Made by a program: the position numbers and the translations under genes
The notes under the pieces: generated by a model
Told to the model about the DNA's origin: nothing
Databases searched by the model: none
What the model saw: only the letters and a program-made list of their open reading frames with translations
Assembly: GCA_009780825.1 (NCBI GenBank)
Contig: WQZH01000001.1
Location: 1-64,000 of the forward strand
From: Desulfobulbus sp.
GTDB taxonomy: Bacteria; Desulfobacterota; Desulfobulbia; Desulfobulbales; Desulfobulbaceae
Direction: 5' to 3'
DNA length: 64,000 nucleotides
Shown: positions 1-64,000 of the stretch, in pieces
Layout: each line of letters begins with the position of its first letter
How positions within the stretch are numbered: the first letter of the stretch is position 1

Positions 1-101
1 ATGATATGCCTGGTGCCGACAACCTGCCCGACAAAACATTCGTCTTCGGCGCTGTATTCAATCAAAGCGGTATAACTTTTATACTTCATGGTGTTGATCA
101 T
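1..101 (-). CDS. hicB: HicB-family antitoxin, N-terminal part, cut by window edge
   Basis: The minus strand from 101 to the window edge encodes 33 residues beginning MINTMKYKSYTALIEYSAED and continuing with CFVGQVVGT, the usual start of HicB antitoxins. HicB binds and neutralises the HicA mRNA interferase and represses its own operon through a C-terminal DNA-binding domain that lies outside the window. Its ATG overlaps the hicA stop codon as ATGA, so the two are probably translationally coupled; the methionine at 89 is an alternative start. Family assignment rests on this short stretch plus the adjacent HicA-like sequence. Confidence 0.75.
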   Translation of the reverse strand, partial: MINTMKYKSYTALIEYSAEDECFVGQVVGTRHI

Positions 102-352
102 GGCGTCATTCCAAGGGATATGAGGAAGTCTTTAACCTTTTTAATGACGTATCCCTTCGCTTCTTTCTGCGGATGGGGGCGATGAACATATAACATTTCA
201 TTATCTTTGCCAAAGCCGACTTTTGACCCACCGCGATTTTTTTACCTTACAGCCTATTGCCGTGAGCAAGGTTTCAATATCTGTCCACGAAATATTTTGG
301 GTACAGGTTCGGAAAAAATCGCTTCAAAGGTTTCCCGCTGTTTTTTATTCAT
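98..352 (-). pseudogene. hicA: HicA-family mRNA interferase toxin, two frameshifts
   Basis: Three pieces in different frames together give a full-length HicA. The first begins MNKKQRETFEAIFSEPVPK, the second reads ISWTDIETLLTAIGC, and the third reads GGSKVGFG then VHRPHPQKEAKGYVIKKVKD. The third carries the catalytic-region pattern of the family, where a conserved His precedes the RPHP motif. One-base losses are needed near 295-300 (an A run) and near 230-236 (beside a GC run). Active HicA cleaves mRNA during translation; this copy should not make toxin as read. Two independent indels suggest decay, though base-calling error in homopolymers is possible. Confidence 0.75.
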
Positions 353-479
353 GACGAATAATAACACGGTCCACCTCCACGTCAAGAGAGCCTTGGCAGC
401 GTTGGCAAATAGCCGATTTCCAATGCGGGCCTTGTGCCCCAATCTCGTGCCGCATGACGGTCTCTTTGGAGTCCGTCAT
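345..479 (-). CDS. Small unrecognised ORF overlapping the hicA start
   Basis: A 44-codon reading frame beginning MTDSKETVMRHEIGAQG contains one CxxC pair (CQRC) and ends IIRHE, its stop overlapping the hicA ATG. The overlap would suit translational coupling, and the CxxC pair could belong to a small zinc-binding protein, but I do not recognise the family. It could equally be chance coding in a decaying region. It is reported because it exactly abuts the toxin gene. Confidence 0.25.
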   Translation of the reverse strand: MTDSKETVMRHEIGAQGPHWKSAICQRCQGSLDVEVDRVIIRHE

Positions 480-976
480 GCCTTCTCAATACGGCCTGGG
501 GGAGAATAAGGAAACGGTCCGATTTCAGGGTGAGTGTGCGGCAATATCTTCTCCCTTTGCGGGCCCAAGGAATTGAGGAAATCCCTGGACATCTCAAGGA
601 CAGATCATTTTCAATCATCCACAGATGCAACATATTGTTTATCCGTAATTATACCGTAGAAAAAACTATGAGACAGCAGGGGTTAAAAGTGCTATCGTGA
701 AAATCGGCGGGCTCAAAAAGAGCAGGAGGACCGAGGAGAAAATCATGAAGATCGGGTGATGGCAACTCGCAATCAACCCTTCGATATTTCAGTAAACTCT
801 ACGATTAATCGACAGCATACAGCTGAGATATGCAACAGCTCGACTAACTGTCATTATTGAAAATCTCGGCAAGAACCTTTGACTCGCACTTTGGTTTCCT
901 GTGTATGGATTTTCCCCTAGCCTTGGATAATGAGCCCACAGTCTCCCATCACACCACAGATAAAAATGGAGCAGAC
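480..976. other. Non-coding stretch upstream of the molybdenum hydroxylase operon
   Basis: About 500 bases separate the HicAB remnant from the oxidoreductase operon. Only tiny frames are present, for example a four-codon ORF at about 745 behind a good GAGGAG ribosome site, possibly the stub of a lost gene. The promoter of the downstream operon presumably lies in the last 150 bases, but I see no convincing -35/-10 or sigma-54 element. Confidence 0.4.
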
Positions 977-1603
977 ATGAACGCCTCAATTCTCGAAACC
1001 ATCAGGCCTGCGGGCATGACCCGGCGCCAGTTCATCAAAAGCGTCATCGCCGCCGGCGCTGTCTCCTCGTGCGGCCTGCTCCACTTCAAACCGGCCGGCG
1101 CTGCTCCCAAGACCTCTCCTGAAGCTGTTGAACGACTCATTACCCTGAGCGTGAATGGACAACAGCGCCGGGTGGATGTCATGCCTCAGGAAACTCTGGC
1201 CCAAACCCTGCGGAACAAGCTCGGGCTTATGGGGCTTAAAATTGGCTGCGACCGCGGAGAATGCGGGGCATGCACGGTGCTCATCGATGACGTGCCGCAC
1301 TACTCCTGCTCGATTCTTACCCACAGTGTCCGGGGCAAGAATGTGCTGACCATAGAAGGTCTGGCTCGATCCGACGGCACATTGCACCCCTTGCAGCAGG
1401 GCGTTCTCGATGAGCAGGGTTTTCAATGCGGCTATTGCGCCCCGGGCTTTCTCATGTCCACCCTTGGATATCTCAAGGCCAACCCCAATCCCAACCGGCA
1501 GGAACTGGCGCACGCGGTCTCGGGAAATCTCTGCCGTTGCCTGGATTATGACAAGATCCTCACTGCCCTGATGCGCGGGGCCGAATACATGCGAAAGGGG
1601 TAA
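977..1603 (+). CDS. Aldehyde/xanthine-type oxidoreductase, 2Fe-2S small subunit with Tat signal
   Basis: This 208-residue protein is the electron-transfer subunit of a three-subunit molybdenum hydroxylase. The plant-type 2Fe-2S cluster is bound by Cys91, 96, 99 and 111, and the second, all-helical 2Fe-2S domain by Cys151, 154, 186 and 188. The N-terminus carries a twin-arginine signal (RRQFIK at 16-21, then a hydrophobic stretch), so the folded complex is probably exported to the periplasm, as in E. coli PaoABC. The ATG at 977 is chosen because it follows a GGAG site and starts just before the Tat motif; the frame is open further upstream. The large subunit starts three bases after the stop. 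Confidence 0.9.
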   Translation: MNASILETIRPAGMTRRQFIKSVIAAGAVSSCGLLHFKPAGAAPKTSPEAVERLITLSVNGQQRRVDVMPQETLAQTLRNKLGLMGLKIGCDRGECGACTVLIDDVPHYSCSILTHSVRGKNVLTIEGLARSDGTLHPLQQGVLDEQGFQCGYCAPGFLMSTLGYLKANPNPNRQELAHAVSGNLCRCLDYDKILTALMRGAEYMRKG

Positions 1604-1606
1604 ATC

Positions 1607-4099
1607 ATGCCGCAAAACGACACTCTTTTTACGCCAAGACTGACGGGGCAGAATTACACCACGCCTGACCTGCGGGCCAAATTGACCGGTACGGCACGTT
1701 TCGCCGAAGACTTGCAGGCCGAGGGGATGCTCGTCTGCAGACTGCTCACCAGCCCCCTGCCCCATGCGCGGGTTACCCATCTCGACACCAAGGCCGCCTT
1801 GACCATACCCGGTGTGCGGGCGATTCTCACCGCTGACGAGCTGCCGCCTCCGGCTGATTTTGTGACCGACCGTGGAGAGATGATCAAGGCCAGCCCGTGG
1901 GCGGAACGCGGCTTGACCATGGAGCCGCTCTTTCAAGGGGAACCGATTCTGGCGGTAGCGGCGATCGATGAGGCGACCGCGGCCGCAGCCATTGAGGCCA
2001 TTGAGGTTTCCTTTGATCCGCTTCCCTTTGTCATTGACCCCTTGGACAGTTTACGTCCGGAAGGCCCTAACGCCCGGACCGACGGCAATGTCTGGTTGCC
2101 GCCGGGAAAGCCTGGTGAACAAGCAAAAGTCGGCGAACTGAAATGGACCAGTGCTGAATTCGAGGCCGCCGGCAAGGATCAACTCCCCTTGGGGAAGGCT
2201 GGCAACGAATGGGCCTACGGCGACCTTGAGGCCGAAATGGCACAGGCAGCGCTTATTTTGGACGAAACGTTCGTGACGCCCAATGTCAGCCACCAGACCT
2301 TGGAAACCCGTTCGACCCTGGCCTGGTGGGAAAACGGCAAGCTCCATATCGCGGTCGGCACCCAAAGCACCATCCAGACCGTGCCGGCCCTTGCCAGGTG
2401 GCTCAACATGGCTCCTGACGATATTGTCCTCATCAGTGAATACACCGGGGGAGGTTTTGGCGGCAAGGGCACCGCTTCTGTGACGGCTATCATTCCGGCG
2501 CTGCTGGCGAAAAAGGCGAACGCGCCGGTCATGCTCCGTATTTCCCGGGAAGATGAGCAAGCCATCGGACGGGCGCGGCCGAGTTTGGTCGGTCGCATGC
2601 GCGCCGGTTTTTCTCAAGAAGGTCGTTTGCTTGGCCTGGATATGTTCGTGGTCATGGATAACGGCCCGTATGAGGAACAGCATGATGCGGCCACGTCAGG
2701 ACGCATGGCATCGCTGCTCTATCAACCCCAAGCCATGCGGTGGCGCAGCGTGACGGTGCTCACCAACACCCTGGTCCGCGGTTTCCAAACCGCGCCGGGC
2801 GGGCTGCAAGCCTGCGCCCTCATGGGTCCTATGTTAGCGAAAGCAGCGCGCAAGCTGAACCTCGATCCGTTGGAGATATGTCGCATCAATGCGCCCGAAG
2901 GCCAAGCCCCTGTTGGCCCCTTAAAAACGGACGGCTCCCGGGATGTGGCCACCAGCGCCTTTGTCAAACAGGCGCTTGACCAAGGGGCACAGGCATTCGG
3001 CTGGCAGGGACGCCGATCACGACCCGCCCTCAACCATCCCCTCCGCCGTGGAATCGGCGTGGCGACCGGATGCTTTGTGGCTGGAACGATCGGGTTCGAT
3101 GGCCTGTTCGTCATCACTCCCGAAGGCAAATTGCGCATCCATTGCGGGATCGGCAATCTTGGCACGGAATCCTTCAGCGATGTGCAGCGGGTGGTGGCCG
3201 ACGCCATGGACATGCCCTGGGAATCCTGCGAAATACTCTGGGGAAATACCGGCAAGCACCTCGCGTGGAGTTGTGTCTCCGGCGGCAGCCAAACCATTCA
3301 CTCCATGTCGAGAGCAGGGCTCGCCGCGAGCCTGGATGCCCGGGCAAAGATAATGGAAATCGCCGCGAAATCCCTGGGGGGTGCCCCGGAGGATTTTGCC
3401 ATCGCCAACCAGCGCGTTTTCCGGAAAACGAACAATGGCGAGGGGCTGAGCTTTGCCGAGGTTGCCCGAAAAGCCATTGCGCTGGGCGGTGCATACGATG
3501 GTCATGAGTGCCCAAACGATGTCAACAAGATGACCAAAAAATCCGTCGCCGCCCTGGCCGGGCAAGGGCTGGTCGCCGTGGCCCGCGATACCTTCCCGCG
3601 CGAGGGCCAAACCTTCTCTTTTGTGGCCGCCTTTGCCGAGATTGAAGTGGACACCGAGACCGGCATGTACCGGATCGTGGACTTTCACGCCGAGGCGGAC
3701 GCGGGCGTGGTGGTCCATCCGCGCGCCTTTGCCGGGCAGATGGGCGGGCGTTCCATGTTCGGCATTGGTCACGCCACCAGGCAGAAATGGTTCTATGATT
3801 ATGAACACGGCATGCCGGTGTCCAGGCGTTTCTACCAAACCCGTCCGCCAACCGTGCTTTGTTTCCCGGAAAAATTCACCTGGGGTGCGGTTGGCCTGCC
3901 TGATCCTCAAACCCCGACTGGAGCCCGGGGCATCGGGGAACCGCCGACCGCGGCAGCCTGCGCGGCAATCTTATGCGCGCTGAGCGATGCCTTGGGTGAC
4001 GACAAGTTTGTCCGGGCCCCGGTCCTAGCCGATGCTGTCCTGGCCGCCATTGAACCCGAAACCTGGCATCCGGCGACAGGCCTTGCAGCTAACGTTTAA
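1607..4099 (+). CDS. Molybdenum hydroxylase large (molybdopterin) subunit
   Basis: This 830-residue protein belongs to the xanthine dehydrogenase/aldehyde oxidoreductase large-subunit family. It has the a/b hammerhead domain in the first 130 residues, the glycine-rich loop TGGGFGGKGT at about 280-289 that contacts the molybdopterin cofactor, and the C-terminal GARGIGEPPT motif whose glutamate (Glu778) is the general base in this family. It would hydroxylate an aldehyde or N-heterocycle using water. It has no signal of its own, so export would rely on the Tat signal of the small subunit. The substrate cannot be read from the sequence. Confidence 0.88.
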   Translation: MPQNDTLFTPRLTGQNYTTPDLRAKLTGTARFAEDLQAEGMLVCRLLTSPLPHARVTHLDTKAALTIPGVRAILTADELPPPADFVTDRGEMIKASPWAERGLTMEPLFQGEPILAVAAIDEATAAAAIEAIEVSFDPLPFVIDPLDSLRPEGPNARTDGNVWLPPGKPGEQAKVGELKWTSAEFEAAGKDQLPLGKAGNEWAYGDLEAEMAQAALILDETFVTPNVSHQTLETRSTLAWWENGKLHIAVGTQSTIQTVPALARWLNMAPDDIVLISEYTGGGFGGKGTASVTAIIPALLAKKANAPVMLRISREDEQAIGRARPSLVGRMRAGFSQEGRLLGLDMFVVMDNGPYEEQHDAATSGRMASLLYQPQAMRWRSVTVLTNTLVRGFQTAPGGLQACALMGPMLAKAARKLNLDPLEICRINAPEGQAPVGPLKTDGSRDVATSAFVKQALDQGAQAFGWQGRRSRPALNHPLRRGIGVATGCFVAGTIGFDGLFVITPEGKLRIHCGIGNLGTESFSDVQRVVADAMDMPWESCEILWGNTGKHLAWSCVSGGSQTIHSMSRAGLAASLDARAKIMEIAAKSLGGAPEDFAIANQRVFRKTNNGEGLSFAEVARKAIALGGAYDGHECPNDVNKMTKKSVAALAGQGLVAVARDTFPREGQTFSFVAAFAEIEVDTETGMYRIVDFHAEADAGVVVHPRAFAGQMGGRSMFGIGHATRQKWFYDYEHGMPVSRRFYQTRPPTVLCFPEKFTWGAVGLPDPQTPTGARGIGEPPTAAACAAILCALSDALGDDKFVRAPVLADAVLAAIEPETWHPATGLAANV

Positions 4100-4140
4100 T
4101 CGTTATCAGCCGCCGATACCCCGGTGGCGGGAGAAAACCC

Positions 4141-5145
4141 ATGGCAATCATACGTGACGGGATACCCCCTTTCGAACTCTTCAGGCCGACAAGTGTTGAG
4201 GATGCGTTGACTCTGGCCAAACGTCTTGGAGCCGATGCCTGGCTGCTGGCTGGAGGGCTCGACAGTTTGGAGCGGTTTAAGGACCGCATTATCCAACCCA
4301 AAGCAGTGATTGATCTTGGCGCCATCGACGCGCTTCGCGGTATCCGCCGGGACGGTGGAGATTTGGTCATCGGACCGCTGACCACGCTCACCGAGGTGCA
4401 GCACCATCCGGATATCCGCGCCCATTTCAGCCTGCTCGCCGAGGCGGCCGGAGAAGTCGCTTCACCCCAGATCCGCAACCAGGGAACCCTGGGGGGCAAC
4501 ATCTGTCAGGATACACGCTGCTGGTATTACCGCAGCGGCTGGGATTGCTATCGGGCCGGAGGCGGCACCTGTTATGCAAGCGAAGGCAAGGACGGGCAGA
4601 ACCGCGAACATGCCATCTTCGGGATCGAGGGCTGTGCGGCGGTTTCACCTTCCGATGCCGCTCCGGTCTTGGTTGCCTTAGAGGCCCGGCTGATCATTCA
4701 ACATGCGGAAGGCGGGCGGGAAGTGGCGGCCGAGGATTTTTTTGTTGGCCCGGAAACGGATATCACCCGCTTAAATGTGCTGCGGCCAGGCGACTTGCTC
4801 ACTGAAATCCGTTTGCCGGCGACTTGGGCAAACGCGACCTTTTACTTTGAAAAGGTCCGCGACAGACCGGTGTGGGATTTTCCGCTGGTCAATATCGCAG
4901 CGGCAATGCACCTGAGCGGGGACCATATCAACAAGGCGCGATTTGTTCTGGGAGCGGTAGCGGCCCGCCCTTGGCGACTGCCCAAAGTGGAAGCCGCTGT
5001 GGCCGGCACATCAAGAAAAGCTGCTGCACAAACGGTTGCGCGCATTGCCGTCGATGGCGCGACGCCGCTTGCTCACAATGGCTACAAGGTCATACTGGTC
5101 CGCAATTTAGTCAACCGCGCCATCCTTGGCAAAAAGAACGCATAA
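4141..5145 (+). CDS. Molybdenum hydroxylase FAD subunit with extra cysteine insertion
   Basis: A 334-residue FAD-binding subunit of the CoxM/HcrB/PaoB family. FAD motifs are AGGLDSL (37-43) and IRNQGTLGGNI (111-121). Right after the second motif lies an insertion with Cys122, 127, 136, 144 and 165, matching the place where 4-hydroxybenzoyl-CoA reductase beta (HcrB) and E. coli PaoB bind an additional 4Fe-4S cluster. The complex may therefore pass electrons through Moco, two 2Fe-2S, FAD and one 4Fe-4S. The gene order small-large-FAD differs from paoABC. A reductive role like Hcr is possible, but the Tat-exported partner favours a periplasmic PaoABC-like oxidase. Confidence 0.85.
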   Translation: MAIIRDGIPPFELFRPTSVEDALTLAKRLGADAWLLAGGLDSLERFKDRIIQPKAVIDLGAIDALRGIRRDGGDLVIGPLTTLTEVQHHPDIRAHFSLLAEAAGEVASPQIRNQGTLGGNICQDTRCWYYRSGWDCYRAGGGTCYASEGKDGQNREHAIFGIEGCAAVSPSDAAPVLVALEARLIIQHAEGGREVAAEDFFVGPETDITRLNVLRPGDLLTEIRLPATWANATFYFEKVRDRPVWDFPLVNIAAAMHLSGDHINKARFVLGAVAARPWRLPKVEAAVAGTSRKAAAQTVARIAVDGATPLAHNGYKVILVRNLVNRAILGKKNA

Positions 5146-5167
5146 ACCGTACGGAGAGCAATGACCC

Positions 5168-5575
5168 GTGATCGAACTGGAACAGATTAAGAACCACTGT
5201 GACGCCATCGAAGAATGGTATGAATTCATGCTGGCGTTTGCTGCCCAGGGTATTGCCGATGATCGGGAAGCCCGGTACGGGAGTCAACTCCGCGAATTGC
5301 TTGCCAAGGCTGTTGATGCCGCAACCAAGCTGCCGGCATCGTATGCTGCAATGGTTGCACGTTTACAACCAGCTGGCATGCAGAACTATATAAAATTTCT
5401 TGACGTGCTGCAGGTAGACGCGGCCAACGCCTTGGCGGCAATGGAACTTGTTCTTGTCCAACCGAAAATTTCATCCCAACTGATCGATAATCTCAATGCC
5501 TCACTGCATGTCCGCACCCTGCTGACCGACGTTTTTCTCCTCGACGAAATTGTGCAAGTACAGCGTCTGCCGTAA
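5168..5575 (+). CDS. Unrecognised 135-residue protein, last gene of the oxidoreductase operon
   Basis: The frame begins MIELEQIKNHCDAIEEWYEF 22 bases after the FAD subunit, so it is probably cotranscribed. The protein looks mainly helical and acidic to neutral, with one cysteine, no signal peptide and no membrane segment. I do not recognise a family. Its position suggests an accessory role for the molybdenum enzyme, such as assembly, but nothing in the sequence proves it. A GTG at 5168 is used as start; the alternative in-frame starts would shorten it considerably. Confidence 0.6.
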   Translation: MIELEQIKNHCDAIEEWYEFMLAFAAQGIADDREARYGSQLRELLAKAVDAATKLPASYAAMVARLQPAGMQNYIKFLDVLQVDAANALAAMELVLVQPKISSQLIDNLNASLHVRTLLTDVFLLDEIVQVQRLP

Positions 5576-5618
5576 AGAGCCTGCCCGCAGTCGCGTACCG
5601 CTCTCAACTGTGGGGACC

Positions 5619-6985
5619 ATGGTGAAAAAATCGGCTTTATTGCTTCTCGGGATATGCGTGGTCTGTGCCGGTTCTCACTCCGTTTGGGCCGAATCCTCGT
5701 CCCACCCGGACGGCGCCTATGCCTTACAGGATGAAACCGTCACCATACCGGCAGGCACAGGCAGTATGCCCATCTCAAAACCATAGTATTTCGAGACGCC
5801 TCGCTGTTTGTCCTACACGGCATGGCGGCTGATTATATCCGGCAAGATTACGAAACCTTCCGCAAAAGCGCCAACGGCAAAAAGCTGTATGCCGATGGCG
5901 TCATCGACGCAGCCAATTTTATTATCGGAGAAGAACGCTTTGCCAATAGAGTCGGCGGCTCGCTGCTTATTTTTGACAGCCGTCATCGACAACCTGTGGT
6001 TGGCGACATCAGCGTTGGCAACCCACTTGAAAAGGTATTTGCCGCATACGGTCGCCCGGACTTTGCATTACAAGATCGCAACCTGATCGGCTATAAAACG
6101 GCACGTTATTATCTCGCGTTTCGAGGCACCAAGAGTGTTGAGCGTATCTATGTTGCCAAGAGAAACGTGCAAAAACGCCGAGATGGCATACTTCCCGCAT
6201 ACTTGGACGACGGTGGCGACAAGTGGAACTTTCCCCGCGAAGTCTTTCCTTTTGCAGCATGGGGCTTGCGGCACACCCAGCTTTGGCGCGGCAGCATGAC
6301 CTACTGCCACCCGGACGGGCTTTATATCTGGATAGACGCGGACCCTAAAGAAAATCAGGTGTATATTTTTAACGATTATACCGGACTGGCGCCAAAACAG
6401 CCCGCCGCCAAGGATAACATCCACTTTGTTGGATATGATTATCCCGAAAACAAAATGTATCTGGCGGTTCATGAAGAGGAAGCTCTGCAAAAGCAATTCG
6501 CGGACGAAGGCTCTCATTCACCGGACAAGCGTATGGCGGCTGTGGTCTTTGGCAACTGCACGTACGAACGCGCCGGGCTTTTGTTCCGTTATCTGGACGG
6601 CAACGGCCCTGACACCTTCATCACTCCCGGGCATTTTCCAGACAAGCCTATCTGGCTAAGCGGACGCTATGTCGGCATTGAAACCATGCTCGGCTTCGGC
6701 ATCTACGATCTGCAAGCCAACCCGGCAACCGAGGCGGACGCGGTCTTTTATATGCAATACCTCGATCCAGCCGGTCCTTTTATCAAGTATTTTGACCAAG
6801 AAAACGAGACGCTCGTCTTTGGCACGAATGGCGTCACCATCCGCAAAAAAAGTGGAGATGAAACAATAGAAATTCCCGAAGATGAGCACCTGCTGCTGCA
6901 TCTGCGCTACGACAAGCAAGGAAACATCTCGGTGACCACGGGCAAGGTGAGGGAAAGTGTCTCCCAACCGGAACAAGACGCATGA
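5619..6985 (+). pseudogene. Unrecognised secreted protein, single frameshift after the signal peptide
   Basis: The first frame (from 5619) has a clear Sec signal, MVKKSALLLLGICVVCAG, then about 30 residues and a stop near 5786. A second frame is open from about 5760 to 6985; before its first ATG it reads QYAHLKTIVFRDASLFVLHG and then continues for 387 residues. Joining the two by adding one lost base near 5750-5762 gives one protein of about 455 residues. The main part is soluble and rich in Asp, Tyr and Phe; I do not recognise a domain. Either the gene is newly broken or there is a sequence error. It follows the oxidoreductase operon by 43 bases. Confidence 0.6.
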
Positions 6986-7072
6986 ACCGACTCCTTTTGT
7001 CCTGAACGAAAGGCCCGAGCGGGATATAGACTCTCATGTTTCCGTTCTCTGTCGGGTGTACCCCAAAAGAAA

Positions 7073-7103
7073 AGCGGATCAACGTGTTCAACGTTGATCC
7101 GCT
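7073..7103 (-). terminator. Intrinsic terminator between two convergent genes
   Basis: A perfect inverted repeat, AGCGGATCAACGT with a five-base loop and ACGTTGATCCGCT, sits between the frameshifted secreted-protein gene and the RcnB-like gene. On the minus strand it is followed by a T-rich run (complement of AAAAGAAAAG), so it best fits termination of the minus-strand gene, but the symmetric stem may work both ways. Confidence 0.75.
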
Positions 7104-7165
7104 CCATTTGTGCTGATCGTGAGCGCAACAGCCGCGGTTGTTATCCTGAGACGCCGTTGCTGTTC

Positions 7166-7639
7166 TCAGGGAGCAAGCAGTACCTGCGCAATGATGCCGG
7201 TGCCGATAGCCGCCAACACAAAGTTGCCGTCCACCAGCAGCCACTGGTGGCCATAGGGCGGCTCGTACAGACCGTACCTCGGCCAGTCGCTGATGATGTA
7301 GCGCTGGTAGCCGCGGCTGTAGTAAGGGGGCATGGCGTATCCAGGGCGGAAGTAACCATGTGGGCTGCGCCAGGACTCCGAGAATTTATAGCGGTTGTAG
7401 CCTGCCGGCGCCGGAGGCCGCGTGTAAGCTGACGGACCGTGAGGCGGCGGGCCGTATACTTTGGCCGGCGGCGGGCCGTATACTTTGGCCGGCGGCGGCC
7501 CTGGCGGCTTGACGGCGGGCGGATGCGGCCTATTAGGATCGGGTGGATAATAGTCCGGGCCGGCGGCCTGCGCGACGGCGATTTGGCTGACAATCAGCAT
7601 GAATGCGACGATAGCGCCCAACAAAACTTTTTTGTACAT
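7166..7639 (-). CDS. RcnB-like secreted protein with proline-rich repeat
   Basis: A 157-residue protein starting MYKKVLLGAIVAFMLIVSQ, a Sec signal ending near AQA, after a GGAG site. The middle is proline-rich and contains PPPAKVYG twice. The C-terminal 70 residues fit the RcnB family pattern: a Tyr-rich stretch, then YGLYEPPYGHQW and a glycine-containing hydrophobic end. RcnB proteins are periplasmic and, in E. coli, affect nickel and cobalt homeostasis; most relatives are uncharacterised. No metal-transport gene is adjacent, so a metal role here is inference. The start at 7639 is preferred because longer frames place the signal peptide internally. Confidence 0.65.
   Translation of the reverse strand: MYKKVLLGAIVAFMLIVSQIAVAQAAGPDYYPPDPNRPHPPAVKPPGPPPAKVYGPPPAKVYGPPPHGPSAYTRPPAPAGYNRYKFSESWRSPHGYFRPGYAMPPYYSRGYQRYIISDWPRYGLYEPPYGHQWLLVDGNFVLAAIGTGIIAQVLLAP
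7443..7490 (-). repeat. Two perfect 24-bp tandem repeats inside the RcnB-like gene
   Basis: The 24-base unit is present twice without mismatch, with a third, diverged start following. It encodes the octapeptide PPPAKVYG. The complete identity points to recent duplication or slippage in the linker region. Confidence 0.85.
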
Positions 7640-8005
7640 GACACTCTCCTTTTTGATGAATTGGCGCGGCAAAAACCGGTATTGCCGGTAGTGGGTAAGA
7701 ACCTGGGCAAAAAGTAGAACAATGGCATGTGAAGAGTCAGAGGACATGTGCGCATTTCCTGAAGGAAGGGCCATGATTAAGTAAAAGTCTATCGTATTGC
7801 AGCAGGAATGCAAAGATTTTTTGTTTCAGGACGGAGACGCGCTTTGCGAGCTGATTCGCGACATAATCCAGCAAACTTTGGCAGCCAACCTCTGGCAGCA
7901 GAAAGGAGCGTGGCCCTGATCGGCAAGGACAAACCGCACCGATTGCCGGCGAGCCATGCCCCTGCAAAACATATCCGCGAAGATCATCGCGCAGCCAACG
8001 GCACC
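7640..8005. other. Divergent intergenic region between the RcnB-like gene and xdhC
   Basis: The 366 bases between the two divergent starts hold open frames that extend upstream of both genes, but no recognisable domain or signal. Promoters for both directions must lie here; I cannot identify a convincing core element. Confidence 0.4.
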
Positions 8006-9058
8006 ATGAAAAAACTGATTCAACGCATCTGCACCAGCCTGGCCGCCGGCCAAGACCTAGTACTCGTGACTATCTCCAGCCAGTCCGGCTCCACGCCACG
8101 CCTGGCTGGCGCCAAGATGATCATTTCCCGTGACGGCCGCATCAGCGGCACCGTTGGCGGCGGGTTGGTCGAAGCCAAAGCCATGGAGGGAGCCAGCACC
8201 TGCTTCGCCACCAGGCGCTCTCTGCGCCATGCCTTCGACCTCGACAATAGCGACGCAGCCGCCACCGACATGATCTGCGGCGGCCGACTGGAACTTTTCC
8301 TGGAGTATATCGGCGCCGACGAGGCCAACCGGCGGACTTTTCACGATCTGTTGACAGCCGTGCAGTCTGGTCGCCGGGTCGTCTTGGTCAGCCAACTCAC
8401 GGACGGCAACGGCCCCGCCCTTCGTTTTGTGGTCGATCACCAAGGGGCGGAGAGCCGCGACGATATTGCCGGATCTTTGCTGACAGCGGTCAAACAGGGC
8501 AGTTCATCCATCGCAACCTCGGCCCTGATCAAGCATCAGGAGCAGTTCTATCTGCTCTCCTCTTTCGCAGTGACCGGCACGGTCTACCTGATCGGCGCCG
8601 GCCACGTCGCCGCCTGTACCGCTGAAGCCGCCACCCGGGTCGGTTTTCGGGTGGCAGTCATGGATGACCGTCCTGAATTCGCCAACCGCGAACGCTTCCC
8701 CGAGGCCGACACCATCAAGGTACTCCCCTCCTTTGCCGATTGCTTCCAAGGTTTCGAGATTGACAACGACTCCTATCTGGTGATCGTTACCCGCGGTCAC
8801 CTGCATGATATGGAGGTGCTTCATCAGGCCCTACGGACCGAGGCCGGCTACATCGGCATGATCGGCAGCCGCAAGAAGCGCAACGCCATTTATGCCGAAC
8901 TGATGGAGCGGGGCGTCAGTGAACAGCGGCTGGAGCAGGTGCGCTGCCCAATCGGGGTGGCGATTGAAGCCGACACTCCCGAAGAGATCGCGGTGTCGAT
9001 CGTCGGCGAACTGATTTACCAACGGGCCACTGCCCGCAGGACATGGCGTCTGACATAA
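8006..9058 (+). CDS. xdhC: XdhC/CoxI-family molybdenum hydroxylase maturation factor
   Basis: A 350-residue XdhC/PaoD-type chaperone, which in characterised systems binds molybdopterin cofactor, supports its sulfuration and inserts it into xanthine-dehydrogenase-family enzymes. Visible features are the N-terminal XdhC domain (SQSGSTPRLAGAKM, then GTVGGG) and the C-terminal Rossmann domain (VYLIGAGHVA, then MDDRPEFANRERFP). The start at 8006 (MKKLIQRIC) is chosen because upstream residues do not look like the family. Its end overlaps the MocA-HD gene by 16 bases, so the two are cotranslated. The client is probably the molybdenum hydroxylase encoded at 977-5145. Confidence 0.88.
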   Translation: MKKLIQRICTSLAAGQDLVLVTISSQSGSTPRLAGAKMIISRDGRISGTVGGGLVEAKAMEGASTCFATRRSLRHAFDLDNSDAAATDMICGGRLELFLEYIGADEANRRTFHDLLTAVQSGRRVVLVSQLTDGNGPALRFVVDHQGAESRDDIAGSLLTAVKQGSSSIATSALIKHQEQFYLLSSFAVTGTVYLIGAGHVAACTAEAATRVGFRVAVMDDRPEFANRERFPEADTIKVLPSFADCFQGFEIDNDSYLVIVTRGHLHDMEVLHQALRTEAGYIGMIGSRKKRNAIYAELMERGVSEQRLEQVRCPIGVAIEADTPEEIAVSIVGELIYQRATARRTWRLT

Positions 9059-10281
9059 ACGCGATCATTCTGGCCGCCGGCTTCTCCTCGCGGATGGGCG
9101 AGATGAAGGGGCTGCTCCCCCTGGGGGGGCGCACTATGCTGGCGCGGTGTGTGGATCTGTTCCTCGACTGCGGCATCAAGGATGTGGTGGTGGTCACCGG
9201 CCACCGGGCCGATGAGGTTGGAGCTGCAGCCAAGGCTGCTGGGGCGCGGGCCGCCTTCAATCCCGACTATGCCGACGGCATGTACGGCTCAATCCGAACC
9301 GGCGTGGGCAGGCTGGCCGCGCGCTGTCCCGGCTTTTTCCTGTTGCCGGTGGATATCCCCCTGCTGCGTCGCGGCACCATCCATCTGCTTGCCCGATCAT
9401 TTGCCGAGACGCGGGCAATGCTTTCCTACCCGGTGTTCGCCGGTCGGCGCGGACACCCGCCGCTCATTCATGGCGATTGCATTGCCGCCATCCTGGCCGA
9501 ACGAGCACCCGAGGGCGGCCTCCGTACCCTGCTGGCCAGGATTGAGGCGAAACAGCCGACGCAGGTGCGGGAGGTACAGGTGGCTGACGCCAATATCCAC
9601 CTTGACCTCGATACTCCGGAGGATTTTCTCGCCGGCAGCCTACGGTTCGAGTGTCGCGGCTGGCCCACCATAACCGAATGCGAGACGATCCTCACCCGCA
9701 TCCACCCCATGCCAGCCAAGGGACTGGCCCACGGACGGGCCGTGGCCGAGGTGGCCGTGGCCATGGGCGAGGCGATCAACCAGCACAGCGGCCGGAACAT
9801 CGATCTGGAGTTGTGCCGGGTTTGCGGCTGGCTACACGACCTCGCCAAAGGCCATCCCCATCACGAGACCGAAGGGAGGCGTTGGCTGGAGGCGCTGGGC
9901 TTCGATCAGGCCGCCGCCATCGTTGCCGCCCATAAGGTTCTGGACTGGACCCCGGGGATGGCAATTGGCGAACGGGAGTTGGTCCATTTGGCGGACAAAC
10001 TGGTGCGGGGCAACCGGCTCGTTGGTATCGAGGAGCGATTCGAGGAAAAGTTGAGCCTCTATCGGAAAAATCCCGAAGCGATTCGTGCCATCGGTTGCCG
10101 TTACCAGCTGGCCATGCGGTTGGCCGCTGCGGTCGAAGAGGATATGGGGCAGTCCCTGACAGTGTTGAGCGAAATTGCCGGGCCCACCTCTAATCGCGGC
10201 GACGGTACCTGGAGCGAACAGTGCCGGTTCGGCGTTTCATCATCACCACCGCCGCTCCGAACAGGGCGAGAAAGAGGATGA
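9043..10281 (+). CDS. MocA-like molybdopterin nucleotidyltransferase fused to an HD domain
   Basis: Residues 1 to about 195 form a nucleotidyltransferase of the MocA/MobA-like family (LAAGFSSRMGEMKGLLPLGG, then PVDIPLL), expected to make the cytosine or guanine dinucleotide form of Moco. Residues from about 215 to 360 form an HD phosphohydrolase-like domain (AHGRAVAEVA, CGWLHDLAKGHPHHE). This fusion is known in Clostridia and Desulfobacterota beside XdhC, but the job of the HD part is not established to my knowledge. The gene starts inside the xdhC end, and its last 92 bases overlap the 3' end of the convergent carboxypeptidase gene. Confidence 0.85.
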   Translation: MASDINAIILAAGFSSRMGEMKGLLPLGGRTMLARCVDLFLDCGIKDVVVVTGHRADEVGAAAKAAGARAAFNPDYADGMYGSIRTGVGRLAARCPGFFLLPVDIPLLRRGTIHLLARSFAETRAMLSYPVFAGRRGHPPLIHGDCIAAILAERAPEGGLRTLLARIEAKQPTQVREVQVADANIHLDLDTPEDFLAGSLRFECRGWPTITECETILTRIHPMPAKGLAHGRAVAEVAVAMGEAINQHSGRNIDLELCRVCGWLHDLAKGHPHHETEGRRWLEALGFDQAAAIVAAHKVLDWTPGMAIGERELVHLADKLVRGNRLVGIEERFEEKLSLYRKNPEAIRAIGCRYQLAMRLAAAVEEDMGQSLTVLSEIAGPTSNRGDGTWSEQCRFGVSSSPPPLRTGRERG

Positions 10282-11326
10282 ATCCGACTCCCAGGCCGAT
10301 GAAAAAATTCCCCCAACTCCCGCCGACAGCGTTCTTGGTTGGTGGTTCCGGCGGAGTTGTTTCCGCTGCCGGAGACGCGGATGCCCCGTCGCCAGCGGAT
10401 GTGGCAAAAGTCACGCCGCCGGCGCCCGGCTTCGATTGTGCGGCGGCGACGGGTTTCGGCAGAGCGGCGGCCCCCATCAATTCCGGCTTCGGAGGCACGA
10501 TGGTGAACCCTTTGTTGATCAGCTCGGTGGCCTTGGCATCCCGGACCTTGCGGTCCTTGCTGCCCATGACCACGGCAATCATCCGCACACCGCCCCGCTG
10601 GGCGGTCACCGCAATCGAAAAACCAGCCGCCTGGTAGTATCCGGTCTTGAATCCGTCACAGCCGGCAAGCTGACCGAGCAATTTGTTGTGGTTATGCATC
10701 ATGAATTTGTCTTCCCGGAATCCTTTGCTCCGGGTACTGGTGTACTTCAAGGCTTCGGGTTGTTTGGCCAGGGCACGGCAGAGAATGGCAAGGTCACGGG
10801 CTGTGGTCACATCGGGTTCCTGCCCTTCGGAGGGCGGCAGGCCATGCACCGAATGAAATTTCGTATTTTTCATGCCCAATTCCTGCGCCTTCTGGTTCAT
10901 CAAGACAACAAACCCGTCCTTGGACCCAGCAATATGCGTCGCCAGGGCAACGGCGGCATCGTTGGCGGACTGCACCATCAGGGCATACAGCAAATCCTCC
11001 ACCGAAAATTGCTCCTTGGGGTCGAGATACACCTGGGAGCCACCGGTCTTGGCCGCTTCCGTCGTCACCTGCACCATCTCGTCCAATTTCAGGGTTCCCT
11101 GCCCGATACGCTGCAGGATCACGTAGAGATCCATCAGTTTGAGCACGCTGGCCGGGTACAGTTTGGCGTCGGCATTGGCCTCAAACAGAACCTTGCCGCT
11201 GTCAGCCTCGATCAACAGGGCGGATGCGTAGGGGTCTTGGGCAAGGCTTTTCACCGGTGCCCGCGCGGCCCAGACAACGGGAACCATCATCAGCACGAGC
11301 AGGATACAGAGTGCACAACGTTTCAT
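10190..11326 (-). CDS. D-alanyl-D-alanine carboxypeptidase, penicillin-binding protein 5/6 family
   Basis: A peptidase S11 enzyme that trims the terminal D-Ala from peptidoglycan pentapeptides in the periplasm. Counting from the start used here, the catalytic SxxK motif is S60-V-L-K63, SxN is S120-A-N122 and KTG is 227-229. A signal peptide (MKRCALCILLVLMMVPVVWA) comes first, and a C-terminal membrane segment near the end replaces the amphipathic anchor of E. coli PBP5. The start at 11326 places the signal at the N-terminus with GGGAG upstream; a start nine codons earlier is possible. About 55 residues before the anchor are a Pro/Ala-rich linker. Confidence 0.88.
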   Translation of the reverse strand: MKRCALCILLVLMMVPVVWAARAPVKSLAQDPYASALLIEADSGKVLFEANADAKLYPASVLKLMDLYVILQRIGQGTLKLDEMVQVTTEAAKTGGSQVYLDPKEQFSVEDLLYALMVQSANDAAVALATHIAGSKDGFVVLMNQKAQELGMKNTKFHSVHGLPPSEGQEPDVTTARDLAILCRALAKQPEALKYTSTRSKGFREDKFMMHNHNKLLGQLAGCDGFKTGYYQAAGFSIAVTAQRGGVRMIAVVMGSKDRKVRDAKATELINKGFTIVPPKPELMGAAALPKPVAAAQSKPGAGGVTFATSAGDGASASPAAETTPPEPPTKNAVGGSWGNFFIGLGVGFILFLALFGAAVVMMKRRTGTVRSRYRRRD

Positions 11327-11753
11327 CTTCTTCACGACTCCCGGTTCATACATTGAATACAGAATTGATGGGACAAATGCATTGTCGCACCAGTTCGCTG
11401 AACTGGTGAATGCTTACCACAAAGCACCCGTCGGCACCAGTGAAACCATGCCGGATCAGAACAGTCGGGCAGGAATGCGCATCTTTGCCACCCCCGAATT
11501 CTCCATGTTTTTTGCCATATTCGGGCAGATCAATACGCTGTACAAAATCTTGCTTTCCCGAGTCCCTGCGGGTATTAATAATGTAAGCATGGAGCATCGG
11601 ACAGCGCCTTGCCTCGTACCATCATTTTGTTGTCCAGCAGCGCCTTTTTGCCGGACAACAGCTTGCTATTCAGCGTTTCTCATGGCGCATTGCCCTTGCC
11701 TTCCGACCAGAAAGATGCACCCCCAAAATTAACCATATTGTTCAGGAGCGACC
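11327..11753. other. Divergent intergenic region with small inverted repeats
   Basis: The 427 bases between the carboxypeptidase and nfnA starts contain a palindrome at 11388-11408 (CACCAGTTC-GCT-GAACTGGTG) and a weaker inverted repeat GTTGTCC/GGACAAC at 11629-11659. The first could be an operator or a leader hairpin. No gene is recognised here. Confidence 0.45.
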
Positions 11754-12614
11754 ATGTTCAAAATCGTACGGACAGAGGAACTGGTTCCGACCTCGGTGTT
11801 TCTTCACGAAATCGAAGCTCCGAGGGTGGCGCGCAAGGCGCAACCGGGTCAGTTCCTCATCTTGAAAGCCACGGAAACCGGAGAGCGCATTCCTCTCACC
11901 ATGGCGGACACCAACCCGGAAACCGGCACAGTGACGGTGATCTTCATGGTCGTGGGCAAATCCACCGCCATCTTTTCCGCTCTGAAGGCGGGCGAAACCT
12001 ATACGGACCTCATCGGTCCCCTCGGCCGTCCGACCGACATTGAAAAGGTCGGTCATGTGGTCTGCGTGGGCGGCGGCACCGGCATCGCGGTGCTGCATCC
12101 TCTCGCCCGGGGCATGAAGAAGGCCGGCAACAGGGTCACCACCATTCTCGGCGCCCGCAGCGAGAATTTTCTGATCTTCAGAGAGCAGATGGTCGCCCTG
12201 TCCGACGCCCTGATCGCCATGAGCGACGATGGCTCCACCGGCCGCAAGGGATTCGTCACCGATGCCTTAAAAGAGGTCATAGCCACGGACAAGCCGGATC
12301 TGGTGGTGGCCGTTGGCCCTGTCCCGATGATGCGGGCTGTCAGCGAGTTGACCCGACCCGAGAAAATCCATACCCTGGTGAGCCTGAACCCGGTCATGGT
12401 GGACGGCACAGGCATGTGCGGCTGCTGCCGGGTCACGGTGGGCGACGAGATTAAATTCGCCTGTGTCGACGGTCCTGAATTCGACGGCCACAAGATTGAT
12501 TTCCACGGTCTTACCCAACGCCTGAACGCCTACAAGGCTGCGGAAGCCGAAGCCATGACGGCCCATCGCTGCCGCATGGAAGCTCAGGCAAAACAACTGG
12601 AACAACAGGCATAA
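11754..12614 (+). CDS. nfnA: NfnA-like NADH-dependent ferredoxin:NADP+ oxidoreductase, small subunit
   Basis: A 286-residue ferredoxin-reductase-fold protein with an N-terminal FAD barrel, a central NAD-binding domain (CVGGGTGIAVLHPLARG) and a C-terminal 2Fe-2S motif, GTGMCGCCRV then ACVDGPEFDGH (Cys222, 224, 225, 237). That combination marks the SfnA/NfnA/PyrK-like group. With the next gene it would form the electron-bifurcating transhydrogenase that couples NADH, NADPH and ferredoxin. An AGGAG site precedes the ATG. The partner starts 19 bases downstream, typical of nfnAB. A sulfide dehydrogenase label is an older name for the same family. Confidence 0.85.
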   Translation: MFKIVRTEELVPTSVFLHEIEAPRVARKAQPGQFLILKATETGERIPLTMADTNPETGTVTVIFMVVGKSTAIFSALKAGETYTDLIGPLGRPTDIEKVGHVVCVGGGTGIAVLHPLARGMKKAGNRVTTILGARSENFLIFREQMVALSDALIAMSDDGSTGRKGFVTDALKEVIATDKPDLVVAVGPVPMMRAVSELTRPEKIHTLVSLNPVMVDGTGMCGCCRVTVGDEIKFACVDGPEFDGHKIDFHGLTQRLNAYKAAEAEAMTAHRCRMEAQAKQLEQQA

Positions 12615-12633
12615 GGCTTACCGGAGAAGAGCT

Positions 12634-14040
12634 ATGCAAGCAACGCAGAACACACCCAAAGACCGGCATCCCATGCCTGAACAACCAGCCGATGTGCGCC
12701 GTCATAATTTTTTGGAAGTGCCGCTCGGCTATACGGAAGAGTTGGCCAAGGCCGAGGCATCCCGCTGCCTCCAATGCAAGATCCCCAAGTGCGTGGAAGG
12801 CTGCCCGGTGGCTGTGCCCATCCCTCAGTTCATCCGGGCCATCACCCAAGGCCAGCTTGCCGAAGGCATCCGCATCATCTGGGCCAAGAACGGCCTACCC
12901 GCGGTATGCGGCCGGGTTTGCCCCCAGGAAAACCAATGCGAGGGGCAGTGCATACTCGGGAAGAAGGGGAAGCCCGTGGCTATTGGCAATCTGGAGCGCT
13001 TCCTCGCCGATTGGGAACGGGCCCACGGCGACGGTTCCCTGCCGGGAAAACAACCGCCCACGGGAAAACGGGTGGCGGTGGTGGGCAGCGGGCCATCCGG
13101 GCTGACCGTGGCCGGCGACCTGATTCTCAAGGGCCATGCGGTCACCCTGTTCGAAGCCTTCCACAAGCCGGGCGGTGTGCTGAGTTACGGCATTCCTGAA
13201 TTTCGTCTGCCCAAGGACATCGTCAGGGCGGAGGTCAGCATCCTGGAAAAACTCGGCGTGGAACTTGTCTGCAACACCGTTATCGGGCGGGCGGTGGATG
13301 TACACGAACTTCTGAGAGAGGAGGGGTATGACGCGGTCTTTGTCGGGGTCGGCGCCGGGCTGCCCCGTTTTTTGAATATCCCCGGGGAAAACCTGATCGG
13401 CGTCTATTCCGCCAACGAATACCTGACCCGCGCCAACCTGATGAAGGCATACGATCCGCTCTACGACACCCCGCTGGTCCCGGGACAAAACGTGATGGTG
13501 GTGGGCGGCGGCAACGTGGCCATGGACTCGGCGCGTACCGCGCTCCGCATGGGTGCGAAATCGGTGAAGATCGTGTATCGCCGCTCACGCGAAGAGATGC
13601 CGGCGCGGGCGGAGGAAGTCCATCACGCCGAGCAGGAGGGGGTGGAATTCCTGCTGCTAGCCAATCCGCTCCGGTTGGACGGCGACAGTGACGGCCGCCT
13701 GACTTCGGTCACCTGCGAGCGGATGACCCTGGGCGAGCCGGATGCCTCCGGCCGCCGCCGTCCGGTTCCGCTTCCGGGGGCTGATTTCACCATGGACTGC
13801 GACCTGGCCATCATCGCCGTCGGTTCCGGGGCCAACCCGCTGCTCACCAGTTCCGAACCGGCAATCAAACTGAACCGGCGCGGCAATATCGATGCCGATC
13901 CGGAAACCGGCAAAACATATATGCGGGGCGTCTGGGCCGGAGGCGACATCGTCACCGGCGCCGCCACGGTGATCCTGGCCATGGGCGCGGGACGCAAGGC
14001 CGCTGACAGTATGCACGAGTACCTGATGCGCGGCTGGTAA
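12634..14040 (+). CDS. nfnB: NfnB-like large subunit, glutamate synthase beta-type flavoprotein
   Basis: A 468-residue member of the GltD/NfnB family. The N-terminus has the iron-sulfur cysteine sets CLQCKIPKCVEGCPV and CGRVCPQENQCEGQC, followed by two dinucleotide-binding folds, VAVVGSGPSGLTVAGDL and VMVVGGGNVAMDSARTA. A glutamate synthase small subunit would look similar, but there is no gltB-type large subunit nearby and the NfnA-like gene directly upstream favours the bifurcating transhydrogenase. In sulfate reducers NfnAB balances NADPH, NADH and ferredoxin pools. The gene ends at a strong terminator shared with the convergent CoA-transferase gene. Confidence 0.85.
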   Translation: MQATQNTPKDRHPMPEQPADVRRHNFLEVPLGYTEELAKAEASRCLQCKIPKCVEGCPVAVPIPQFIRAITQGQLAEGIRIIWAKNGLPAVCGRVCPQENQCEGQCILGKKGKPVAIGNLERFLADWERAHGDGSLPGKQPPTGKRVAVVGSGPSGLTVAGDLILKGHAVTLFEAFHKPGGVLSYGIPEFRLPKDIVRAEVSILEKLGVELVCNTVIGRAVDVHELLREEGYDAVFVGVGAGLPRFLNIPGENLIGVYSANEYLTRANLMKAYDPLYDTPLVPGQNVMVVGGGNVAMDSARTALRMGAKSVKIVYRRSREEMPARAEEVHHAEQEGVEFLLLANPLRLDGDSDGRLTSVTCERMTLGEPDASGRRRPVPLPGADFTMDCDLAIIAVGSGANPLLTSSEPAIKLNRRGNIDADPETGKTYMRGVWAGGDIVTGAATVILAMGAGRKAADSMHEYLMRGW

Positions 14041-14057
14041 ACCGATTCCGATCAAAC

Positions 14058-14113
14058 AAAAAAAGAAACAGGCTGGAGACCGTGCGCAACGGTTTCCAGC
14101 CTGTTTCTTTTTT
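14058..14113. terminator. Strong bidirectional intrinsic terminator
   Basis: A long inverted repeat (GAAACAGGCTGGA with ACCG on one side, CGGT with TCCAGCCTGTTTC on the other) is flanked by A-rich sequence on the left and T-rich sequence on the right, so both strands read a GC stem followed by a U run. It separates convergent nfnB and the CoA-transferase beta gene and should stop transcription both ways. Confidence 0.92.
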
Positions 14114-14132
14114 GCCCAGGATCAGGCCCGTA

Positions 14133-14951
14133 TCAGGCCTTTTTCACCTTGGGAATGAAGATCTGGTCCGGATCAAGCACATCGTGGATAAAATACAACT
14201 CTTCCTTGGTCGGCGGTGAGGTTTCGCCTGCGCACCGGGAGGTGTCGAGATCGAACTGGCAGAGTTCCTTGATCTCCGCCGGTGTCTTGCCCGGATGGCA
14301 GGTATCCAGATACATGTGGCCATCGTTTTCGTCAAAACGGAATACGCCGGCAGTGCTGATCACCGCCGAGGGCCCGCCGCGGAAGGATGCGCCATACAAC
14401 TCGCTGCGGTGCACCCACTCGCCCCCGGGCCACTTTTTCACCCGCCATCCGGGGCTGGTGAGGTAGCTCACCCGCTCGACGAAGCGGCGCTTCTCGTGCA
14501 CCATGATGAACACTGTCCGTTTGGCGAACGCGTTGATGTCGGGATTGCCGCCGCTGCCGGTGAGGCGAAGCTCCGGCGCCAGATAGTTGCCGATGCAGGT
14601 CGTGTTGACGTTGCCATACAGATCGATTTCAGCGCCGCCGAGATAGCCGAGATCGACATAGCCGCGCTGGGCGATGGAAAAGGTGTCGTACAGACCGGAG
14701 GAAAGCGAGGCGCCGGCGTCACAGCGGGCGTCGCCCACCGAGGTGGGCAGCTCCGGCGGCCGGCAGTCGATGGCCCCGGCCTCGAAGATCAGTTTCAGAT
14801 TCGGGGCATGGGTCTTCTGGGCCAGCAGGATGGCCACCATGGGCAGACCGGTGCCGGCGAAAACAACTTCATTGTCCTGTACTTCACGGGCGGCGGCGCA
14901 GCACAGCAGATCCGCCAGGCCATACTCTTCGGGCGATGCATAGTTGCTCAT
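14133..14951 (-). CDS. gctB: Family I CoA-transferase beta subunit, glutaconate CoA-transferase type
   Basis: A 272-residue subunit of the GctB type. The stretch VVFAGTGLPMVAILLAQKTH followed by LIFEAGAIDCRPPELP contains the glutamate expected to carry the CoA thioester in family I transferases. Paired with the alpha subunit 15 bases upstream, it moves CoA between acids such as acetyl-CoA and a dicarboxylic or short-chain acid. Substrate specificity cannot be read from sequence: glutaconate, 3-oxoacid and other acids all use this fold. It ends at the shared terminator, closing a thiolase-dehydrogenase-transferase gene set. Confidence 0.8.
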   Translation of the reverse strand: MSNYASPEEYGLADLLCCAAAREVQDNEVVFAGTGLPMVAILLAQKTHAPNLKLIFEAGAIDCRPPELPTSVGDARCDAGASLSSGLYDTFSIAQRGYVDLGYLGGAEIDLYGNVNTTCIGNYLAPELRLTGSGGNPDINAFAKRTVFIMVHEKRRFVERVSYLTSPGWRVKKWPGGEWVHRSELYGASFRGGPSAVISTAGVFRFDENDGHMYLDTCHPGKTPAEIKELCQFDLDTSRCAGETSPPTKEELYFIHDVLDPDQIFIPKVKKA

Positions 14952-14966
14952 CGTATCTCCTCTCTT

Positions 14967-15920
14967 CTAGTTGCGGGGTCTGTAGTTGAGGGCGGTATTG
15001 GCCCGGAGATTCAGCATGCGGGACCAGCCAAGTTTTTCCAGGTAGCTGATATGATCAAGTCCGTAAATCCACTCCTTGGCAAAGTCGTCAAAGCCTTCCT
15101 GGGTGCGGGTGCGCCCGTAGAAATCCTTGAGGAAAGCACCATCGACGTCATAGCAGCCGAACACGCCCGTCGGGTGGGCGCCGAAGGGACACTCGAGGAT
15201 GTAATCGACTTCGAAGCTGGGGACGGTGTTTTGATCGGCGTTGCGGCGGAGATACTCCTCGGGGACGATCTCCTCGGCCATGACGATGGTGATGTCGGCG
15301 GCGCGAACGGCCTCGGGGTCGGAATTCAACTGACCGGCCACCCGGACCGTGCCTTCCTCGCCCACCTGCTGGACGCAGAGGATGGCCACGTCGATCTTCA
15401 CCGCCGGGATCAGCACCTGGGGTCCGGCATCGAAGAAGGGGTCCTCGGTAAAGATGTACTTTTGTTTGGCGATCCGCTTGCCGTCACGCCTGCCGGCGCG
15501 TCCCAGCATATCGTATTCCGGATTGTGGAGATCGGTGCCGAGCGAAGTCTGGGTGACTGCATAGGGGGCGCCCTGGGCAGCGGCAGCAAAACGGAAGATC
15601 ATTTCCGCGTGGCTGTAGTCCTCGACTATGACCTCCTTATTGATGACCTTGCGTGACATGTTGGCGCCATATTTGCCGTAGAGTTCATGCCCGACCCAGC
15701 AGGATTCCCATATATCGACACAGCCGGCGCCCACCAGAAACTCGCTCTGGGGCCCGCCATTGACCTCGATCAGATGCAGGCCGCGCCGCTTCTGGCGAAT
15801 CAGTTCGTAGACTATGGCAAAGGGTCTCCGCCAGATGGTGAAACCGGAGAAGGTCAGGCTGGAACCATTCTTGACGATTTCCGCCGCCTGTTGCAGGGTG
15901 ATGCGTTTGTTCGTGCTCAT
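14967..15920 (-). CDS. gctA: Family I CoA-transferase alpha subunit, glutaconate CoA-transferase type
   Basis: A 317-residue alpha subunit of the GctA type, with the N-terminal SSLTFSGFTIWRRPFAIVYE and the following ELIRQKRRGLHLIEVNGG typical of the CoA-binding half of the enzyme. It lies between the acyl-CoA dehydrogenase (17 bases upstream) and its beta partner, so the three are probably one transcript. The set could activate a fatty or dicarboxylic acid to its CoA ester before oxidation, or release an acid product at the end of a fermentation-like branch; direction is not decided by sequence. Confidence 0.8.
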   Translation of the reverse strand: MSTNKRITLQQAAEIVKNGSSLTFSGFTIWRRPFAIVYELIRQKRRGLHLIEVNGGPQSEFLVGAGCVDIWESCWVGHELYGKYGANMSRKVINKEVIVEDYSHAEMIFRFAAAAQGAPYAVTQTSLGTDLHNPEYDMLGRAGRRDGKRIAKQKYIFTEDPFFDAGPQVLIPAVKIDVAILCVQQVGEEGTVRVAGQLNSDPEAVRAADITIVMAEEIVPEEYLRRNADQNTVPSFEVDYILECPFGAHPTGVFGCYDVDGAFLKDFYGRTRTQEGFDDFAKEWIYGLDHISYLEKLGWSRMLNLRANTALNYRPRN

Positions 15921-15937
15921 GCTGTTCTCCTTGCTGT

Positions 15938-17098
15938 TCAGGCGGAGATCCCCCGGAGAATCTCCCGGGAGATGATCAGCCGTTGGATTTCACTGGTGCC
16001 TTCGTAAATGGTCGTAATGCGGGCGTCACGGGCATAGCGTTCGACCGGGAACTCCTGAGTGTATCCGTAACCGCCCAACAATTGCAGGGCATTGTAGCAA
16101 GCCCGGTTGGCGCTCTCGGTGGCGAACAGCTTGGCCATGGATGCCTCCTTGGCAAAGGAACGCCCCTGCTCTTTCCGGAAAGCGGCGTTCAGCAGCAGCA
16201 GGCGGGCCGCTTCCAACTCGGTGTAGGAATCGGCGATCATCCATTGAATCGCCTGAAAATTGCTTATTTTCTGATTGAACTGTACCCGTTCGCTGGCATA
16301 GCGGGTGGCGTAGTCCATGGCAGCCAGCCCCACACCCAAGCCAAGCGAGCCGATGCCGATCCGCCCTCCGGCCAATTCGCCCACCGCAATCCTGAAGCCG
16401 TCGTTCGGCTTGCCCATCATACTTGAGGCCGAAACACGACAATTCTCGAAAACCAGCTCGTTGGTGGCCGAGGCGTGCTGACCCATCTTCTTTTCTTCCT
16501 TGCCGATGGTGAGTCCCGGAGTGCCAGTCTCAATCAGAAAGCAACTGATGCCCTTGCCCTTGGGCGCCTCCTTGTCGGTCACCGCCCAAACAACAAACAC
16601 ACCGGCATAAGGAGCGCTGGTGATGAAAATTTTGGAACCGTTGAGCACAAAGAAATCGCCGTCTTTGACTGCGGTGGTGACCATGCCCGAAGGATCGGAA
16701 CCAGCGGAGTTCTCGGTAAGGCCGAAGCTGCCTGCCGCATACTCGCCCGAACAGATTTTGGGAATGTATTTCTTTTTCTGTTCTTCCGTGCCGATGGCTT
16801 GGATCACCTCGCAGACCATGTTGTTCACCGAGACCGTCACCGCCGTCGAGGCGCAGGCCCGGGCGATTTCGGTCATAGCCACGCTGAAGGCAACTACGCC
16901 GGCTTCCGAGCCACCGTATTCCTCCCTGACGTTGAGCCCCATAAATCCCAGTTCCGCCAGTTTTTTCAGGTTGGCAAGCAGGGTCACCCGATCCTTCTCC
17001 TGATCGAGTCGGGCGGCCACCGGTTCAAGTTCGGATTTGGCAAAATCCCGGGCAGTATCTTGGATGAGTTTTTGTTCCTCGGTTAAATCCAAATTCAT
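15938..17098 (-). CDS. Acyl-CoA dehydrogenase, short-chain type
   Basis: A 386-residue flavoprotein of the acyl-CoA dehydrogenase family, introducing the alpha-beta double bond in acyl-CoA. Visible family features are FGLTENSAGSDPSGM, the central SAPYAGVFVVWAVTD region, LLGGYGYTQEFPVERYARD, and YEGTSEIQRLIISREIL near the end, which includes the catalytic glutamate position of short-chain enzymes. Electrons normally go to electron-transfer flavoprotein; no etf genes are in this window. A GGAGGAG ribosome site precedes the ATG. Butyryl-CoA or glutaryl-type substrates are both possible, and the CoA-transferase neighbours fit either. Confidence 0.9.
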   Translation of the reverse strand: MNLDLTEEQKLIQDTARDFAKSELEPVAARLDQEKDRVTLLANLKKLAELGFMGLNVREEYGGSEAGVVAFSVAMTEIARACASTAVTVSVNNMVCEVIQAIGTEEQKKKYIPKICSGEYAAGSFGLTENSAGSDPSGMVTTAVKDGDFFVLNGSKIFITSAPYAGVFVVWAVTDKEAPKGKGISCFLIETGTPGLTIGKEEKKMGQHASATNELVFENCRVSASSMMGKPNDGFRIAVGELAGGRIGIGSLGLGVGLAAMDYATRYASERVQFNQKISNFQAIQWMIADSYTELEAARLLLLNAAFRKEQGRSFAKEASMAKLFATESANRACYNALQLLGGYGYTQEFPVERYARDARITTIYEGTSEIQRLIISREILRGISA

Positions 17099-17455
17099 GC
17101 TTACTCCTCCTGTTGAATATTCGTGACGGGTACAAGGTGAATAGAAAAACTCTTTCTCCTCCTTTTGTTAAGGCCGCACCCCATCTTCTTTGCCTGCTGC
17201 CATGGGGCGGACTCACAGTTGCACCCCCCAGGCCCGCCGCCACCAACGCCCTTCCCTCCTCCGGTTGTTCCTGGAATGACGGCAAAAACAATCCCGTAAC
17301 TAGCGAGCCCCCTTCTCCTTGCGTTTTCCTTACCTCCATTCCGGGCCGGAGAAGATACACATTCCCTTCTCATCCGATGGGTTAGCCGTTGTATCCGTAA
17401 ACGGCCTGATTGGCGGAACGGGACAGCGCTCTGAATGCATATGCAGAAAACAGGA
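17099..17455. other. Gap between thiolase and acyl-CoA dehydrogenase genes
   Basis: The 357 bases hold no recognisable gene on either strand and no clear hairpin. The length suggests either a separate promoter for the dehydrogenase-transferase genes or the remains of a lost gene. I see nothing more in it than the good ribosome site at its left end. Confidence 0.4.
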
Positions 17456-18631
17456 TCATCGCTTCACGATCATGGCCACAGCCTCTCCTCCCCCGAGGCA
17501 CAGCGACACCAGACCGCTTTTTTTGTCCTGCCGGATCATTTCGTGCATCAGCGTAACCAACAGCCGGCAGCCGCTGGCGCCAATCGGGTGGCCCAAGGCC
17601 ACACTACCGCCATTGACGTTGACTTTGGCCGGGTCGAGGGCCAACGTCTTCAGTGCTGCCACGGTTGAACCGCTGAACGCTTCGTTGATCTCGTAGAGAT
17701 CAATGTCTTCCTTGCTGAGACCCTCTTTGGCCAGACATTTGGGCACCGCCCAAATGGGGGCCACCAGTACGTATTTCATGTCGATGCCATAGGAGGCCTG
17801 GGCACCGATGGTGGCCATGATCGTGCAGCCCAACGCCTCGGCCTTTTCTCTGCTCATCACCACGACTGCGGCGGCGCCGTCGGAAATGATCGAGGCATTG
17901 CCGGCGGTGGTAACCCCACCTTGCTTGAAGGCCGGCTTCATCTTGGCCAACTGTTCGTAGCTGGTTGCCTGGGGGCACTCGTCCTGACGAAACACCTTCG
18001 GATCGCCTTTGCGCTGCGGGAGTTCCACGGCCACGATCTCGTCCTCGAACTTGCCGGCAGCCTGCGCTGCCAATGTCCGCCGGTAGGATTCGGCAGCATA
18101 CCGGTCCTGATCCTCACGGCTGACCTCGTAGCGTTCGGAGCACAATTCGTTGGAAATACCCATGTGGAAGTCGTTGACGATATCCCACAGGCCGTCGTGC
18201 ACCATGTGGTCGTGCAAGGTGGCATCGCCCATACGGTAGCCGAAGCGCGCCTTCTTCAGGAAATAGGGCGCCATACTCATGTTCTCCATACCTCCGGCAA
18301 CCACCACATCGGCATCGCCTGTCTGTACCGCCTGGGCCGCCAACATTACGGCTTTCAACCCGGAACCGCAAACCTTGTTCACGGTGACTGCCTCTACCTC
18401 CCAGGGCATACCGGCCTCAACAGCCGCCTGCTTGGCCGGGTTCTGACCATACCCGCAGGGAAGCACCATACCCATAATCGCCTCGTTCACCTCTTCCTTG
18501 GCAATACCGGCACGACGAATGGCCTCGGCAATGACGATACCCCCCAATTTGGTGCCGCCCATGGCAGCCAAAGTGCCGTTGAAACTGCCCAGAGGTGTCC
18601 TGACCGCGCTGACGATCACTGCTTCTCGCAT
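17456..18631 (-). CDS. Acetyl-CoA acetyltransferase (thiolase)
   Basis: A 391-residue thiolase of the biosynthetic-size class. The three catalytic residues are at classic positions: nucleophile Cys88 (NKVCGSGLKA), His348 (VALGHPIGASG) and base Cys378 (LCLGGGEAV). It interconverts two acetyl-CoA and acetoacetyl-CoA, or cleaves 3-ketoacyl-CoA in beta-oxidation. AAAGGAGG lies upstream of the start. It is the first gene of a same-strand set with an acyl-CoA dehydrogenase and a CoA-transferase, which argues for degradation of a short-chain acid; enoyl-CoA hydratase and hydroxyacyl-CoA dehydrogenase are absent here and must be elsewhere. Confidence 0.92.
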   Translation of the reverse strand: MREAVIVSAVRTPLGSFNGTLAAMGGTKLGGIVIAEAIRRAGIAKEEVNEAIMGMVLPCGYGQNPAKQAAVEAGMPWEVEAVTVNKVCGSGLKAVMLAAQAVQTGDADVVVAGGMENMSMAPYFLKKARFGYRMGDATLHDHMVHDGLWDIVNDFHMGISNELCSERYEVSREDQDRYAAESYRRTLAAQAAGKFEDEIVAVELPQRKGDPKVFRQDECPQATSYEQLAKMKPAFKQGGVTTAGNASIISDGAAAVVVMSREKAEALGCTIMATIGAQASYGIDMKYVLVAPIWAVPKCLAKEGLSKEDIDLYEINEAFSGSTVAALKTLALDPAKVNVNGGSVALGHPIGASGCRLLVTLMHEMIRQDKKSGLVSLCLGGGEAVAMIVKR

Positions 18632-19531
18632 AATTCGTTCCTCCTTTTACCAATGATTTCGCTTTAATGTGTGCGCGGGAATTTCGCCGCCCACCATCGA
18701 ACCAGGATACTGCGACGATCTATATATGCGCCTGTCATCCATGTTTAAAAACAGGCTTTCTCTTTTCCATGATCGCGGTTGTCGCTTCCTTTCGTCCCCA
18801 GATGGCAAAAGGCGCATCCAACCAACGGACTTCGTGGACGATACCCGCAATACCCGATTTGCTGTCCGTGCGCAACCGCCATTACATCACAAGCCAGCGC
18901 CAATGCACCGCCCTGGGAAAGGGGCGGCCGGCGATGACCAGTTTTCCCAGCATTCCCAAAGATTCGAAGGCGGATTGGTCTTCCTGAAAACAGGCGCAGG
19001 CGCTGATCAGTCAATCCTATGTATGTATGCGCGCGCCGTACCAACGAAAATTCAAGGAATATCCTATTGACTTGTCGAACAACAACATGAAGCAAAAAAG
19101 CGCGTGGGAGTGGGAGAAAAATTCTGTACAAGGGAGAAGATCATGGCGTCTGGCGTTTACCCGAACATCCCATCTCTGAAGGAGACAACCATAATCCAAG
19201 GGGATTATCTATCGCTACGCTTGACGAAGTGAAAGACCTTTTACATGAGACCGCGATTTTTTTTCAACCCGCCCCCTGATCCCGGTGCATGCACAAAAAA
19301 GACCGAGCCTGCCGCTTTTCCAAAGAATGGCGAGCCGTGTAGAGGCAAAAAATACAAGGGTGAAGGATTGTGCGGGAAGAGATCCGCAGGCAGACGCATC
19401 ATGCGCCCGGAACAGGCGACACCGCCATGGTGCGGGCGGCGCACGGACGGCACTATGTGCGGAAGGAAGATGATCAGCGGGGATTGCGGGAACAGCCGGT
19501 AGCAGGAGAAAAAAAGCGGAGGGGACCGAAC
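18632..19531. other. Long intergenic region between the thiolase gene and the cytochrome terminator
   Basis: About 900 bases without a recognised gene. A 29-codon frame at 19143-19232 (MASGVYPNIPSLKETT) has a GGGAGAAG site before it but resembles nothing known to me. Other frames are short and of unlikely composition. The thiolase promoter should lie in the first 150 bases; I find no copy of the FadR-like site there. Confidence 0.4.
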
Positions 19532-19554
19532 GGGGCTGGTCTAAGACCAGCCCC
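19532..19554 (-). terminator. Intrinsic terminator of the ferredoxin-cytochrome genes
   Basis: A perfect ten-base-pair stem, GGGGCTGGTC-TAA-GACCAGCCCC, starts 20 bases after the cytochrome stop codon. On the minus strand a run of seven T follows after about 15 bases. The distance to the T run is longer than ideal, but the position directly downstream of the operon supports termination. Confidence 0.7.
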
Positions 19555-19574
19555 GGCATCAGGCGCAATCAATG

Positions 19575-20273
19575 TTATTCCTTTCCGCAGGCAGCCTTCT
19601 TGGACATTTTTTCCACTCCCTTGCTTCCGATGTGGCAGGAAGTACAACGGGTATTGGCGGCAAAGGAGATATTGCCGTTGTGGCAGACACCGCAATACCT
19701 GCCAGCATAGAGCGCCCGCATGTTAAATTTGCCGAGTTGTTCTTCGGCGGCTCCCCGGCGCATCTCAAATTCTTTGTCGTGACAGCTGGCGCAATCCAAC
19801 CCCAGGCCGACATGTTCCTTATGCTTGAACAACACGCCTTTGACCGGCCGGTTGAACACGACGATCTCCGGTTGCTTCATATCGCTGCCATGGCATTTTT
19901 TGCAGGTCTCCGGCCCGGTGGTATTGAACGCGGTCGTACCGTTGTGGCAGGAACCGCAATATTTACCGGCATCCAACGAGGCCATATTGTAATCACCCTT
20001 GGCTTTCGCGGCTCCCAACTTACGGTCGAACAGACTCGGATGACAACTGTCGCACGTCAAACCAGCCGCCACCACATGGGTCTTGTGGCTGAACATGTTC
20101 TTGACTGATTCCATCTCGATGATCTGCGTATTACCAAACGATTCGTACTGCTTCACCGGGACGGCTTTGTCAGCGGGGCTGGTCGTCGGAGCGGCATCTT
20201 GTTCCTTCGCCACGGAAGTTCCCACGGTCGCGACAAACCACAGGGCAGCGATCAAAAGCATCTTCACTTTCAT
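19575..20273 (-). CDS. Periplasmic hexaheme c-type cytochrome, two triheme modules
   Basis: A 232-residue secreted cytochrome (signal MKVKMLLIAALWFVATVG...). Six CxxCH heme sites begin at Cys74, 106, 124, 161, 194 and 210. Residues 61-128 and 150-214 are an internal duplication with the shared pattern F-x-HK-x-HV, LxCxxCH, GAA, NM, AG-x-YCGxCHNG and CxxCH, so the protein is a tandem pair of triheme class III/c7-like modules. It should carry electrons in the periplasm. It follows a four-cluster ferredoxin gene by 19 bases, and the pair resembles the electron-transfer part of Qrc or Nrf-type complexes; QrcA is likewise a hexaheme cytochrome. Confidence 0.9.
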   Translation of the reverse strand: MKVKMLLIAALWFVATVGTSVAKEQDAAPTTSPADKAVPVKQYESFGNTQIIEMESVKNMFSHKTHVVAAGLTCDSCHPSLFDRKLGAAKAKGDYNMASLDAGKYCGSCHNGTTAFNTTGPETCKKCHGSDMKQPEIVVFNRPVKGVLFKHKEHVGLGLDCASCHDKEFEMRRGAAEEQLGKFNMRALYAGRYCGVCHNGNISFAANTRCTSCHIGSKGVEKMSKKAACGKE

Positions 20274-20292
20274 ATTGTTCTCCTTTTACCCT

Positions 20293-21060
20293 TTATATGT
20301 CCAAAGTCACATTCATATAAAACACGTTGGGCAAAGCGCCAGTCTCAGGGCGCAGGACCCACACCGTGGTCTCCGGTTGATGCACGAGCTTGTACACTTC
20401 GCTGTTCGGGTCGCTGAGGTCGCCAAAGACCCTGACTTTAGCGGGGCAAGCTTCGACGCAGGCCGTATCCTTCATGCCCTTGGTGAGACGAGTATCCCAG
20501 CAAAAATTGCATTTGTCCACCGCCCGGCGCTCTTCATTGAAATAGCGGGCATTATACGGGCATGCCGCCATACATGTTTTGCAACCGATGCATTTCTTGC
20601 TTTCCATCATGACAATGCCGGTGACTTTGTCTTTGTAGGTCGCCACGGTCGGACAAACGCGCACACAGGGTGGTTCGTTGCACTGGTTGCAGAGGACGGG
20701 CATGAAAATCGTCTCTTTTTCCTGAGGGCCGATATTTCGGGTCCGTTCGAGAATTCTGGTCCTCCAGCCATAGTGCGGCACATGGTTGGTCTGGATGCAG
20801 GCATCCATGCAACGCTCGCAGTCAACGCACAGATTTTGCCGCATGACCATGCTGTAGTGAGGGCTGTAAGCATGTCGTTTATCCTGCGGCATGGAAGCCA
20901 CGGCGCCTTTTGCGCCACGGACAGAGGTCAGCGACAAGATCGTTCCCCCCATGAACAATCCGGTGATGGCTAGCCCGGCACGCAGAAAGGTGCGGCGTTC
21001 CAGGGAAGGGAGGTCGTCCACCCCTTCATTGGTTAATTTTTCCAGCTCGTTAATGTTCAT
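20293..21060 (-). CDS. Tat-exported ferredoxin-like protein with four 4Fe-4S clusters
   Basis: A 255-residue iron-sulfur subunit of the DmsB/PsrB/NrfC/HybA group. Sixteen cysteines form four sets: 78, 81, 84, 88; 124, 127, 132, 136; 157, 160, 163, 167; and 184, 187, 201, 205. A twin-arginine signal (ERRTFLRAG at 21-29 with a hydrophobic segment after it) sends the folded protein to the periplasmic face. Partners in such complexes are an NrfD-type membrane protein and usually a catalytic or cytochrome subunit; both an NrfD gene (upstream, across the MerR gene) and a hexaheme cytochrome (downstream) are present. A FadR-like site lies 84 bases before the start. Confidence 0.9.
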   Translation of the reverse strand: MNINELEKLTNEGVDDLPSLERRTFLRAGLAITGLFMGGTILSLTSVRGAKGAVASMPQDKRHAYSPHYSMVMRQNLCVDCERCMDACIQTNHVPHYGWRTRILERTRNIGPQEKETIFMPVLCNQCNEPPCVRVCPTVATYKDKVTGIVMMESKKCIGCKTCMAACPYNARYFNEERRAVDKCNFCWDTRLTKGMKDTACVEACPAKVRVFGDLSDPNSEVYKLVHQPETTVWVLRPETGALPNVFYMNVTLDI

Positions 21061-21143
21061 TCCATGCCCTCAACAGAAAAATAATAAAGACGAGTCGAGT
21101 ACCTTGTGCTCCAAGACCCTGTTGCGGCGCAAGCAAGCCCGCA

Positions 21144-21161
21144 AATGAATGCCCACTCATT
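21144..21161. promoter_or_regulatory. FadR-like operator upstream of the ferredoxin-cytochrome genes
   Basis: The 18-base sequence AATGAATGCCCACTCATT has the form AATGA-N5-CACTCATT, identical in fixed positions and spacing to the site in front of the TetR-family gene. It matches 11 of the 16 fixed positions of the Bacillus FadR consensus TGAATGAnTAnTCATTCA as I recall it. It lies in the 206-base gap between merR and the ferredoxin gene, where a promoter for the ferredoxin and cytochrome genes is expected. Binding is inferred from the match, not shown. Confidence 0.5.
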
Positions 21162-21266
21162 AATTCTTAAAAACAACACGGGAACATACTTCAAAACCTT
21201 GAGAAGAGCAAGTTCCCAAAATATGACAGCCCTCTGTCTTGTTGCGGTAAGACGACCGGCGTTTTT

Positions 21267-21686
21267 TTACCCGGAGTGTTCGCGCTTCTGCCTTTCCAGC
21301 TCACTCCCCTCCTCCCCGGCGGCCTTCTTTTCCCCGGCCTGGGACATGGCCCGCATGGCTGTTCTCTCAACCTTGGCCGCGCACCGTTCATGGATCGCCG
21401 CAGGACAACCGGCCACTTCCCAACAGGGAATGTGATCCAGTAATTTTTTCAACCCGGGTATGCTGATACCTTCCTCATGAATAAATGTCCGCAAACAAGT
21501 GACCCAGCGAATGTCATCGGCGGAAAATATCCGTCGATTGCCTGCCATGGCAGGCTTGATCAAACTTTCCTGTTCGTAAATCCGCAACGTTCGAGGATGC
21601 ACGTTCAACAATTTGCCAGCTACACCGATCGGATAGATCGGCACGCCTGATCGAATCGCCTGAATTTCCGTTTTCTTTCTCGCCAT
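21267..21686 (-). CDS. MerR-family regulator with C-terminal cysteine motif
   Basis: A 139-residue regulator. Residues 17-85 are a MerR DNA-binding domain (IGVAGKLLNVHPRTLRIYE, then RRIFSADDIRWV) of the HspR-like branch. After the dimer helix comes CWEVAGC...C with Cys88, 94 and 102, plus Cys64 in the DNA-binding domain. A C-terminal CWE motif is, from memory, frequent in MerR proteins of sulfate reducers and could hold a metal or Fe-S cluster. The gene lies between nrfD and the ferredoxin gene on the same strand, so it may control the complex. The last 35 residues are charged and probably disordered. Confidence 0.8.
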   Translation of the reverse strand: MARKKTEIQAIRSGVPIYPIGVAGKLLNVHPRTLRIYEQESLIKPAMAGNRRIFSADDIRWVTCLRTFIHEEGISIPGLKKLLDHIPCWEVAGCPAAIHERCAAKVERTAMRAMSQAGEKKAAGEEGSELERQKREHSG

Positions 21687-21734
21687 ACCGCCTTCCTGTC
21701 AACGAGGAGCATCAGGATGGGCACAGAATCGCCA

Positions 21735-22928
21735 TCAATGGTCTTCGGACAGATGACCACGAAACAGCCGCTCGCCCATCATGAAGAGAATGGTGCAGAA
21801 AGTGAATCCGGACAGCGTCACCATCCACTCGTGCAGTGTCGGCGTATAGGGCAGAATATGGGGCAGATCGACGATGTTCAGCTCATGGAAACCAGGAATG
21901 CTCAAGCCCATGACCACCAAATCGTAACGCATGACAAAAATGCCCACAATACTTGCCGCCGAGCCGATGGCCATGGCAGTCAAATTCCTGGCGCGGACCG
22001 CAAGAATGATCAGCAGAGGAATCGTCAAGCCCAGCGCCACTTCCCCGTACCAGAAGTTGTGGGCAAAGGGGCCGTCGAGCAGAGCCATGAAGGCCTCGTA
22101 TTCTCCCGGCGGATGCCCGGCAAGGCCGGCGATGCACTTCCAGGTGGTGAAAAACATGATGACGATGTAGAGCAGAGCTCCCAGTTTGGCTACCGACCGG
22201 AGGGATTCCTGCAACTGCTCGCTCATCTTCCAGCCATTGATTTTGTATCCGAGCCAATGGAAGAAGATGACCGTGGCGCAACCGGACATCATGGCCGAAA
22301 CGATGAAGTAGATCGGCATGTACGGCCCATGCCAGTATTCCCGGCCATTCAGCAGACCGAAGACCGCGCCCAGATTGGAGTGGGCGGCGACACCCGAAAT
22401 CACTCCCAGCAAGCCACACATCCCGGCAATTTTGTGGCGCCCGGCCTGGAGCAGAGCGAACTCTATCAGCATAAAGACGAGATAGGCCCCGTACAGCGTT
22501 CCCATCCACCAGATATTGGATGTGAGATTAGGCGAAATGACGTTGTATACCGCCATTCTCCAAGGGTTCTCGATCTCGAAAAAGATCACCAGAAAACCGG
22601 ATACGATGGTGGCGATGGCCAGATAAACCGAGCGTTTGGCGATCGGTTTGAAGGCGGCAAAACCGAAGACATGACCGATGGACGAAACCAGGCAAAGCCC
22701 GGTCGAGGTGACGACGAAGAACACATAGGCCGCAAGCATCAAGCCCCACGGTATCTCACGGGTGACGCCATAGGCATGCTCATGGCCGATCAACATCGCG
22801 TGCACCCCAAAACCAATACCCACGATGGTCAGGAGCCAGAACAGGCCGATGGTCCCGTTATACAGCTTCGATTGGCTCCCTTCAAGCCCTCCTTCCTGGG
22901 GCAAGACCTTTGCTAACATCGCCTTCAT
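21735..22928 (-). CDS. NrfD/PsrC-family membrane subunit of a quinone-linked oxidoreductase
   Basis: A 397-residue integral membrane protein with about ten hydrophobic segments, of the NrfD/PsrC/HybB type. Such subunits carry the menaquinone site and pass electrons to or from a periplasmic ferredoxin subunit. No cofactor-binding motif is expected in it. A GGAGGAAGAGG site precedes the start. It is the first gene of a minus-strand group that continues with merR, the four-cluster ferredoxin and the hexaheme cytochrome. Which direction electrons flow (menaquinone to cytochrome or back) is not decided by the sequence. Confidence 0.87.
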   Translation of the reverse strand: MKAMLAKVLPQEGGLEGSQSKLYNGTIGLFWLLTIVGIGFGVHAMLIGHEHAYGVTREIPWGLMLAAYVFFVVTSTGLCLVSSIGHVFGFAAFKPIAKRSVYLAIATIVSGFLVIFFEIENPWRMAVYNVISPNLTSNIWWMGTLYGAYLVFMLIEFALLQAGRHKIAGMCGLLGVISGVAAHSNLGAVFGLLNGREYWHGPYMPIYFIVSAMMSGCATVIFFHWLGYKINGWKMSEQLQESLRSVAKLGALLYIVIMFFTTWKCIAGLAGHPPGEYEAFMALLDGPFAHNFWYGEVALGLTIPLLIILAVRARNLTAMAIGSAASIVGIFVMRYDLVVMGLSIPGFHELNIVDLPHILPYTPTLHEWMVTLSGFTFCTILFMMGERLFRGHLSEDH

Positions 22929-23738
22929 GACACCTCTTCCTCCTTTGCCGAGGCCGACACGCCCAGTCTGCCATCGCCTCTGCAGTTCATTGCTTGCCCC
23001 ATTGGCCTATCCACACAATCCCGACAAGATCCGTTGCTTTTTCCCTTTCGGCCGAAGAGCCGGCTTGATCCCGGATCGAACAGCGCAGGCAGCAACGCCC
23101 TTAAACCAGAAAAACGAAATCGCTTCCACACCCGGACCCGGCTCTGCGGGCTGCCCCGGCGATCTGGAACCTTGCTTGTTCCCAGGTACGACGCCGTGGT
23201 CATTGTTCCCGCAGTCAACCTCACCCCTGTTTCAATACTGCAGCAAGAATCTTAATATCCGGCTCTTGACCGGCTGTCAAGAAAATCTCCAGTCGATTAT
23301 AAGAAAAATCTAAATTATATTATTATGTTATCAGTTATAAACAATTATGAATTTAAACAAAATAATAATTTATCAATAAATCCACAGTCAATCTTGCCAA
23401 TGCTGGGCATCGAATGGTGCTCCCATGTTCGGCAAAACCCTCATCCTGACAACCAGCAGCAAGACGCATATACCCGCAGAGAGAGAAAAAACTTCCCCAC
23501 ATCAACTGGCAACAGGACGATTCATGCCTCTGCCTGCCTCCAGGCGACCGCGCTCTGTTTCCCGATCCCCTTCGTCATCTTCCAGACAAAATCTCTCCTT
23601 AGTCAAGGAATTGTTCGACCGAAAATCCCTGTCTTGGACTGGAGCCTTTTGCCGGGAAGAGATCGCCGCGCAACATGAGCCGGGACAAGATTCGGGCATT
23701 TTCCTTGACAAGGTATCCAGCAAGCTGTTAGCTTTTTT
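22929..23738. other. Divergent intergenic region with an AT-rich core
   Basis: About 810 bases precede the TetR-family gene on one side and nrfD on the other. Positions 23290-23400 are strikingly AT-rich compared with the surrounding GC-rich sequence, as expected of a promoter or curved DNA. A possible promoter for the TetR gene is TTGACA at 23705-23710 with a weak -10 near 23728. I recognise no gene on either strand. Confidence 0.45.
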
Positions 23739-23758
23739 GGAATGAGGATTCACTCATT
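23739..23758. promoter_or_regulatory. FadR-like operator in front of the TetR-family gene
   Basis: GGAATGAGGATTCACTCATT lies 31 bases before the start codon. It matches 13 of 16 fixed positions of the Bacillus FadR consensus TGAATGAnTAnTCATTCA (recalled, not searched) and is an inverted repeat, AATGAG/CTCATT. It sits just after a possible TTGACA promoter, a good place for autorepression. The same AATGA-N5-CACTCATT form occurs at 21144. Confidence 0.55.
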
Positions 23759-23789
23759 TTTACGGCCCTTGCCTGCATCAACATGGTAA

Positions 23790-24380
23790 ATGAAATCAAC
23801 GGATAAGCACAGAAAGATCATTCGCGCCGCCACCAAGGTTTTTGCCAAGAAAGGCTTCTTCAACGCCAGGATCTCCGACATCGCCAAAGAAGCCAAGGTG
23901 GCCGATGGCACCATTTACCTGTACTTCAACAATAAATTCGACATTCTCCTCTGCGTCTTCGAACAGGAACTCGGCAAACTGATTGAACATGTCAACCTGT
24001 TGCTCGACAAAGAAACCAGCGCCAAAGCCAAACTGGAAATCTTCATCACCAACCATCTCGAAGAGATGAAGAAAAACCGCTATCTCGCCGAGGTCATCCA
24101 TATCGAGCTGCGTCAGACAGCCAAAATCATCCGGGAATACAGAAAAAATACCTTCAACGACTACCTGAAAATCATTGGCGTCATTATCGAACAGGGGCAA
24201 AACGAGGGGACGTTCCGCAGGGATATCCAACCGGACGTTGTCCAGCAGGTCGTATTTGGCGCCTTGGATGAAATTTCCATCTGCTGGCACACGGGCAGTT
24301 CCTGGCCCTACACTCCGGAAGAGGTCAGTGCCCAACTGACCAGCCTGTTCCAAACCGGTCTGCTGATACCGGCAACCTGA
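23790..24380 (+). CDS. TetR-family regulator, FadR-like
   Basis: A 196-residue TetR regulator. The N-terminal helix-turn-helix (KIIRAATKVFAKKGFFNAR, then DIAKEAKVADGTIYLYFNNK) and the C-terminal region resemble Bacillus FadR (YsiA), which represses fatty-acid oxidation genes and is released by long-chain acyl-CoA. A FadR-like palindrome lies 31 bases upstream. Its neighbours are an NrfD-ferredoxin-cytochrome cluster, with thiolase and acyl-CoA dehydrogenase genes about 5 kb away, so it may link electron disposal to fat or acid oxidation. The ligand is inferred from the resemblance only. Confidence 0.82.
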   Translation: MKSTDKHRKIIRAATKVFAKKGFFNARISDIAKEAKVADGTIYLYFNNKFDILLCVFEQELGKLIEHVNLLLDKETSAKAKLEIFITNHLEEMKKNRYLAEVIHIELRQTAKIIREYRKNTFNDYLKIIGVIIEQGQNEGTFRRDIQPDVVQQVVFGALDEISICWHTGSSWPYTPEEVSAQLTSLFQTGLLIPAT

Positions 24381-24460
24381 CATCTCCCTTATTCGCTGCC
24401 CCCTCTCTCTGGGCTGTCTGCCTCTCCGGCCCACAGCCGCCTCTTCCTCCCGCCTGCCGC

Positions 24461-24949
24461 TTATCGCATGGTCGAGGAGGCTGAGATGGTGATGATCTCG
24501 AATTCGCGCAGCCCTCCAGGAGTCTTGGTCACCACCTCATCGCCGACCTCTTTCCCGAGGAGCGCCCGGCCAAGGGGCGAAAAAACCGAGATCGATCCTT
24601 TTTTCACGTCGGCCTCCTCGGGTCCCAGAAGCTGGTAGGTGACCTCGACTTCGGTGGCCAGGTCCATCAAGGTGACAACGGTTCCGAACACCGCCCGATT
24701 GATGGACACTTTGGAACAATCGATGATTTCAGCCCGGCCGATCTTATCCTTCAGTTCGAGAATCCTGCCTTCGACCAGACTCTGCCGCTCCTTGGCCGCA
24801 TGATATTCGGCATTTTCGCTGAGGTCGCCATGCGCTCGCGCCACTTCGATGGCCCTGACAATTTCATGGCGCTCCACCCGCTCAAGCCGTTCCAGCTCGT
24901 CCCGAAGCTGCTGGTTGCCAGTCAAGGACATCGGGATACGTTCCACCAT
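24461..24949 (-). CDS. greA: Transcript cleavage factor GreA
   Basis: A 162-residue GreA/GreB protein. The N-terminal coiled coil includes the signature ARAHGDLSENAEYHAAKERQ, whose acidic tip enters the RNA polymerase secondary channel and stimulates cleavage of backtracked RNA. The C-terminal FKBP-like domain ends SVFSPLGRALLGKEVGDEV. The length and motifs are normal. A start at the internal methionine six codons later would also give a complete protein. It stands alone between the TetR gene and the aminotransferase. Confidence 0.93.
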   Translation of the reverse strand: MVERIPMSLTGNQQLRDELERLERVERHEIVRAIEVARAHGDLSENAEYHAAKERQSLVEGRILELKDKIGRAEIIDCSKVSINRAVFGTVVTLMDLATEVEVTYQLLGPEEADVKKGSISVFSPLGRALLGKEVGDEVVTKTPGGLREFEIITISASSTMR

Positions 24950-24991
24950 CGTTCATCCTCCCGTGGATGTTCTGTCACAAGGTTATAAGAA

Positions 24992-25020
24992 GAAAGCGCT
25001 GGGGTATTCCCAACGCTTTC
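24992..25020 (-). terminator. Hairpin downstream of the aminotransferase gene
   Basis: The inverted repeat GAAAGCG/CGCTTTC with an inner GGGA/CCC-type extension lies between the aminotransferase stop and the greA start. The minus strand continues with TTCTTCTTAT, a T-rich but interrupted run. It probably ends the aminotransferase transcript and leaves greA with its own promoter. Confidence 0.5.
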
Positions 25021-25107
25021 CGGTCCATTCCTACTGTTGCCAACTCCGATGAGATGTTGGCGTGTGCCGTGTCTTTATGCCGTTGCGCAAGCGGTCACGA
25101 TGCTCGT

Positions 25108-26295
25108 TCATCCACCACGATAAAATCTCCGGATGGTTGCAACCACGTACACCAACTGCTCGTCCGTGAGTTCCGGAAAAATGGGCAGCGCCAGAGAACT
25201 GGCCGCTGCCTGCTGCGCCACAGGGAAAGATTGCCGCCTGTATTGCTCCGAACGAAGGCATTCCTGCTGATGCAGGCAAAGGGGATAATAGATCTCGCAC
25301 CCCACGGAATGCTCCTGGAGGTGTTGCCGCAAGCTGTCGCGTTCGGCGACAAGAATGACGAACTGGTTGTAGATGTGGTGATTGCGCCGGTCGGCCCCGG
25401 GGATGTCACCATACACTGCCTGCGGCAGGGTCACCGCATCACCGGCGAGCCCCGCCTCGTGGAAAAGTTGGCGGTATCGGTCAGCGTTCCGCCGCCGGGC
25501 CGCATGCCAGGCGTCAAGATGTTCCAGCTTGACCGCCAGAACCGCAGCCTGGATCGGATCGAGCCGGAAATTGCCGCCCACCCGGGAGTGGTAATATTTC
25601 GGTTCCGCGCCATGGTTGCGGTTTGACTGCACAACCTCGGCAAAATGGTGGTCAGAGGTGGTCAGCATGCCGCCGTCGCCGATGCCGCCAAGATTCTTGC
25701 TGGGAAAGAAGGAAAAACAACCGCACAATCCCATTGACCCGGCACGGCGCCAGGTCACCGCGCCATTCTCCTCGTACGGACACTCGGCGCCAATGGCCTG
25801 GGCCGCATCCTCGATAACCGGAATGCCGTATTCGGCGGCCAGCGCCGTGATCCGGCTCATGTCGGCGCACTGTCCATACAGATGGACCGGAATGATCGCC
25901 TTGACCCGGCTGCCGTTTTTGCGGTCGCCCGCCAGGGCCTCGGCCATGAGGCCAGGATCGATATTGTAACTTTCGGGCTGGATATCGACAAACAACGGCT
26001 GCGCCCCAAGCCGCAGGATCGTGCCCATGGTGGCGAAAAAGGTGTACGGGGTGGTCAGGACGAGGTCGCCCGGACCAATCTCCAGAGACATCAGCGCCGC
26101 CAGCAGGGCATCGGTTCCCGAACTGAGTCCCACTCCATACTGTGCGCCACAGTATTGGGCAATCTTCTGCTCCAGGCTGGCGACCTCCGGGCCGAGGATA
26201 TAACCGGTGGAATCGAGCACTCGGGTGACGGCCTCAAGAATACGGGGACGCAGGGCGGCCAGTTGCGGTTTCAAATCAAGTAACGGTACATTCAT
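25108..26295 (-). CDS. DegT/DnrJ/EryC1-family PLP aminotransferase
   Basis: A 395-residue PLP enzyme that transfers an amino group to a nucleotide-linked keto sugar. Family marks include the start MNVPLLDLKPQLAALRPRI, GLSSGTDALLAALMSL, VIPVHLYGQCADM, VIEDAAQAIGA, and SFFPSKNLGGIGDGGM, in which the lysine binds PLP. Such enzymes make amino sugars for lipopolysaccharide, O-antigen or flagellar glycans. There are no other sugar-biosynthesis genes nearby, so the product is unknown. The neighbouring rpoH gene begins about 1 kb upstream on the same strand. Confidence 0.87.
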   Translation of the reverse strand: MNVPLLDLKPQLAALRPRILEAVTRVLDSTGYILGPEVASLEQKIAQYCGAQYGVGLSSGTDALLAALMSLEIGPGDLVLTTPYTFFATMGTILRLGAQPLFVDIQPESYNIDPGLMAEALAGDRKNGSRVKAIIPVHLYGQCADMSRITALAAEYGIPVIEDAAQAIGAECPYEENGAVTWRRAGSMGLCGCFSFFPSKNLGGIGDGGMLTTSDHHFAEVVQSNRNHGAEPKYYHSRVGGNFRLDPIQAAVLAVKLEHLDAWHAARRRNADRYRQLFHEAGLAGDAVTLPQAVYGDIPGADRRNHHIYNQFVILVAERDSLRQHLQEHSVGCEIYYPLCLHQQECLRSEQYRRQSFPVAQQAAASSLALPIFPELTDEQLVYVVATIRRFYRGG

Positions 26296-26345
26296 GGGTG
26301 AACAAACGGGCTGATAAGGGATGGGGGAGGAAAAAAGCGAAACGA

Positions 26346-27332
26346 TCAGGAGAGATGATCATCTGGTCCGGCTGCGAGGATCACACCATCGCCATTGAGA
26401 AAATCCTGAATGTCAGGCAGTTCTTTCTCGAGCTGTTTCCGTAATTTTTTCAATAAATTAACTTCGATCTGCCGCACACGCTCCCGGGAGATGTTAAATT
26501 CATCGGCAATGGTTTGCAGAGTCTTGGGCTCGTCGCTGAGTAAACGGGAGGTGAGGATGATCTGCTCCTTGTCGTTCAACCTCGTACTGAGATCGGCGAG
26601 GACGACCGCCAGCCGTTCGCGCAACTCCTGGCTGGCAACCATTTCCTCAATGCCCGGTCCGTCGTGCGGCAGAAAATTTTTCTGTTCATCCTCGGAATCG
26701 CTGCGCACCGGAGCTTCCAGAGAAACATCCCAGTTGTCCATGCGCTGGCTCATCTCAATCACTTCGCTTTCTTTGACATTCAGCCGTTCAGCCAGCAATT
26801 TGACCTCTGGCTTGAACCCCTGCGATTCAAGAAACTTCTTCTCTTTGTTCAAACTGAAGAAAAGCTTTCGCTGAGCCTGGGTGGTGCCGATTTTGACCAG
26901 CCGCCAATTATCCATGATGAATTTAAGGATATAGGCACGGATCCAGTAAGCGGCGTAATAGGAGAATTTTACTCCCCGATAGGGATCGAATTTCCTGGTC
27001 GCCTGCACCAGGCCGACATTGCCCTCCTGGATGAGATCCATAAAATTCTGCATCCAGTATTTCTGAAAATCCATGGCCACCTTGACGACCAGACGGAGAT
27101 TCGAGGAGACTAGGCGATAGGCGGCGTCGGGATCGCCGGTTTCCTGGAAGCGCGTGGCCAACTCTTCGGTCTCTTCCCGGCTGAGCAGCTCATATTGGCT
27201 GATTTCCTGGAGGTAACGATGCAGGGCTGGATTGCTGAGCGTCGGCAGGTTGTCGTCCTGACTGGTCAGCATCAGGGCGTGCTGCGGCTGCTCGTCCAAC
27301 TCCAGATGATCGATTTCGCTCCGGTCGCTCAT
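26346..27332 (-). CDS. rpoH: Heat-shock sigma factor RpoH (sigma-32 type)
   Basis: A 328-residue sigma-70-family factor. Region 2 reads LRLVVKVAMDFQKYWMQNFMDLIQEGNVGL with DPYRGVKFSYYAAYWIRAYI, and the following TTQAQRKLFFSLNKEKK matches the RpoH box that separates sigma-32 from other group 3 and RpoS factors. Region 4 ends with TIADEFNISRERVRQIEVNL. It would direct heat-shock transcription. The start MSDRSEIDHLE is preferred to one ten codons earlier. A strong hairpin lies 29 bases upstream in the leader. Confidence 0.85.
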   Translation of the reverse strand: MSDRSEIDHLELDEQPQHALMLTSQDDNLPTLSNPALHRYLQEISQYELLSREETEELATRFQETGDPDAAYRLVSSNLRLVVKVAMDFQKYWMQNFMDLIQEGNVGLVQATRKFDPYRGVKFSYYAAYWIRAYILKFIMDNWRLVKIGTTQAQRKLFFSLNKEKKFLESQGFKPEVKLLAERLNVKESEVIEMSQRMDNWDVSLEAPVRSDSEDEQKNFLPHDGPGIEEMVASQELRERLAVVLADLSTRLNDKEQIILTSRLLSDEPKTLQTIADEFNISRERVRQIEVNLLKKLRKQLEKELPDIQDFLNGDGVILAAGPDDHLS

Positions 27333-27360
27333 GTTTCTTTGCTCGGTCGTAATAACGCAC

Positions 27361-27395
27361 AACCCTGCAAGGAGTGAAGACTCGCATGCAGGGTT
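27361..27395 (-). promoter_or_regulatory. Leader hairpin upstream of rpoH
   Basis: On the minus strand the leader contains AACCCTGCA and TGCAGGGTT (nine base pairs) enclosing a second stem GAGT-CTTC-ACTC. No T run follows, so it is unlikely to be a terminator. It could be an RNA thermometer or another leader element controlling rpoH translation, or an operator. Its inner GAGT/ACTC resembles, but is not, the CIRCE element. Confidence 0.4.
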
Positions 27396-27540
27396 TTGGC
27401 TGCGAGATTACCCGAAAATAAAAAAAAACACACTTGAATATCCACATAAATTGGGTGAAGAGTTTTTTTTTGCGGCAATGTATGCTATGCATACCGCCTT
27501 TGGCCCAGCCCTCTTCGTCTCATGCCGTTTTCGCGTCCCT

Positions 27541-29334
27541 ATGAATACAATACGTAATTTCAGCATCATCGCCCACATAGACCATGGCAAGTCCACCCTT
27601 GCCGACAGGATGATCCAGCTCTGCGATATCGTCACCGACCGGGAATTCAAGGACCAGATCCTCGATACCATGGACATAGAGCGGGAGCGCGGCATCACCA
27701 TCAAGTCGCAGACCATTTGCTTACCCTTTGTCGCCGCCGATGGCGCCACCTATACCCTGAATTTGGTCGATACCCCCGGACATGTGGATTTCAGTTACGA
27801 GGTTTCGCGCGCCCTTGCCTCGTGCGAGGGGGCGCTGCTGCTCATCGACGCAGCCCAGGGAATCGAGGCCCAGACCTTGGCCAATCTGTATCTGGCCATG
27901 GAAAACGACCTTGAAGTCGTCCCGGTGATTAACAAGATCGATCTGCCGGCCGCTGAACCGGAAAAGGTGGCGGCGCAAATCGAGGAGGATTTGGGGCTCG
28001 ACGGCGCCACCATCCAGATGTGCTCCGCCAAGACCGGCCAAGGAGTGCGCGAGCTGCTCGACGCCGTGGTCCGCCTGCTGCCGCCGCCTGAGGGCGATCC
28101 GCACCAGCCGCTGGAAGCCCTGATCTTCGATGCCCAATACGACCCGTACCGCGGCACGGTCATCTCGGTGCGCATCGTCAACGGGACGATCAAAACGGGT
28201 GATCAGATCATCTTCATGTCCAACGGTGCCGAGTACCGGGTCGAAGAACTGGGCATTTTCCGCCTGCGCCGCGAACCGAGGCAGCAACTCGCCGCCGGCG
28301 AGGTCGGCTATATCGTCGCCGGAGTGAAGACCGTCTCCGATACCCGGCCCGGCGACACCATCACCCTGAAGGAACGCCCTTGCGCTACGCCCTTGCCTGG
28401 ATTCAGGGAGGTGCAGCAGGTCGTCTTCTCCTCGCTGTACCCGATCTCCACCGACGAATACGAGGAGTTAGCCACTGCCCTGGAAAAATTGAAACTCAAC
28501 GATGCCGCCCTCACCTTCCAGAAGGATTCCTCGGCGGCGCTCGGCTTTGGCTTCCGGTGCGGTTTTCTCGGCCTGCTCCATCTCGAAGTGGTGCAGGAGC
28601 GGTTGGAGCGCGAGTTCGACATCAATTTGATTTTGACCGTACCCACGGTCAAATACACCTTTTATTTGCAGAACAAGACGATGGTCGAGGTCGACAATCC
28701 TTCCTATTTTCCCGACCCCAGCACCATTGCCCGCGTCGAGGAACCCTACATCAAGGCGACCATTCATATTCCCGAGCGGTACATGGGCGTGGTCATGACC
28801 CTGTGCATGGAGCGGCGCGGCGAAAACACGAAATACCACTATCCCATGCCCGGTCGCATCGAATTCACCTGTGAGCTGCCGCTGGCCGAGGTGATTTACG
28901 ATTTCTACGATCGGCTCAAGTCGGTGACCCAGGGCTACGGCTCGTTCGACTACGAACTGATCGATTACCGCCCCAGCGACCTGATCAAACTCGACATCCT
29001 GGTGAACGGCGAGCAGGTTGATGCCCTCTCCCAGCTCACCCACAGATCCAAGGCCAGGGAGCGGGGAGTCAAGGCGTGTGAACGGCTCAAAGAAGAAATC
29101 CCCCGCCAGATGTTCAAAATTGCCATCCAAGCCGCGGTCGGCAGCACCATTATTGCCCGGGAAACCATCTCGGCCCTGCGCAAGGACGTGACCGCCAAAT
29201 GCTACGGCGGCGACATCACCCGCAAGCGGAAGTTATTGGAAAAGCAGAAAGAAGGCAAGAAACGGATGAAGACCGTGGGCAATGTCGATATTCCCCAGCG
29301 GGCTTTTCTGGCGGTACTTAAATCGGATCAGTAG
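27541..29334 (+). CDS. lepA: Elongation factor 4 (LepA), translational GTPase
   Basis: A 597-residue LepA of normal length, a ribosome-bound GTPase acting on stalled or mistranslocated ribosomes. Motifs: AHIDHGKSTLADRMI (G1), RGITIKSQ (G2), VDTPGHVDF (G3) and NKIDLPAAEP (G4), followed by the LepA-specific C-terminal domain (KCYGGDITRKRKLLEKQKEG). The ATG at 27541 gives the family's usual start; the frame is open upstream. Its 3' end overlaps the convergent engB gene by 17 bases. Confidence 0.96.
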   Translation: MNTIRNFSIIAHIDHGKSTLADRMIQLCDIVTDREFKDQILDTMDIERERGITIKSQTICLPFVAADGATYTLNLVDTPGHVDFSYEVSRALASCEGALLLIDAAQGIEAQTLANLYLAMENDLEVVPVINKIDLPAAEPEKVAAQIEEDLGLDGATIQMCSAKTGQGVRELLDAVVRLLPPPEGDPHQPLEALIFDAQYDPYRGTVISVRIVNGTIKTGDQIIFMSNGAEYRVEELGIFRLRREPRQQLAAGEVGYIVAGVKTVSDTRPGDTITLKERPCATPLPGFREVQQVVFSSLYPISTDEYEELATALEKLKLNDAALTFQKDSSAALGFGFRCGFLGLLHLEVVQERLEREFDINLILTVPTVKYTFYLQNKTMVEVDNPSYFPDPSTIARVEEPYIKATIHIPERYMGVVMTLCMERRGENTKYHYPMPGRIEFTCELPLAEVIYDFYDRLKSVTQGYGSFDYELIDYRPSDLIKLDILVNGEQVDALSQLTHRSKARERGVKACERLKEEIPRQMFKIAIQAAVGSTIIARETISALRKDVTAKCYGGDITRKRKLLEKQKEGKKRMKTVGNVDIPQRAFLAVLKSDQ

Positions 29335-29950
29335 CAGGGAGTCCGGCGGTCTGAACCACCCCTCTCCCCGCCTGGACAAAAGCGGTCAGCCGCTGGCGCA
29401 GGCCATCCACGCCCTGGCCGGTCTGGGCGGAAAACAGGAGGCGCTCGCCGGAGGTCAAGCTCAGACCGGCGTCCAAGGCCGCCGCGTTTTTCTCCTGCTG
29501 GTTGCGGGACAGTTTGTCCGCCTTGGTATAGACCGGCAACAGGGGCTTGCCCAGATAGCGCAGCCAGTCGATCAGCTCGCGGTCCAGTTGCTTGAGTTCA
29601 TGGCGCAGATCAATGATCACCACCACGCAGGCCAAAGTCGGCCTGGTCTCGATGTAGCCGGAAATCAACCCCTGCCAGCTCTGCCGGATCTGCCGGGACA
29701 CCCGGGCAAATCCGTAGCCGGGCAGATCGACCAGGCAGCAGCCGTCATCCACCTGAAAATAGTTGAGGCTTTGGGTCTTGCCCGGCTTGGCGCTGGTCTT
29801 GACCAAATTTGCCCGGCCAACCAACCGGTTGATCAGGCTCGATTTGCCGACATTAGACCGGCCTGCGAACGCGATTTCCGGATAGACCGGCGGCGGCAGT
29901 TGCTGGTTGGTATGGGCGGAAAGGAGAAACCGCACATTGCAGAAATCCAT
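29318..29950 (-). CDS. engB: Ribosome biogenesis GTPase EngB (YsxC/YihA)
   Basis: A 210-residue GTPase needed for 50S subunit assembly. Motifs: FAGRSNVGKSSLINRLVG (G1), PGKTQSLNYF (G2), LVDLPGYGFARV (G3), TKADKLSRNQ (G4). The gene follows hisG by 34 bases on the minus strand and overlaps the end of lepA on the opposite strand. Confidence 0.94.
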   Translation of the reverse strand: MDFCNVRFLLSAHTNQQLPPPVYPEIAFAGRSNVGKSSLINRLVGRANLVKTSAKPGKTQSLNYFQVDDGCCLVDLPGYGFARVSRQIRQSWQGLISGYIETRPTLACVVVIIDLRHELKQLDRELIDWLRYLGKPLLPVYTKADKLSRNQQEKNAAALDAGLSLTSGERLLFSAQTGQGVDGLRQRLTAFVQAGRGVVQTAGLPATDPI

Positions 29951-29984
29951 GGGTCTCCCCTCTCGACGCTTCCGCCGCTTCCGT

Positions 29985-30857
29985 TCAAATAACCTTGTTC
30001 AGGGAATATTCGATGATGCCTTCGGCGCCGGCCTTTTTCAATTTCGGCACCAGATCGCGCACCTGATGTTCCGAGATAACCGTCTCCACCGAAAACCATT
30101 CCTGTTTGTACAACTGGGCCACGGTCGGGGCGTTCAGACTGGGCAGCATGGAGATCACCGCGTCCAATCGCTCCTTGGCGACGTTCATCTTCAAGCCAAC
30201 GATCCGGTCGGCCCGCAGTGCGCCCTGAAGCAACATGGCGATGTTCTCGATCTTCTCGCGCTTCCAGGGGTCGGCCAGGGCAGCCTTGTTGGCGATCAAC
30301 TGCGTATTGGACTGCATCAACTCGTGGATGACCCGCAAACCGTGGGCCCGGATGGTCGACTCGGTCTCGGTGACCTCGACGATGGCATCGGCCAGGCCGG
30401 ACACGACCTTGGCCTCCGTCGCGCCCCAGGAAAAGGTAATCTCCACCGCGAGGCCACGCTGTTCGAAAAATTTGCGGGTGACGTTCACCAGTTCCGTGGA
30501 GATGCGCTTGCCGTCAAGCTGCTCAATCCTGGTAATGTTGGAGTCGCCGGGCACCGCGATCACCCAGCGGGTGGGTCTTCTGCTGACCTTTGAATAGACC
30601 AGATCAGCGACAACTGCCACGTCCGATTCATTTTCCAGGGTCCAGTCCTTACCGGTAATGCCGGCGTCGAGCATGCCGGATTCCACATAGCGCGACATCT
30701 CCTGGGGCCGGCAGATAGAGCAGGAAAGCTCCAGATCGTCGACTTCAGGGAAATAGTTGCGCGAGGTCAGTTTGATCTGCCAGCCCGACTTGGCGAACAA
30801 GGCGATGGTGGCGTCTTCCAAGCTGCCTTTCGGGATACCTAATTTCAATACATTCAT
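29985..30857 (-). CDS. hisG: ATP phosphoribosyltransferase, long form
   Basis: A 290-residue HisG, first enzyme of histidine biosynthesis, joining ATP and PRPP. The catalytic domain has LKLGIPKGSLEDATIALF and the PRPP-binding DAIVEVTETESTIRAHGLRV. The length and the C-terminal ACT-like region (PTVAQLYKQEWFSVETVISE) mark the long, HisZ-independent form that is inhibited by histidine. It is 37 bases downstream of hisI, so the two are probably one transcript, with engB. Confidence 0.94.
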   Translation of the reverse strand: MNVLKLGIPKGSLEDATIALFAKSGWQIKLTSRNYFPEVDDLELSCSICRPQEMSRYVESGMLDAGITGKDWTLENESDVAVVADLVYSKVSRRPTRWVIAVPGDSNITRIEQLDGKRISTELVNVTRKFFEQRGLAVEITFSWGATEAKVVSGLADAIVEVTETESTIRAHGLRVIHELMQSNTQLIANKAALADPWKREKIENIAMLLQGALRADRIVGLKMNVAKERLDAVISMLPSLNAPTVAQLYKQEWFSVETVISEHQVRDLVPKLKKAGAEGIIEYSLNKVI

Positions 30858-30894
30858 AACGTTACCTGTTGGATCAATCGTTCATCTTGAACAG

Positions 30895-31281
30895 TCATCT
30901 AGTGCCGTACACCGTAGCCGGATCAAAAACACGCTCCTGAGCGCAAACAGTGAGGCAATCTCCATCCACTTTGCGGTAAAAACAACTGCGATATCCGGTA
31001 TGGCAGGCTGCTCCGCCCAACTGTTCGACCTTGTACACCACCGTATCTTGGTCGCAATCGACTAAGATTTCTTTGATCAGCTGCACATTACCGGACGTTT
31101 CCCCCTTCAGCCACAGGCTGGAACGGGAACGGCTCCAGTAATGGGCCTTGCCGGTGGCCAGGGTTTTTTCCCAGGCCAATCGGTTGATATAGGCGAGCAT
31201 GAGCACCTCGCCCGTTTTGAAGTCCTGGACAACGGCGGGCAAAAGACCATCGGCGGTCTTGGCGAAAGCGAGCTCAATCAT
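30895..31281 (-). CDS. hisI: Phosphoribosyl-AMP cyclohydrolase
   Basis: A 128-residue single-domain HisI, hydrolysing the adenine ring of phosphoribosyl-AMP in step three of histidine synthesis. The metal-site motifs are present: [18 protein letters not shown] with [14 protein letters not shown]. No phosphoribosyl-ATP pyrophosphatase (HisE) domain is fused to it. The ATG at 31281 follows AGGAA and gives the normal length; an upstream extension with several cysteines looks spurious. First gene of a hisI-hisG-engB group. Confidence 0.92.
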
Positions 31282-31488
31282 GGCGTTCCTGTATAAGCAA
31301 GAATTGCAGCCTTCGGCACAGGGAGTCTCTCCCCGGTTTTGGCACGGTATTTGTGGGTTTTGCACAGGTATACATTCATGGTCGCCTTGTCAAGTCTGCA
31401 TCATTTCGCCTGGATTCTTGTCAAACGTCAGGGCAGCGGCTATAGTGACCCCACGCCTGAACCACGTTTCCCGATAAGGATCCCTTCC

Positions 31489-31929
31489 ATGTGCCCTGTC
31501 CAGCTCTTTGATGTCGTATCCGTCAGCTATACCGCCACCCTGCCCTCCGGAGAGATCATCGAATCCACTCCCGAAGGCAAACCGCTCACCCTGGCCATAG
31601 GCTCGGGCCAAATCCTCAAGGCGGCTGAGGCCTCTCTGCTGGGCATGGAACCGGGGCAAACCAGAACCGTGCATATTCAACCCGAGGATGCCTTCGGCCC
31701 GTATCGCCAGGGGTTGGTGCAGGAAATTCCCAGCGCCGTTTTCGCCGGTCGCATCGATCCCAAGCCCGGCATGGTTCTCTCGCTCAATATGACCAAGGAT
31801 GGAGCGGCCCACCAGGTTCCCGCCACGGTCCTTGCCGCCGGCAACGAAACCGTGACGGTCGATTACAACCATCCCCTGGCAGGAAGAGTCATCACCTACA
31901 CGATTACCCTGCACGCCATCGGCACCTGA
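31489..31929 (+). CDS. FKBP-type peptidyl-prolyl isomerase, SlyD-like
   Basis: A 146-residue FKBP domain protein (VVSVSYTATLPSGEIIEST, LTLAIGSGQILKAAEASLLG, QPEDAFGPY) catalysing prolyl cis-trans isomerisation and chaperoning. It has the insert-in-flap arrangement of SlyD-like proteins but lacks the His-rich metal tail of E. coli SlyD. There is no signal peptide from this start. It is the last intact core gene before the decayed island. Confidence 0.88.
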   Translation: MCPVQLFDVVSVSYTATLPSGEIIESTPEGKPLTLAIGSGQILKAAEASLLGMEPGQTRTVHIQPEDAFGPYRQGLVQEIPSAVFAGRIDPKPGMVLSLNMTKDGAAHQVPATVLAAGNETVTVDYNHPLAGRVITYTITLHAIGT

Positions 31930-32312
31930 CGCCCTTTTCCGCCACGGCACGTCCGGGACGACCGACCGTCCTGGCAAAAACTGCTGGAGCATTTTGATGA
32001 CGAAGTTCAGGAGACGCGCAAAATCCGTGGTCAAACCTTCCGCGCTTTCCTGAATTGTTACGAGCGATTGCGTATGCAGTTCCCTCGCAATGAACGAACC
32101 AATCATGCCGAACTGATAGATGGTTCTTCCTTTCGTCTCAACCCGTCACCTTTTCCGTCTCATGCTCTCCTGTTAGGCCGTTGCGCACCACCTCGGCGCG
32201 TGGGGATGCCCATTTGTAGCGCCATAACCATCCACGGGCCGAAGGATTATCGGCTCGAGCCAAATCCCGAAATTTACCGGCAGTGGCGTCGGTTTTACGT
32301 TAGGGGGCGGAT
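31930..32312. other. Decayed sequence at the left edge of the defence island
   Basis: The plus strand from about 31950 reads WQKLLEHFDDEVQETRKIRG and then QTFRAFLNCYERL in a frame without a start, which looks like the remains of a protein, but I cannot name it. Further on there is only degenerate sequence to the helicase tail. No intact gene is present. Confidence 0.45.
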
Positions 32313-32594
32313 ATGGCAAAGATCAAAAACATGACCGCACAGCATCTTCCCTGTGGTGCTCATCGCCAATTTGATGGATTTGACCCGGACGGTAGGGGGT
32401 GGTTGCGCCGCATTGCCGCCATCTCACCCACACTGGCAGAAAAGCTGTCATGACAAAAAAAGCAGCGGGAACTGTTTGACCGGCAGGATGAGGTTGAGCA
32501 GCAGCGCAACGAACTCATCGGCCAGTTGGAAACACAGCGTCAGCAACGGGCAAAGGAACGTACCTTGTTGACCATCGCATGGGAACTGAAATGA
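32313..32594 (+). pseudogene. C-terminal remnant of a DEAD/SNF2-type helicase with in-frame stop
   Basis: In one frame, a piece ending GRGWLRRIAAISPTLAEKLS is followed by TGA at 32451 and then QKKQRELFDRQDEVEQQRNE to a stop at 32594. The second piece matches, from memory, the C-terminal end typical of helicases found beside methyltransferases in restriction and DISARM-like loci. The bulk of the helicase is missing. Its stop codon overlaps the ATG of the DUF2130 gene as ATGA, so the intact ancestor was probably coupled to that gene. Confidence 0.6.
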
Positions 32595-33892
32595 CCGAAC
32601 CAACCATCATCTGTCCGAAGTGCAACACTGAAATTCGCCTTACCGAATCGCTGGCAGCGCCGTTGATCGCGGCCACACGTCAGGAGTTCGAGCAGCGGAT
32701 TGCTCGGCAAGATGAAGACATTGCCAAACGCGAGCACCACATCCGCGACAAAGAAAAACAGATCCTCGAAGCCAGGCGCACACTGGATGAACAGGTGGCG
32801 GATCAAGTTGCTGCGCAACTGAAGGCCGAGCGCACCCGCATCGTTACCGAGGAAGCCAAGAAAGCGAAGCAGGCAACGGCAGCGGAACTCGAAAGCAAAG
32901 CGCGTGAACTGGCCGAGCTTCAGGATGTACTCAAGGCGCGTGATGGAAAACTGGCCGAAGCGCAACAAGCCCAGGCTGAACTCATCAAAAAGCAGCGCGA
33001 ATTGGACGATGCCCGGCGCGAACTGGAACTCACGGTCGAGAAGCGTGTCCAAAGCGGTTTGACCGAGGTGCGTACACAGGCAAAGAAGGAGGCGGAAGAA
33101 AGCCTGAAGCTCAAGGTGCTGGAAAAAGATCAGACCATCGCCTCGATGCAACAGAAGATCGAGGAACTGAAACAAAAAGCTGAACAAGGCTCCCAGCAGT
33201 TGCAGGGTGAGGTGCAGGAACTGGAATTGGAAAGTCTGTTGCGCGCCAAGTTTCCCTTTGATTCCATCGAGCCGGTTCCCAAGGGCGAATTCGGCGGCGA
33301 CGTACTCCAGCGCGTGACAGGCCCAAGCGGCCAGCACTGCGGCTTCATCCTCTGGGAATCCAAGCGCACCAAGAATTGGAGCGACGGATGGCTGACCAAA
33401 CTGCGCGAAGATCAGCGGAATGCCAAGGCGGAAATTTCCGTGCTGGTTAGCCAGGCACTGCCCAAGGGCGTTGAATCGTTCGATGTGATAGATGGCGTGT
33501 GGGTGACTGGTCCACGCGCCGCCCTGCCGGTCGCCACGGTGCTCCGGCACTCGTTGCAGCAAGTCAGCATGGCTCGCGCCGTTTCCGAGGGGCAGCAGAC
33601 CAAGACAGAGATGGTGTATCAATACCTTACCGGCCCCCGCTTCCGCCAGCGGGTGGAAGCCATTGTCGAAGCGTTCTCCCTGATGCAGGAAGACCTGGAC
33701 AAGGAACGCAAAGTCATGATGAAGCAATGGGCCAAGCGCGAAACACAAATTGAGCGCGTGATGGGGGCGACGGTCGGAATGTATGGTGATTTGCAGGGAA
33801 TCGCAGGCAAATCGTTGCAGGAAATCGAGGGACTTGAACTGCCGGAGCTTGAATCGAGCGCTACGGTGACGATGCAACCGCAGGAGGATTGA
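32591..33892 (+). CDS. DUF2130-family coiled-coil protein
   Basis: A 433-residue protein. It begins MTEPTIICPKCNTEIRL with a CxxC pair, then has a charged coiled coil over about residues 30-210, and ends with the DUF2130 domain (SLLRAKFPFDSIEPVPKGEF, GFILWESKRTKNWSDGWLTK). The domain contains residues like a nuclease-type core (E-S-K), but its activity is not known to me. It often sits near restriction-modification genes, as here. The start at 32591 is preferred to 32579 because of the ATGA overlap with the helicase tail. It is apparently intact among broken neighbours. Confidence 0.85.
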   Translation: MTEPTIICPKCNTEIRLTESLAAPLIAATRQEFEQRIARQDEDIAKREHHIRDKEKQILEARRTLDEQVADQVAAQLKAERTRIVTEEAKKAKQATAAELESKARELAELQDVLKARDGKLAEAQQAQAELIKKQRELDDARRELELTVEKRVQSGLTEVRTQAKKEAEESLKLKVLEKDQTIASMQQKIEELKQKAEQGSQQLQGEVQELELESLLRAKFPFDSIEPVPKGEFGGDVLQRVTGPSGQHCGFILWESKRTKNWSDGWLTKLREDQRNAKAEISVLVSQALPKGVESFDVIDGVWVTGPRAALPVATVLRHSLQQVSMARAVSEGQQTKTEMVYQYLTGPRFRQRVEAIVEAFSLMQEDLDKERKVMMKQWAKRETQIERVMGATVGMYGDLQGIAGKSLQEIEGLELPELESSATVTMQPQED

Positions 33893-34038
33893 TGATGCGC
33901 AAGAAGAAGGAAACTTCCCTTGTCCGCTCCTCGCCGGCTGAATACCTCACCTTCGCCGCCGCCAGCGGCGAGCGGTCGCAATCCGTGGAAATGCGCTATG
34001 AGGACGAAAACATCTGGCTGACCCAGAAGATCCATTGA
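33892..34038 (+). pseudogene. RhuM-family protein, N-terminal stub
   Basis: The frame starts MMRKKKETSLVRSSPAEYLT, overlapping the DUF2130 stop (TGATG), and continues to MRYEDENIWLTQKIH before a stop. This is the usual beginning of RhuM (virulence-associated, Fic/BRO-neighbourhood) proteins, which are normally over 300 residues. After WLTQK the family sequence is lost and an inverted-repeat element begins five bases beyond the stop, so insertion or deletion there removed the rest. Confidence 0.7.
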
Positions 34039-34042
34039 TTCC

Positions 34043-34132
34043 GTCATTTCGACCAAAGGAATCTCCGTGGCTGTAGCGATAACTAGCTGAAATATTTTCA
34101 AGATTTCTCTTCGCTGCGCTCATCGAAATGAC
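34043..34132. mobile_element. MITE-like element with 10-bp perfect inverted ends
   Basis: A 90-base element bounded by GTCATTTCGA and TCGAAATGAC. The interior includes TTCGCTGCGCTC, a type of sequence I have seen in dispersed palindromic repeats of other Gram-negative anaerobes. It has no coding capacity. It lies directly where the RhuM gene is broken. A partial match to one end (GGTCGAAATGACG) occurs near 45880. Confidence 0.6.
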
Positions 34133-34183
34133 AAAAAAAGTCCTGATCAATGTTCGGTGAGTAACGCCGCAGGATACCATTGA

Positions 34184-34992
34184 ATGGAAAGTGAAATAAA
34201 GACCAAAAAAATGGAACTCAGCATCGCGGGTCAATCTTTCGAGAACCTGGAAAAAGCCAATGAACACGGCGCAGAATACTGGAGCGCCCGCGACTTGCAG
34301 CCTCTGCTGGGGTACAGCCAATGGCGGCGCTTCGAGCAGGCGATTGATCGGGCGGTAAGCTCTTGTAAACAATCTGGAAACCCGCCTGAGAACCATTTTG
34401 CCGGCGCCGGCAAAATGGTCGACCTCGGATCGGGAAGCGCCCGAAGTGTCGACGACTACCATCTCTCCCGCTTCGCCTGCTACCTGATCGCCCAGAACGG
34501 CGACCCGCACAAGCCTGAGATCGCCTACGCCCAGAAATACTTTGCCATCCAGACCCGGCGGCAAGAGTTGAGCGACCAGGCCTCAGTCGACCAGGAACGG
34601 CTGGAGTTGCGCAAACAAACTACGGCGGCTTGGGGCGCGAAGCCATCAAGCAGCACAAGGCCATCCCCGACAAAGACAACCTGCTCGACCGCATGAACGC
34701 CACCGAACTGGCCGCCAACCAGTTCCGCATGACGCAGACCCGCGACAAACTGGCGCGCGATCATGTGCAAGGGCAGACGCAGGCCATAGAAACGCATGAG
34801 CAAGTCGGGCGCGAAGTGCGCCAAGCCATCCAGCGGATCGGCGGCACTTTGCCTGAAAATATTCCACCAGCCGAGCACATCAAGGAAGTTGAAAAACGGC
34901 TGAAATCGGCAAGGCCGAAATTGGTGCTGGACGACAAGGATGCCAAGGAGTTGCTTTGGAAGAAGGATGGTGGCGATGCGAAAGATGCGTGA
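34184..34992 (+). pseudogene. dinD: DinD-family (BRO-N) protein with internal deletion and frameshift
   Basis: The first frame carries the BRO-N part (ENLEKANEHGAEYWSARDLQ, DDYHLSRFACYLIAQNGDPH, YFAIQTRRQEL) up to LELRKQ near 34618. The second frame continues GGLGREAIKQHKAIPDKDNL and then the C-terminal helical part ending KKDGGDAKDA. From memory of the family, about 30 residues of the middle, ending just before GGLGR, are absent, and the junction also shifts frame. DinD in E. coli is SOS-induced and inhibits RecA-dependent strand exchange. This copy is a deletion derivative. Confidence 0.7.
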
Positions 34993-35010
34993 ACTTTCCA
35001 CGGTGGCGGC

Positions 35011-35847
35011 ATGACACGCGACCTCATCAACAAAACTACGCGCAACGAATTCCGCGAGCTTCTTGTCGGATACACCCTGCGCGAAATAGAAATGACCTTC
35101 GATGCTGGGGGGCTGACACCGCGTATTGGCTATCAACCTACCGTTAGCGGTCAACGACGCGGTTTGGTGGAAGCCTATTATGCCAATCTCGACTTCACAT
35201 CACCTTCGGACGTAAAAAAACTGCTTTCTGTTTATGAGGAAATCATTGAGAACCTGACACAGGCTGCCGAGCGGCAGCCTAGCGATAGCTATACGGCGAC
35301 CATTAACGGTTTGCTGCGCCGGATGGAACGGGATGGCTTTCGTCACGAAGGAGGGCGGTTCGTTTCCGATGCGCTGAACGTCAGCATCGCTCATACGCCA
35401 TCGTTGGTGCAACTCAGCGAAGCGTCTATACAGGAACATTTGGAAAAGGCTCGCCAAAAAATCGCTAGTGGTGATTCAGCGGGAGCCATTGCCAATGCTT
35501 ACACGCTGATCGAAGAGTTTCTGAAGCAACTTCTTCGCAAGACTAATACTGCTTTCAACGAAAATGAGGGTGATATTCGTTTGCTCTACAAACTCCTTGC
35601 CGAGCCACTGCATCTTGCTCCGAAAAACGACTCTCTCGAAACCTATCTGAAGGCTATTCTGGAAGGACTGCAACGCCAAATTGGCGGCCTATTCGAATTG
35701 GCCAACAAGGCGAGTGACCGACACGCTCGCAAATACAATCCAGCGCCGCATCACGCACGGCTTGCGGTTAACGTAGCATTTACACTTTGCGAATTTCTAT
35801 TGGAGTCCAATGAATATCAGCAAAATAAAAAAAGGCGAATGGCATGA
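35011..35847 (+). CDS. Abortive-infection-like protein (Abi-C domain)
   Basis: A 278-residue protein that starts MTRDLINKTTRNEFRELLVG and ends with a helical region (EHLEKARQKIASGDSAGAIA, then AYTLIEEFLKQLLRKTN) of the Abi C-terminal type found in phage-exclusion proteins such as the AbiJ group. The first part matches the small N-terminal domains fused to Abi-C. It appears intact. Its stop overlaps the next gene's ATG, which joins it to a DNA methyltransferase remnant, consistent with a former restriction/abortive-infection locus. Confidence 0.7.
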   Translation: MTRDLINKTTRNEFRELLVGYTLREIEMTFDAGGLTPRIGYQPTVSGQRRGLVEAYYANLDFTSPSDVKKLLSVYEEIIENLTQAAERQPSDSYTATINGLLRRMERDGFRHEGGRFVSDALNVSIAHTPSLVQLSEASIQEHLEKARQKIASGDSAGAIANAYTLIEEFLKQLLRKTNTAFNENEGDIRLLYKLLAEPLHLAPKNDSLETYLKAILEGLQRQIGGLFELANKASDRHARKYNPAPHHARLAVNVAFTLCEFLLESNEYQQNKKRRMA

Positions 35848-36095
35848 GTATGCGGCAACAACGGTTGGAACTCACCTGGATCGGCAAGGAAAAACGCCCC
35901 AAGCTGGAGGCGCGGATTCTGCTTGAGGATGCGGAAAGGTCGTATCACGCCAAGCACCGGGTGACGAACAGGGATAGTTTTGACAACCAGCTGATTTTCG
36001 GGGACAACCTGTTGGCGTTGAAGGCGCTGGAGCAGGGGTTTGCTGGGAAGGTGAGGTGTGTGTTCATTGACCCGCCGTACAACACCGGACAGGCG
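35844..36095 (+). pseudogene. Site-specific DNA methyltransferase, N-terminal fragment
   Basis: The frame begins MSMRQQRLELTWIGKEKRP, continues with NQLIFGDNLLALKALEQGF and reaches CVFIDPPYNTG, motif IV (DPPY) of N6-adenine or N4-cytosine methyltransferases of the type III Mod-like group. Right after this the sequence switches to an IS3-family transposase end, so most of the enzyme, including the target recognition region, is gone. It starts with an ATGA overlap with the Abi-like gene. Confidence 0.75.
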
Positions 36096-36325
36096 TTCGT
36101 TCAAATACGAAAACGTGTACCTGAATGCCTATGAAACAGGATCGGAAGCCCGAACAGGCATCGGCAAATGGATCGCCTTTTATAATCACATCAGGCCCCA
36201 TAGCAGTCTGGACGGTAAAACTCCGGACGGCTGGTACTATGAAGACCTTTTAAAGGCCGCCTGATGAGGGAAAAGGCAAGCTAAAAACCGCTATCTCCTG
36301 TCCAAACAATAGGAACCACCTCTCC
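36096..36325 (+). mobile_element. 3' end of an IS3-family insertion sequence
   Basis: Reading from about 36096 the plus strand encodes KYENVYLNAYETGSEARTGI then WIAFYNHIRPHSSLDGKTPD and ends LLKAA, the C-terminal end of an IS3-family OrfB transposase (rve_3 part with the NHIRPHSSL signature). After the stop, CTGTCCAAACAATAGGAACC near 36298 resembles the right terminal repeat of such elements. The 5' part of the IS and its OrfA are missing, so the element is inactive and marks the deletion that ended the island. Confidence 0.8.
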
Positions 36326-36334
36326 CTGACCGCT

Positions 36335-36754
36335 ATGAAACACATGCCAAACCAAGAGAACGATTCTGCCCATGCCCGCCTGCAACATCTGGTCGCCACC
36401 TTGCGCGGCCCCGACGGCTGCCCCTGGGATAGCAAACAGACGCCGCTCACCCTGAAAAAATACCTTCTGGAAGAATGCCAGGAATTGGCCGACGCCATCG
36501 ACAGTGGCGATGAACAGGCCATTTGCGAAGAGATGGGCGACGTCTCTTTCATCCTGACCATGCTGGCCGCCATCTTCACCGAACAGCATCGTTTTACCAT
36601 CGAAGATGCCCTTGAGGGCGTCGTGACCAAGATGATACGGCGCCATCCCCATGTCTTTGGGGACGCAACCGTCACTGACGAGCAGGCGCTGCGGGAACAG
36701 TGGCGGCGCATCAAGGAGCAGGAGAAGCGTCCGGACACGCCTTCTCTTTCCTAA
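36335..36754 (+). CDS. mazG: MazG nucleotide pyrophosphohydrolase, single domain
   Basis: A 139-residue MazG. The family core is present: LRGPDGCPWDSKQTPLTLKK, then LEECQELADAI with its EExxE pattern and EEMGDVSFILTMLAAI with ExxD, which bind the metals. It hydrolyses nucleoside triphosphates to monophosphates. E. coli MazG has two such domains; this version has only one, with the short C-terminal part (MIRRHPHVFG). It begins just after the IS3 remnant, and its own promoter is not obvious. Confidence 0.87.
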   Translation: MKHMPNQENDSAHARLQHLVATLRGPDGCPWDSKQTPLTLKKYLLEECQELADAIDSGDEQAICEEMGDVSFILTMLAAIFTEQHRFTIEDALEGVVTKMIRRHPHVFGDATVTDEQALREQWRRIKEQEKRPDTPSLS

Positions 36755-36766
36755 CCTGCTTTTCTC

Positions 36767-36796
36767 TTGACATTTCCCGCCGATTTCTACTATTTT
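36767..36796 (+). promoter_or_regulatory. Sigma-70-type promoter of the rpsF operon
   Basis: TTGACA at 36767-36772 is followed after 18 bases by TATTTT at 36791 within the AT-rich run TATTTTATATAAT. The start codon of rpsF is 80 bases further, behind GAGGAGG. The consensus -35 and the position in front of ribosomal genes make it the likely main promoter. Confidence 0.6.
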
Positions 36797-36875
36797 ATAT
36801 AATTTATCCCAAACACCCTTCTCGCTCTCACCGTCAGGATAGAAGCGAGGGCCAATCAGACCACGAGGAGGAATC

Positions 36876-37301
36876 ATGCGTCATTACGAAACCACGTATA
36901 TTCTGCGCCCAAATCTGGGCGAGGATCAATGCACCACAATCATCGATCGGACCAATGCCATCGTCACCAACGATGGCGGCACGATCATCTGCCTGGATCG
37001 ATGGGGAGTCAAACGGCTGGCCTACGAAATCAACCGGGAGATCCAGGGATATTATGTCCACATGAACTATGCCGCTCCTGGCAAGACGGTCGACGAAATT
37101 GAGCGTATCTTCAGAATTGATGACCGGGTTTTGCGTTACCTGACGGTCAAGTTAGGCGACAACATGAATGCTGAGGCCATTGAGGCCGAAAAACAGCATA
37201 TCGCGGAAAAAGCCGCCGCCCGCGCCAAGGCGCAAGCCGAAAATTCCGAAGGCGAAGATTTTGACGGCGAGCCTCTGGACGAGGAAGCCTCGGAAGAATA
37301 A
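36876..37301 (+). CDS. rpsF: Ribosomal protein bS6
   Basis: A 141-residue bS6, binding the central domain of 16S rRNA together with bS18. It starts [20 protein letters not shown], contains [19 protein letters not shown] and [13 protein letters not shown], and ends with a long acidic tail ([17 protein letters not shown]) that recalls the glutamate-rich tail of the E. coli protein. AGGAGG precedes the ATG. It is the first gene of the run rpsF-rpsR-DUF2232-rplI. Confidence 0.96.
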
Positions 37302-37341
37302 TTCGCCATTTCGCGCCAGTTTAACGCAAGGAGTTTCCAAT

Positions 37342-37581
37342 ATGCCTCAGCAAAAGAAAGTGTTTTCCCGCCGCCGCGTCTGCCGTTTCTGTACCGATAA
37401 GGAAATTGTCATTGATTACAAGGACGCCAAAACCTTGAAAAACTTCGTCACCGAACGGGGCAAGATCGTTCCCCGGCGGATTTACGGCACCTGTGCCAAG
37501 CACCAGCGGCAACTGACCGAGGCCGTCAAGAGAGCCCGGCAATTGGCCCTGTTGCCCTACATGGGAAACACTCAGTTTTAA
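37342..37581 (+). CDS. rpsR: Ribosomal protein bS18, zinc-ribbon form
   Basis: A 79-residue bS18 ([20 protein letters not shown], then [20 protein letters not shown]). The CxxC pair and the later C-x2-H make this the metal-binding (C+) form. An AAGGAG site lies upstream, 40 bases after rpsF. Partner of bS6 in the 30S platform. Confidence 0.95.
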
Positions 37582-37595
37582 CGTATTCTCTCGGG

Positions 37596-38558
37596 ATGAT
37601 TGGTTCCAGGTTCAGGCGGCAATCTTCTTCATTGCCGCCTGACCAACTTTTTTTACTGATCGCCTTATTTTTTCTGCCTGCGGCCCTGCCCTCCGCACTG
37701 GGATGGCTGACAGGGTTTCTGGCGACGCCGGTGTGCGTCCCGCTGGTGGTGCACGGCTACCCGAAAGGGTTGCGGCTTGTGGCCATTGCCCTGGCCGTGG
37801 CAGGGGCAGGGGCGCTGGCGGTGCGCCAGATCGAAATGTTTGCCTTTTCGCTGACCTTAGTCCCTCTGGGCGTCACGCTTTTCAGCAGCGTGCGGGCCAA
37901 AGAGTCGGCGGTAAAAAGCGGCGCGAAGGGATTGGCCGCGCTCGCCATTGCTTGGATACTGTTCTGGACAGTGTACGGAAATCTGACCGGAATAAATTCC
38001 TACAATATGCTGCTCAAGGCGCTCGACCTCGGCTTGGAACAGACCCTGGAACTGTCCAAATCCAAGGATGCCGGACTCTCGCCGGAAATAATTTTGCGAC
38101 TCAGCGAGGTGACCGCCGCCATGCGGGAAACCATCCCCCGCGTTCTTCCCGGCCTGCTGGCGGTGATGGTCATGTGCACCGTGTGGTTGAACATGGTCCT
38201 GATCAACAGGTTGAGCGGCTGGCTGACCGGCACCACCCCCTGGGAACCTTATACGGCCTGGCGTCTCCCGGAACACCTGGTCTGGCTGCCCATCGGAGCC
38301 ATTGCCGTCATGCTGCTCGGCACGGGCTGGCTGCAGGATGCCGGGGGCTGGCTGGCGATGATCGCGGGCCTGCTCTACTTATTCCAGGGACTGGCCGTGT
38401 TCGTTGCCCTGCTCGAGCGGTGGCGGGTGCCTCCGCTGGTGCGGACGATTTTGTACCTCATCGTCTTTCTGCAGACCTACGGCCTGTTGCTGCTTGCCGT
38501 ACTGGGGCTGATCGACGTCTGGTACGACTTCAGAAAAACAAAAGAAACCAATGCATGA
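37596..38558 (+). CDS. DUF2232 membrane protein (YybS family)
   Basis: A 320-residue protein with about eight hydrophobic segments of the YybS/DUF2232 family. Relatives lie between rpsR and rplI in many Desulfobacterota and Firmicutes, so its position is conserved, but its function is not known to me. It starts 14 bases after rpsR. A membrane or transport role is implied only by hydrophobicity. Confidence 0.82.
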   Translation: MIGSRFRRQSSSLPPDQLFLLIALFFLPAALPSALGWLTGFLATPVCVPLVVHGYPKGLRLVAIALAVAGAGALAVRQIEMFAFSLTLVPLGVTLFSSVRAKESAVKSGAKGLAALAIAWILFWTVYGNLTGINSYNMLLKALDLGLEQTLELSKSKDAGLSPEIILRLSEVTAAMRETIPRVLPGLLAVMVMCTVWLNMVLINRLSGWLTGTTPWEPYTAWRLPEHLVWLPIGAIAVMLLGTGWLQDAGGWLAMIAGLLYLFQGLAVFVALLERWRVPPLVRTILYLIVFLQTYGLLLLAVLGLIDVWYDFRKTKETNA

Positions 38559-38642
38559 CGGTCGGGCTGTTGAATCATGAACACGCTTTGCCCGACTCGT
38601 TTGACCACCGCAATACACGATACAACAAAGAGGCTCTGATCC

Positions 38643-39104
38643 ATGGAAATCATCTTGAAGGAAACGATTGAAACGCTGGGGCTAGAAGGTGAAATCGTTA
38701 AAGTGAAACCCGGATATGCCCGGAATTTCCTCATTCCGCAACACAAGGCGGTGTTGGCCACCAAGGCCTCGCTCGCCCAGTTGGAGAAGGAAAAGGTGGC
38801 GATCGCCGCCCGCTTGGCCGAGCAAAAGAGGCAGGCCGAAGGCTTGGCCGCCCGGCTTGCCGGACAGGTCGTCATCCTCCATAAACGGGTTGGCGAGGAG
38901 GATCGGCTGTTCGGATCGGTCACCAACAGCGACATCGCCGCTGCCCTCCAGGAGGCAGGCATCACGGTGGACAAAAGGGCCATTCTCCTGCCGGAACCGA
39001 TCAAAATGGTTGGCGAGTATACCATTACCGTCAAGACCGGAAACCAGGTCAGCGCCTCCATTCAGGTCCAGGTCGTTCCGAGAACCGTCGAAACTGCGCA
39101 GTAA
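38643..39104 (+). CDS. rplI: Ribosomal protein bL9
   Basis: A 153-residue bL9 (MEIILKETIETLGLEGEIVK, VKPGYARNFLIPQHKAVLAT), with an N-terminal rRNA-binding domain, the long connecting helix (AQLEKEKVAIAARLAEQKRQ) and a C-terminal domain. Standard length. It closes the rpsF operon and is followed by tandem hairpins. Confidence 0.96.
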   Translation: MEIILKETIETLGLEGEIVKVKPGYARNFLIPQHKAVLATKASLAQLEKEKVAIAARLAEQKRQAEGLAARLAGQVVILHKRVGEEDRLFGSVTNSDIAAALQEAGITVDKRAILLPEPIKMVGEYTITVKTGNQVSASIQVQVVPRTVETAQ

Positions 39105-39122
39105 CCTGCTTGCTGCCGCGGG

Positions 39123-39159
39123 CCTTGCGAGAGGCGCCTGATCATTCTCGCAAGGTTTT
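39123..39159 (+). terminator. Intrinsic terminator after rplI
   Basis: CCTTGCGAGA and TCTCGCAAGG form a ten-pair stem with a 13-base loop, followed by TTTT and then C-rich sequence. It starts 18 bases after the rplI stop. Confidence 0.8.
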
Positions 39160-39194
39160 CCCCCGCTGTGCATCCATTCCGGGTCATCCGTCAT

Positions 39195-39226
39195 AAGTGC
39201 CTTTTCTGGTTACAGAAAAGGCACTT
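39195..39226 (+). terminator. Second hairpin between rplI and dnaB
   Basis: AAGTGCCTTTTCTG-GTTA-CAGAAAAGGCACTT is a perfect 14-pair stem 36 bases after the first hairpin, followed by GCATTTT. It probably backs up the first terminator; alternatively it sits in the dnaB leader, as dnaB starts 86 bases downstream. Confidence 0.6.
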
Positions 39227-39312
39227 GCATTTTCGACGTGCCATTCCCTGGTCAGGCAGGTATAGTTGCGGCAACCTACGGTATTCACCCCCCTTGATGC
39301 GCTGAAGCCCCC

Positions 39313-40722
39313 ATGCAACAGACCATGCCCGCTGCCGTCACGCTCTCCAACAAAATGGTGCCTCCGCAAAATGTCGAAGCGGAGCAGGTGGTTTTGGGGA
39401 CGGTCCTGTTGCAGGACAAGGCATTGCTGCATATCATCGAGATCCTTTCGCCAGGCGACTTCTACCGCGATGCCCATAAAACCATCTATACGGCGATGCT
39501 CACCTTGTTTGAAAGGCGGGAGCCCCACGATCTGATCACGGTCACCGGCCTGCTGGCCGACCAGAACAAGCTGGAAGAGATCGGCGGCGCGTCCTATCTC
39601 GCCTCGCTGACCGACATCATCCCCTTCATCGGCACCTTGGGCCATCACGCCCAAATCATCAGAAAAAAATCGACCCTCCGCCGCCTGATCCAGACCGCTT
39701 CCGAGGTGGCGGCCCGATGCTTTGACGCGCAGGATGACATCGAATCCCTGGTCGACCAGGCGGAAAAGACCATCTTTGAAATCGCTCATTCCAACAGGGG
39801 GTCAGGATTCCAGCCCATGTCGACCGTGGTGCCCCGAGCCTTTGACCGGATCACCAAATTATATGAGCGACAGGAGCACATCACCGGCGTGGCCACCGGC
39901 TACGACGAACTGGACCGCATGACCGCCGGTCTGCAATCGGCTGAGATGATAGTCCTTGCCGCCCGGCCTTCCATGGGCAAGACTGCGCTGGCCATGAACA
40001 TCGTCCAGCATGCGGCCCTGATCAGCAAGATCCCGGTAGCCGTGTTCAGCCTGGAAATGTCCACCGAATCCCTGGCCCTGCGTATGCTCTGCTCCTTAGG
40101 CCGCATCGATTCCCAGCGTATCCGGACCGGCAAGCTCCATGAAAACGACTGGCCCAAACTGACCCGCGCGACCGGCATGCTGGCCGATGCCCCCATCTTC
40201 ATCGACGATTCCGCCGGCCTGACGGTGCTGGAGATGCGGGCCAAGGCCAGACGACTCAAGGCCGAACACAATCTCGGCCTGATCGTGGTCGATTATCTCC
40301 AGTTGATGCAGGGCAAGAGCGGGGTGGAAAACCGGGCCCAGGAAATTTCCGACATCTCCCGGTCGCTCAAGGCCATGGCCAAGGAACTCAACGTGCCGGT
40401 GCTGGCGCTTTCCCAGCTCAACCGCAGTCTGGAAAACCGCACCGACAAACGGCCCCAACTCGCCGACCTGCGCGAATCGGGAGCCATCGAGCAGGATGCC
40501 GATGTCATTATGTTCATTTACCGCGACGAGGTGTACAACCGGGCTGAGGATAACCCGAACCGCGGTCTGGCTGAGATCATCATCGGCAAACAGCGCAACG
40601 GACCGACCGGGGTGATCAAGCTGACCTTTCTCGGCGAGTACACCACCTTTGAAAAGTATACCGGCCGCCTGCCCGCCATTGACTTCGCGGCCGGGCCAGC
40701 CTCCGACTTCGATCTTCACTGA
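39313..40722 (+). CDS. dnaB: Replicative DNA helicase DnaB
   Basis: A 469-residue DnaB hexameric helicase. The N-terminal primase-binding domain ([20 protein letters not shown]) is followed by the RecA-like ATPase with Walker [14 protein letters not shown], Walker [11 protein letters not shown] and RELNVPVL-type motifs ([34 protein letters not shown]). No intein is present. It ends 16 bases before leuS. Confidence 0.96.
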
Positions 40723-40738
40723 GCCGACAAGAACCATT

Positions 40739-43222
40739 ATGCCACCCACCCTTGCACCCAACGACCGCTACGACTTCAAAACCATCGAACAGCGCTGGCA
40801 ACGGCGCTGGGAAAAGGAGAAGACCTGGAAGGTCAGCCACTGCCCTAACCGTCCCAAATACTACGTGCTGGAGATGTTCCCCTATCCTTCCGGCCGCATC
40901 CACATGGGGCATGTGCGCAACTATTCCATCGGCGATGTCATCGCCCGCTACAAGCGCATGCAGGGCTTCAACGTCCTCCATCCCATGGGGTGGGACGCCT
41001 TTGGTCTGCCCGCCGAAAATGCGGCGATGAAACGCGGCATCCATCCCGCTGCCTGGACGTACGGCAACATCGACTACATGCGCGGCCAGCTCAAGGCCAT
41101 GGGGCTGAGCTACGACTGGGACCGCGAGCTGGCCACCTGCCGCCCTGACTACTACCGTTGGGAGCAGCAGCTTTTCCTCAAGATGCTGGCAAAGGGGCTG
41201 AGCTACCGCAAGGAGACCACGGTGAACTGGTGCGACGACTGCCAGACCGTGCTCGCCCGCGAGCAGGTCGTCGACGGCGCCTGCTGGCGCTGCGACCAGC
41301 CGGTCCTGCCGAAAACCATGTACGGCTGGTTTCTCAAGATCACCGATTATGCCGAGGAATTGCTGGCTGATCTGGACCAACTCACCGGATGGCCGGAAAA
41401 GGTGGTCGCCATGCAGCGCAACTGGATCGGCAAATCCACCGGTCTGGCCTGCGAGTTCAAGATCGAAGGCAGCGAACAGGCCATCACCATCTTCACCACC
41501 AGGCCGGACACCATCTTCGGCGTCACCTTCATGTCACTGGCCGTGGAACACCCCCTCATCGAGATGCTTGTGCAGGGTCAACCACAGGAGCAGGCGGTCC
41601 GGGCCTTTGTCCACGAGACCGCGCTCGCCAAGCAGCGGGCCAATCTCGACCAGGAACTCGACAAACAAGGCGTGTTCACCGGCGCCTACTGCATCAACCC
41701 CTTTACCGACGAACGGATACCGATCTATGTCGCCAACTTCGTGCTGATGGAATACGGAACCGGAGCGGTGATGGCCGTTCCGGCCCACGATCAGCGGGAT
41801 TTCGAGTTCGCCCGTACCTACGGCCTGCCCATCCGGGTTGTCGTGCAGCCGGAGGGCGATCCCCTCGATCCGGCGGCCATGACCGAAGCGGTCGATGGTC
41901 CAGGCGTGCTGGTGCATTCCGGCCCGTTTACCGGCATGGAATCGACCGCCGCCCAACAGGCGATCATCGCCGAAGCGCAGCGCCGGCAATTCGGCGCCCC
42001 CCATGTGACCTACCGGTTGCGCGATTGGGGCATATCCCGCCAGCGCTACTGGGGCGCGCCTATCCCGGTGATCCATTGCGATTGTTGTGGAATCGTGCCG
42101 GTCCCCGAATCCGATTTGCCCATCCTGCTCCCGGGAGCGGGCGATCCCAACGGCGGCCACAGTCCGTTGCATCAGCAACCCGACTTCATTGCCACGACCT
42201 GTCCGCGCTGCGGGCAACAGGCCCGGCGGGAGACCGACACCCTCGATACCTTCGTCGAATCGTCCTGGTACTTTGCCCGCTACACCAGCCCCACCCTCGA
42301 CAGCGCCCCCATCGACCAGGAGGCGGCCGCCTGCTGGCTGCCGGTCGACCAGTACATCGGCGGGGTCGAGCATGCCATTCTCCATCTGCTCTATGCCCGT
42401 TTTTTCACCAAGATGCTCCGCGATCTCGGCATCCTGAAGGTGGATGAGCCCTTTACCAACCTGCTCACCCAGGGCATGGTCATCAAGGATGGGGCAAAGA
42501 TGTCCAAATCAAAGGGCAATGTGGTCGATCCCAATGACCTGATCGAACAGTACGGCGCCGATACCGTCCGGTTGTTTTCCCTGTTCGCCGCCCCCCCGGA
42601 ACGGGATCTGGAATGGAATGCCCAGGGGGTGGAAGGGGCCTTTCGCTTTCTCAACCGGGTGTACCGGATCGTCACCACCCAGCATGCCTGCTTCGGTCAA
42701 ACGGCAACCGTCGATCTGTCCGCCCTCAACGCTTGCTCCAGGGCCCTGTACAGAAAAACGCACCAGACTATCAGACGGGTGACTGAATCCATCGAAAGCA
42801 ATTTCCACTTCAACACCGCCATCTCCGGTATCATGGAACTGGTCAATCTCGTGGCCTCGCCCGTTGACGAACCCATTGACGCCGTAGTGCTGCGCGAGGC
42901 CCTGGAAACCATCCTCACCCTGCTTTTTCCCATGGCGCCCCATTTCTGCGAGGAATTGTGGCAGATAACCGGCCACGAACAACCCCTGAACGACGCTTCC
43001 TGGCCCGCCTTCAATGCGGACGCGGCCAAAGAGGACGAAATCACCATCGTGGTTCAGGTGAACGGCAAGGTGCGGGGCAAACTGCTGGTCGCCGCTGACA
43101 CCGACGAGGCTGCTTTGCAACGGCTGGCCATGGACGAGGAGAAGGTCGCCAAGGTGCTTGCCGGGCAGAAACCGAAAAAAATCATCGTGGTGCCCAAGAA
43201 ACTCGTCAATATCGTTCTGTGA
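40739..43222 (+). CDS. leuS: Leucyl-tRNA synthetase
   Basis: An 827-residue class I synthetase charging tRNA-Leu. HIGH motif: [24 protein letters not shown] motif: [15 protein letters not shown]. The connective editing domain ([39 protein letters not shown]) that removes wrong amino acids is intact. The start at 40739 fits the family; earlier in-frame starts lie inside dnaB. lptE follows about 60 bases after the stop, as in other proteobacteria. Confidence 0.96.
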
Positions 43223-43282
43223 ACGATCGACTTTCCGCTTCTCTCACCGCCGCTGTCATGATGGCGAACACAAGGGGTAATC

Positions 43283-43828
43283 ATGCTGAAACGCACTTGC
43301 TTGCCGTGGAACTTACTGCTGATCGGCACGCTTCTGTTGGGCGGCTGCGGCTATTTCTTCCCCAACGTATACGAAGGCCCGCATCAGACCATCTCCATGC
43401 CGGCCTGGAAGAATCGCACCAACAAGCTGGAACTCGACATGCAGATCTATCAATCCCTGGCCCGCTGGTTCCAGAAATCGAACTCCGTCAAACTGGTCAG
43501 AGATAAGGGCGGGACAGCTGACCTGATCCTGACCGGAGAGATCGTGTCCATCGATCTGCCCAGCGTGAGTTGGAACACCATCTCCGATGTCACCAGCACT
43601 CAAGTCAAGCTCATTGTCCGTTACACCCTCAAGGATCGGGCAACCGGCAAAGCGCTCTGGGAGGTGTCGGACAAGCTCTATTCGGCCGACTACTCGGTTT
43701 CGACGGCCAGCGCGGCGGCGGACGAGGCGGCCCTGACCAAGATCATCGACGACCTGTCCGAGGACATCTATGTCGGTGCCCTCAGAAAAATACGAAAGAA
43801 ACAGCTCCAGCCCCAAGCCACGCATTGA
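43283..43828 (+). CDS. lptE: LPS-assembly lipoprotein LptE
   Basis: A 181-residue lipoprotein with lipobox LLLGGC near residue 22, which would be acylated and sent to the outer membrane. The mature part (PHQTISMPAWKNRTNKLELD, SVKLVRDKGGTADLILTGEI) fits the LptE fold that plugs LptD during LPS insertion. Gene order leuS-lptE is widely conserved and supports the call. Sequence conservation in this family is low, so the assignment leans on context. Confidence 0.8.
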   Translation: MLKRTCLPWNLLLIGTLLLGGCGYFFPNVYEGPHQTISMPAWKNRTNKLELDMQIYQSLARWFQKSNSVKLVRDKGGTADLILTGEIVSIDLPSVSWNTISDVTSTQVKLIVRYTLKDRATGKALWEVSDKLYSADYSVSTASAAADEAALTKIIDDLSEDIYVGALRKIRKKQLQPQATH

Positions 43829-43895
43829 TGCCCTTTATGCCCTCTCCCAGACACCTCGGACGCTCCTGCCAGGGTGCCTGGGCTTGTTTTCTGCT

Positions 43896-44870
43896 ATGCA
43901 CCCACTCTCTTTGCCAGGTTTTCCTCCGCTCACCGTCGGCCCGCTGCGCCTTGCCTCTTCGCTGATCCTGGCCCCCCTGGCCGGGCACACCGATCTGCCC
44001 TTTCGGCTCCTCTGCCGTGAATCCGGCGCGGCCCTCTGTGTTTCCGAGATGATCAGCTGCCATGGCCTGGTCTTTGAGCAGGGCAAAACCCACGACCTGT
44101 TGCGCACCGTGCCCCAGGAGCGTCCCTTCGCGGTCCAACTGTTCGGCGGCGACCCCGAAATCATGGCACGGGCGGCGGCTATCGTCACCAGCCTGCCGGT
44201 GGATCTGATCGACATCAATATGGGATGCCCGGTGCGCAAGGTGGTCAAAAAAGGATACGGCGCCGCCCTGATGAAGGACCCTCATCGGGCCGAAGCCATC
44301 ATCCGGGCGGTGTGCGCCCGTACTTCCCTGCCGGTGACGGTGAAATTCCGGAGCGGCTGGAGCGACGAGCATATCATCGCCCCGGAATTCGCCGCCATGG
44401 CCGAAGAGGCTGGAGCGGCGGCGGCCGTCATCCATGGACGCACCTGGGCCCAGGGGTTCGGCGGCAAGGCGGATTGGGGCGTGATCAGGGAGGTGAAGAA
44501 CGCCGTATCGATTCCGGTAATCGGCAACGGCGATGTGCTCACCCGTGCCGACGGTAGGGCCATGATGGCGGCAACAGGGTGCGACGGCGTGATGGTCGGC
44601 CGGGGAGCGCTCGGCAATCCCTGGCTGTTCGGACCGGACGACCGCCCGGTCTCGTTGGCCGGACGGATGCCGGTGATCATGCGGTATCTGCAGTTGGCTC
44701 AACAGTTTCTTCCGCTGCCCAAGGTGCTTTTCAAGGTGAAGAACCAGACGGCCAAACTGCTCACCGGCTTAAGTGGGGCGGCCAGTATGCGGCAGGCGCT
44801 CTACGGATGCGACAGCATTGAGGCGATAGCGGCGGTGCTGCACGACCAGCACGCCGGCGAAGAGAGGTAG
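43896..44870 (+). CDS. dusB: tRNA-dihydrouridine synthase, DusB type
   Basis: A 324-residue FMN enzyme that reduces uridines in tRNA. Family features: LILAPLAGHTDLPFRLLCRE, VQLFGGDPE, INMGCPVRKVVKKGYGAALM (with the active-site cysteine region), and GDGVMVGRGALGNPWLF. The ATG at 43896 is chosen because residues before it are not family-like and overlap lptE. It ends four bases before the convergent Sel1 gene. Confidence 0.9.
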   Translation: MHPLSLPGFPPLTVGPLRLASSLILAPLAGHTDLPFRLLCRESGAALCVSEMISCHGLVFEQGKTHDLLRTVPQERPFAVQLFGGDPEIMARAAAIVTSLPVDLIDINMGCPVRKVVKKGYGAALMKDPHRAEAIIRAVCARTSLPVTVKFRSGWSDEHIIAPEFAAMAEEAGAAAAVIHGRTWAQGFGGKADWGVIREVKNAVSIPVIGNGDVLTRADGRAMMAATGCDGVMVGRGALGNPWLFGPDDRPVSLAGRMPVIMRYLQLAQQFLPLPKVLFKVKNQTAKLLTGLSGAASMRQALYGCDSIEAIAAVLHDQHAGEER

Positions 44871-44873
44871 ATC

Positions 44874-45692
44874 CTACTTGCGCGGCTGGGCAGGCGGTTC
44901 CGGGGCGATCGGTTTCGGCGCCGCCATGTTTTCCACCTGGCGGTAGAGTTGCAGCGACAGGCCTTGCGCCCGGTTCAGTTCTTCCCAGGACATATCCATC
45001 ATCAGGCTGTTGCGGTTGATGGCGGCGGTCGTATTGCCACGGCTGGCAGCCAGAGAATACCAGGCATAGCCTTTGGCCCGGTCGATATCGGTGCCGGTAC
45101 CGGAAGCATACATCAGTCCCGTATTGGCCTGCGCCATGGCATCCCCCTGAAAGGCCGCCTTTTCGTAAAGGACCAGGGCTTTTTTATAATCACGTTCGCC
45201 CCCGAGCCCGTTGTAGTACAGATAGGCAAGATCGTTCTGGGCGGCGAGGTTTCCATTCTCGGCGGCCCCGGTCAACCATCTCTTGGCCTCGAGAAAATTC
45301 TGCGGCACGGTGCTGCCCCGCAGGTACATGCCGCCGATGATGGCCAGGGATTCGGGGGAGGTCTTGCCCTGCTCCGCCGCCATGAGCAGCCATTTAAAGC
45401 CGCCGCGCTTGTCCGGATCGGTTCCCTGCCCCTGGTACAGCATGCCGCCGGTCACGAACTGCGCCTCGGCATCGCCCCGTTCCGCCGCCTGCCGATACAG
45501 TTGCAGGGCCAGGGTATAGTTGACCTGCTGGTTCATCCCGTAATAGGCACGGTACGCCTGCGCCTTGAGGCGGCGGGCCGTCTCGTCCTCATCGTTGGCG
45601 CGCGCGCCGCACAGCCCTGCCAGCAACAGGCAATACACCACCACGACTACCGGCAACATGGTCTGGAAGATCACTCGACGATGCAACAACAC
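44874..45692 (-). CDS. Secreted Sel1-repeat protein
   Basis: A 272-residue protein with a Sec signal (MLPVVVVVYCLLLAGLCGARA from residue 12) followed by about five Sel1/TPR-like repeats (LYRQAAERGDAEAQFVTGGM, LYEKAAFQGDAMAQANTGLM, AYAWYSLAASRGNTTAAINR). Sel1 repeats are scaffolds for protein binding. The C-terminal tail is Pro/Lys-rich. Nothing in the neighbourhood reveals the partner. Confidence 0.82.
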   Translation of the reverse strand: MLLHRRVIFQTMLPVVVVVYCLLLAGLCGARANDEDETARRLKAQAYRAYYGMNQQVNYTLALQLYRQAAERGDAEAQFVTGGMLYQGQGTDPDKRGGFKWLLMAAEQGKTSPESLAIIGGMYLRGSTVPQNFLEAKRWLTGAAENGNLAAQNDLAYLYYNGLGGERDYKKALVLYEKAAFQGDAMAQANTGLMYASGTGTDIDRAKGYAWYSLAASRGNTTAAINRNSLMMDMSWEELNRAQGLSLQLYRQVENMAAPKPIAPEPPAQPRK

Positions 45693-46027
45693 GCGGGCCT
45701 CCTGCGTCCTGACGACACGATTCCATGGTCTCCTGCACGATGGTGCGCAAGGGGCATTGATTCCATTTCCATTGCGACAGCGCCGGATGTTTCCGGCTCA
45801 TTTCGGCCAGCGCAGCGGGCGGTGGCCGGACAAGAAGCCAACCCGCCGAAGTTGCATCATGGCTTAAGATTGCTCTCGGCGGTCGAAATGACGCATCGCC
45901 TCTGCCAAATCTCGCTGTGCGGATCACAGCTTGCCTGATTGGAAAATGGAATTGATTCCGTGTTTACCCGCAACGACAGGAATGTTCAAGGCAAGAAACA
46001 AAACGCCATCTGAGCGGCCTGACGTCT
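45693..46027. other. Intergenic region with a possible repeat fragment
   Basis: The 335 bases between the Sel1 gene and the VWA gene contain no gene. Around 45870-45885 is GGTCGAAATGACG, like one end of the element at 34043, but no second inverted end in a comparable position is visible. Confidence 0.35.
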
Positions 46028-48286
46028 TCAACTGGTCAGGGCCCGGTAGATTTCCGACATTCGAGCCGGCAACTTCCTGATCTGGTCGATGAAGATGTAA
46101 CTGACCTCGCCGTACATATGCGCCATGTACGCATGGGCTTGGCGGTCGATGGTGATGCAGAAGGGATGAATGCCCCTGGCCTTGGCTTCCAGAAGGGCAT
46201 GGCGGGTATCCTCGATGGCGTAATCGCCCTTGTAGTCGTCATAATCCTCGGGTTTGCCGTCGGACAGCACGATCAGCAGACGGACCTTGGCCTCCACCCG
46301 GGCAAAAAGCGAGGTCATGTGCCGGATGGCCAGCGCCATGCGGGTGTATTCCCTCGGACCAATGGCGCTGATCCGCTGGCGGACCGTCTGGCTGTACGGC
46401 TCATCCATCCGCTTGACCGGGAAGACTTCGCAGCGCAGCCTCCGCATGCCAGAAAAACCGTAAATGGCATAGCGGTCGTCCAGCATCTCCATGGCTTCGC
46501 AGATGAGGACCAGCGCCTCCTTGATCGACTGTCCGACCCAGCCGGATGTGGAGTTGGACATATCCACCAGAAAGACGGCGGCAATGTCGCGGTGATCCCT
46601 CGCCAGGCGGATGAAGAGCCGGTCCGAGGGAGGCTGGCCGGCGACACTGTCGGCCAGGGATTCCACCAGCCCGTCGAAATCGATATCAACGCCATCCCGC
46701 TGCCGCCGGACAAACCGTTCGCCGGTTTGCAGCAGTTCGAATTGATGGCGCAGGCGGCGGATCTGGCCCCGGTACTGTTTGAGCGTCTGCTCGACAAAGG
46801 CGTTCTGTACCGGCTGCACTTCCTTTTCGTTGACCACGCACCACTTTTTCCTGAACCCCTTGCGCCGGTAGTCCCATTCGTCGTAAACCACGTGCTCGGC
46901 CATCCCTTCTCCCTTCCTGCCGCCGGCATGCGGACCGCGGGCGGCAGCACAACCCGCTTTGCCTCCAGTGGCGCTGACCGTCTGCTCGATCATTCGGGTC
47001 GAACCGTGCTCCTGGGGTGGATTGAGCGCCGGCGCAGCCATCTCGCTGATGTCGATCTGCTGGCTCTGGGACTGCATGAAGGGGGGCAACTGCTCCCAGG
47101 CATGTTCCGGCTCCATGATCAGGGCGGCATCATACCCTCGTCCGCCATCGTTGCCGGACTGCGGATCGACATCGATCTTCCCGCGCACCGCGGGAAGGGA
47201 TGCGGCATATGCCTGCATCATCCGCACTTCCTTGTCTGCCTGTTGCTTCATGCCCAGATTGCGCATTTCCTGGAGTCTGAAGACTCCCTGAAAAATCAAC
47301 GGATTGGTGCCCGCCAAATGCTCTTCTGGCGATAAAAGCGGCATCAACTCGCGGACAGCCTCCAGACTGGCCGAGTTGTCGATGGATTGCCCCGAATATT
47401 GGCGCAGCAGGGCCGTCGCCTGGTCCACCAGGGCGGAGTGATTTTCAGCAGGCCATTGGTCGCGCAGCAATCCCCGTTGCATCCAATCCAGCACATTGAG
47501 CGCAGAGGCCCCATCGCCGGACAGCGGCAGGCGTGGCAGCAGCGGTGTTGCCGCCCGCATCAATCCCGGCAATTCCCGGCGCAGAAAAGAGAGCATCCGG
47601 CCGGTCTCCAACAGGTGGAACAGCCGGCGGGCACTGTCCGGCGGCTGAAATTCCGAGAAAAAACAATCCAGGGGATGGGCGCTTTTCCGATGCAGCTTGA
47701 GAAAGCGGGGGGCGGCGAACATTCCGGCGGCAAGGCTCGCCCATTGGAAAGAAGCCATCAGTTTGTAGAGAAGAAAGTTCTCCTCATGTTCGACGAATAC
47801 ACCGATCTCGCCGGGCAGGAAGATGGCTTGCGAATCGGTGGCGGCCTCGGCCGCGGCGAGCAATGGCAGTTCGCGGCCGGCTAGGCCGTTGACGTAGGGT
47901 TGCAGCCGGGACCGGACATCGGTCAGGCGCAGGCAGCCCTGACCGCGCAACTGCCGGGCGAACTGCTGGTCGACATCGGCCATGAACAACTGGGCGCCGG
48001 CCAGTCCGCCGGTTTCATAACGGTCGAGCAGGGTGTGCACCCATAAGGAGAGCTCATCCAGCGCCAGATGGCAGAGGGCCGGACCGGCAGCGGAGAGGTA
48101 CGCAAAGCACAGGGCGTGCGAGACCGGCCAGATAGCGGGAACCTGCGCGAAAATCTCCTCCAGGCAGGCGGAGTCGCTCTCAACCAGCGGGCTGAGCGCG
48201 TCCTCCACATCCCATTCGTTGGGCAGGCTGGGGGCGACCAGTTGGTAAAATTTTTCTTTGAGGCCTTCGAGATCCATGGAGATCAA
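46028..48286 (-). CDS. NorD/CbbO-like VWA-domain protein
   Basis: A 752-residue protein with a C-terminal von Willebrand A domain: the metal site begins FLVDMSNSTSG (DxSxS form) and continues LIVLSDGKPEDYDDYKGDYA. With the AAA+ partner encoded immediately upstream (four-base overlap), it forms a NorQ/NorD or CbbQ/CbbO-type pair, known to activate nitric oxide reductase or Rubisco by remodelling them. Neither client is encoded here. The N-terminal 500 residues are helical and less conserved; they presumably recognise the client. Confidence 0.85.
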   Translation of the reverse strand: MISMDLEGLKEKFYQLVAPSLPNEWDVEDALSPLVESDSACLEEIFAQVPAIWPVSHALCFAYLSAAGPALCHLALDELSLWVHTLLDRYETGGLAGAQLFMADVDQQFARQLRGQGCLRLTDVRSRLQPYVNGLAGRELPLLAAAEAATDSQAIFLPGEIGVFVEHEENFLLYKLMASFQWASLAAGMFAAPRFLKLHRKSAHPLDCFFSEFQPPDSARRLFHLLETGRMLSFLRRELPGLMRAATPLLPRLPLSGDGASALNVLDWMQRGLLRDQWPAENHSALVDQATALLRQYSGQSIDNSASLEAVRELMPLLSPEEHLAGTNPLIFQGVFRLQEMRNLGMKQQADKEVRMMQAYAASLPAVRGKIDVDPQSGNDGGRGYDAALIMEPEHAWEQLPPFMQSQSQQIDISEMAAPALNPPQEHGSTRMIEQTVSATGGKAGCAAARGPHAGGRKGEGMAEHVVYDEWDYRRKGFRKKWCVVNEKEVQPVQNAFVEQTLKQYRGQIRRLRHQFELLQTGERFVRRQRDGVDIDFDGLVESLADSVAGQPPSDRLFIRLARDHRDIAAVFLVDMSNSTSGWVGQSIKEALVLICEAMEMLDDRYAIYGFSGMRRLRCEVFPVKRMDEPYSQTVRQRISAIGPREYTRMALAIRHMTSLFARVEAKVRLLIVLSDGKPEDYDDYKGDYAIEDTRHALLEAKARGIHPFCITIDRQAHAYMAHMYGEVSYIFIDQIRKLPARMSEIYRALTS

Positions 48287-49095
48287 AAAAGCGAGGAAAC
48301 CATCTCGTCCAAGGCGGCCAACAACTCCCGGTCGTCGGTGAGCGCCTCGCTGATGGCGGCGCGGCAGGCGGTCTTGATCGGAATGGACCGGCCGATCAGT
48401 TTGCCGGCCTGAATGAGGAGCCGGGTGGAGGCTCCTTCGGCCAGGCCGGAATCCTTGAGTCCACGGGTCATCCCGGCCAGCTTGACCAGGGACTTGGCCA
48501 GTTCCGGCTCCAGATGTCCTTCCCGGCAGACGATTGCAACCTCCTTGTCCGCAGACGGATAGTCAAAGGACAGGACGACAAACCGCTGCCGGGTCGAGGC
48601 CTTGAGATCTTTGAGCACGCTCTGGTAGCCGGGGTTGTAGGACACCGCCAGCATGAATTCAGGCGGAGCGGTCAGCAGTTCCCCTCGCTTCTCGATGGGA
48701 AGCTGGCGCCGGTCGTCGGCCAGAGGGTGGATCACCACGGTGGTATCTTTGCGCGCCTCGACGATTTCGTCCAAATAGCAGATGGCTCCGGCCCTGACCG
48801 CCAAGGTCAGCGGCCCGTCGGTCCAGACCGCCTCCCCGGCGCTGATCAGATAACGGCCCACCAGATCGGAGGTGGAAAGATCGTCATGGCAGGACACCGT
48901 GACCAGGGGCCGCTGGAGCCGCCAGGCCAGATATTGCATGAAGCGGGTTTTCCCGCAGCCGGTCGGTCCCTTGAGCAAGAGCGGCGAGCCGTCATGGTAT
49001 GCCGCCTCGGCGATGGCCAATTCATCGCCGATGGCCAGATAGTATGGTTCTTCCTCGATCCTGAACTCGTCGATGCGCATCTGTCGTCCTGCCAT
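48283..49095 (-). CDS. MoxR-type AAA+ ATPase, NorQ/CbbQ-like
   Basis: A 270-residue AAA+ ATPase from the start chosen. Walker A is LLKGPTGCGKTRFMQYLAW, Walker B AICYLDEIVEARKDTTVV, and the later STRQRFVVLSFDYP arginine region and the C-terminal CbbQ domain follow. AAGGGG lies before ATG 49095 (MAGRQMRIDEF), so I prefer it to an earlier start at 49125 or 49188. It is the first gene of the AAA-VWA pair. The client protein is unknown. Confidence 0.87.
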   Translation of the reverse strand: MAGRQMRIDEFRIEEEPYYLAIGDELAIAEAAYHDGSPLLLKGPTGCGKTRFMQYLAWRLQRPLVTVSCHDDLSTSDLVGRYLISAGEAVWTDGPLTLAVRAGAICYLDEIVEARKDTTVVIHPLADDRRQLPIEKRGELLTAPPEFMLAVSYNPGYQSVLKDLKASTRQRFVVLSFDYPSADKEVAIVCREGHLEPELAKSLVKLAGMTRGLKDSGLAEGASTRLLIQAGKLIGRSIPIKTACRAAISEALTDDRELLAALDEMVSSLF

Positions 49096-49204
49096 GTCCT
49101 GCCCCTTAAAAAGACTTCTCGTCATTTGATGTGAAGTTAATGCATAGTGTATAGGTTGGGGTGAGTTTGTGAACCCCAACGCCATCACCGTTCCCCAACG
49201 GAGG

Positions 49205-49345
49205 AGTCATCGCTCGCCCCTGCTGCCCAATCCTGCGACAGAAAGCCTTGGCGGATATAATTATGGATCGAGTGTACGGCCATTCTGAAGCCCGCACCAC
49301 ATATCCATGTTTGACCGGGTTGATGTGAACGTAATCCATGTATCG
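49205..49345 (-). pseudogene. Fragment of a REP-associated (RAYT/Y1) transposase
   Basis: The minus strand reads RYMDYVHINPVKHGYVVRAS then EWPYTRSI in one frame, followed after a shift by HNYIRQGFLSQDWAAG. This is the recognisable C-terminal end of RAYT-type Y1 transposases (HxNPVKHG, then WPYSS, then a DW tail). The catalytic His-x-His region and tyrosine are missing. It is a decayed remnant with at least one frameshift, located just upstream of the AAA+ gene. Confidence 0.7.
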
Positions 49346-49539
49346 CTACATTCTGGTAGTGTGCTACGATACGCCAACCTGTTATAATCCCCCAAAAGAG
49401 TCCCCTACTTTTCAGAGTATTGAAAAACTCCAACACCAGGCATTGACGGCACAATATGCGGAACGGTTTACCGACGAGTTGCTACATATTGTATACTAGA
49501 GAGCACTAAAAACCCTTTTTCAACATCCTGCTAGGGAAA
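49346..49539. other. Short intergenic stretch before the DUF4173 gene
   Basis: About 190 AT-richer bases. GTATCG and CGATAC half-repeats at 49340-49375 may belong to the RAYT remnant. TGTATACT near 49490 could be an extended -10 for the DUF4173 gene, but no convincing -35 is present. Confidence 0.35.
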
Positions 49540-51741
49540 ATGGCGGAAGTGATGGGAAGCTATAATTTCATTCTTGTCATCTTTGGGGTATTGGTTAGCG
49601 GAGCGGCGATTATTCTCGGATTTGTGACTGTTCGTCTGTGCGGTCGTCTGTTCGTTCGGCACCTCTCTGGTGACAAGTCGGCGGACAGCGGCTTGGCGGC
49701 ACCTTCGCTCCTCAATCAGGATTCCGACTCGGGCAAATCTGGAAGCCCCATGAGCCTGCGCGAGGCGTTGATTATCGCCAGCGCGGCTGCGGTGGCCGCC
49801 TTTTTTTTCGCCCTGTGTTTCAGCGGGCGCGATGTATGGCCGCAATTTTCATTCGTTCTGTTCTGCCCTGTGGCTTTTGCTACTTTAGCCGTGTCCCTAA
49901 AATGCCTAGGACTTTTAAATAATTGCCGCGCCCTTTTTCTTTCGCTCCCCTTGCTCATCGTGGCATCATTCAACGCGATTTTCACTGACAATTTTTTCAC
50001 CTACGGGAATGTGTTGGCGGCACTCGGTCTGTTCACCCTATTTCTTCTCATGGCCTTGAGTAAATATCCGCCGGATCCGTTCAGTCGGTTCGGATTGAAG
50101 CTGTTTTCTCGGGCGGCATTCGGTAATTGGGGGGCTTGGTTCGGTCTCATTAAAATTTTGGCCATAGGAGGTGCCCAAAAGCCTCATGCTGGTGCATGGC
50201 GGAAAATACTGTATGGAGCTTTGCTGGCTCTGCCGATTATCGTCGTTCTGACCACCCTGTTGATGTCGGCCGATATGGTCTTTATCCAACTTGTGCGGGA
50301 TTTATTGGGTTCACTCATACGCTTTGATTTTAATCGTGACAGCTTCGATCACCTTATGTTTGCCACCTCACTGGCTGTCGCTTGGATTTATTTTTGCGGC
50401 TATATCGGCCAAAGCCGCAAACTTGCCTCAATCCCCGCAAGCCGACCAATCCAACGCCCTCATACCGACGCGTTGATCAGCGCCACTTTTCTGATGCTGG
50501 TCAATCTATTGTTTTTAGCCTTCTCTCTGGTCCAAATTGCCTATTTGTTCAACGGCGGATTTATGACTTTACCGCCTGGGATAATCTACTCCCAATACGC
50601 CCGAGAAGGTTTTTTCCAACTACTTGCAGTGACAGTCATAAATTTTCTTCTGATCATGGCTTTTTTAGGCTGGATGGAAGGCATACGGGAAAACCGGCTG
50701 CTGCGTTTTCTGTTATTGTGCCTTTGCCTGTTCACCAGCGTTTTGATCGCTTCTTCCTTCTATCGCATGTCCATGTATACTGAGGCCTATGGCTACACCG
50801 CTCTTCGGCTGAAAGTAATCACCTTTTTGAGCCTGGAAGTATTTTGGGTGCTGATAATTGCAGGGCATTTGCTTCAGGCGCGAATCCCTCTCGCCCGGAG
50901 TTTTCTGGCCACCAGTTTCATCTTTTACCTTATAGGAAATGTCACCGGCAGCGACTATTTCGCTGCCAGATTGAATGTCAAGCTGCTTGTGGCCGATCGC
51001 CTTGATTCTCTTGACACCCGCGCTCGCGCCATGGGTATAGATGGTTTGCATCTGATCAAACCGCTCATGGAAGATGACCGTTATATCTGCCTAGATTACA
51101 AAATAAGAAAAAAATCCGCGTTAGTGAAAATGGAAAGCTTCTGGGCGATGCCTCCCCATACTTTGCATAATCAGCCAACGGATTTTGAGGATATTATTGA
51201 TTTGAATCACTGGCGGCTGATAAGGACACCTTGGCAGAGTTGGTCATATCTTAAAAATAAAAGCCTAAATTCAATTAATGCTGAACCTCAACATTTGCCG
51301 GAATGGTGGACTCAGGAGAGCAGTTTGTATTTTAAAAATACATTTATAAATTTAGCTGTAGCCAAGAATGTTGCAAAAGCGTCGCGAGCATATTCGCCAA
51401 CTTTAGACGAGCTGAAGCGACAGGCGGATCGAGGGAGTGCCGAAGCTCTATTTATGTTAGGGGTGTACTATGCTGACGGACGTGGCGGCGTTCTTAAAGA
51501 TCTTCATCTAGCGTCGGAATGGTATCAGAAGGCAGCCAGCCAGGGAAATGCCAACGCACAAATTGCCTTAGGCCTGATGCACTATTACGGAAATGCCATA
51601 ACCAGTGACCGGCAAACTGGATGTGCTCTAGTACACCAAGCAATTGAAAAGGTAGACCAACAAAAGGCCGCCCAACAACTTGTTGACAGCTGGTACATGC
51701 AATTGGTGCGTAGCTGGTATAACCTTTACTGTGACTCATAA
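49540..51741 (+). CDS. DUF4173-like membrane protein fused to C-terminal Sel1 repeats
   Basis: A 733-residue protein. About eleven hydrophobic segments make up residues 1-470; the stretch IIYSQYAREGFFQLLAVTVI and FYRMSMYTEAYGYTALRLKV are family marks of DUF4153/DUF4173 membrane proteins, whose function is not known to me. After it comes a soluble domain with no recognised fold (residues 470-615), then two Sel1 repeats (ALFMLGVYYADGRGG, ASEWYQKAASQGNANAQIAL). Base composition is lower in GC than neighbours, suggesting transfer. The combination is uncommon. Confidence 0.8.
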   Translation: MAEVMGSYNFILVIFGVLVSGAAIILGFVTVRLCGRLFVRHLSGDKSADSGLAAPSLLNQDSDSGKSGSPMSLREALIIASAAAVAAFFFALCFSGRDVWPQFSFVLFCPVAFATLAVSLKCLGLLNNCRALFLSLPLLIVASFNAIFTDNFFTYGNVLAALGLFTLFLLMALSKYPPDPFSRFGLKLFSRAAFGNWGAWFGLIKILAIGGAQKPHAGAWRKILYGALLALPIIVVLTTLLMSADMVFIQLVRDLLGSLIRFDFNRDSFDHLMFATSLAVAWIYFCGYIGQSRKLASIPASRPIQRPHTDALISATFLMLVNLLFLAFSLVQIAYLFNGGFMTLPPGIIYSQYAREGFFQLLAVTVINFLLIMAFLGWMEGIRENRLLRFLLLCLCLFTSVLIASSFYRMSMYTEAYGYTALRLKVITFLSLEVFWVLIIAGHLLQARIPLARSFLATSFIFYLIGNVTGSDYFAARLNVKLLVADRLDSLDTRARAMGIDGLHLIKPLMEDDRYICLDYKIRKKSALVKMESFWAMPPHTLHNQPTDFEDIIDLNHWRLIRTPWQSWSYLKNKSLNSINAEPQHLPEWWTQESSLYFKNTFINLAVAKNVAKASRAYSPTLDELKRQADRGSAEALFMLGVYYADGRGGVLKDLHLASEWYQKAASQGNANAQIALGLMHYYGNAITSDRQTGCALVHQAIEKVDQQKAAQQLVDSWYMQLVRSWYNLYCDS

Positions 51742-51958
51742 AATGAGATTGTGCAGAGGGAGCAAATCGCCTCGGCTCGACCAAGAGCCCGAAAAATATC
51801 CTGCAATAATAAGAAGAGGGACCGACATTGACAACCTCTGCTTTACCGGGCGATTTCATTTGCTTATTGCGTAATGGCCAGGCCCTGAGTACACTGCGCT
51901 AATGGTGTCGATTTTTTCGACCCCACCTCATTCACCTCCCGCGACCCAGCCATTGTCC

Positions 51959-52813
51959 ATGTGCATCGATCTTCATACCCATTCCATCTACTCCGACGGC
52001 AGCTGCACTCCGGCGGAGCTGGTCGCCTTGGCGGTTGACAGCGGTCTGCGCGGACTGTCCCTGACCGACCATGATACCGTCGAAGGGGTCGAGGAAATAC
52101 GCCGCCTGGGCACCGAGGCCGGATTGACCGTCATCTCCGGGGTGGAGGTCAGCACCAAACTGCATGAACGCACGATTCACATCCTCGGCTATGGCGTCGA
52201 CCCCGCCAATACCGACCTGCAGCGCTGGCTGGTCCCGCTCCAGGAAGGACGGGAGCGGCGCAATGCCATCATCATCCAGAAATTGCAAGGTTTGGGCGTC
52301 GATATTACCACCGAAGAAGTCGAGACGATTTCCCGCTGCGGCCAGACCGGGCGGCCGCACATTGCCCGGCTGCTGGTGGCCAAGGGAGTGGTGGACAGCT
52401 TTGATGCCGCCTTCCGGCAATATCTCGGCCGCAACCGCCCGGCCTGGGAGGCCCGGTTCAGCTACTCCGCCGCCGAGACTATCGCCATGATCCATCAAAC
52501 GGGCGGCCTGGCCGTCCTGGCCCATCCAGGGCAGATCGACCCCACGATGTCCAGCCAGCCGGCATTGATTCGCGAGCTGGCCCTCCATGGCCTCGACGGT
52601 CTGGAATTGCACTATCCCACCCATACCCGGAGGATGAAGAAGCAACTGAAGGCGCTTGCCGCTGAGCTTGGCCTCCTGATGACCGGGGGCAGCGATTTCC
52701 ACGGCGCCACCCGGACCACCCATCATCATCTTGCCAGCAAGGCCTTGGGATTCTGCCCCCCCTGCTCCATTCTCGGGCAACTCACCGCTCGCCTCGCCGA
52801 ACGGCATCATTAA
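51959..52813 (+). CDS. PHP-domain phosphoesterase, TrpH/RNase AM-like
   Basis: A 284-residue PHP protein. Metal-binding motifs: IDLHTHSIYSDGS near the start, LSLTDHDTVEGVEEI, GVEVST and, further on, LAHPGQ and GSDFHG. This fits the YciV/TrpH (RNase AM) group, which cleaves nucleoside 3',5'-bisphosphates and short RNA ends. The ATG at 51959 gives the family's normal start; the upstream in-frame region is Pro-rich and unconvincing. Confidence 0.87.
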   Translation: MCIDLHTHSIYSDGSCTPAELVALAVDSGLRGLSLTDHDTVEGVEEIRRLGTEAGLTVISGVEVSTKLHERTIHILGYGVDPANTDLQRWLVPLQEGRERRNAIIIQKLQGLGVDITTEEVETISRCGQTGRPHIARLLVAKGVVDSFDAAFRQYLGRNRPAWEARFSYSAAETIAMIHQTGGLAVLAHPGQIDPTMSSQPALIRELALHGLDGLELHYPTHTRRMKKQLKALAAELGLLMTGGSDFHGATRTTHHHLASKALGFCPPCSILGQLTARLAERHH

Positions 52814-52834
52814 CCTATCTTCTGTTGAGTCGCC

Positions 52835-54223
52835 ATGCACACCATTCTCGTTGTCGATGACGAACCCAATTACCAGATTGTCCTGGCCGAGATCCTCAGG
52901 GACGAAGGCTACGAGGTTTTCACCGCCGACAGCGGTGGCGCCGGCCTGCCCATTGTTAAAAGCACCGACCTGGACCTGGTGGTCTCGGACATGAAGATGC
53001 CCGGCATGGATGGCATCGAATTCCTGTCAAAAATCAAAGAATACAACCGCGAGCTGCCCGTCATTCTCATCACCGCCTACGCCGAGGTGGAAAAGGCGGT
53101 CGAGGCCATGCGGCTGGGCGCGTTCACCTATCTGGCCAAACCGTTTTCCAACCAGCAACTTCTGGCCAGCGTCACCAAAGCTGCCGAACATTACGGCCTG
53201 ATCCGCGAGATCAAGCGGCTGCGGGACGAGGCCACTCCGCGCTCCGGATTTGGCGGCATGGTCGGCAAGAGCCCGCCGATGCGGATGGTCTACCAACTGA
53301 TCGAGAAGGTGGCGCCCGCCCCCTCTTCGGTGTTGATTACCGGGGAATCCGGCACCGGCAAAGAACTGGTCGCCCGGGCCATTCACAACTTGAGCCCGCG
53401 CAAGGACGTCCCCTTCATCTCGGTCAACTGCGCAGCCTTATCCGAACATCTCCTGGAAAGCGAACTCTTCGGCCATGAAAAGGGAGCCTTCACTGACGCC
53501 ATCGCCATGCGCAAGGGCCGATTCGAACTGGCCGACGGCGGCACCCTTTTTCTCGACGAAATCGGCGATATGACGCCCCAGCTTCAGGCCAAGCTGCTGC
53601 GCGTGCTCCAGGAAAAAAACTTCGAGCGGGTCGGGGGTTCGGTCACCCAGCAGGTTGACGTCCGCATTCTGGCCGCCACCAACAAGGAACTCAAGGATGA
53701 GGTCGAAAAGGGTCAGTTCCGGGAGGACCTCTACTACCGGCTCAATGTCATCCATATCCATCTGGCGCCTCTCCGGGAACGAGTGGACGACATCCCGGCC
53801 CTGGTCACCCATTTCATCGAGAAAAACAGCCGTAGCCTAGGGAAATCTCTCGATATTTCACCGGAATCCCTGCGCCTTCTCGTCAGTCTTCCTTGGGAAG
53901 GCAACGTGCGGGAACTGGAAAACACCATCGAACGGGCAGCCATTCTCTGCAACGGCGACCGGATCGAGCCCGAGGATGTGCACCCGGACTCCATGGAACT
54001 GACCAGCGCCCACGAATGGAGCGCGAGCCTGGATATCAGCCAGTTCATTCCGGCGCATCTCAGTCTGGCCGAGGTGTTGAGCGGCATCGAGGAGAAGCTG
54101 GTGCGCAAGGCCCTTGACGACAACTTTTATGTGCAGGCCAGGGCTGCCGAGCAGTTGGGGATCACCAAGAGCCTGTTGCAGTACAAGATGAAGAAATACA
54201 ACGTGCAGCGGCGCAAACGGTGA
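52835..54223 (+). CDS. Sigma-54-dependent response regulator, NtrC family
   Basis: A 462-residue regulator. Receiver domain with phosphorylation site Asp52 ([13 protein letters not shown]), AAA+ domain with Walker A GESGTGKE (170-177), sigma-54 contact loop GAFTDA (218-223) and LFLDEIGDM, then a Fis-type helix-turn-helix at the end ([20 protein letters not shown]). It activates sigma-54 promoters on phosphorylation. There is no histidine kinase gene alongside, and its targets are unknown. It starts 21 bases after the PHP gene, so they may be cotranscribed. Confidence 0.93.
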
Positions 54224-54274
54224 GCAAGGGCCGTCTGCCGATGATGGCCGCCCCTGGTGGGGGAGGGGCGCCGG

Positions 54275-55138
54275 TCAGCAATACTTGCGGACCTTTTCCG
54301 GGAGCGGCACGTCAACGCTCGCTCCGCCCCAGTTGAGCTTGTTGCGCAGGATGTTGAAGTAGCTCTTCCACGGCGAGCTGACGATCAAAAGCGGTTTGGC
54401 GGCCTTTTTCACCAAAAGGTAGTCGTTCTCGGTGATGGTCCATTGCAGCTCGCCGTCGACAATCACCTTGACCTCGCCAGCCGGGGCCAGCAACTGGGTG
54501 GTGACTTTCTGCCGGGAACCGAGCAGCACCGGCCGCGATTCGAGCATGAAGGGGCAAATCGGGGTCAGGACGATGGCCTCCAGTTCGGCATGGACCACCG
54601 GTCCGCCGGCCGAAAGGTTGTAGGCCGTCGACCCGGTGGGCGTCGCCATGATCAGCCCGTCGGCCCGATAGGTGGTGACATATTCCCTGCCCGCCCAGCA
54701 CCGCAGCCGGATCATGGCCTCGGTGCTTTTTTTGACGATGACCACCTCGTTCAAGGCAAGCATCGAAGCGCTCTTCTTGCCGGTCATCCCATGCACATAG
54801 GCGGCGGACAGCATGATCCGCCTTTCCATGCGGACCGCATCCCCGCCCAGCAAGGTCTCCAGGGCCTGATAGCGCTCATCGGCGGCCACCTCGGTGAGAA
54901 AGCCGAGATGGCCCAAATGGATGCCCATCACGGGCAGTTGGTAGCGGCTGGCCTTTTCCGCCACATGGAGCATCGTGCCGTCGCCGCCGAGCACGACCAA
55001 AAGATCCATGCCCGGTTCGATGGCGTTCAGTTCCGCCCTGATCCCACGCCGGGTGAACCAGGCGATCATTTCCTGGCCGATCTGCTCCACCTCGGGGCTG
55101 TTCGGGCGGGTGATGACCCCCACGCACCTGATCTTCAT
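54275..55138 (-). CDS. nadK: NAD kinase
   Basis: A 287-residue NAD kinase that makes NADP+ from NAD+. Motifs: VVLGGDGTML (residues 48-57) and TYRADGLIMATPTGSTAYN. The start at 55138 overlaps the proC stop as ATGA; the longer frame upstream lies over proC and is spurious. Gene order proC-nadK suggests translational coupling. Confidence 0.92.
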   Translation of the reverse strand: MKIRCVGVITRPNSPEVEQIGQEMIAWFTRRGIRAELNAIEPGMDLLVVLGGDGTMLHVAEKASRYQLPVMGIHLGHLGFLTEVAADERYQALETLLGGDAVRMERRIMLSAAYVHGMTGKKSASMLALNEVVIVKKSTEAMIRLRCWAGREYVTTYRADGLIMATPTGSTAYNLSAGGPVVHAELEAIVLTPICPFMLESRPVLLGSRQKVTTQLLAPAGEVKVIVDGELQWTITENDYLLVKKAAKPLLIVSSPWKSYFNILRNKLNWGGASVDVPLPEKVRKYC

Positions 55139-55950
55139 TCGCCCAATGCCTTGGACCGTTCGGTTGCCGCTACGACCGCATCCATGAGCATTCCCCGCAG
55201 CGCCCCGTTCTCCAGCACCTGCAGGCCGGCGATGGTGGTGCCGCCGGGCGAGGTGACCTTGCCCTTGAGGATCGCCGGATGTTCGCCGCTTTCCTGGGCG
55301 AGCCGGGCCGAGCCCAGCACCGTCTGCACGGTCAGTTGCCAGGCGATGGGCCGGGGCAGGCCGGCCAGCACCCCGGCATCGATCATGGCCTCCATGAAGG
55401 TGAACACATAGCCGGGACCACTGCCGCTCAGGCCGGTCACCGCGTCCAACAGATGCTCCGGCACCTCGACACAGGTTCCCACCGCGGCAAAGAGCGCCGT
55501 GGCGATCTCCCGATCGCTGGCCGTTGCCTGCGGATTGGGGCTGAAGGCGGTGGCGCCGGCCTGGACCAGGGCCGGGGTATTGGGCATCACCCGGATCAGC
55601 CGGGCCGGGACAGCGAACGAGTCGGCCAGGGCGCGCAACGTCACCCCGGCCATGATCGACAAAACCAGGTGCCGCTCGCTGACCAAAGGACGGTAGTTCG
55701 CCAGCACCGGGGCCGCCAACTGCGGCTTGACGGCCAAGACCAGAATTTCGCTGTTTCGGCACAGGATGTCCGGATCTTGGGTGCAAACAACGCCGTATCG
55801 CCTGGTAAGCAGCTCACACCGGTCCGTTACCGGTTCAGCAATGGTGATCTGTTTCGGCGCAGCCAGACCAGATGCCAGGATGCCGCGAACCATGGCCTCG
55901 GCCATCTGGCCGCCGCCGACGAAACCAATGGTGGAAAGTGTCGCGCCCAT
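55135..55950 (-). CDS. proC: Pyrroline-5-carboxylate reductase
   Basis: A 271-residue ProC, last step of proline synthesis. Rossmann motif IGFVGGGQMAEAMVRGILAS, then VLAVKPQ, and the C-terminal signature GSGPGYVFTFMEAMIDAGVL followed by SPGGTTIAGLQVLE. Standard length. The stop overlaps nadK. lpxC lies upstream, separated by a terminator. Confidence 0.94.
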   Translation of the reverse strand: MGATLSTIGFVGGGQMAEAMVRGILASGLAAPKQITIAEPVTDRCELLTRRYGVVCTQDPDILCRNSEILVLAVKPQLAAPVLANYRPLVSERHLVLSIMAGVTLRALADSFAVPARLIRVMPNTPALVQAGATAFSPNPQATASDREIATALFAAVGTCVEVPEHLLDAVTGLSGSGPGYVFTFMEAMIDAGVLAGLPRPIAWQLTVQTVLGSARLAQESGEHPAILKGKVTSPGGTTIAGLQVLENGALRGMLMDAVVAATERSKALGE

Positions 55951-56073
55951 ACTCGTTTTGTTAACCGTCCGGTTGATGCACAGAGGGAATGGAACAGAAT
56001 CAAAAACGACCCCATTATACGCGGCTTCGAGGCGGGCTACAACCGCTTGTCCGCCACAAAAACCCTTTACGGC

Positions 56074-56105
56074 AAAAAAAAAACCGCCGGCTGAGGCCGG
56101 CGGTT
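56074..56105 (-). terminator. Intrinsic terminator of lpxC
   Basis: On the minus strand AACCGCCGGC-CTCA-GCCGGCGGTT, a perfect ten-pair stem, is followed by a run of eight T. It lies 44 bases after the lpxC stop and before proC, so proC needs its own promoter within about 125 bases. Confidence 0.92.
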
Positions 56106-56148
56106 CGCTGTAGCGGTCGAACGTTTTTTCAGGATACCCGCTGTTGAC

Positions 56149-57150
56149 TCAGCAGGCAGCACAAACCGGCCCGGAGGGCATCGCCTCTCCCGCCGGGGCA
56201 GCGAAGGGGGGAAGCCGGCGGCCCGCACCCCGGATGGCTTGGCCCTTCTGGCGGGACCAGGATGCGCTTTGTTCCCTGGAGGTCACGTATTCCCAGGAAT
56301 GGGGACTGTCGATGATGGTCTGCATGAAAGCGCGATGCAGTTCATGGCCGGAGCGGTCGGCAATCACGTGACCGAGCACCGGAGACCCGAGCAAGGCGAG
56401 GTCGCCGATGACATCGAGCACTTTGTGGCGGATAAATTCATCGTCGAAGCGCAGGCCGTCCTCGTTGAGAATGGAGCGCCGGTTCCAATGAATGGCGATC
56501 ACGTTGTCCAAGGTGCCGCCCAGGGCCAGTCCATTCTGCCAGAGCTGCTCCACCTGTTCGACAAACCCGAAGGTGCGGGCCCGGGCAATCTCCTTGCCGA
56601 ACCGTTCCGGCATCACTTCCACCGAATACTGCTGCTCACTGATCAAGGCGTCGTCGAACTGAATCCGGGCGGAAACCTTGTAACCGTCATAAGGATCGAT
56701 CCGCATCGATTTATCGCCATCGGCGTAGCAGATGGGCCGGGTGATCCGCAGAATCTTGCGCAGGGCGTGCTGCCGACGCAGTCCGGCGGTTTTCAGCAAC
56801 CGGACGAATGGCCCGGCGCTGCCGTCCATGATCGGCACCTCATGGGAATCAAGGTCGATCACCGCATTGTCGACGCCGTAGCCCCGCAATGCCGCCAAAA
56901 GATGCTCGGTGGTGGAAACGGTATGCAACCCCTCGCCAATGGTGGTCGCCAAGGTGGTATCGACCACTCGCTCCACCCGTGCGGGGATGACGGGCCGGTC
57001 ATCGACATCGGAACGAAGGAACAGGATACCAGTGTTCGCCGGGGCCGGGTTGATGGTCAGATTGACGGTCCGGCCTGTATGCAGGCCAACGCCGCAACAA
57101 CTGACCGGACGCTGGGTGGTATATTGGTACGGCTCTATTTGATATGCCAT
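56149..57150 (-). CDS. lpxC: UDP-3-O-acyl-N-acetylglucosamine deacetylase
   Basis: A 333-residue LpxC, the committed step of lipid A synthesis. Zinc ligands are in STTEHLLAAL (His83) and HKVLDVIGDLALLG (the His and Asp); the start reads MAYQIEPYQYTTQRPVSC, then GLHTGRTVNLTINPAPANTG. An unusual Arg/Gly/Pro/Ala-rich tail of about 30 residues follows the catalytic part. The start at 57150 is preferred to one 19 codons upstream. The roughly 250 bases upstream are AT-rich and hold no gene. Confidence 0.94.
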   Translation of the reverse strand: MAYQIEPYQYTTQRPVSCCGVGLHTGRTVNLTINPAPANTGILFLRSDVDDRPVIPARVERVVDTTLATTIGEGLHTVSTTEHLLAALRGYGVDNAVIDLDSHEVPIMDGSAGPFVRLLKTAGLRRQHALRKILRITRPICYADGDKSMRIDPYDGYKVSARIQFDDALISEQQYSVEVMPERFGKEIARARTFGFVEQVEQLWQNGLALGGTLDNVIAIHWNRRSILNEDGLRFDDEFIRHKVLDVIGDLALLGSPVLGHVIADRSGHELHRAFMQTIIDSPHSWEYVTSREQSASWSRQKGQAIRGAGRRLPPFAAPAGEAMPSGPVCAAC

Positions 57151-57399
57151 GGGTGCGTACAGGGGATGAGAATGAACGGAAAAATAAAATTTATCAAATA
57201 TATGCAATTATCGAACCAACCGTCCCAAGAGCGCGCCCACACAACAAGTCATATTATTTCATCAATAAAATCAATTTATTATCAAGAGAACAACTCCGGG
57301 GCCACCAGTGACCCCCGATCGCTCCTTGTGGCAAAAAAAACACAGTCTGCCCTGCCGGCCTAAGGTGTGGGCAATTAAACACAACAAACGTTCCGGCCA

Positions 57400-58473
57400 T
57401 CAATGCGGAGCATGCCATGACCGGAGCGCTTCGAGGATACAACGGGAAAAATCCGCATCGGTTTCCACCTGCATCCTCAATCCGTGCAGAGGAAGCGGCA
57501 GATGGGTCGCGCAGCCGGCCAACTTGACCAGATCCTTTTCCGTGGTCAGCAGCCATTCCGCCCCTGATCTCCGGGCCTCGGCCAGCAGCCGGTTGAGCAG
57601 TGGCTCATGGTAGCGCTGATGATCGGCCAGGGAAAGAAATCCGGCCAGGGAAAAGCCCTGGCTGATCAGGGTGCGCTGAAACAGCTCAGGATGCGCGATG
57701 CCGCAGAAGCCGAAGCAGGGGCGTTGATGAAGCGGCTTAGTCTGCGCGGGAACGATCATGCCGGATGGGACGAGCGCCACCAGGCATTCCATCCGCAGGC
57801 CAGCGAATGCAACCGGGATGCCCGGAAACTTCGACCGGAGCAGATCGGCAAACCGCTCGGCCCGCTCACGGTTGGCCTCGTGTACCCCGGTCATGACGAA
57901 GCCGGTGGCCCGCCGCAAGGCCGCCACCGGCTCCCGCAGGTCGCCGCCGGGAAAGACCCGGGAGTTGCCGGCCAGGCGATCGGTGTTGAACAGTACCAGA
58001 TTGATGTCGCGAATGATCTGCAAATGCTGAAAACCATCGTCGAGCAAGAGCACGTCGGCACCCATCTCCTGGGCATGCCGGGCAGGCAGTCTGCGGACGA
58101 TGCCGGTCAGCACCGGCACGCCGGGCAGTGTTTCGGCGAGCAGCCGCGGTTCGTCGCCGGCGGCCTGGGCATCGAGCAGCAAGGAGACGCCGTCGGACAC
58201 CAGATTCACCTTGCCGCCCGCCGTGCCGCCATACCCGCGGCTGATCACGGCGGGCCGGAAGCCATGCTCCTGGAGCAGGCGGGCCAGGTATTGCACCATT
58301 GGGGTTTTGCCGCCTCCGCCCAGGGTCAGATTGCCGATACTGATCACCGGTATCTCCAAGCGATAGGAACGCAACACCCCCCGGCGGTACAACAATACCC
58401 GCAGATGCATGGCAAGGCTGTACAGGGGGGAAAACGGACGGCCGAGGGCGAAATAGAACGAGTTTGTTTGCAT
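57400..58473 (-). CDS. lpxK: Tetraacyldisaccharide 4'-kinase
   Basis: A 357-residue LpxK phosphorylating the lipid A precursor. The Walker A loop is GNLTLGGGGKTPMVQYL, and ADVLLLDDGFQHLQ and SRGYGG are family motifs. The N-terminus contains the short membrane-associating helix (ALGRPFSPLYSLAMHLRVLL). It is in the same direction as lpxC but separated by about 190 bases. The liv leader repeat starts 47 bases upstream on the other strand. Confidence 0.92.
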   Translation of the reverse strand: MQTNSFYFALGRPFSPLYSLAMHLRVLLYRRGVLRSYRLEIPVISIGNLTLGGGGKTPMVQYLARLLQEHGFRPAVISRGYGGTAGGKVNLVSDGVSLLLDAQAAGDEPRLLAETLPGVPVLTGIVRRLPARHAQEMGADVLLLDDGFQHLQIIRDINLVLFNTDRLAGNSRVFPGGDLREPVAALRRATGFVMTGVHEANRERAERFADLLRSKFPGIPVAFAGLRMECLVALVPSGMIVPAQTKPLHQRPCFGFCGIAHPELFQRTLISQGFSLAGFLSLADHQRYHEPLLNRLLAEARRSGAEWLLTTEKDLVKLAGCATHLPLPLHGLRMQVETDADFSRCILEALRSWHAPH

Positions 58474-58519
58474 GGTGGTTCCACCGGACCAAAAGCGGGA
58501 TCAAGGCGCACTACCTTGC

Positions 58520-58640
58520 CGATCCGGTCATTTTTAGTGCAAAAAAAAGAGAATACGGTATGAAAAAAGCACAGTAGAGCATTGCCGCCGCTTTTGCAAT
58601 TCAATCCCAAGATGAGGCTGCCACCGTGTCGCATGCACAT
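58520..58640 (+). repeat. Leader repeat, copy 1, upstream of livK
   Basis: About 120 bases starting CGATCCGGTCATTTTT and ending GCATGCACAT recur at 63641-63756 with about three quarters identity by eye. Both contain GTGCAAAAAAAAGAGAATAC, a mini-ORF behind it (here MKKAQ then TAG), and a final GTG followed by GCATGCACAT; here that GTG is the livK start. It probably holds the livK promoter and leader, perhaps with a regulatory mini-ORF. Confidence 0.75.
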
Positions 58641-59750
58641 TTTTTTCTCATCGGACTCGCAACGCTGATCTTATCGGTTGGCGCCACGGGCACCGCTCCG
58701 GCTTCCGAAACCATCAAGATCGGGGTCGCCGGCGCCCACAGCGGCGATCTGGCGCCCTACGGTCTGCCGTCCCTCAAAGCCGTCCAACTGGTGGTCAAGG
58801 AGATCAACGACCAAGGCGGCATCCACGGCCTGCCGGTGGAATTGCTGGTCGAGGATGACGGATGCAAACCTGAACTCGCCACCAACAGCGCCACCAAGTT
58901 GGTCTCCAGCGGAGTCAGGGCGGTAATCGGCCACATCTGTTCCGGGGCCACCAAAGCAGCCTTGCCGATCTATCATGCCGCCAAGGTCCTGGTCATCTCT
59001 CCGTCGGCAACCGCCCCCTCTCTGAATCAGGATGGCGAATATCCGTTTTTTTTCCGAACCATCGCCACCGATGACATCCAGGCCAAAACCCAGGTCGACT
59101 TTGCCCTGCAAACCCTCAAAGCCGGCAAAATCGCGGTGCTTCACGACAAGGGCGATTATGGCAAGGGGCTGGCCGAACATGCCCAATCCCTGATTGAGCA
59201 ATCCGGCAAGGCGCAGATGGTCCTGTTTGAGGGCATCACTCCGGGCGCGGTCGATTACTCGGCCGTGGTCCAGAAGATCAAACGTTCGGAAGCCGAAGCG
59301 CTCCTGTTCGGCGGATACCACCCCGAGGCATCGAAACTTGTCAGCCAGATGCGGCAAAAACGGATCACCATCCCCTTGGTCTCGGATGACGGCATCAAAA
59401 ACGATACCTTCATCAAACTTGCCGGCAAGGATGCCGAGGGCGTGTACGCCACCGGACCGGCCGATGTTGCCAGCAATCCCGCCACCAAGCTCTACCGGGA
59501 AAAATACAAACAAATCGAGGGGACCGATCCGGGCGCCTTTTTCAACAATGCCGTTGCCGCTGCCCTGGCTCTGACCAACGCCCTCGCCAAAGCGATGTCC
59601 GCCGATGCGGAAGCGGTGGCCCATGTCCTGCGCACCGAAAAGGTTGCCACGCCCTTCGGCCCGATCACATTCGACGCCAAGGGTGACCCGGTCGGCATCG
59701 GTTTTTCCCTCTACCAGGTCAACAACGGGCAGTTTGTGCAGATCCGATGA
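58626..59750 (+). CDS. livK: Branched-chain amino acid ABC transporter, periplasmic binding protein
   Basis: A 374-residue binding protein of the LivJ/LivK family. Signal peptide (FFLIGLATLILSVGATGTAPA), then KIGVAGAHSGDLAPYGLPSL with VEDDGCKPELATNSATKL, the usual Leu/Ile/Val site framework. The frame uses GTG at 58626; GAGG lies nine bases before it. It delivers the ligand to LivHM. Family members may bind other amides or aromatic acids, so the ligand is inferred from the complete liv gene set. Confidence 0.9.
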   Translation: MSHAHFFLIGLATLILSVGATGTAPASETIKIGVAGAHSGDLAPYGLPSLKAVQLVVKEINDQGGIHGLPVELLVEDDGCKPELATNSATKLVSSGVRAVIGHICSGATKAALPIYHAAKVLVISPSATAPSLNQDGEYPFFFRTIATDDIQAKTQVDFALQTLKAGKIAVLHDKGDYGKGLAEHAQSLIEQSGKAQMVLFEGITPGAVDYSAVVQKIKRSEAEALLFGGYHPEASKLVSQMRQKRITIPLVSDDGIKNDTFIKLAGKDAEGVYATGPADVASNPATKLYREKYKQIEGTDPGAFFNNAVAAALALTNALAKAMSADAEAVAHVLRTEKVATPFGPITFDAKGDPVGIGFSLYQVNNGQFVQIR

Positions 59751-59840
59751 ATGCTGCCCGTCGTACCCAGGTGGTGACCGTATTCCCGCGCCACCCGTCC
59801 CGGCGCCGCCGCTCGGCATGACTCTTTTGGGGATGTATCC

Positions 59841-60743
59841 GTGGAGTATTTCTTCGAGTTACTGTTCAGCGGCCTGACCCGGGGATCGATCTACGCCCTG
59901 ATCGCCCTGGGGTACACCATGGTCTACGGCATCATCGGCTTGATCAACTTCGCCCACGGCGAAATGTTTATGATCGGGGCCTTCACCGCCCTGATCGCCT
60001 CCTCGGTCCTGTCGATCTACCATCTGCCTCTGCCTGCCATTCTGGTCCTGGCCGGCCTGGCAGCCGCCGTCTGGGCAGGAGCCTACGGTTTTACCGTGGA
60101 GCGGCTCGCCTACCGGCCCCTTCGCGGCGCTCCCCGGCTCGCGCCCCTGATTTCCGCCATCGGCATGTCCATCTTTCTGCAGAATTATGTTCTGCTGGCG
60201 CAGACTGCAGATTTCGTGCCCTTCCCCTCGCTCATTCCGGAATTCGCCTTTCTCGAACCCTACAGCGCCATCATCAATTCCTCCAGCCTGACCATCCTGG
60301 CGGTTTCAACCCTGGTCATGACGGCTCTCACCCTGCTGATCCTCTATACCCGGACCGGCAAGGCCATGCGCGCCACGGCCCAGGACCAGAAAATGGCGCT
60401 TCTCGTCGGCATCAATGTCGACCGGATCATTTCCTTCACCTTTGTCACCGGTTCGGCCCTGGCGGCCATCGGCGGTCTGCTGATCGCCTCCCATATCGGC
60501 CAGATCAACTTTGCCATAGGCTTCATCGCCGGCATCAAGGCCTTCACCGCCGCGGTCCTGGGCGGCATCGGCTCCATTCCCGGCGCGGTTCTGGGCAGCT
60601 TTATCCTCGGCCTGACAGAAGCCTTTGCCACCGGCTATATTTCCAGCGATTACGAGGACCTATTCGCCTTTGCCCTGCTGGTGCTGATTCTCATCTTCCG
60701 GCCAGCCGGCCTGCTCGGCAAGGCAACGGCGGAAAAAGTGTGA
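59841..60743 (+). CDS. livH: Branched-chain amino acid ABC transporter permease LivH
   Basis: A 300-residue permease with about eight hydrophobic segments (FSGLTRGSIYALIALGYTMV, GIIGLINFAHGEMFMIGAFT at the start; KAFTAAVLGGIGSIPGAVLG near the end, the EAA-like contact loop for the ATPases). It forms the membrane pore with LivM. A 90-base gap follows livK, then the operon is tight. Confidence 0.94.
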   Translation: MEYFFELLFSGLTRGSIYALIALGYTMVYGIIGLINFAHGEMFMIGAFTALIASSVLSIYHLPLPAILVLAGLAAAVWAGAYGFTVERLAYRPLRGAPRLAPLISAIGMSIFLQNYVLLAQTADFVPFPSLIPEFAFLEPYSAIINSSSLTILAVSTLVMTALTLLILYTRTGKAMRATAQDQKMALLVGINVDRIISFTFVTGSALAAIGGLLIASHIGQINFAIGFIAGIKAFTAAVLGGIGSIPGAVLGSFILGLTEAFATGYISSDYEDLFAFALLVLILIFRPAGLLGKATAEKV

Positions 60744-60753
60744 GCACAACACC

Positions 60754-61974
60754 ATGAAAAGCCCGCCCATGCTCACCAACAAAGATGTCCGCCATGCCGT
60801 GCTCACCGGGTTCTGGTTCATGTTTCTCACCTTTCCCCTGCTGGTGATCAAGGTCAATCCGACCGAACAGACCGTGACCTGGCGATGGGCCAACATGCTG
60901 TGGGTCGGCGGCGTCAGCGCGGTGATCGCCCTCGCCTGCCGCCTGGTGGCGACCCGCAGGGCTGGCAGGGCAGAACTGCTTCGTCAGATGCCGGCGCAAA
61001 CCACCCATGAACTGCATCCGTTTGCGCTTCCTTCTCGGGATCGCCTGATCCCGTTGTTCGGCGTCATCGCCCTCTTTTTCATTGTTTTTCCGTTTGTATT
61101 CTCCGCCTACCAGGTCAACATCATGACCACGGCCCTGATGTACGTAATCCTGGGATTGGGCCTGAACATCGTGGTCGGATTCGCGGGATTGCTCAACCTC
61201 GGCTATGTGGCCTTTTACGCGGTGGGCGCCTACACCTACGGCCTGCTGCATTTCCATTTCGGTCTGGGCTTCTGGGCGGCGCTGCCCATCGGCGGCCTGC
61301 TGGGGGCACTGTTCGGCGTCATGCTCGGTTTTCCGGTCCTGCGGCTCCGGGGCGATTACCTAGCCATCGTCACCCTGGGGTTCGGGGAAATCATCCGTCT
61401 GATTCTGGAAAATTGGCGGGAATTCTCCCAGGGACCGAGCGGCATCGCCAATATCGCCCGGCCGGGACTGTTCGGCATTGACATGTCCCTGGAGCATTCC
61501 CTGGTCTATCAATACTATCTCACCATTGCCATAGCGCTCTTGACCATCTTTGTGGTCAACCGTCTGCGGGACTCACGGATCGGCAGGGCCTGGTTCGCTC
61601 TGCGCGAGGATGACATCGCCTGCCAGGCCATGGGCATCGACACGACCGCCGCCAAACTGACCGCCTTTGCCCTGGGGGCGGCATGGGCCGGGATGGCCGG
61701 CGTGCTGTTCGCCGCCAAAACCACCTTCATCAACCCGGCAAGCTTCACCTTCATGGAATCGGCGATCATTCTCTGCATCGTGGTATTGGGCGGCATGGGG
61801 TCGATCATCGGGGTCGTGGCCGCTGCCCTGATCCTCATGCTCCTGCCCGAGTATCTGCGGGCCGTGGCCGAATACCGCATGCTTGCCTTTGGCGCCATCC
61901 TGGTGGTCATGATGATCGTCCGGCCGCGCGGGCTCACGTCGCAGACGCGCCGAATCTACCACCTTCCCCATTAA
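60754..61974 (+). CDS. livM: Branched-chain amino acid ABC transporter permease LivM
   Basis: A 406-residue permease. Three N-terminal hydrophobic segments precede the conserved part GLGLNIVVGFAGLLNLGYVA, followed by GFGEIIRLILENWREFSQGP and GGMGSIIGVVAAALILMLLP near the end. The extra N-terminal segments are like those in E. coli LivM. Starts ten bases after livH. Confidence 0.94.
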   Translation: MKSPPMLTNKDVRHAVLTGFWFMFLTFPLLVIKVNPTEQTVTWRWANMLWVGGVSAVIALACRLVATRRAGRAELLRQMPAQTTHELHPFALPSRDRLIPLFGVIALFFIVFPFVFSAYQVNIMTTALMYVILGLGLNIVVGFAGLLNLGYVAFYAVGAYTYGLLHFHFGLGFWAALPIGGLLGALFGVMLGFPVLRLRGDYLAIVTLGFGEIIRLILENWREFSQGPSGIANIARPGLFGIDMSLEHSLVYQYYLTIAIALLTIFVVNRLRDSRIGRAWFALREDDIACQAMGIDTTAAKLTAFALGAAWAGMAGVLFAAKTTFINPASFTFMESAIILCIVVLGGMGSIIGVVAAALILMLLPEYLRAVAEYRMLAFGAILVVMMIVRPRGLTSQTRRIYHLPH

Positions 61975-61996
61975 CTTGCGGCATATTGGCACGGCC

Positions 61997-62785
61997 ATGC
62001 ACCCATTGCTCACCGTCAGCGGCCTGACCATGGATTTCGGCGGCATCCGCGCCCTGGACCAGGTGGATCTGCGCATCCTGCCGGAAAAAATCGTGGCATT
62101 GATCGGCCCGAACGGGGCCGGCAAGACGACCTTGTTCAACTGCCTGACCGGCATGTACCGGCCCACCGGCGGCCACATGGCGCTGACGCCGCCCGGGCTG
62201 CCGGAACGGCGCCTGCACGGCCTGCCTCCCTATCGGATTACGGCGGCCGGGCTGGCCCGCACCTTTCAAAATATCCGTCTTTTCCCCAACATGACCGTGC
62301 TGGAGAACGTGATGGTCGGCCGTCATTGCCGCACGACAGCCAAGGTGTTCGGGGCGATTTTCCGGCCGGCGGCGACGGTGCGAGAAGAACAGGAAACCGT
62401 TGACAGGTGTCTCGCCCTGCTCGAACGGATCGGGTTGGTTGATCAGGCGAACGAATATGCCCAAAACCTGCCGTACGGCGCCCAGCGCCGGCTGGAGATT
62501 GCCCGGGCCCTGGCTACAAGCCCGAAACTGCTGCTGCTCGACGAACCGGCGGCAGGGATGAATCCCCAAGAAACCGTGGAACTGGAAAATCTGATTCTCT
62601 CCATCAGGGAGGACGGTCTATCCATCCTGCTGATCGAGCATGACATGAAGCTGGTGATGCGCCTGTCCGACCATATTTTTGTCATGGATTATGGCCGGAT
62701 GATCGCCGAAGGGACGCCCGACGAAGTTCGGCGCCACCCAGCGGTCATCAGGGCCTATCTGGGCGAGGTGGAAGCCGATGCTTGA
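61997..62785 (+). CDS. livG: Branched-chain amino acid ABC transporter ATPase LivG
   Basis: A 262-residue ATPase. Walker A LIGPNGAGKTTLFNCLTG; signature-like QNLPYGAQRRLEIARALA; Walker B LLLLDEPAAGMNPQE. The start at 61997 (MHPLLTVSGLTMDFGG) is the natural beginning; an earlier TTG at 61976 is less likely. The end overlaps livF by eight bases. Confidence 0.95.
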   Translation: MHPLLTVSGLTMDFGGIRALDQVDLRILPEKIVALIGPNGAGKTTLFNCLTGMYRPTGGHMALTPPGLPERRLHGLPPYRITAAGLARTFQNIRLFPNMTVLENVMVGRHCRTTAKVFGAIFRPAATVREEQETVDRCLALLERIGLVDQANEYAQNLPYGAQRRLEIARALATSPKLLLLDEPAAGMNPQETVELENLILSIREDGLSILLIEHDMKLVMRLSDHIFVMDYGRMIAEGTPDEVRRHPAVIRAYLGEVEADA

Positions 62786-63485
62786 ACTGCGTGCCATTGA
62801 TGCCGCCTACGGCAACATCCAGGTGCTCCACCAGGTCAGCCTCCGGGTGGAGCATGGAGAAATCGTGGCCTTGATCGGCGCCAACGGGGCCGGCAAGACG
62901 ACAACCCTGATGGCGATCAGCGGCTTGGTACCGCCCCGCCGGGGCGCGATCCTGTTCGAGGGCCGCCCCGTCAACGGCTTGCCGCCGGATGCGCTGGTCC
63001 GGCTCGGCATCTGCCAGGTGCCCGAAGGCCGTCATGTCTTTCCCGGGCTGAGCGTGGCGGAAAACCTCGACATGGGAGCCTTTCTCCGCCGGGACCGCCG
63101 CCAGGTGGCCACGGACAAAGAGCAGGTGTACAATCTCTTTCCGGCCTTGCGGCAACGGCGCCATCAGCCCGGAGGAACCTTGTCCGGCGGCGAGCAGCAG
63201 ATGCTGGCCATCTCGCGGGCGCTGATGGCCAGGCCCCGGTTGCTGCTCCTTGACGAGCCTTCCATGGGTCTGGCCCCGCTGATGACCAAACATCTTTTTG
63301 CCACCATCGTCGCCATCAACCGGGAACAGCAAACCACCATTCTTTTGGTGGAGCAAAACGCCAACGTCGCCCTGCAGGTAGCGGATCGGGGCTATGTCCT
63401 TGAAAACGGACATATCGTCATGCAGGACACCGCTGAGGCGCTCCGTCGCGCCCCTGCCGTCCAGAGCGCCTATCTCGGCATCTGA
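62778..63485 (+). CDS. livF: Branched-chain amino acid ABC transporter ATPase LivF
   Basis: A 235-residue ATPase. Walker A LIGANGAGKTTTLMAISG; signature LSGGEQQMLAISRALMARP; Walker B LLLLDEPSMGLAPLM; the LivF-type C-terminus follows. With LivG it powers import through LivHM. Its eight-base overlap with livG suggests translational coupling. Last gene of the liv operon. Confidence 0.95.
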   Translation: MLELRAIDAAYGNIQVLHQVSLRVEHGEIVALIGANGAGKTTTLMAISGLVPPRRGAILFEGRPVNGLPPDALVRLGICQVPEGRHVFPGLSVAENLDMGAFLRRDRRQVATDKEQVYNLFPALRQRRHQPGGTLSGGEQQMLAISRALMARPRLLLLDEPSMGLAPLMTKHLFATIVAINREQQTTILLVEQNANVALQVADRGYVLENGHIVMQDTAEALRRAPAVQSAYLGI

Positions 63486-63640
63486 TTGCCGGCTTCATCC
63501 TCGGCCCGCCGGTCAAAAGGCAACGGGAGAATATGAAAAATTGTGCGCACCGGCGCGACAGGTGTTGCATATCTGGGACGTTCTCATGTTCAGCGATACG
63601 CGGCCACGGCGGATGCCGGCCTGATCGGCGCGGCCGATCC
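63486..63640. other. Short intergenic stretch after livF with a small hairpin
   Basis: GATCGGC-GCG-GCCGATC at 63623-63639 is a perfect seven-pair stem but no T run follows, so its role as terminator for the liv operon is doubtful. Nothing else is recognised before the second leader copy. Confidence 0.4.
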
Positions 63641-63756
63641 CGATCCGGTCATTTTGAGTGCAAAAAAAAGAGAATACAGTATGAACAAGACACGATAGAG
63701 CTGACCGCCGTTTGGGCAATGCAATCCAAGGATGAGCTACCATCGTGCATGCACAT
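63641..63756 (+). repeat. Leader repeat, copy 2, downstream of livF
   Basis: Similar to 58520-58640 (start CGATCCGGTCATTTTGAGTG, then AAAAAAAAGAGAATAC; end GCATGCACAT). Its mini-ORF reads MNKTR then TAG. The livK-start equivalent GTG at 63745 opens a frame that runs on without stop for 48 codons into the next gene. It may be a second promoter/leader copied in front of the gene at the window end. Confidence 0.7.
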
Positions 63757-63888
63757 CTTGTTCAGCGGAGAGCAGCGCTGGCCTTCGCACTTGGCGTACG
63801 CCGCGGCACCATCCCAAAACTGGTTGCCCGGATGTGCACCGGCGCATCGTTGCGTTTAACCTTCAAAAAACTCTTTCAAGGCAACACC

Positions 63889-64000
63889 ATGTATAAACGT
63901 CTTCTCTTCCCGTTCGTTGCGGCGATGGCGCTTATCTGCGCAATGACGCCGTCCGTCCACGCCAATCCGAATCCGGCCGCGGCAAAAAGCCCGCCCCTCA
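63889..64000 (+). CDS. Secreted protein, N-terminal part, cut by window edge
   Basis: An ATG at 63889 begins MYKRLLFPFVAAMALICAMT, then PSVHANPNPAAAKSPPL, a Sec signal peptide with a cleavage site near VHA. The rest lies beyond the window. The duplicated livK leader just upstream suggests another liv-type binding protein, but the visible part is not diagnostic. The frame is open further upstream to GTG 63745, without a signal-like sequence there. Confidence 0.6.
   Translation, partial: MYKRLLFPFVAAMALICAMTPSVHANPNPAAAKSPPL

Follow-up and report, generated by a model that had tools for sequence, protein, structure and literature searches.

Introduction

Genes for an NrfD-type membrane protein, a four-cluster ferredoxin and a multiheme cytochrome match the electron-transfer part of complexes such as Qrc, Nrf or Psr, which raises the question of what they do at a locus where no catalytic gene accompanies them. 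Such a locus lies at positions 19575-22928 of the window, the 64,000-nucleotide stretch of Desulfobulbus sp. DNA analysed here, which comes from a source genome (G000) of 2.75 Mb in 56 contigs. We consider it probable that these genes encode a three-subunit menaquinone:periplasmic cytochrome c7 oxidoreductase which has no dedicated catalytic subunit and is apparently undescribed.

The gene group and its products

Combining Pfam, NCBIfam and motif counts we found all of the parts named in the preliminary description, the NrfD, the four-cluster ferredoxin and the hexaheme cytochrome, where it had placed them. On the minus strand the genes read nrfD, merR, ferredoxin, cytochrome:

nrfD1, 21735-22928, minus strand: predicted ActC-like membrane subunit of 397 aa (PF03916, AlphaFold2 model, own clade)
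merR1, 21267-21686, minus strand: MerR/HspR-type regulator of 139 aa (PF13411), found beside nrfD1 in most of the Desulfobulbia loci examined
junction, 21220-21262, minus strand: point at which a related locus, L033, has 2.8 kb of sequence, including a PAS-sigma54 activator gene, missing here (blastn of L033 against the window)
ferredoxin subunit, 20293-21060, minus strand: 255 aa with four [4Fe-4S] motifs and a Tat signal (Fer4_11)
hexaheme cytochrome, 19575-20273, minus strand: two c7 triheme units and a Sec-type signal (TIGR04257, twice)

Pfam assigned NrfD1 to PF03916 (104 bits, cut-off 25.8), MerR1 to MerR_1 (47.5 bits), the ferredoxin to Fer4_11 (83 bits) and the cytochrome to Cytochrome_C7 (96 bits). 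In NCBIfam, NrfD1, the ferredoxin and MerR1 all fell under every equivalog cut-off, MerR1 being HspR-like at a score below the cut-off. NrfD1 matched only the HmcC, DsrP and NrfD models, far under their cut-offs (40 bits against TIGR03148, cut-off 348), and gave no match to QrcD. The nearest relative compared, L033, shares 91 % identity in NrfD, 90 % in the ferredoxin and 79 % in the cytochrome, indicating that all three are real conserved genes. No molybdopterin, hydrogenase or NrfA gene is present inside the group, in agreement with the preliminary description. A single match to the sigma-54 promoter pattern lies on the plus strand within the start of nrfD, and there is thus no usable sigma-54 promoter.

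The four cluster motifs of the ferredoxin contain 16 cysteines, and the protein carries ERRTFLR as its Tat motif; its nearest solved relative is PsrB (2vpw_B, E 2e-40), and by these features it is predicted to be a Tat-exported wire of the NrfC/PsrB type. The cytochrome belongs to the TIGR04257 c7 triheme cytochromes, with six CxxCH motifs and two triheme domains above the cut-off (116 bits in all, cut-off 40). Its closest solved relative is GSU1996 (3ov0, E 5e-39), the 12-heme c7 nanowire cytochrome, in which each triheme unit has one His/Met heme (PMC10138318). Of its ten histidines six are in CxxCH motifs, leaving only four distal histidines for six hemes, so that two hemes lack a second histidine. 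Met97 and Met185 are conserved at positions where a few Thermodesulfovibrionales have histidine (of the motif matches, 79 have Met and 4 have His) and are likely the sixth ligands of these hemes, which would give one His/Met heme per triheme unit as in GSU1996. The two cytochromes differ in that GSU1996 has four units rather than two and is described as a soluble protein which stores electrons in the periplasm, rather than as a subunit accompanying an NrfD. The predicted structure of the window cytochrome was unusable (pLDDT 42).

A separate NrfD family with a predicted ActC-like fold

Phylogenetic analysis placed NrfD1 and its relatives in a clade of their own, with SH-aLRT support of 98 in a quick tree and of 100/99 and 100/100 in two careful trees, apart from QrcD, NrfD, PsrC, HybB, HmcC, DsrP, DsrPh, Act and Geobacter CbcU. 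Act proteins were included in only one of the careful trees while E. coli NrfD, PsrC and DsrPh were only in the other. The branches between NrfD families are long, leaving the order among families unsure, whereas there is good support for this family as a unit. The preliminary description had named placement with a known complex as the outcome that would speak against its reading, and the trees gave a separate clade instead.

The AlphaFold2 model of NrfD1 (pLDDT 83) has as its best match ActC (Z 36.6, 2.5 A, 371 residues), and across the ActC subunits of four alternative complex III structures the values were Z 35.7-36.6 and rmsd 2.5-2.8 A over 371-373 residues. Lower matches were ActF (Z 28.2), cytochrome bd subunits (about 19-23) and PsrC (20.6). 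In searches of PDB sequences phmmer returned no match to NrfD1, while a profile search matched only ActC (6f0k_C).

Residues of QrcD for which a role has been demonstrated or suggested (PMC13059093) have equivalents in the present family that are each conserved in 32/32 rows. These are S137 (QrcD S138), E/D118 (D120), R334 (R358) and Y68, which takes the place of D70. The tyrosine is common to NrfD, PsrC and CbcU, its Psr equivalent, Y23, being essential (PMC13059093), whereas QrcD and HybB have Asp. In the QrcC model a broadly conserved ferredoxin tyrosine, Y113, covers the quinone. The residue at this position was never Tyr in 69 loci of the present family (Thr 42, Ser 10, Ile 9, Val 6, Asn 1, Ala 1), and a non-Tyr residue at this putative quinone-site position is a mark of the family. 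Fold prediction and alignment together identify NrfD1 as a predicted ActC-like membrane subunit with a conserved set of quinone-site residues.

The trio is conserved across several anaerobic lineages

Relatives of NrfD1 (E <= 1e-20) were found in 208 of the 258 genomes of the class, a count that includes a paralogue, nrfD2, and a few borderline matches. A survey of 395 genomes of the phylum identified members of the family (E <= 1e-80) in 50, with a sharp gap to the next best match at 2e-48. Scanning named genomes we obtained 443 NrfD relatives and retained the best 80, as ranked against a Smithella-type query, for the reading of loci. These best 80 come from Smithella-type syntrophs, Thermodesulfovibrionales and other Nitrospirota, Thermodesulfobacteriaceae and Desulfobulbia, with a few from Geobacter, Geothermobacter and Desulfuromonadaceae; others are from subsurface bins that carry the label Thermoleophilia or Gaiellales. 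The survey of gene order that had been proposed for this locus showed a ferredoxin and a c7 cytochrome beside NrfD in 68 of the best 80; in several of the remaining 12 the stretch of sequence is incomplete or a sigma-54 gene lies in between. Heme counts of the cytochromes at these loci are mostly 3, 6, 9 or 12, which fits proteins built from one to four triheme units; one Smithella-type group has 7.

We searched 120 loci (1.6 Mb) for catalytic genes using ten query proteins of the NapA, PhsA, PsrA, NrfA, HybC, QrcB, DsrK and HmcA types. Catalytic-type matches occurred in only 4 of the 120 loci, none contained an NrfA-like gene, and only in L087 is the catalytic gene, PsrA-like, truly adjacent, there beside an outlying NrfD. 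The missing catalytic subunit is therefore the rule for the family and no oddity of the window. We found no description of an NrfD-ferredoxin-c7 module in the literature searched, which consisted of open-licence papers with partial coverage. The three-protein module, with its own NrfD family, is common in Desulfobulbia and several other anaerobic groups and is apparently undescribed.

Gene order, MerR and a second NrfD

Most of the Desulfobulbia loci read consist of nrfD1-merR1, a divergent PAS-sigma54 activator gene and ferredoxin-cytochrome, often followed by nrfD2 and merR2. Compared with L033 (DNA identity 81-82 %) only the sigma-54 gene is missing from the window, at 21262/21220. The window also contains no nrfD2. 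The merR described earlier as lying inside the group is at the positions given, although it looks internal since the activator gene that intervenes in most relatives is missing here. The same compact order is found in L171 and L177 and is thus no quirk of one assembly. We take the adjacent MerR as the putative regulator of the unit.

In a complete congener (G036) a ferredoxin and a cytochrome with 81 % and 67 % identity to those of the window lie beside an nrfD2 which is 42 % identical to nrfD1, and nrfD1 itself was not found; in three incomplete congeners the best NrfD1 match is at the same level as in G036. The same ferredoxin-cytochrome pair is thus accompanied by nrfD1 only in the window and by nrfD2 only in G036, indicating that either NrfD may be able to serve it, and this comparison of sequences suggests that NrfD1 and NrfD2 are interchangeable membrane subunits. 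A rather unlikely elaboration is that the Desulfobulbia complex is a switchable device. One ferredoxin-cytochrome pair would then be used with either NrfD paralogue, the two being controlled by separate MerR regulators and by a PAS-type sigma-54 activator, and cells would thereby alter the potential at which, or the direction in which, menaquinone and periplasm exchange electrons; the complex would also replace Qrc as the quinone-cytochrome link.

Comparison with known systems

The locus has the features of the broad NrfC/NrfD redox module, having an NrfD-type membrane protein beside a four-cluster ferredoxin and S137 and E/D118 in 32/32, although ferredoxin Tyr113 is not conserved. Alternative complex III (Act) provides by far the closest solved fold in ActC and likewise passes electrons from quinol to a c-type cytochrome. 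A further resemblance is that many of the window's relatives combine a single ferredoxin and a single cytochrome with two NrfD-type subunits. However, the window cluster has no ActB large subunit, its ferredoxin is a free 255-aa protein and the trees set it apart from Act. E. coli NrfBCD also has an NrfC/NrfD pair which passes electrons to a multiheme carrier, but it feeds an NrfA encoded alongside, its NrfD is of another clade and its cytochrome is not of the c7 kind. With respect to DsrMKJOP, the NrfD1 clade is separate from DsrP and the source genome has a separate DsrP-type NrfD, its only PF03916 gene besides NrfD1, which lies beside a ferredoxin gene on contig C7 and groups with DsrP. The dsrOhPh-tetrahaem locus of cable bacteria, a candidate alternative complex III, occurs in the window's own family and combines a ferredoxin, an NrfD-type protein and a periplasmic cytochrome. 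It differs in that its NrfD, DsrPh, groups with DsrP and its cytochrome is a tetraheme one, and the genomes read with this locus lack the present family. The complete genome G077, from the window's family, has a locus of this cable-bacteria arrangement.

Proposed function and alternatives

The comparative and structural evidence gives strong support to a predicted quinone-cytochrome module without a catalytic subunit, a reading in keeping with the earlier suggestion of a poorly described complex joining menaquinone directly to periplasmic cytochromes, given the separate NrfD clade and the conservation of the trio, with no catalytic gene, in several lineages. Gene order suggests that NrfD, ferredoxin and cytochrome would assemble as one complex, and its activity and direction can be proposed from the sequences. 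NrfD1 would oxidise menaquinol at a site facing the periplasm, electrons would pass through the four ferredoxin clusters to the c7 hemes and these would deliver them to soluble periplasmic or extracellular partners, possibly with proton release or charge transfer by analogy with other NrfD modules. Electrons might also run in reverse, from cytochrome to menaquinone, as a stand-in for Qrc, and some relatives may use this direction. We lean weakly to menaquinol oxidation because the PF00374 loci read showed no hydrogenase of the Tat type and because Y68 is shared with NrfD, PsrC and CbcU; the Tyr/Asp argument for direction is weak since the Asp-bearing proteins Qrc, Hmc and Hyb form one clade. 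Expression has been reported for genes which may or may not belong to this family: in Desulfurivibrio alkaliphilus nitrate did not induce putative nrfC and nrfD (PMC5516251), and in an electrode-active Desulfobulbaceae bin an nrfD ranked in the top ten by expression (PMC4595844).

A possible but doubtful alternative takes the reverse direction as the main function. Hydrogenase, formate dehydrogenase or an extracellular partner would load periplasmic carriers of the cytochrome c3 type, these would reduce the c7 cytochrome, and NrfD1 would reduce menaquinone with protons from the cytoplasm. QrcABCD likewise exchanges electrons between cytochrome c and menaquinone through an NrfC/NrfD-type pair, Qrc has been reported absent from Desulfobulbales (PMC10553843), the source genome has no QrcC at E 1e-40 or better and it does encode a TmcA-like tetraheme cytochrome. 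Among the 395 phylum genomes QrcC (75 genomes) and the present family (50) never occur together (hypergeometric P 1.2e-5 if independent), and counted by taxonomic family, 20 with QrcC and 25 with this NrfD, there is again zero overlap (P about 0.002-0.005 for 100-117 families). However, this exclusion tracks lineage while the test presumes independence, and it is no proof of replacement. No QrcB lies beside the window genes, the NrfD is of another clade with Tyr at the key QrcD Asp, and the PF00374 loci of the source genome look cytoplasmic and lack Tat small subunits.

The menaquinone:cytochrome c7 oxidoreductase that we prefer also has to be weighed against two assignments to other enzymes. 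It is unlikely that the genes supply the membrane part for an enzyme whose own genes lie elsewhere, such as the orphan PhsA/PsrAB-like pair on contig C10 of the source genome (737 aa and a 267-aa ferredoxin), which has no NrfD of its own and no PsrC nearby. The genome has four molybdopterin proteins and no PF03916 gene beyond the two mentioned, Desulfobulbaceae with PsrAB but without PsrC have been noted (PMC13047784), and the outlying relative in L087 does adjoin a PsrA-like gene. Yet PsrAB would have no need of the ferredoxin and cytochrome that the module itself supplies, the trio is kept together where no molybdopterin gene is near, and the NrfD does not group with PsrC. Highly improbable is ordinary membership of Cbc4 (CbcSTU), the menaquinol:ferricytochrome c oxidoreductase of Geobacter, which resembles the module in its three kinds of subunit (NrfD-type membrane protein, four-cluster ferredoxin and periplasmic multiheme cytochrome), in its proposed reaction (PMC11434368) and in having no catalytic subunit. 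CbcU, which we recognised from gene order and a 4-heme CbcS neighbour (as in PMC10989804) and not by locus tag, forms its own clade at 100/100, contradicting membership, and one Geobacter-family genome (G675) holds both CbcU and the present NrfD. CbcS has four hemes and no TIGR04257 triheme domains, the gene order differs, and the present NrfD occurs in only 4 of 48 Geobacter-family genomes, yet cbcSTU is reported to be highly conserved among Geobacteraceae (PMC11434368).

Implications

Abundant sulfate reducers belong to the Desulfobulbia, as do sulfur disproportionators and electroactive bacteria, and Qrc, a link between the quinone pool and periplasmic cytochromes, is reported missing from these organisms. 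A conserved module with a predicted ActC-like subunit and no catalytic part offers a concrete, testable candidate for this link. The same consideration applies to the Smithella-type syntrophs, the Thermodesulfovibrionales and the few Geobacter relatives which also carry the module.

Genes flanking the module

The module is flanked in the window by the following genes:
14133-18631, genes of the beta-oxidation type for a CoA transferase pair, an acyl-CoA dehydrogenase and a thiolase, immediately downstream
23790-24380, FadR-like TetR regulator, upstream

Other redox enzymes of the same genome

Elsewhere in the Desulfobulbus sp. genome (G000), a hydrogenase large subunit around positions 5165-6547 of locus L272 (G000:C20:5000-16500) adjoins a large Fe-S gene of HdrA-like appearance and has an in-frame TGA close to its end; it may be a selenocysteine enzyme. 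Complex I (Nuo-type) genes adjoin a PhsA-like molybdopterin protein and a DmsB-like ferredoxin at 5710-8348 of L090 (G000:C25:13000-28000).

NrfD loci and cytochromes in other genomes

A congener locus (L271, G036:C1:2043500-2053500; 2617-5583) encodes a ferredoxin, a six-heme cytochrome and, as the mirror image of the window in NrfD content, only the second NrfD paralogue. In L087 (9139-13074), an operon-like cluster encodes an outlying NrfD (43%), a ferredoxin and a molybdopterin protein resembling PsrA. The NrfD, tetraheme cytochrome and Tat ferredoxin at 3209-6571 of L269 (G077:C1:2497500-2507500) constitute the cable-bacteria dsrOhPh-tetrahaem locus, and the genome carrying it, G077, lacks the NrfD family of the window.

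Cytochromes with Thermodesulfovibrionales-type c7 units (L119, L122, L123 and L135) have His in place of the Met conserved in the others, so the probable heme ligand changes from lineage to lineage.
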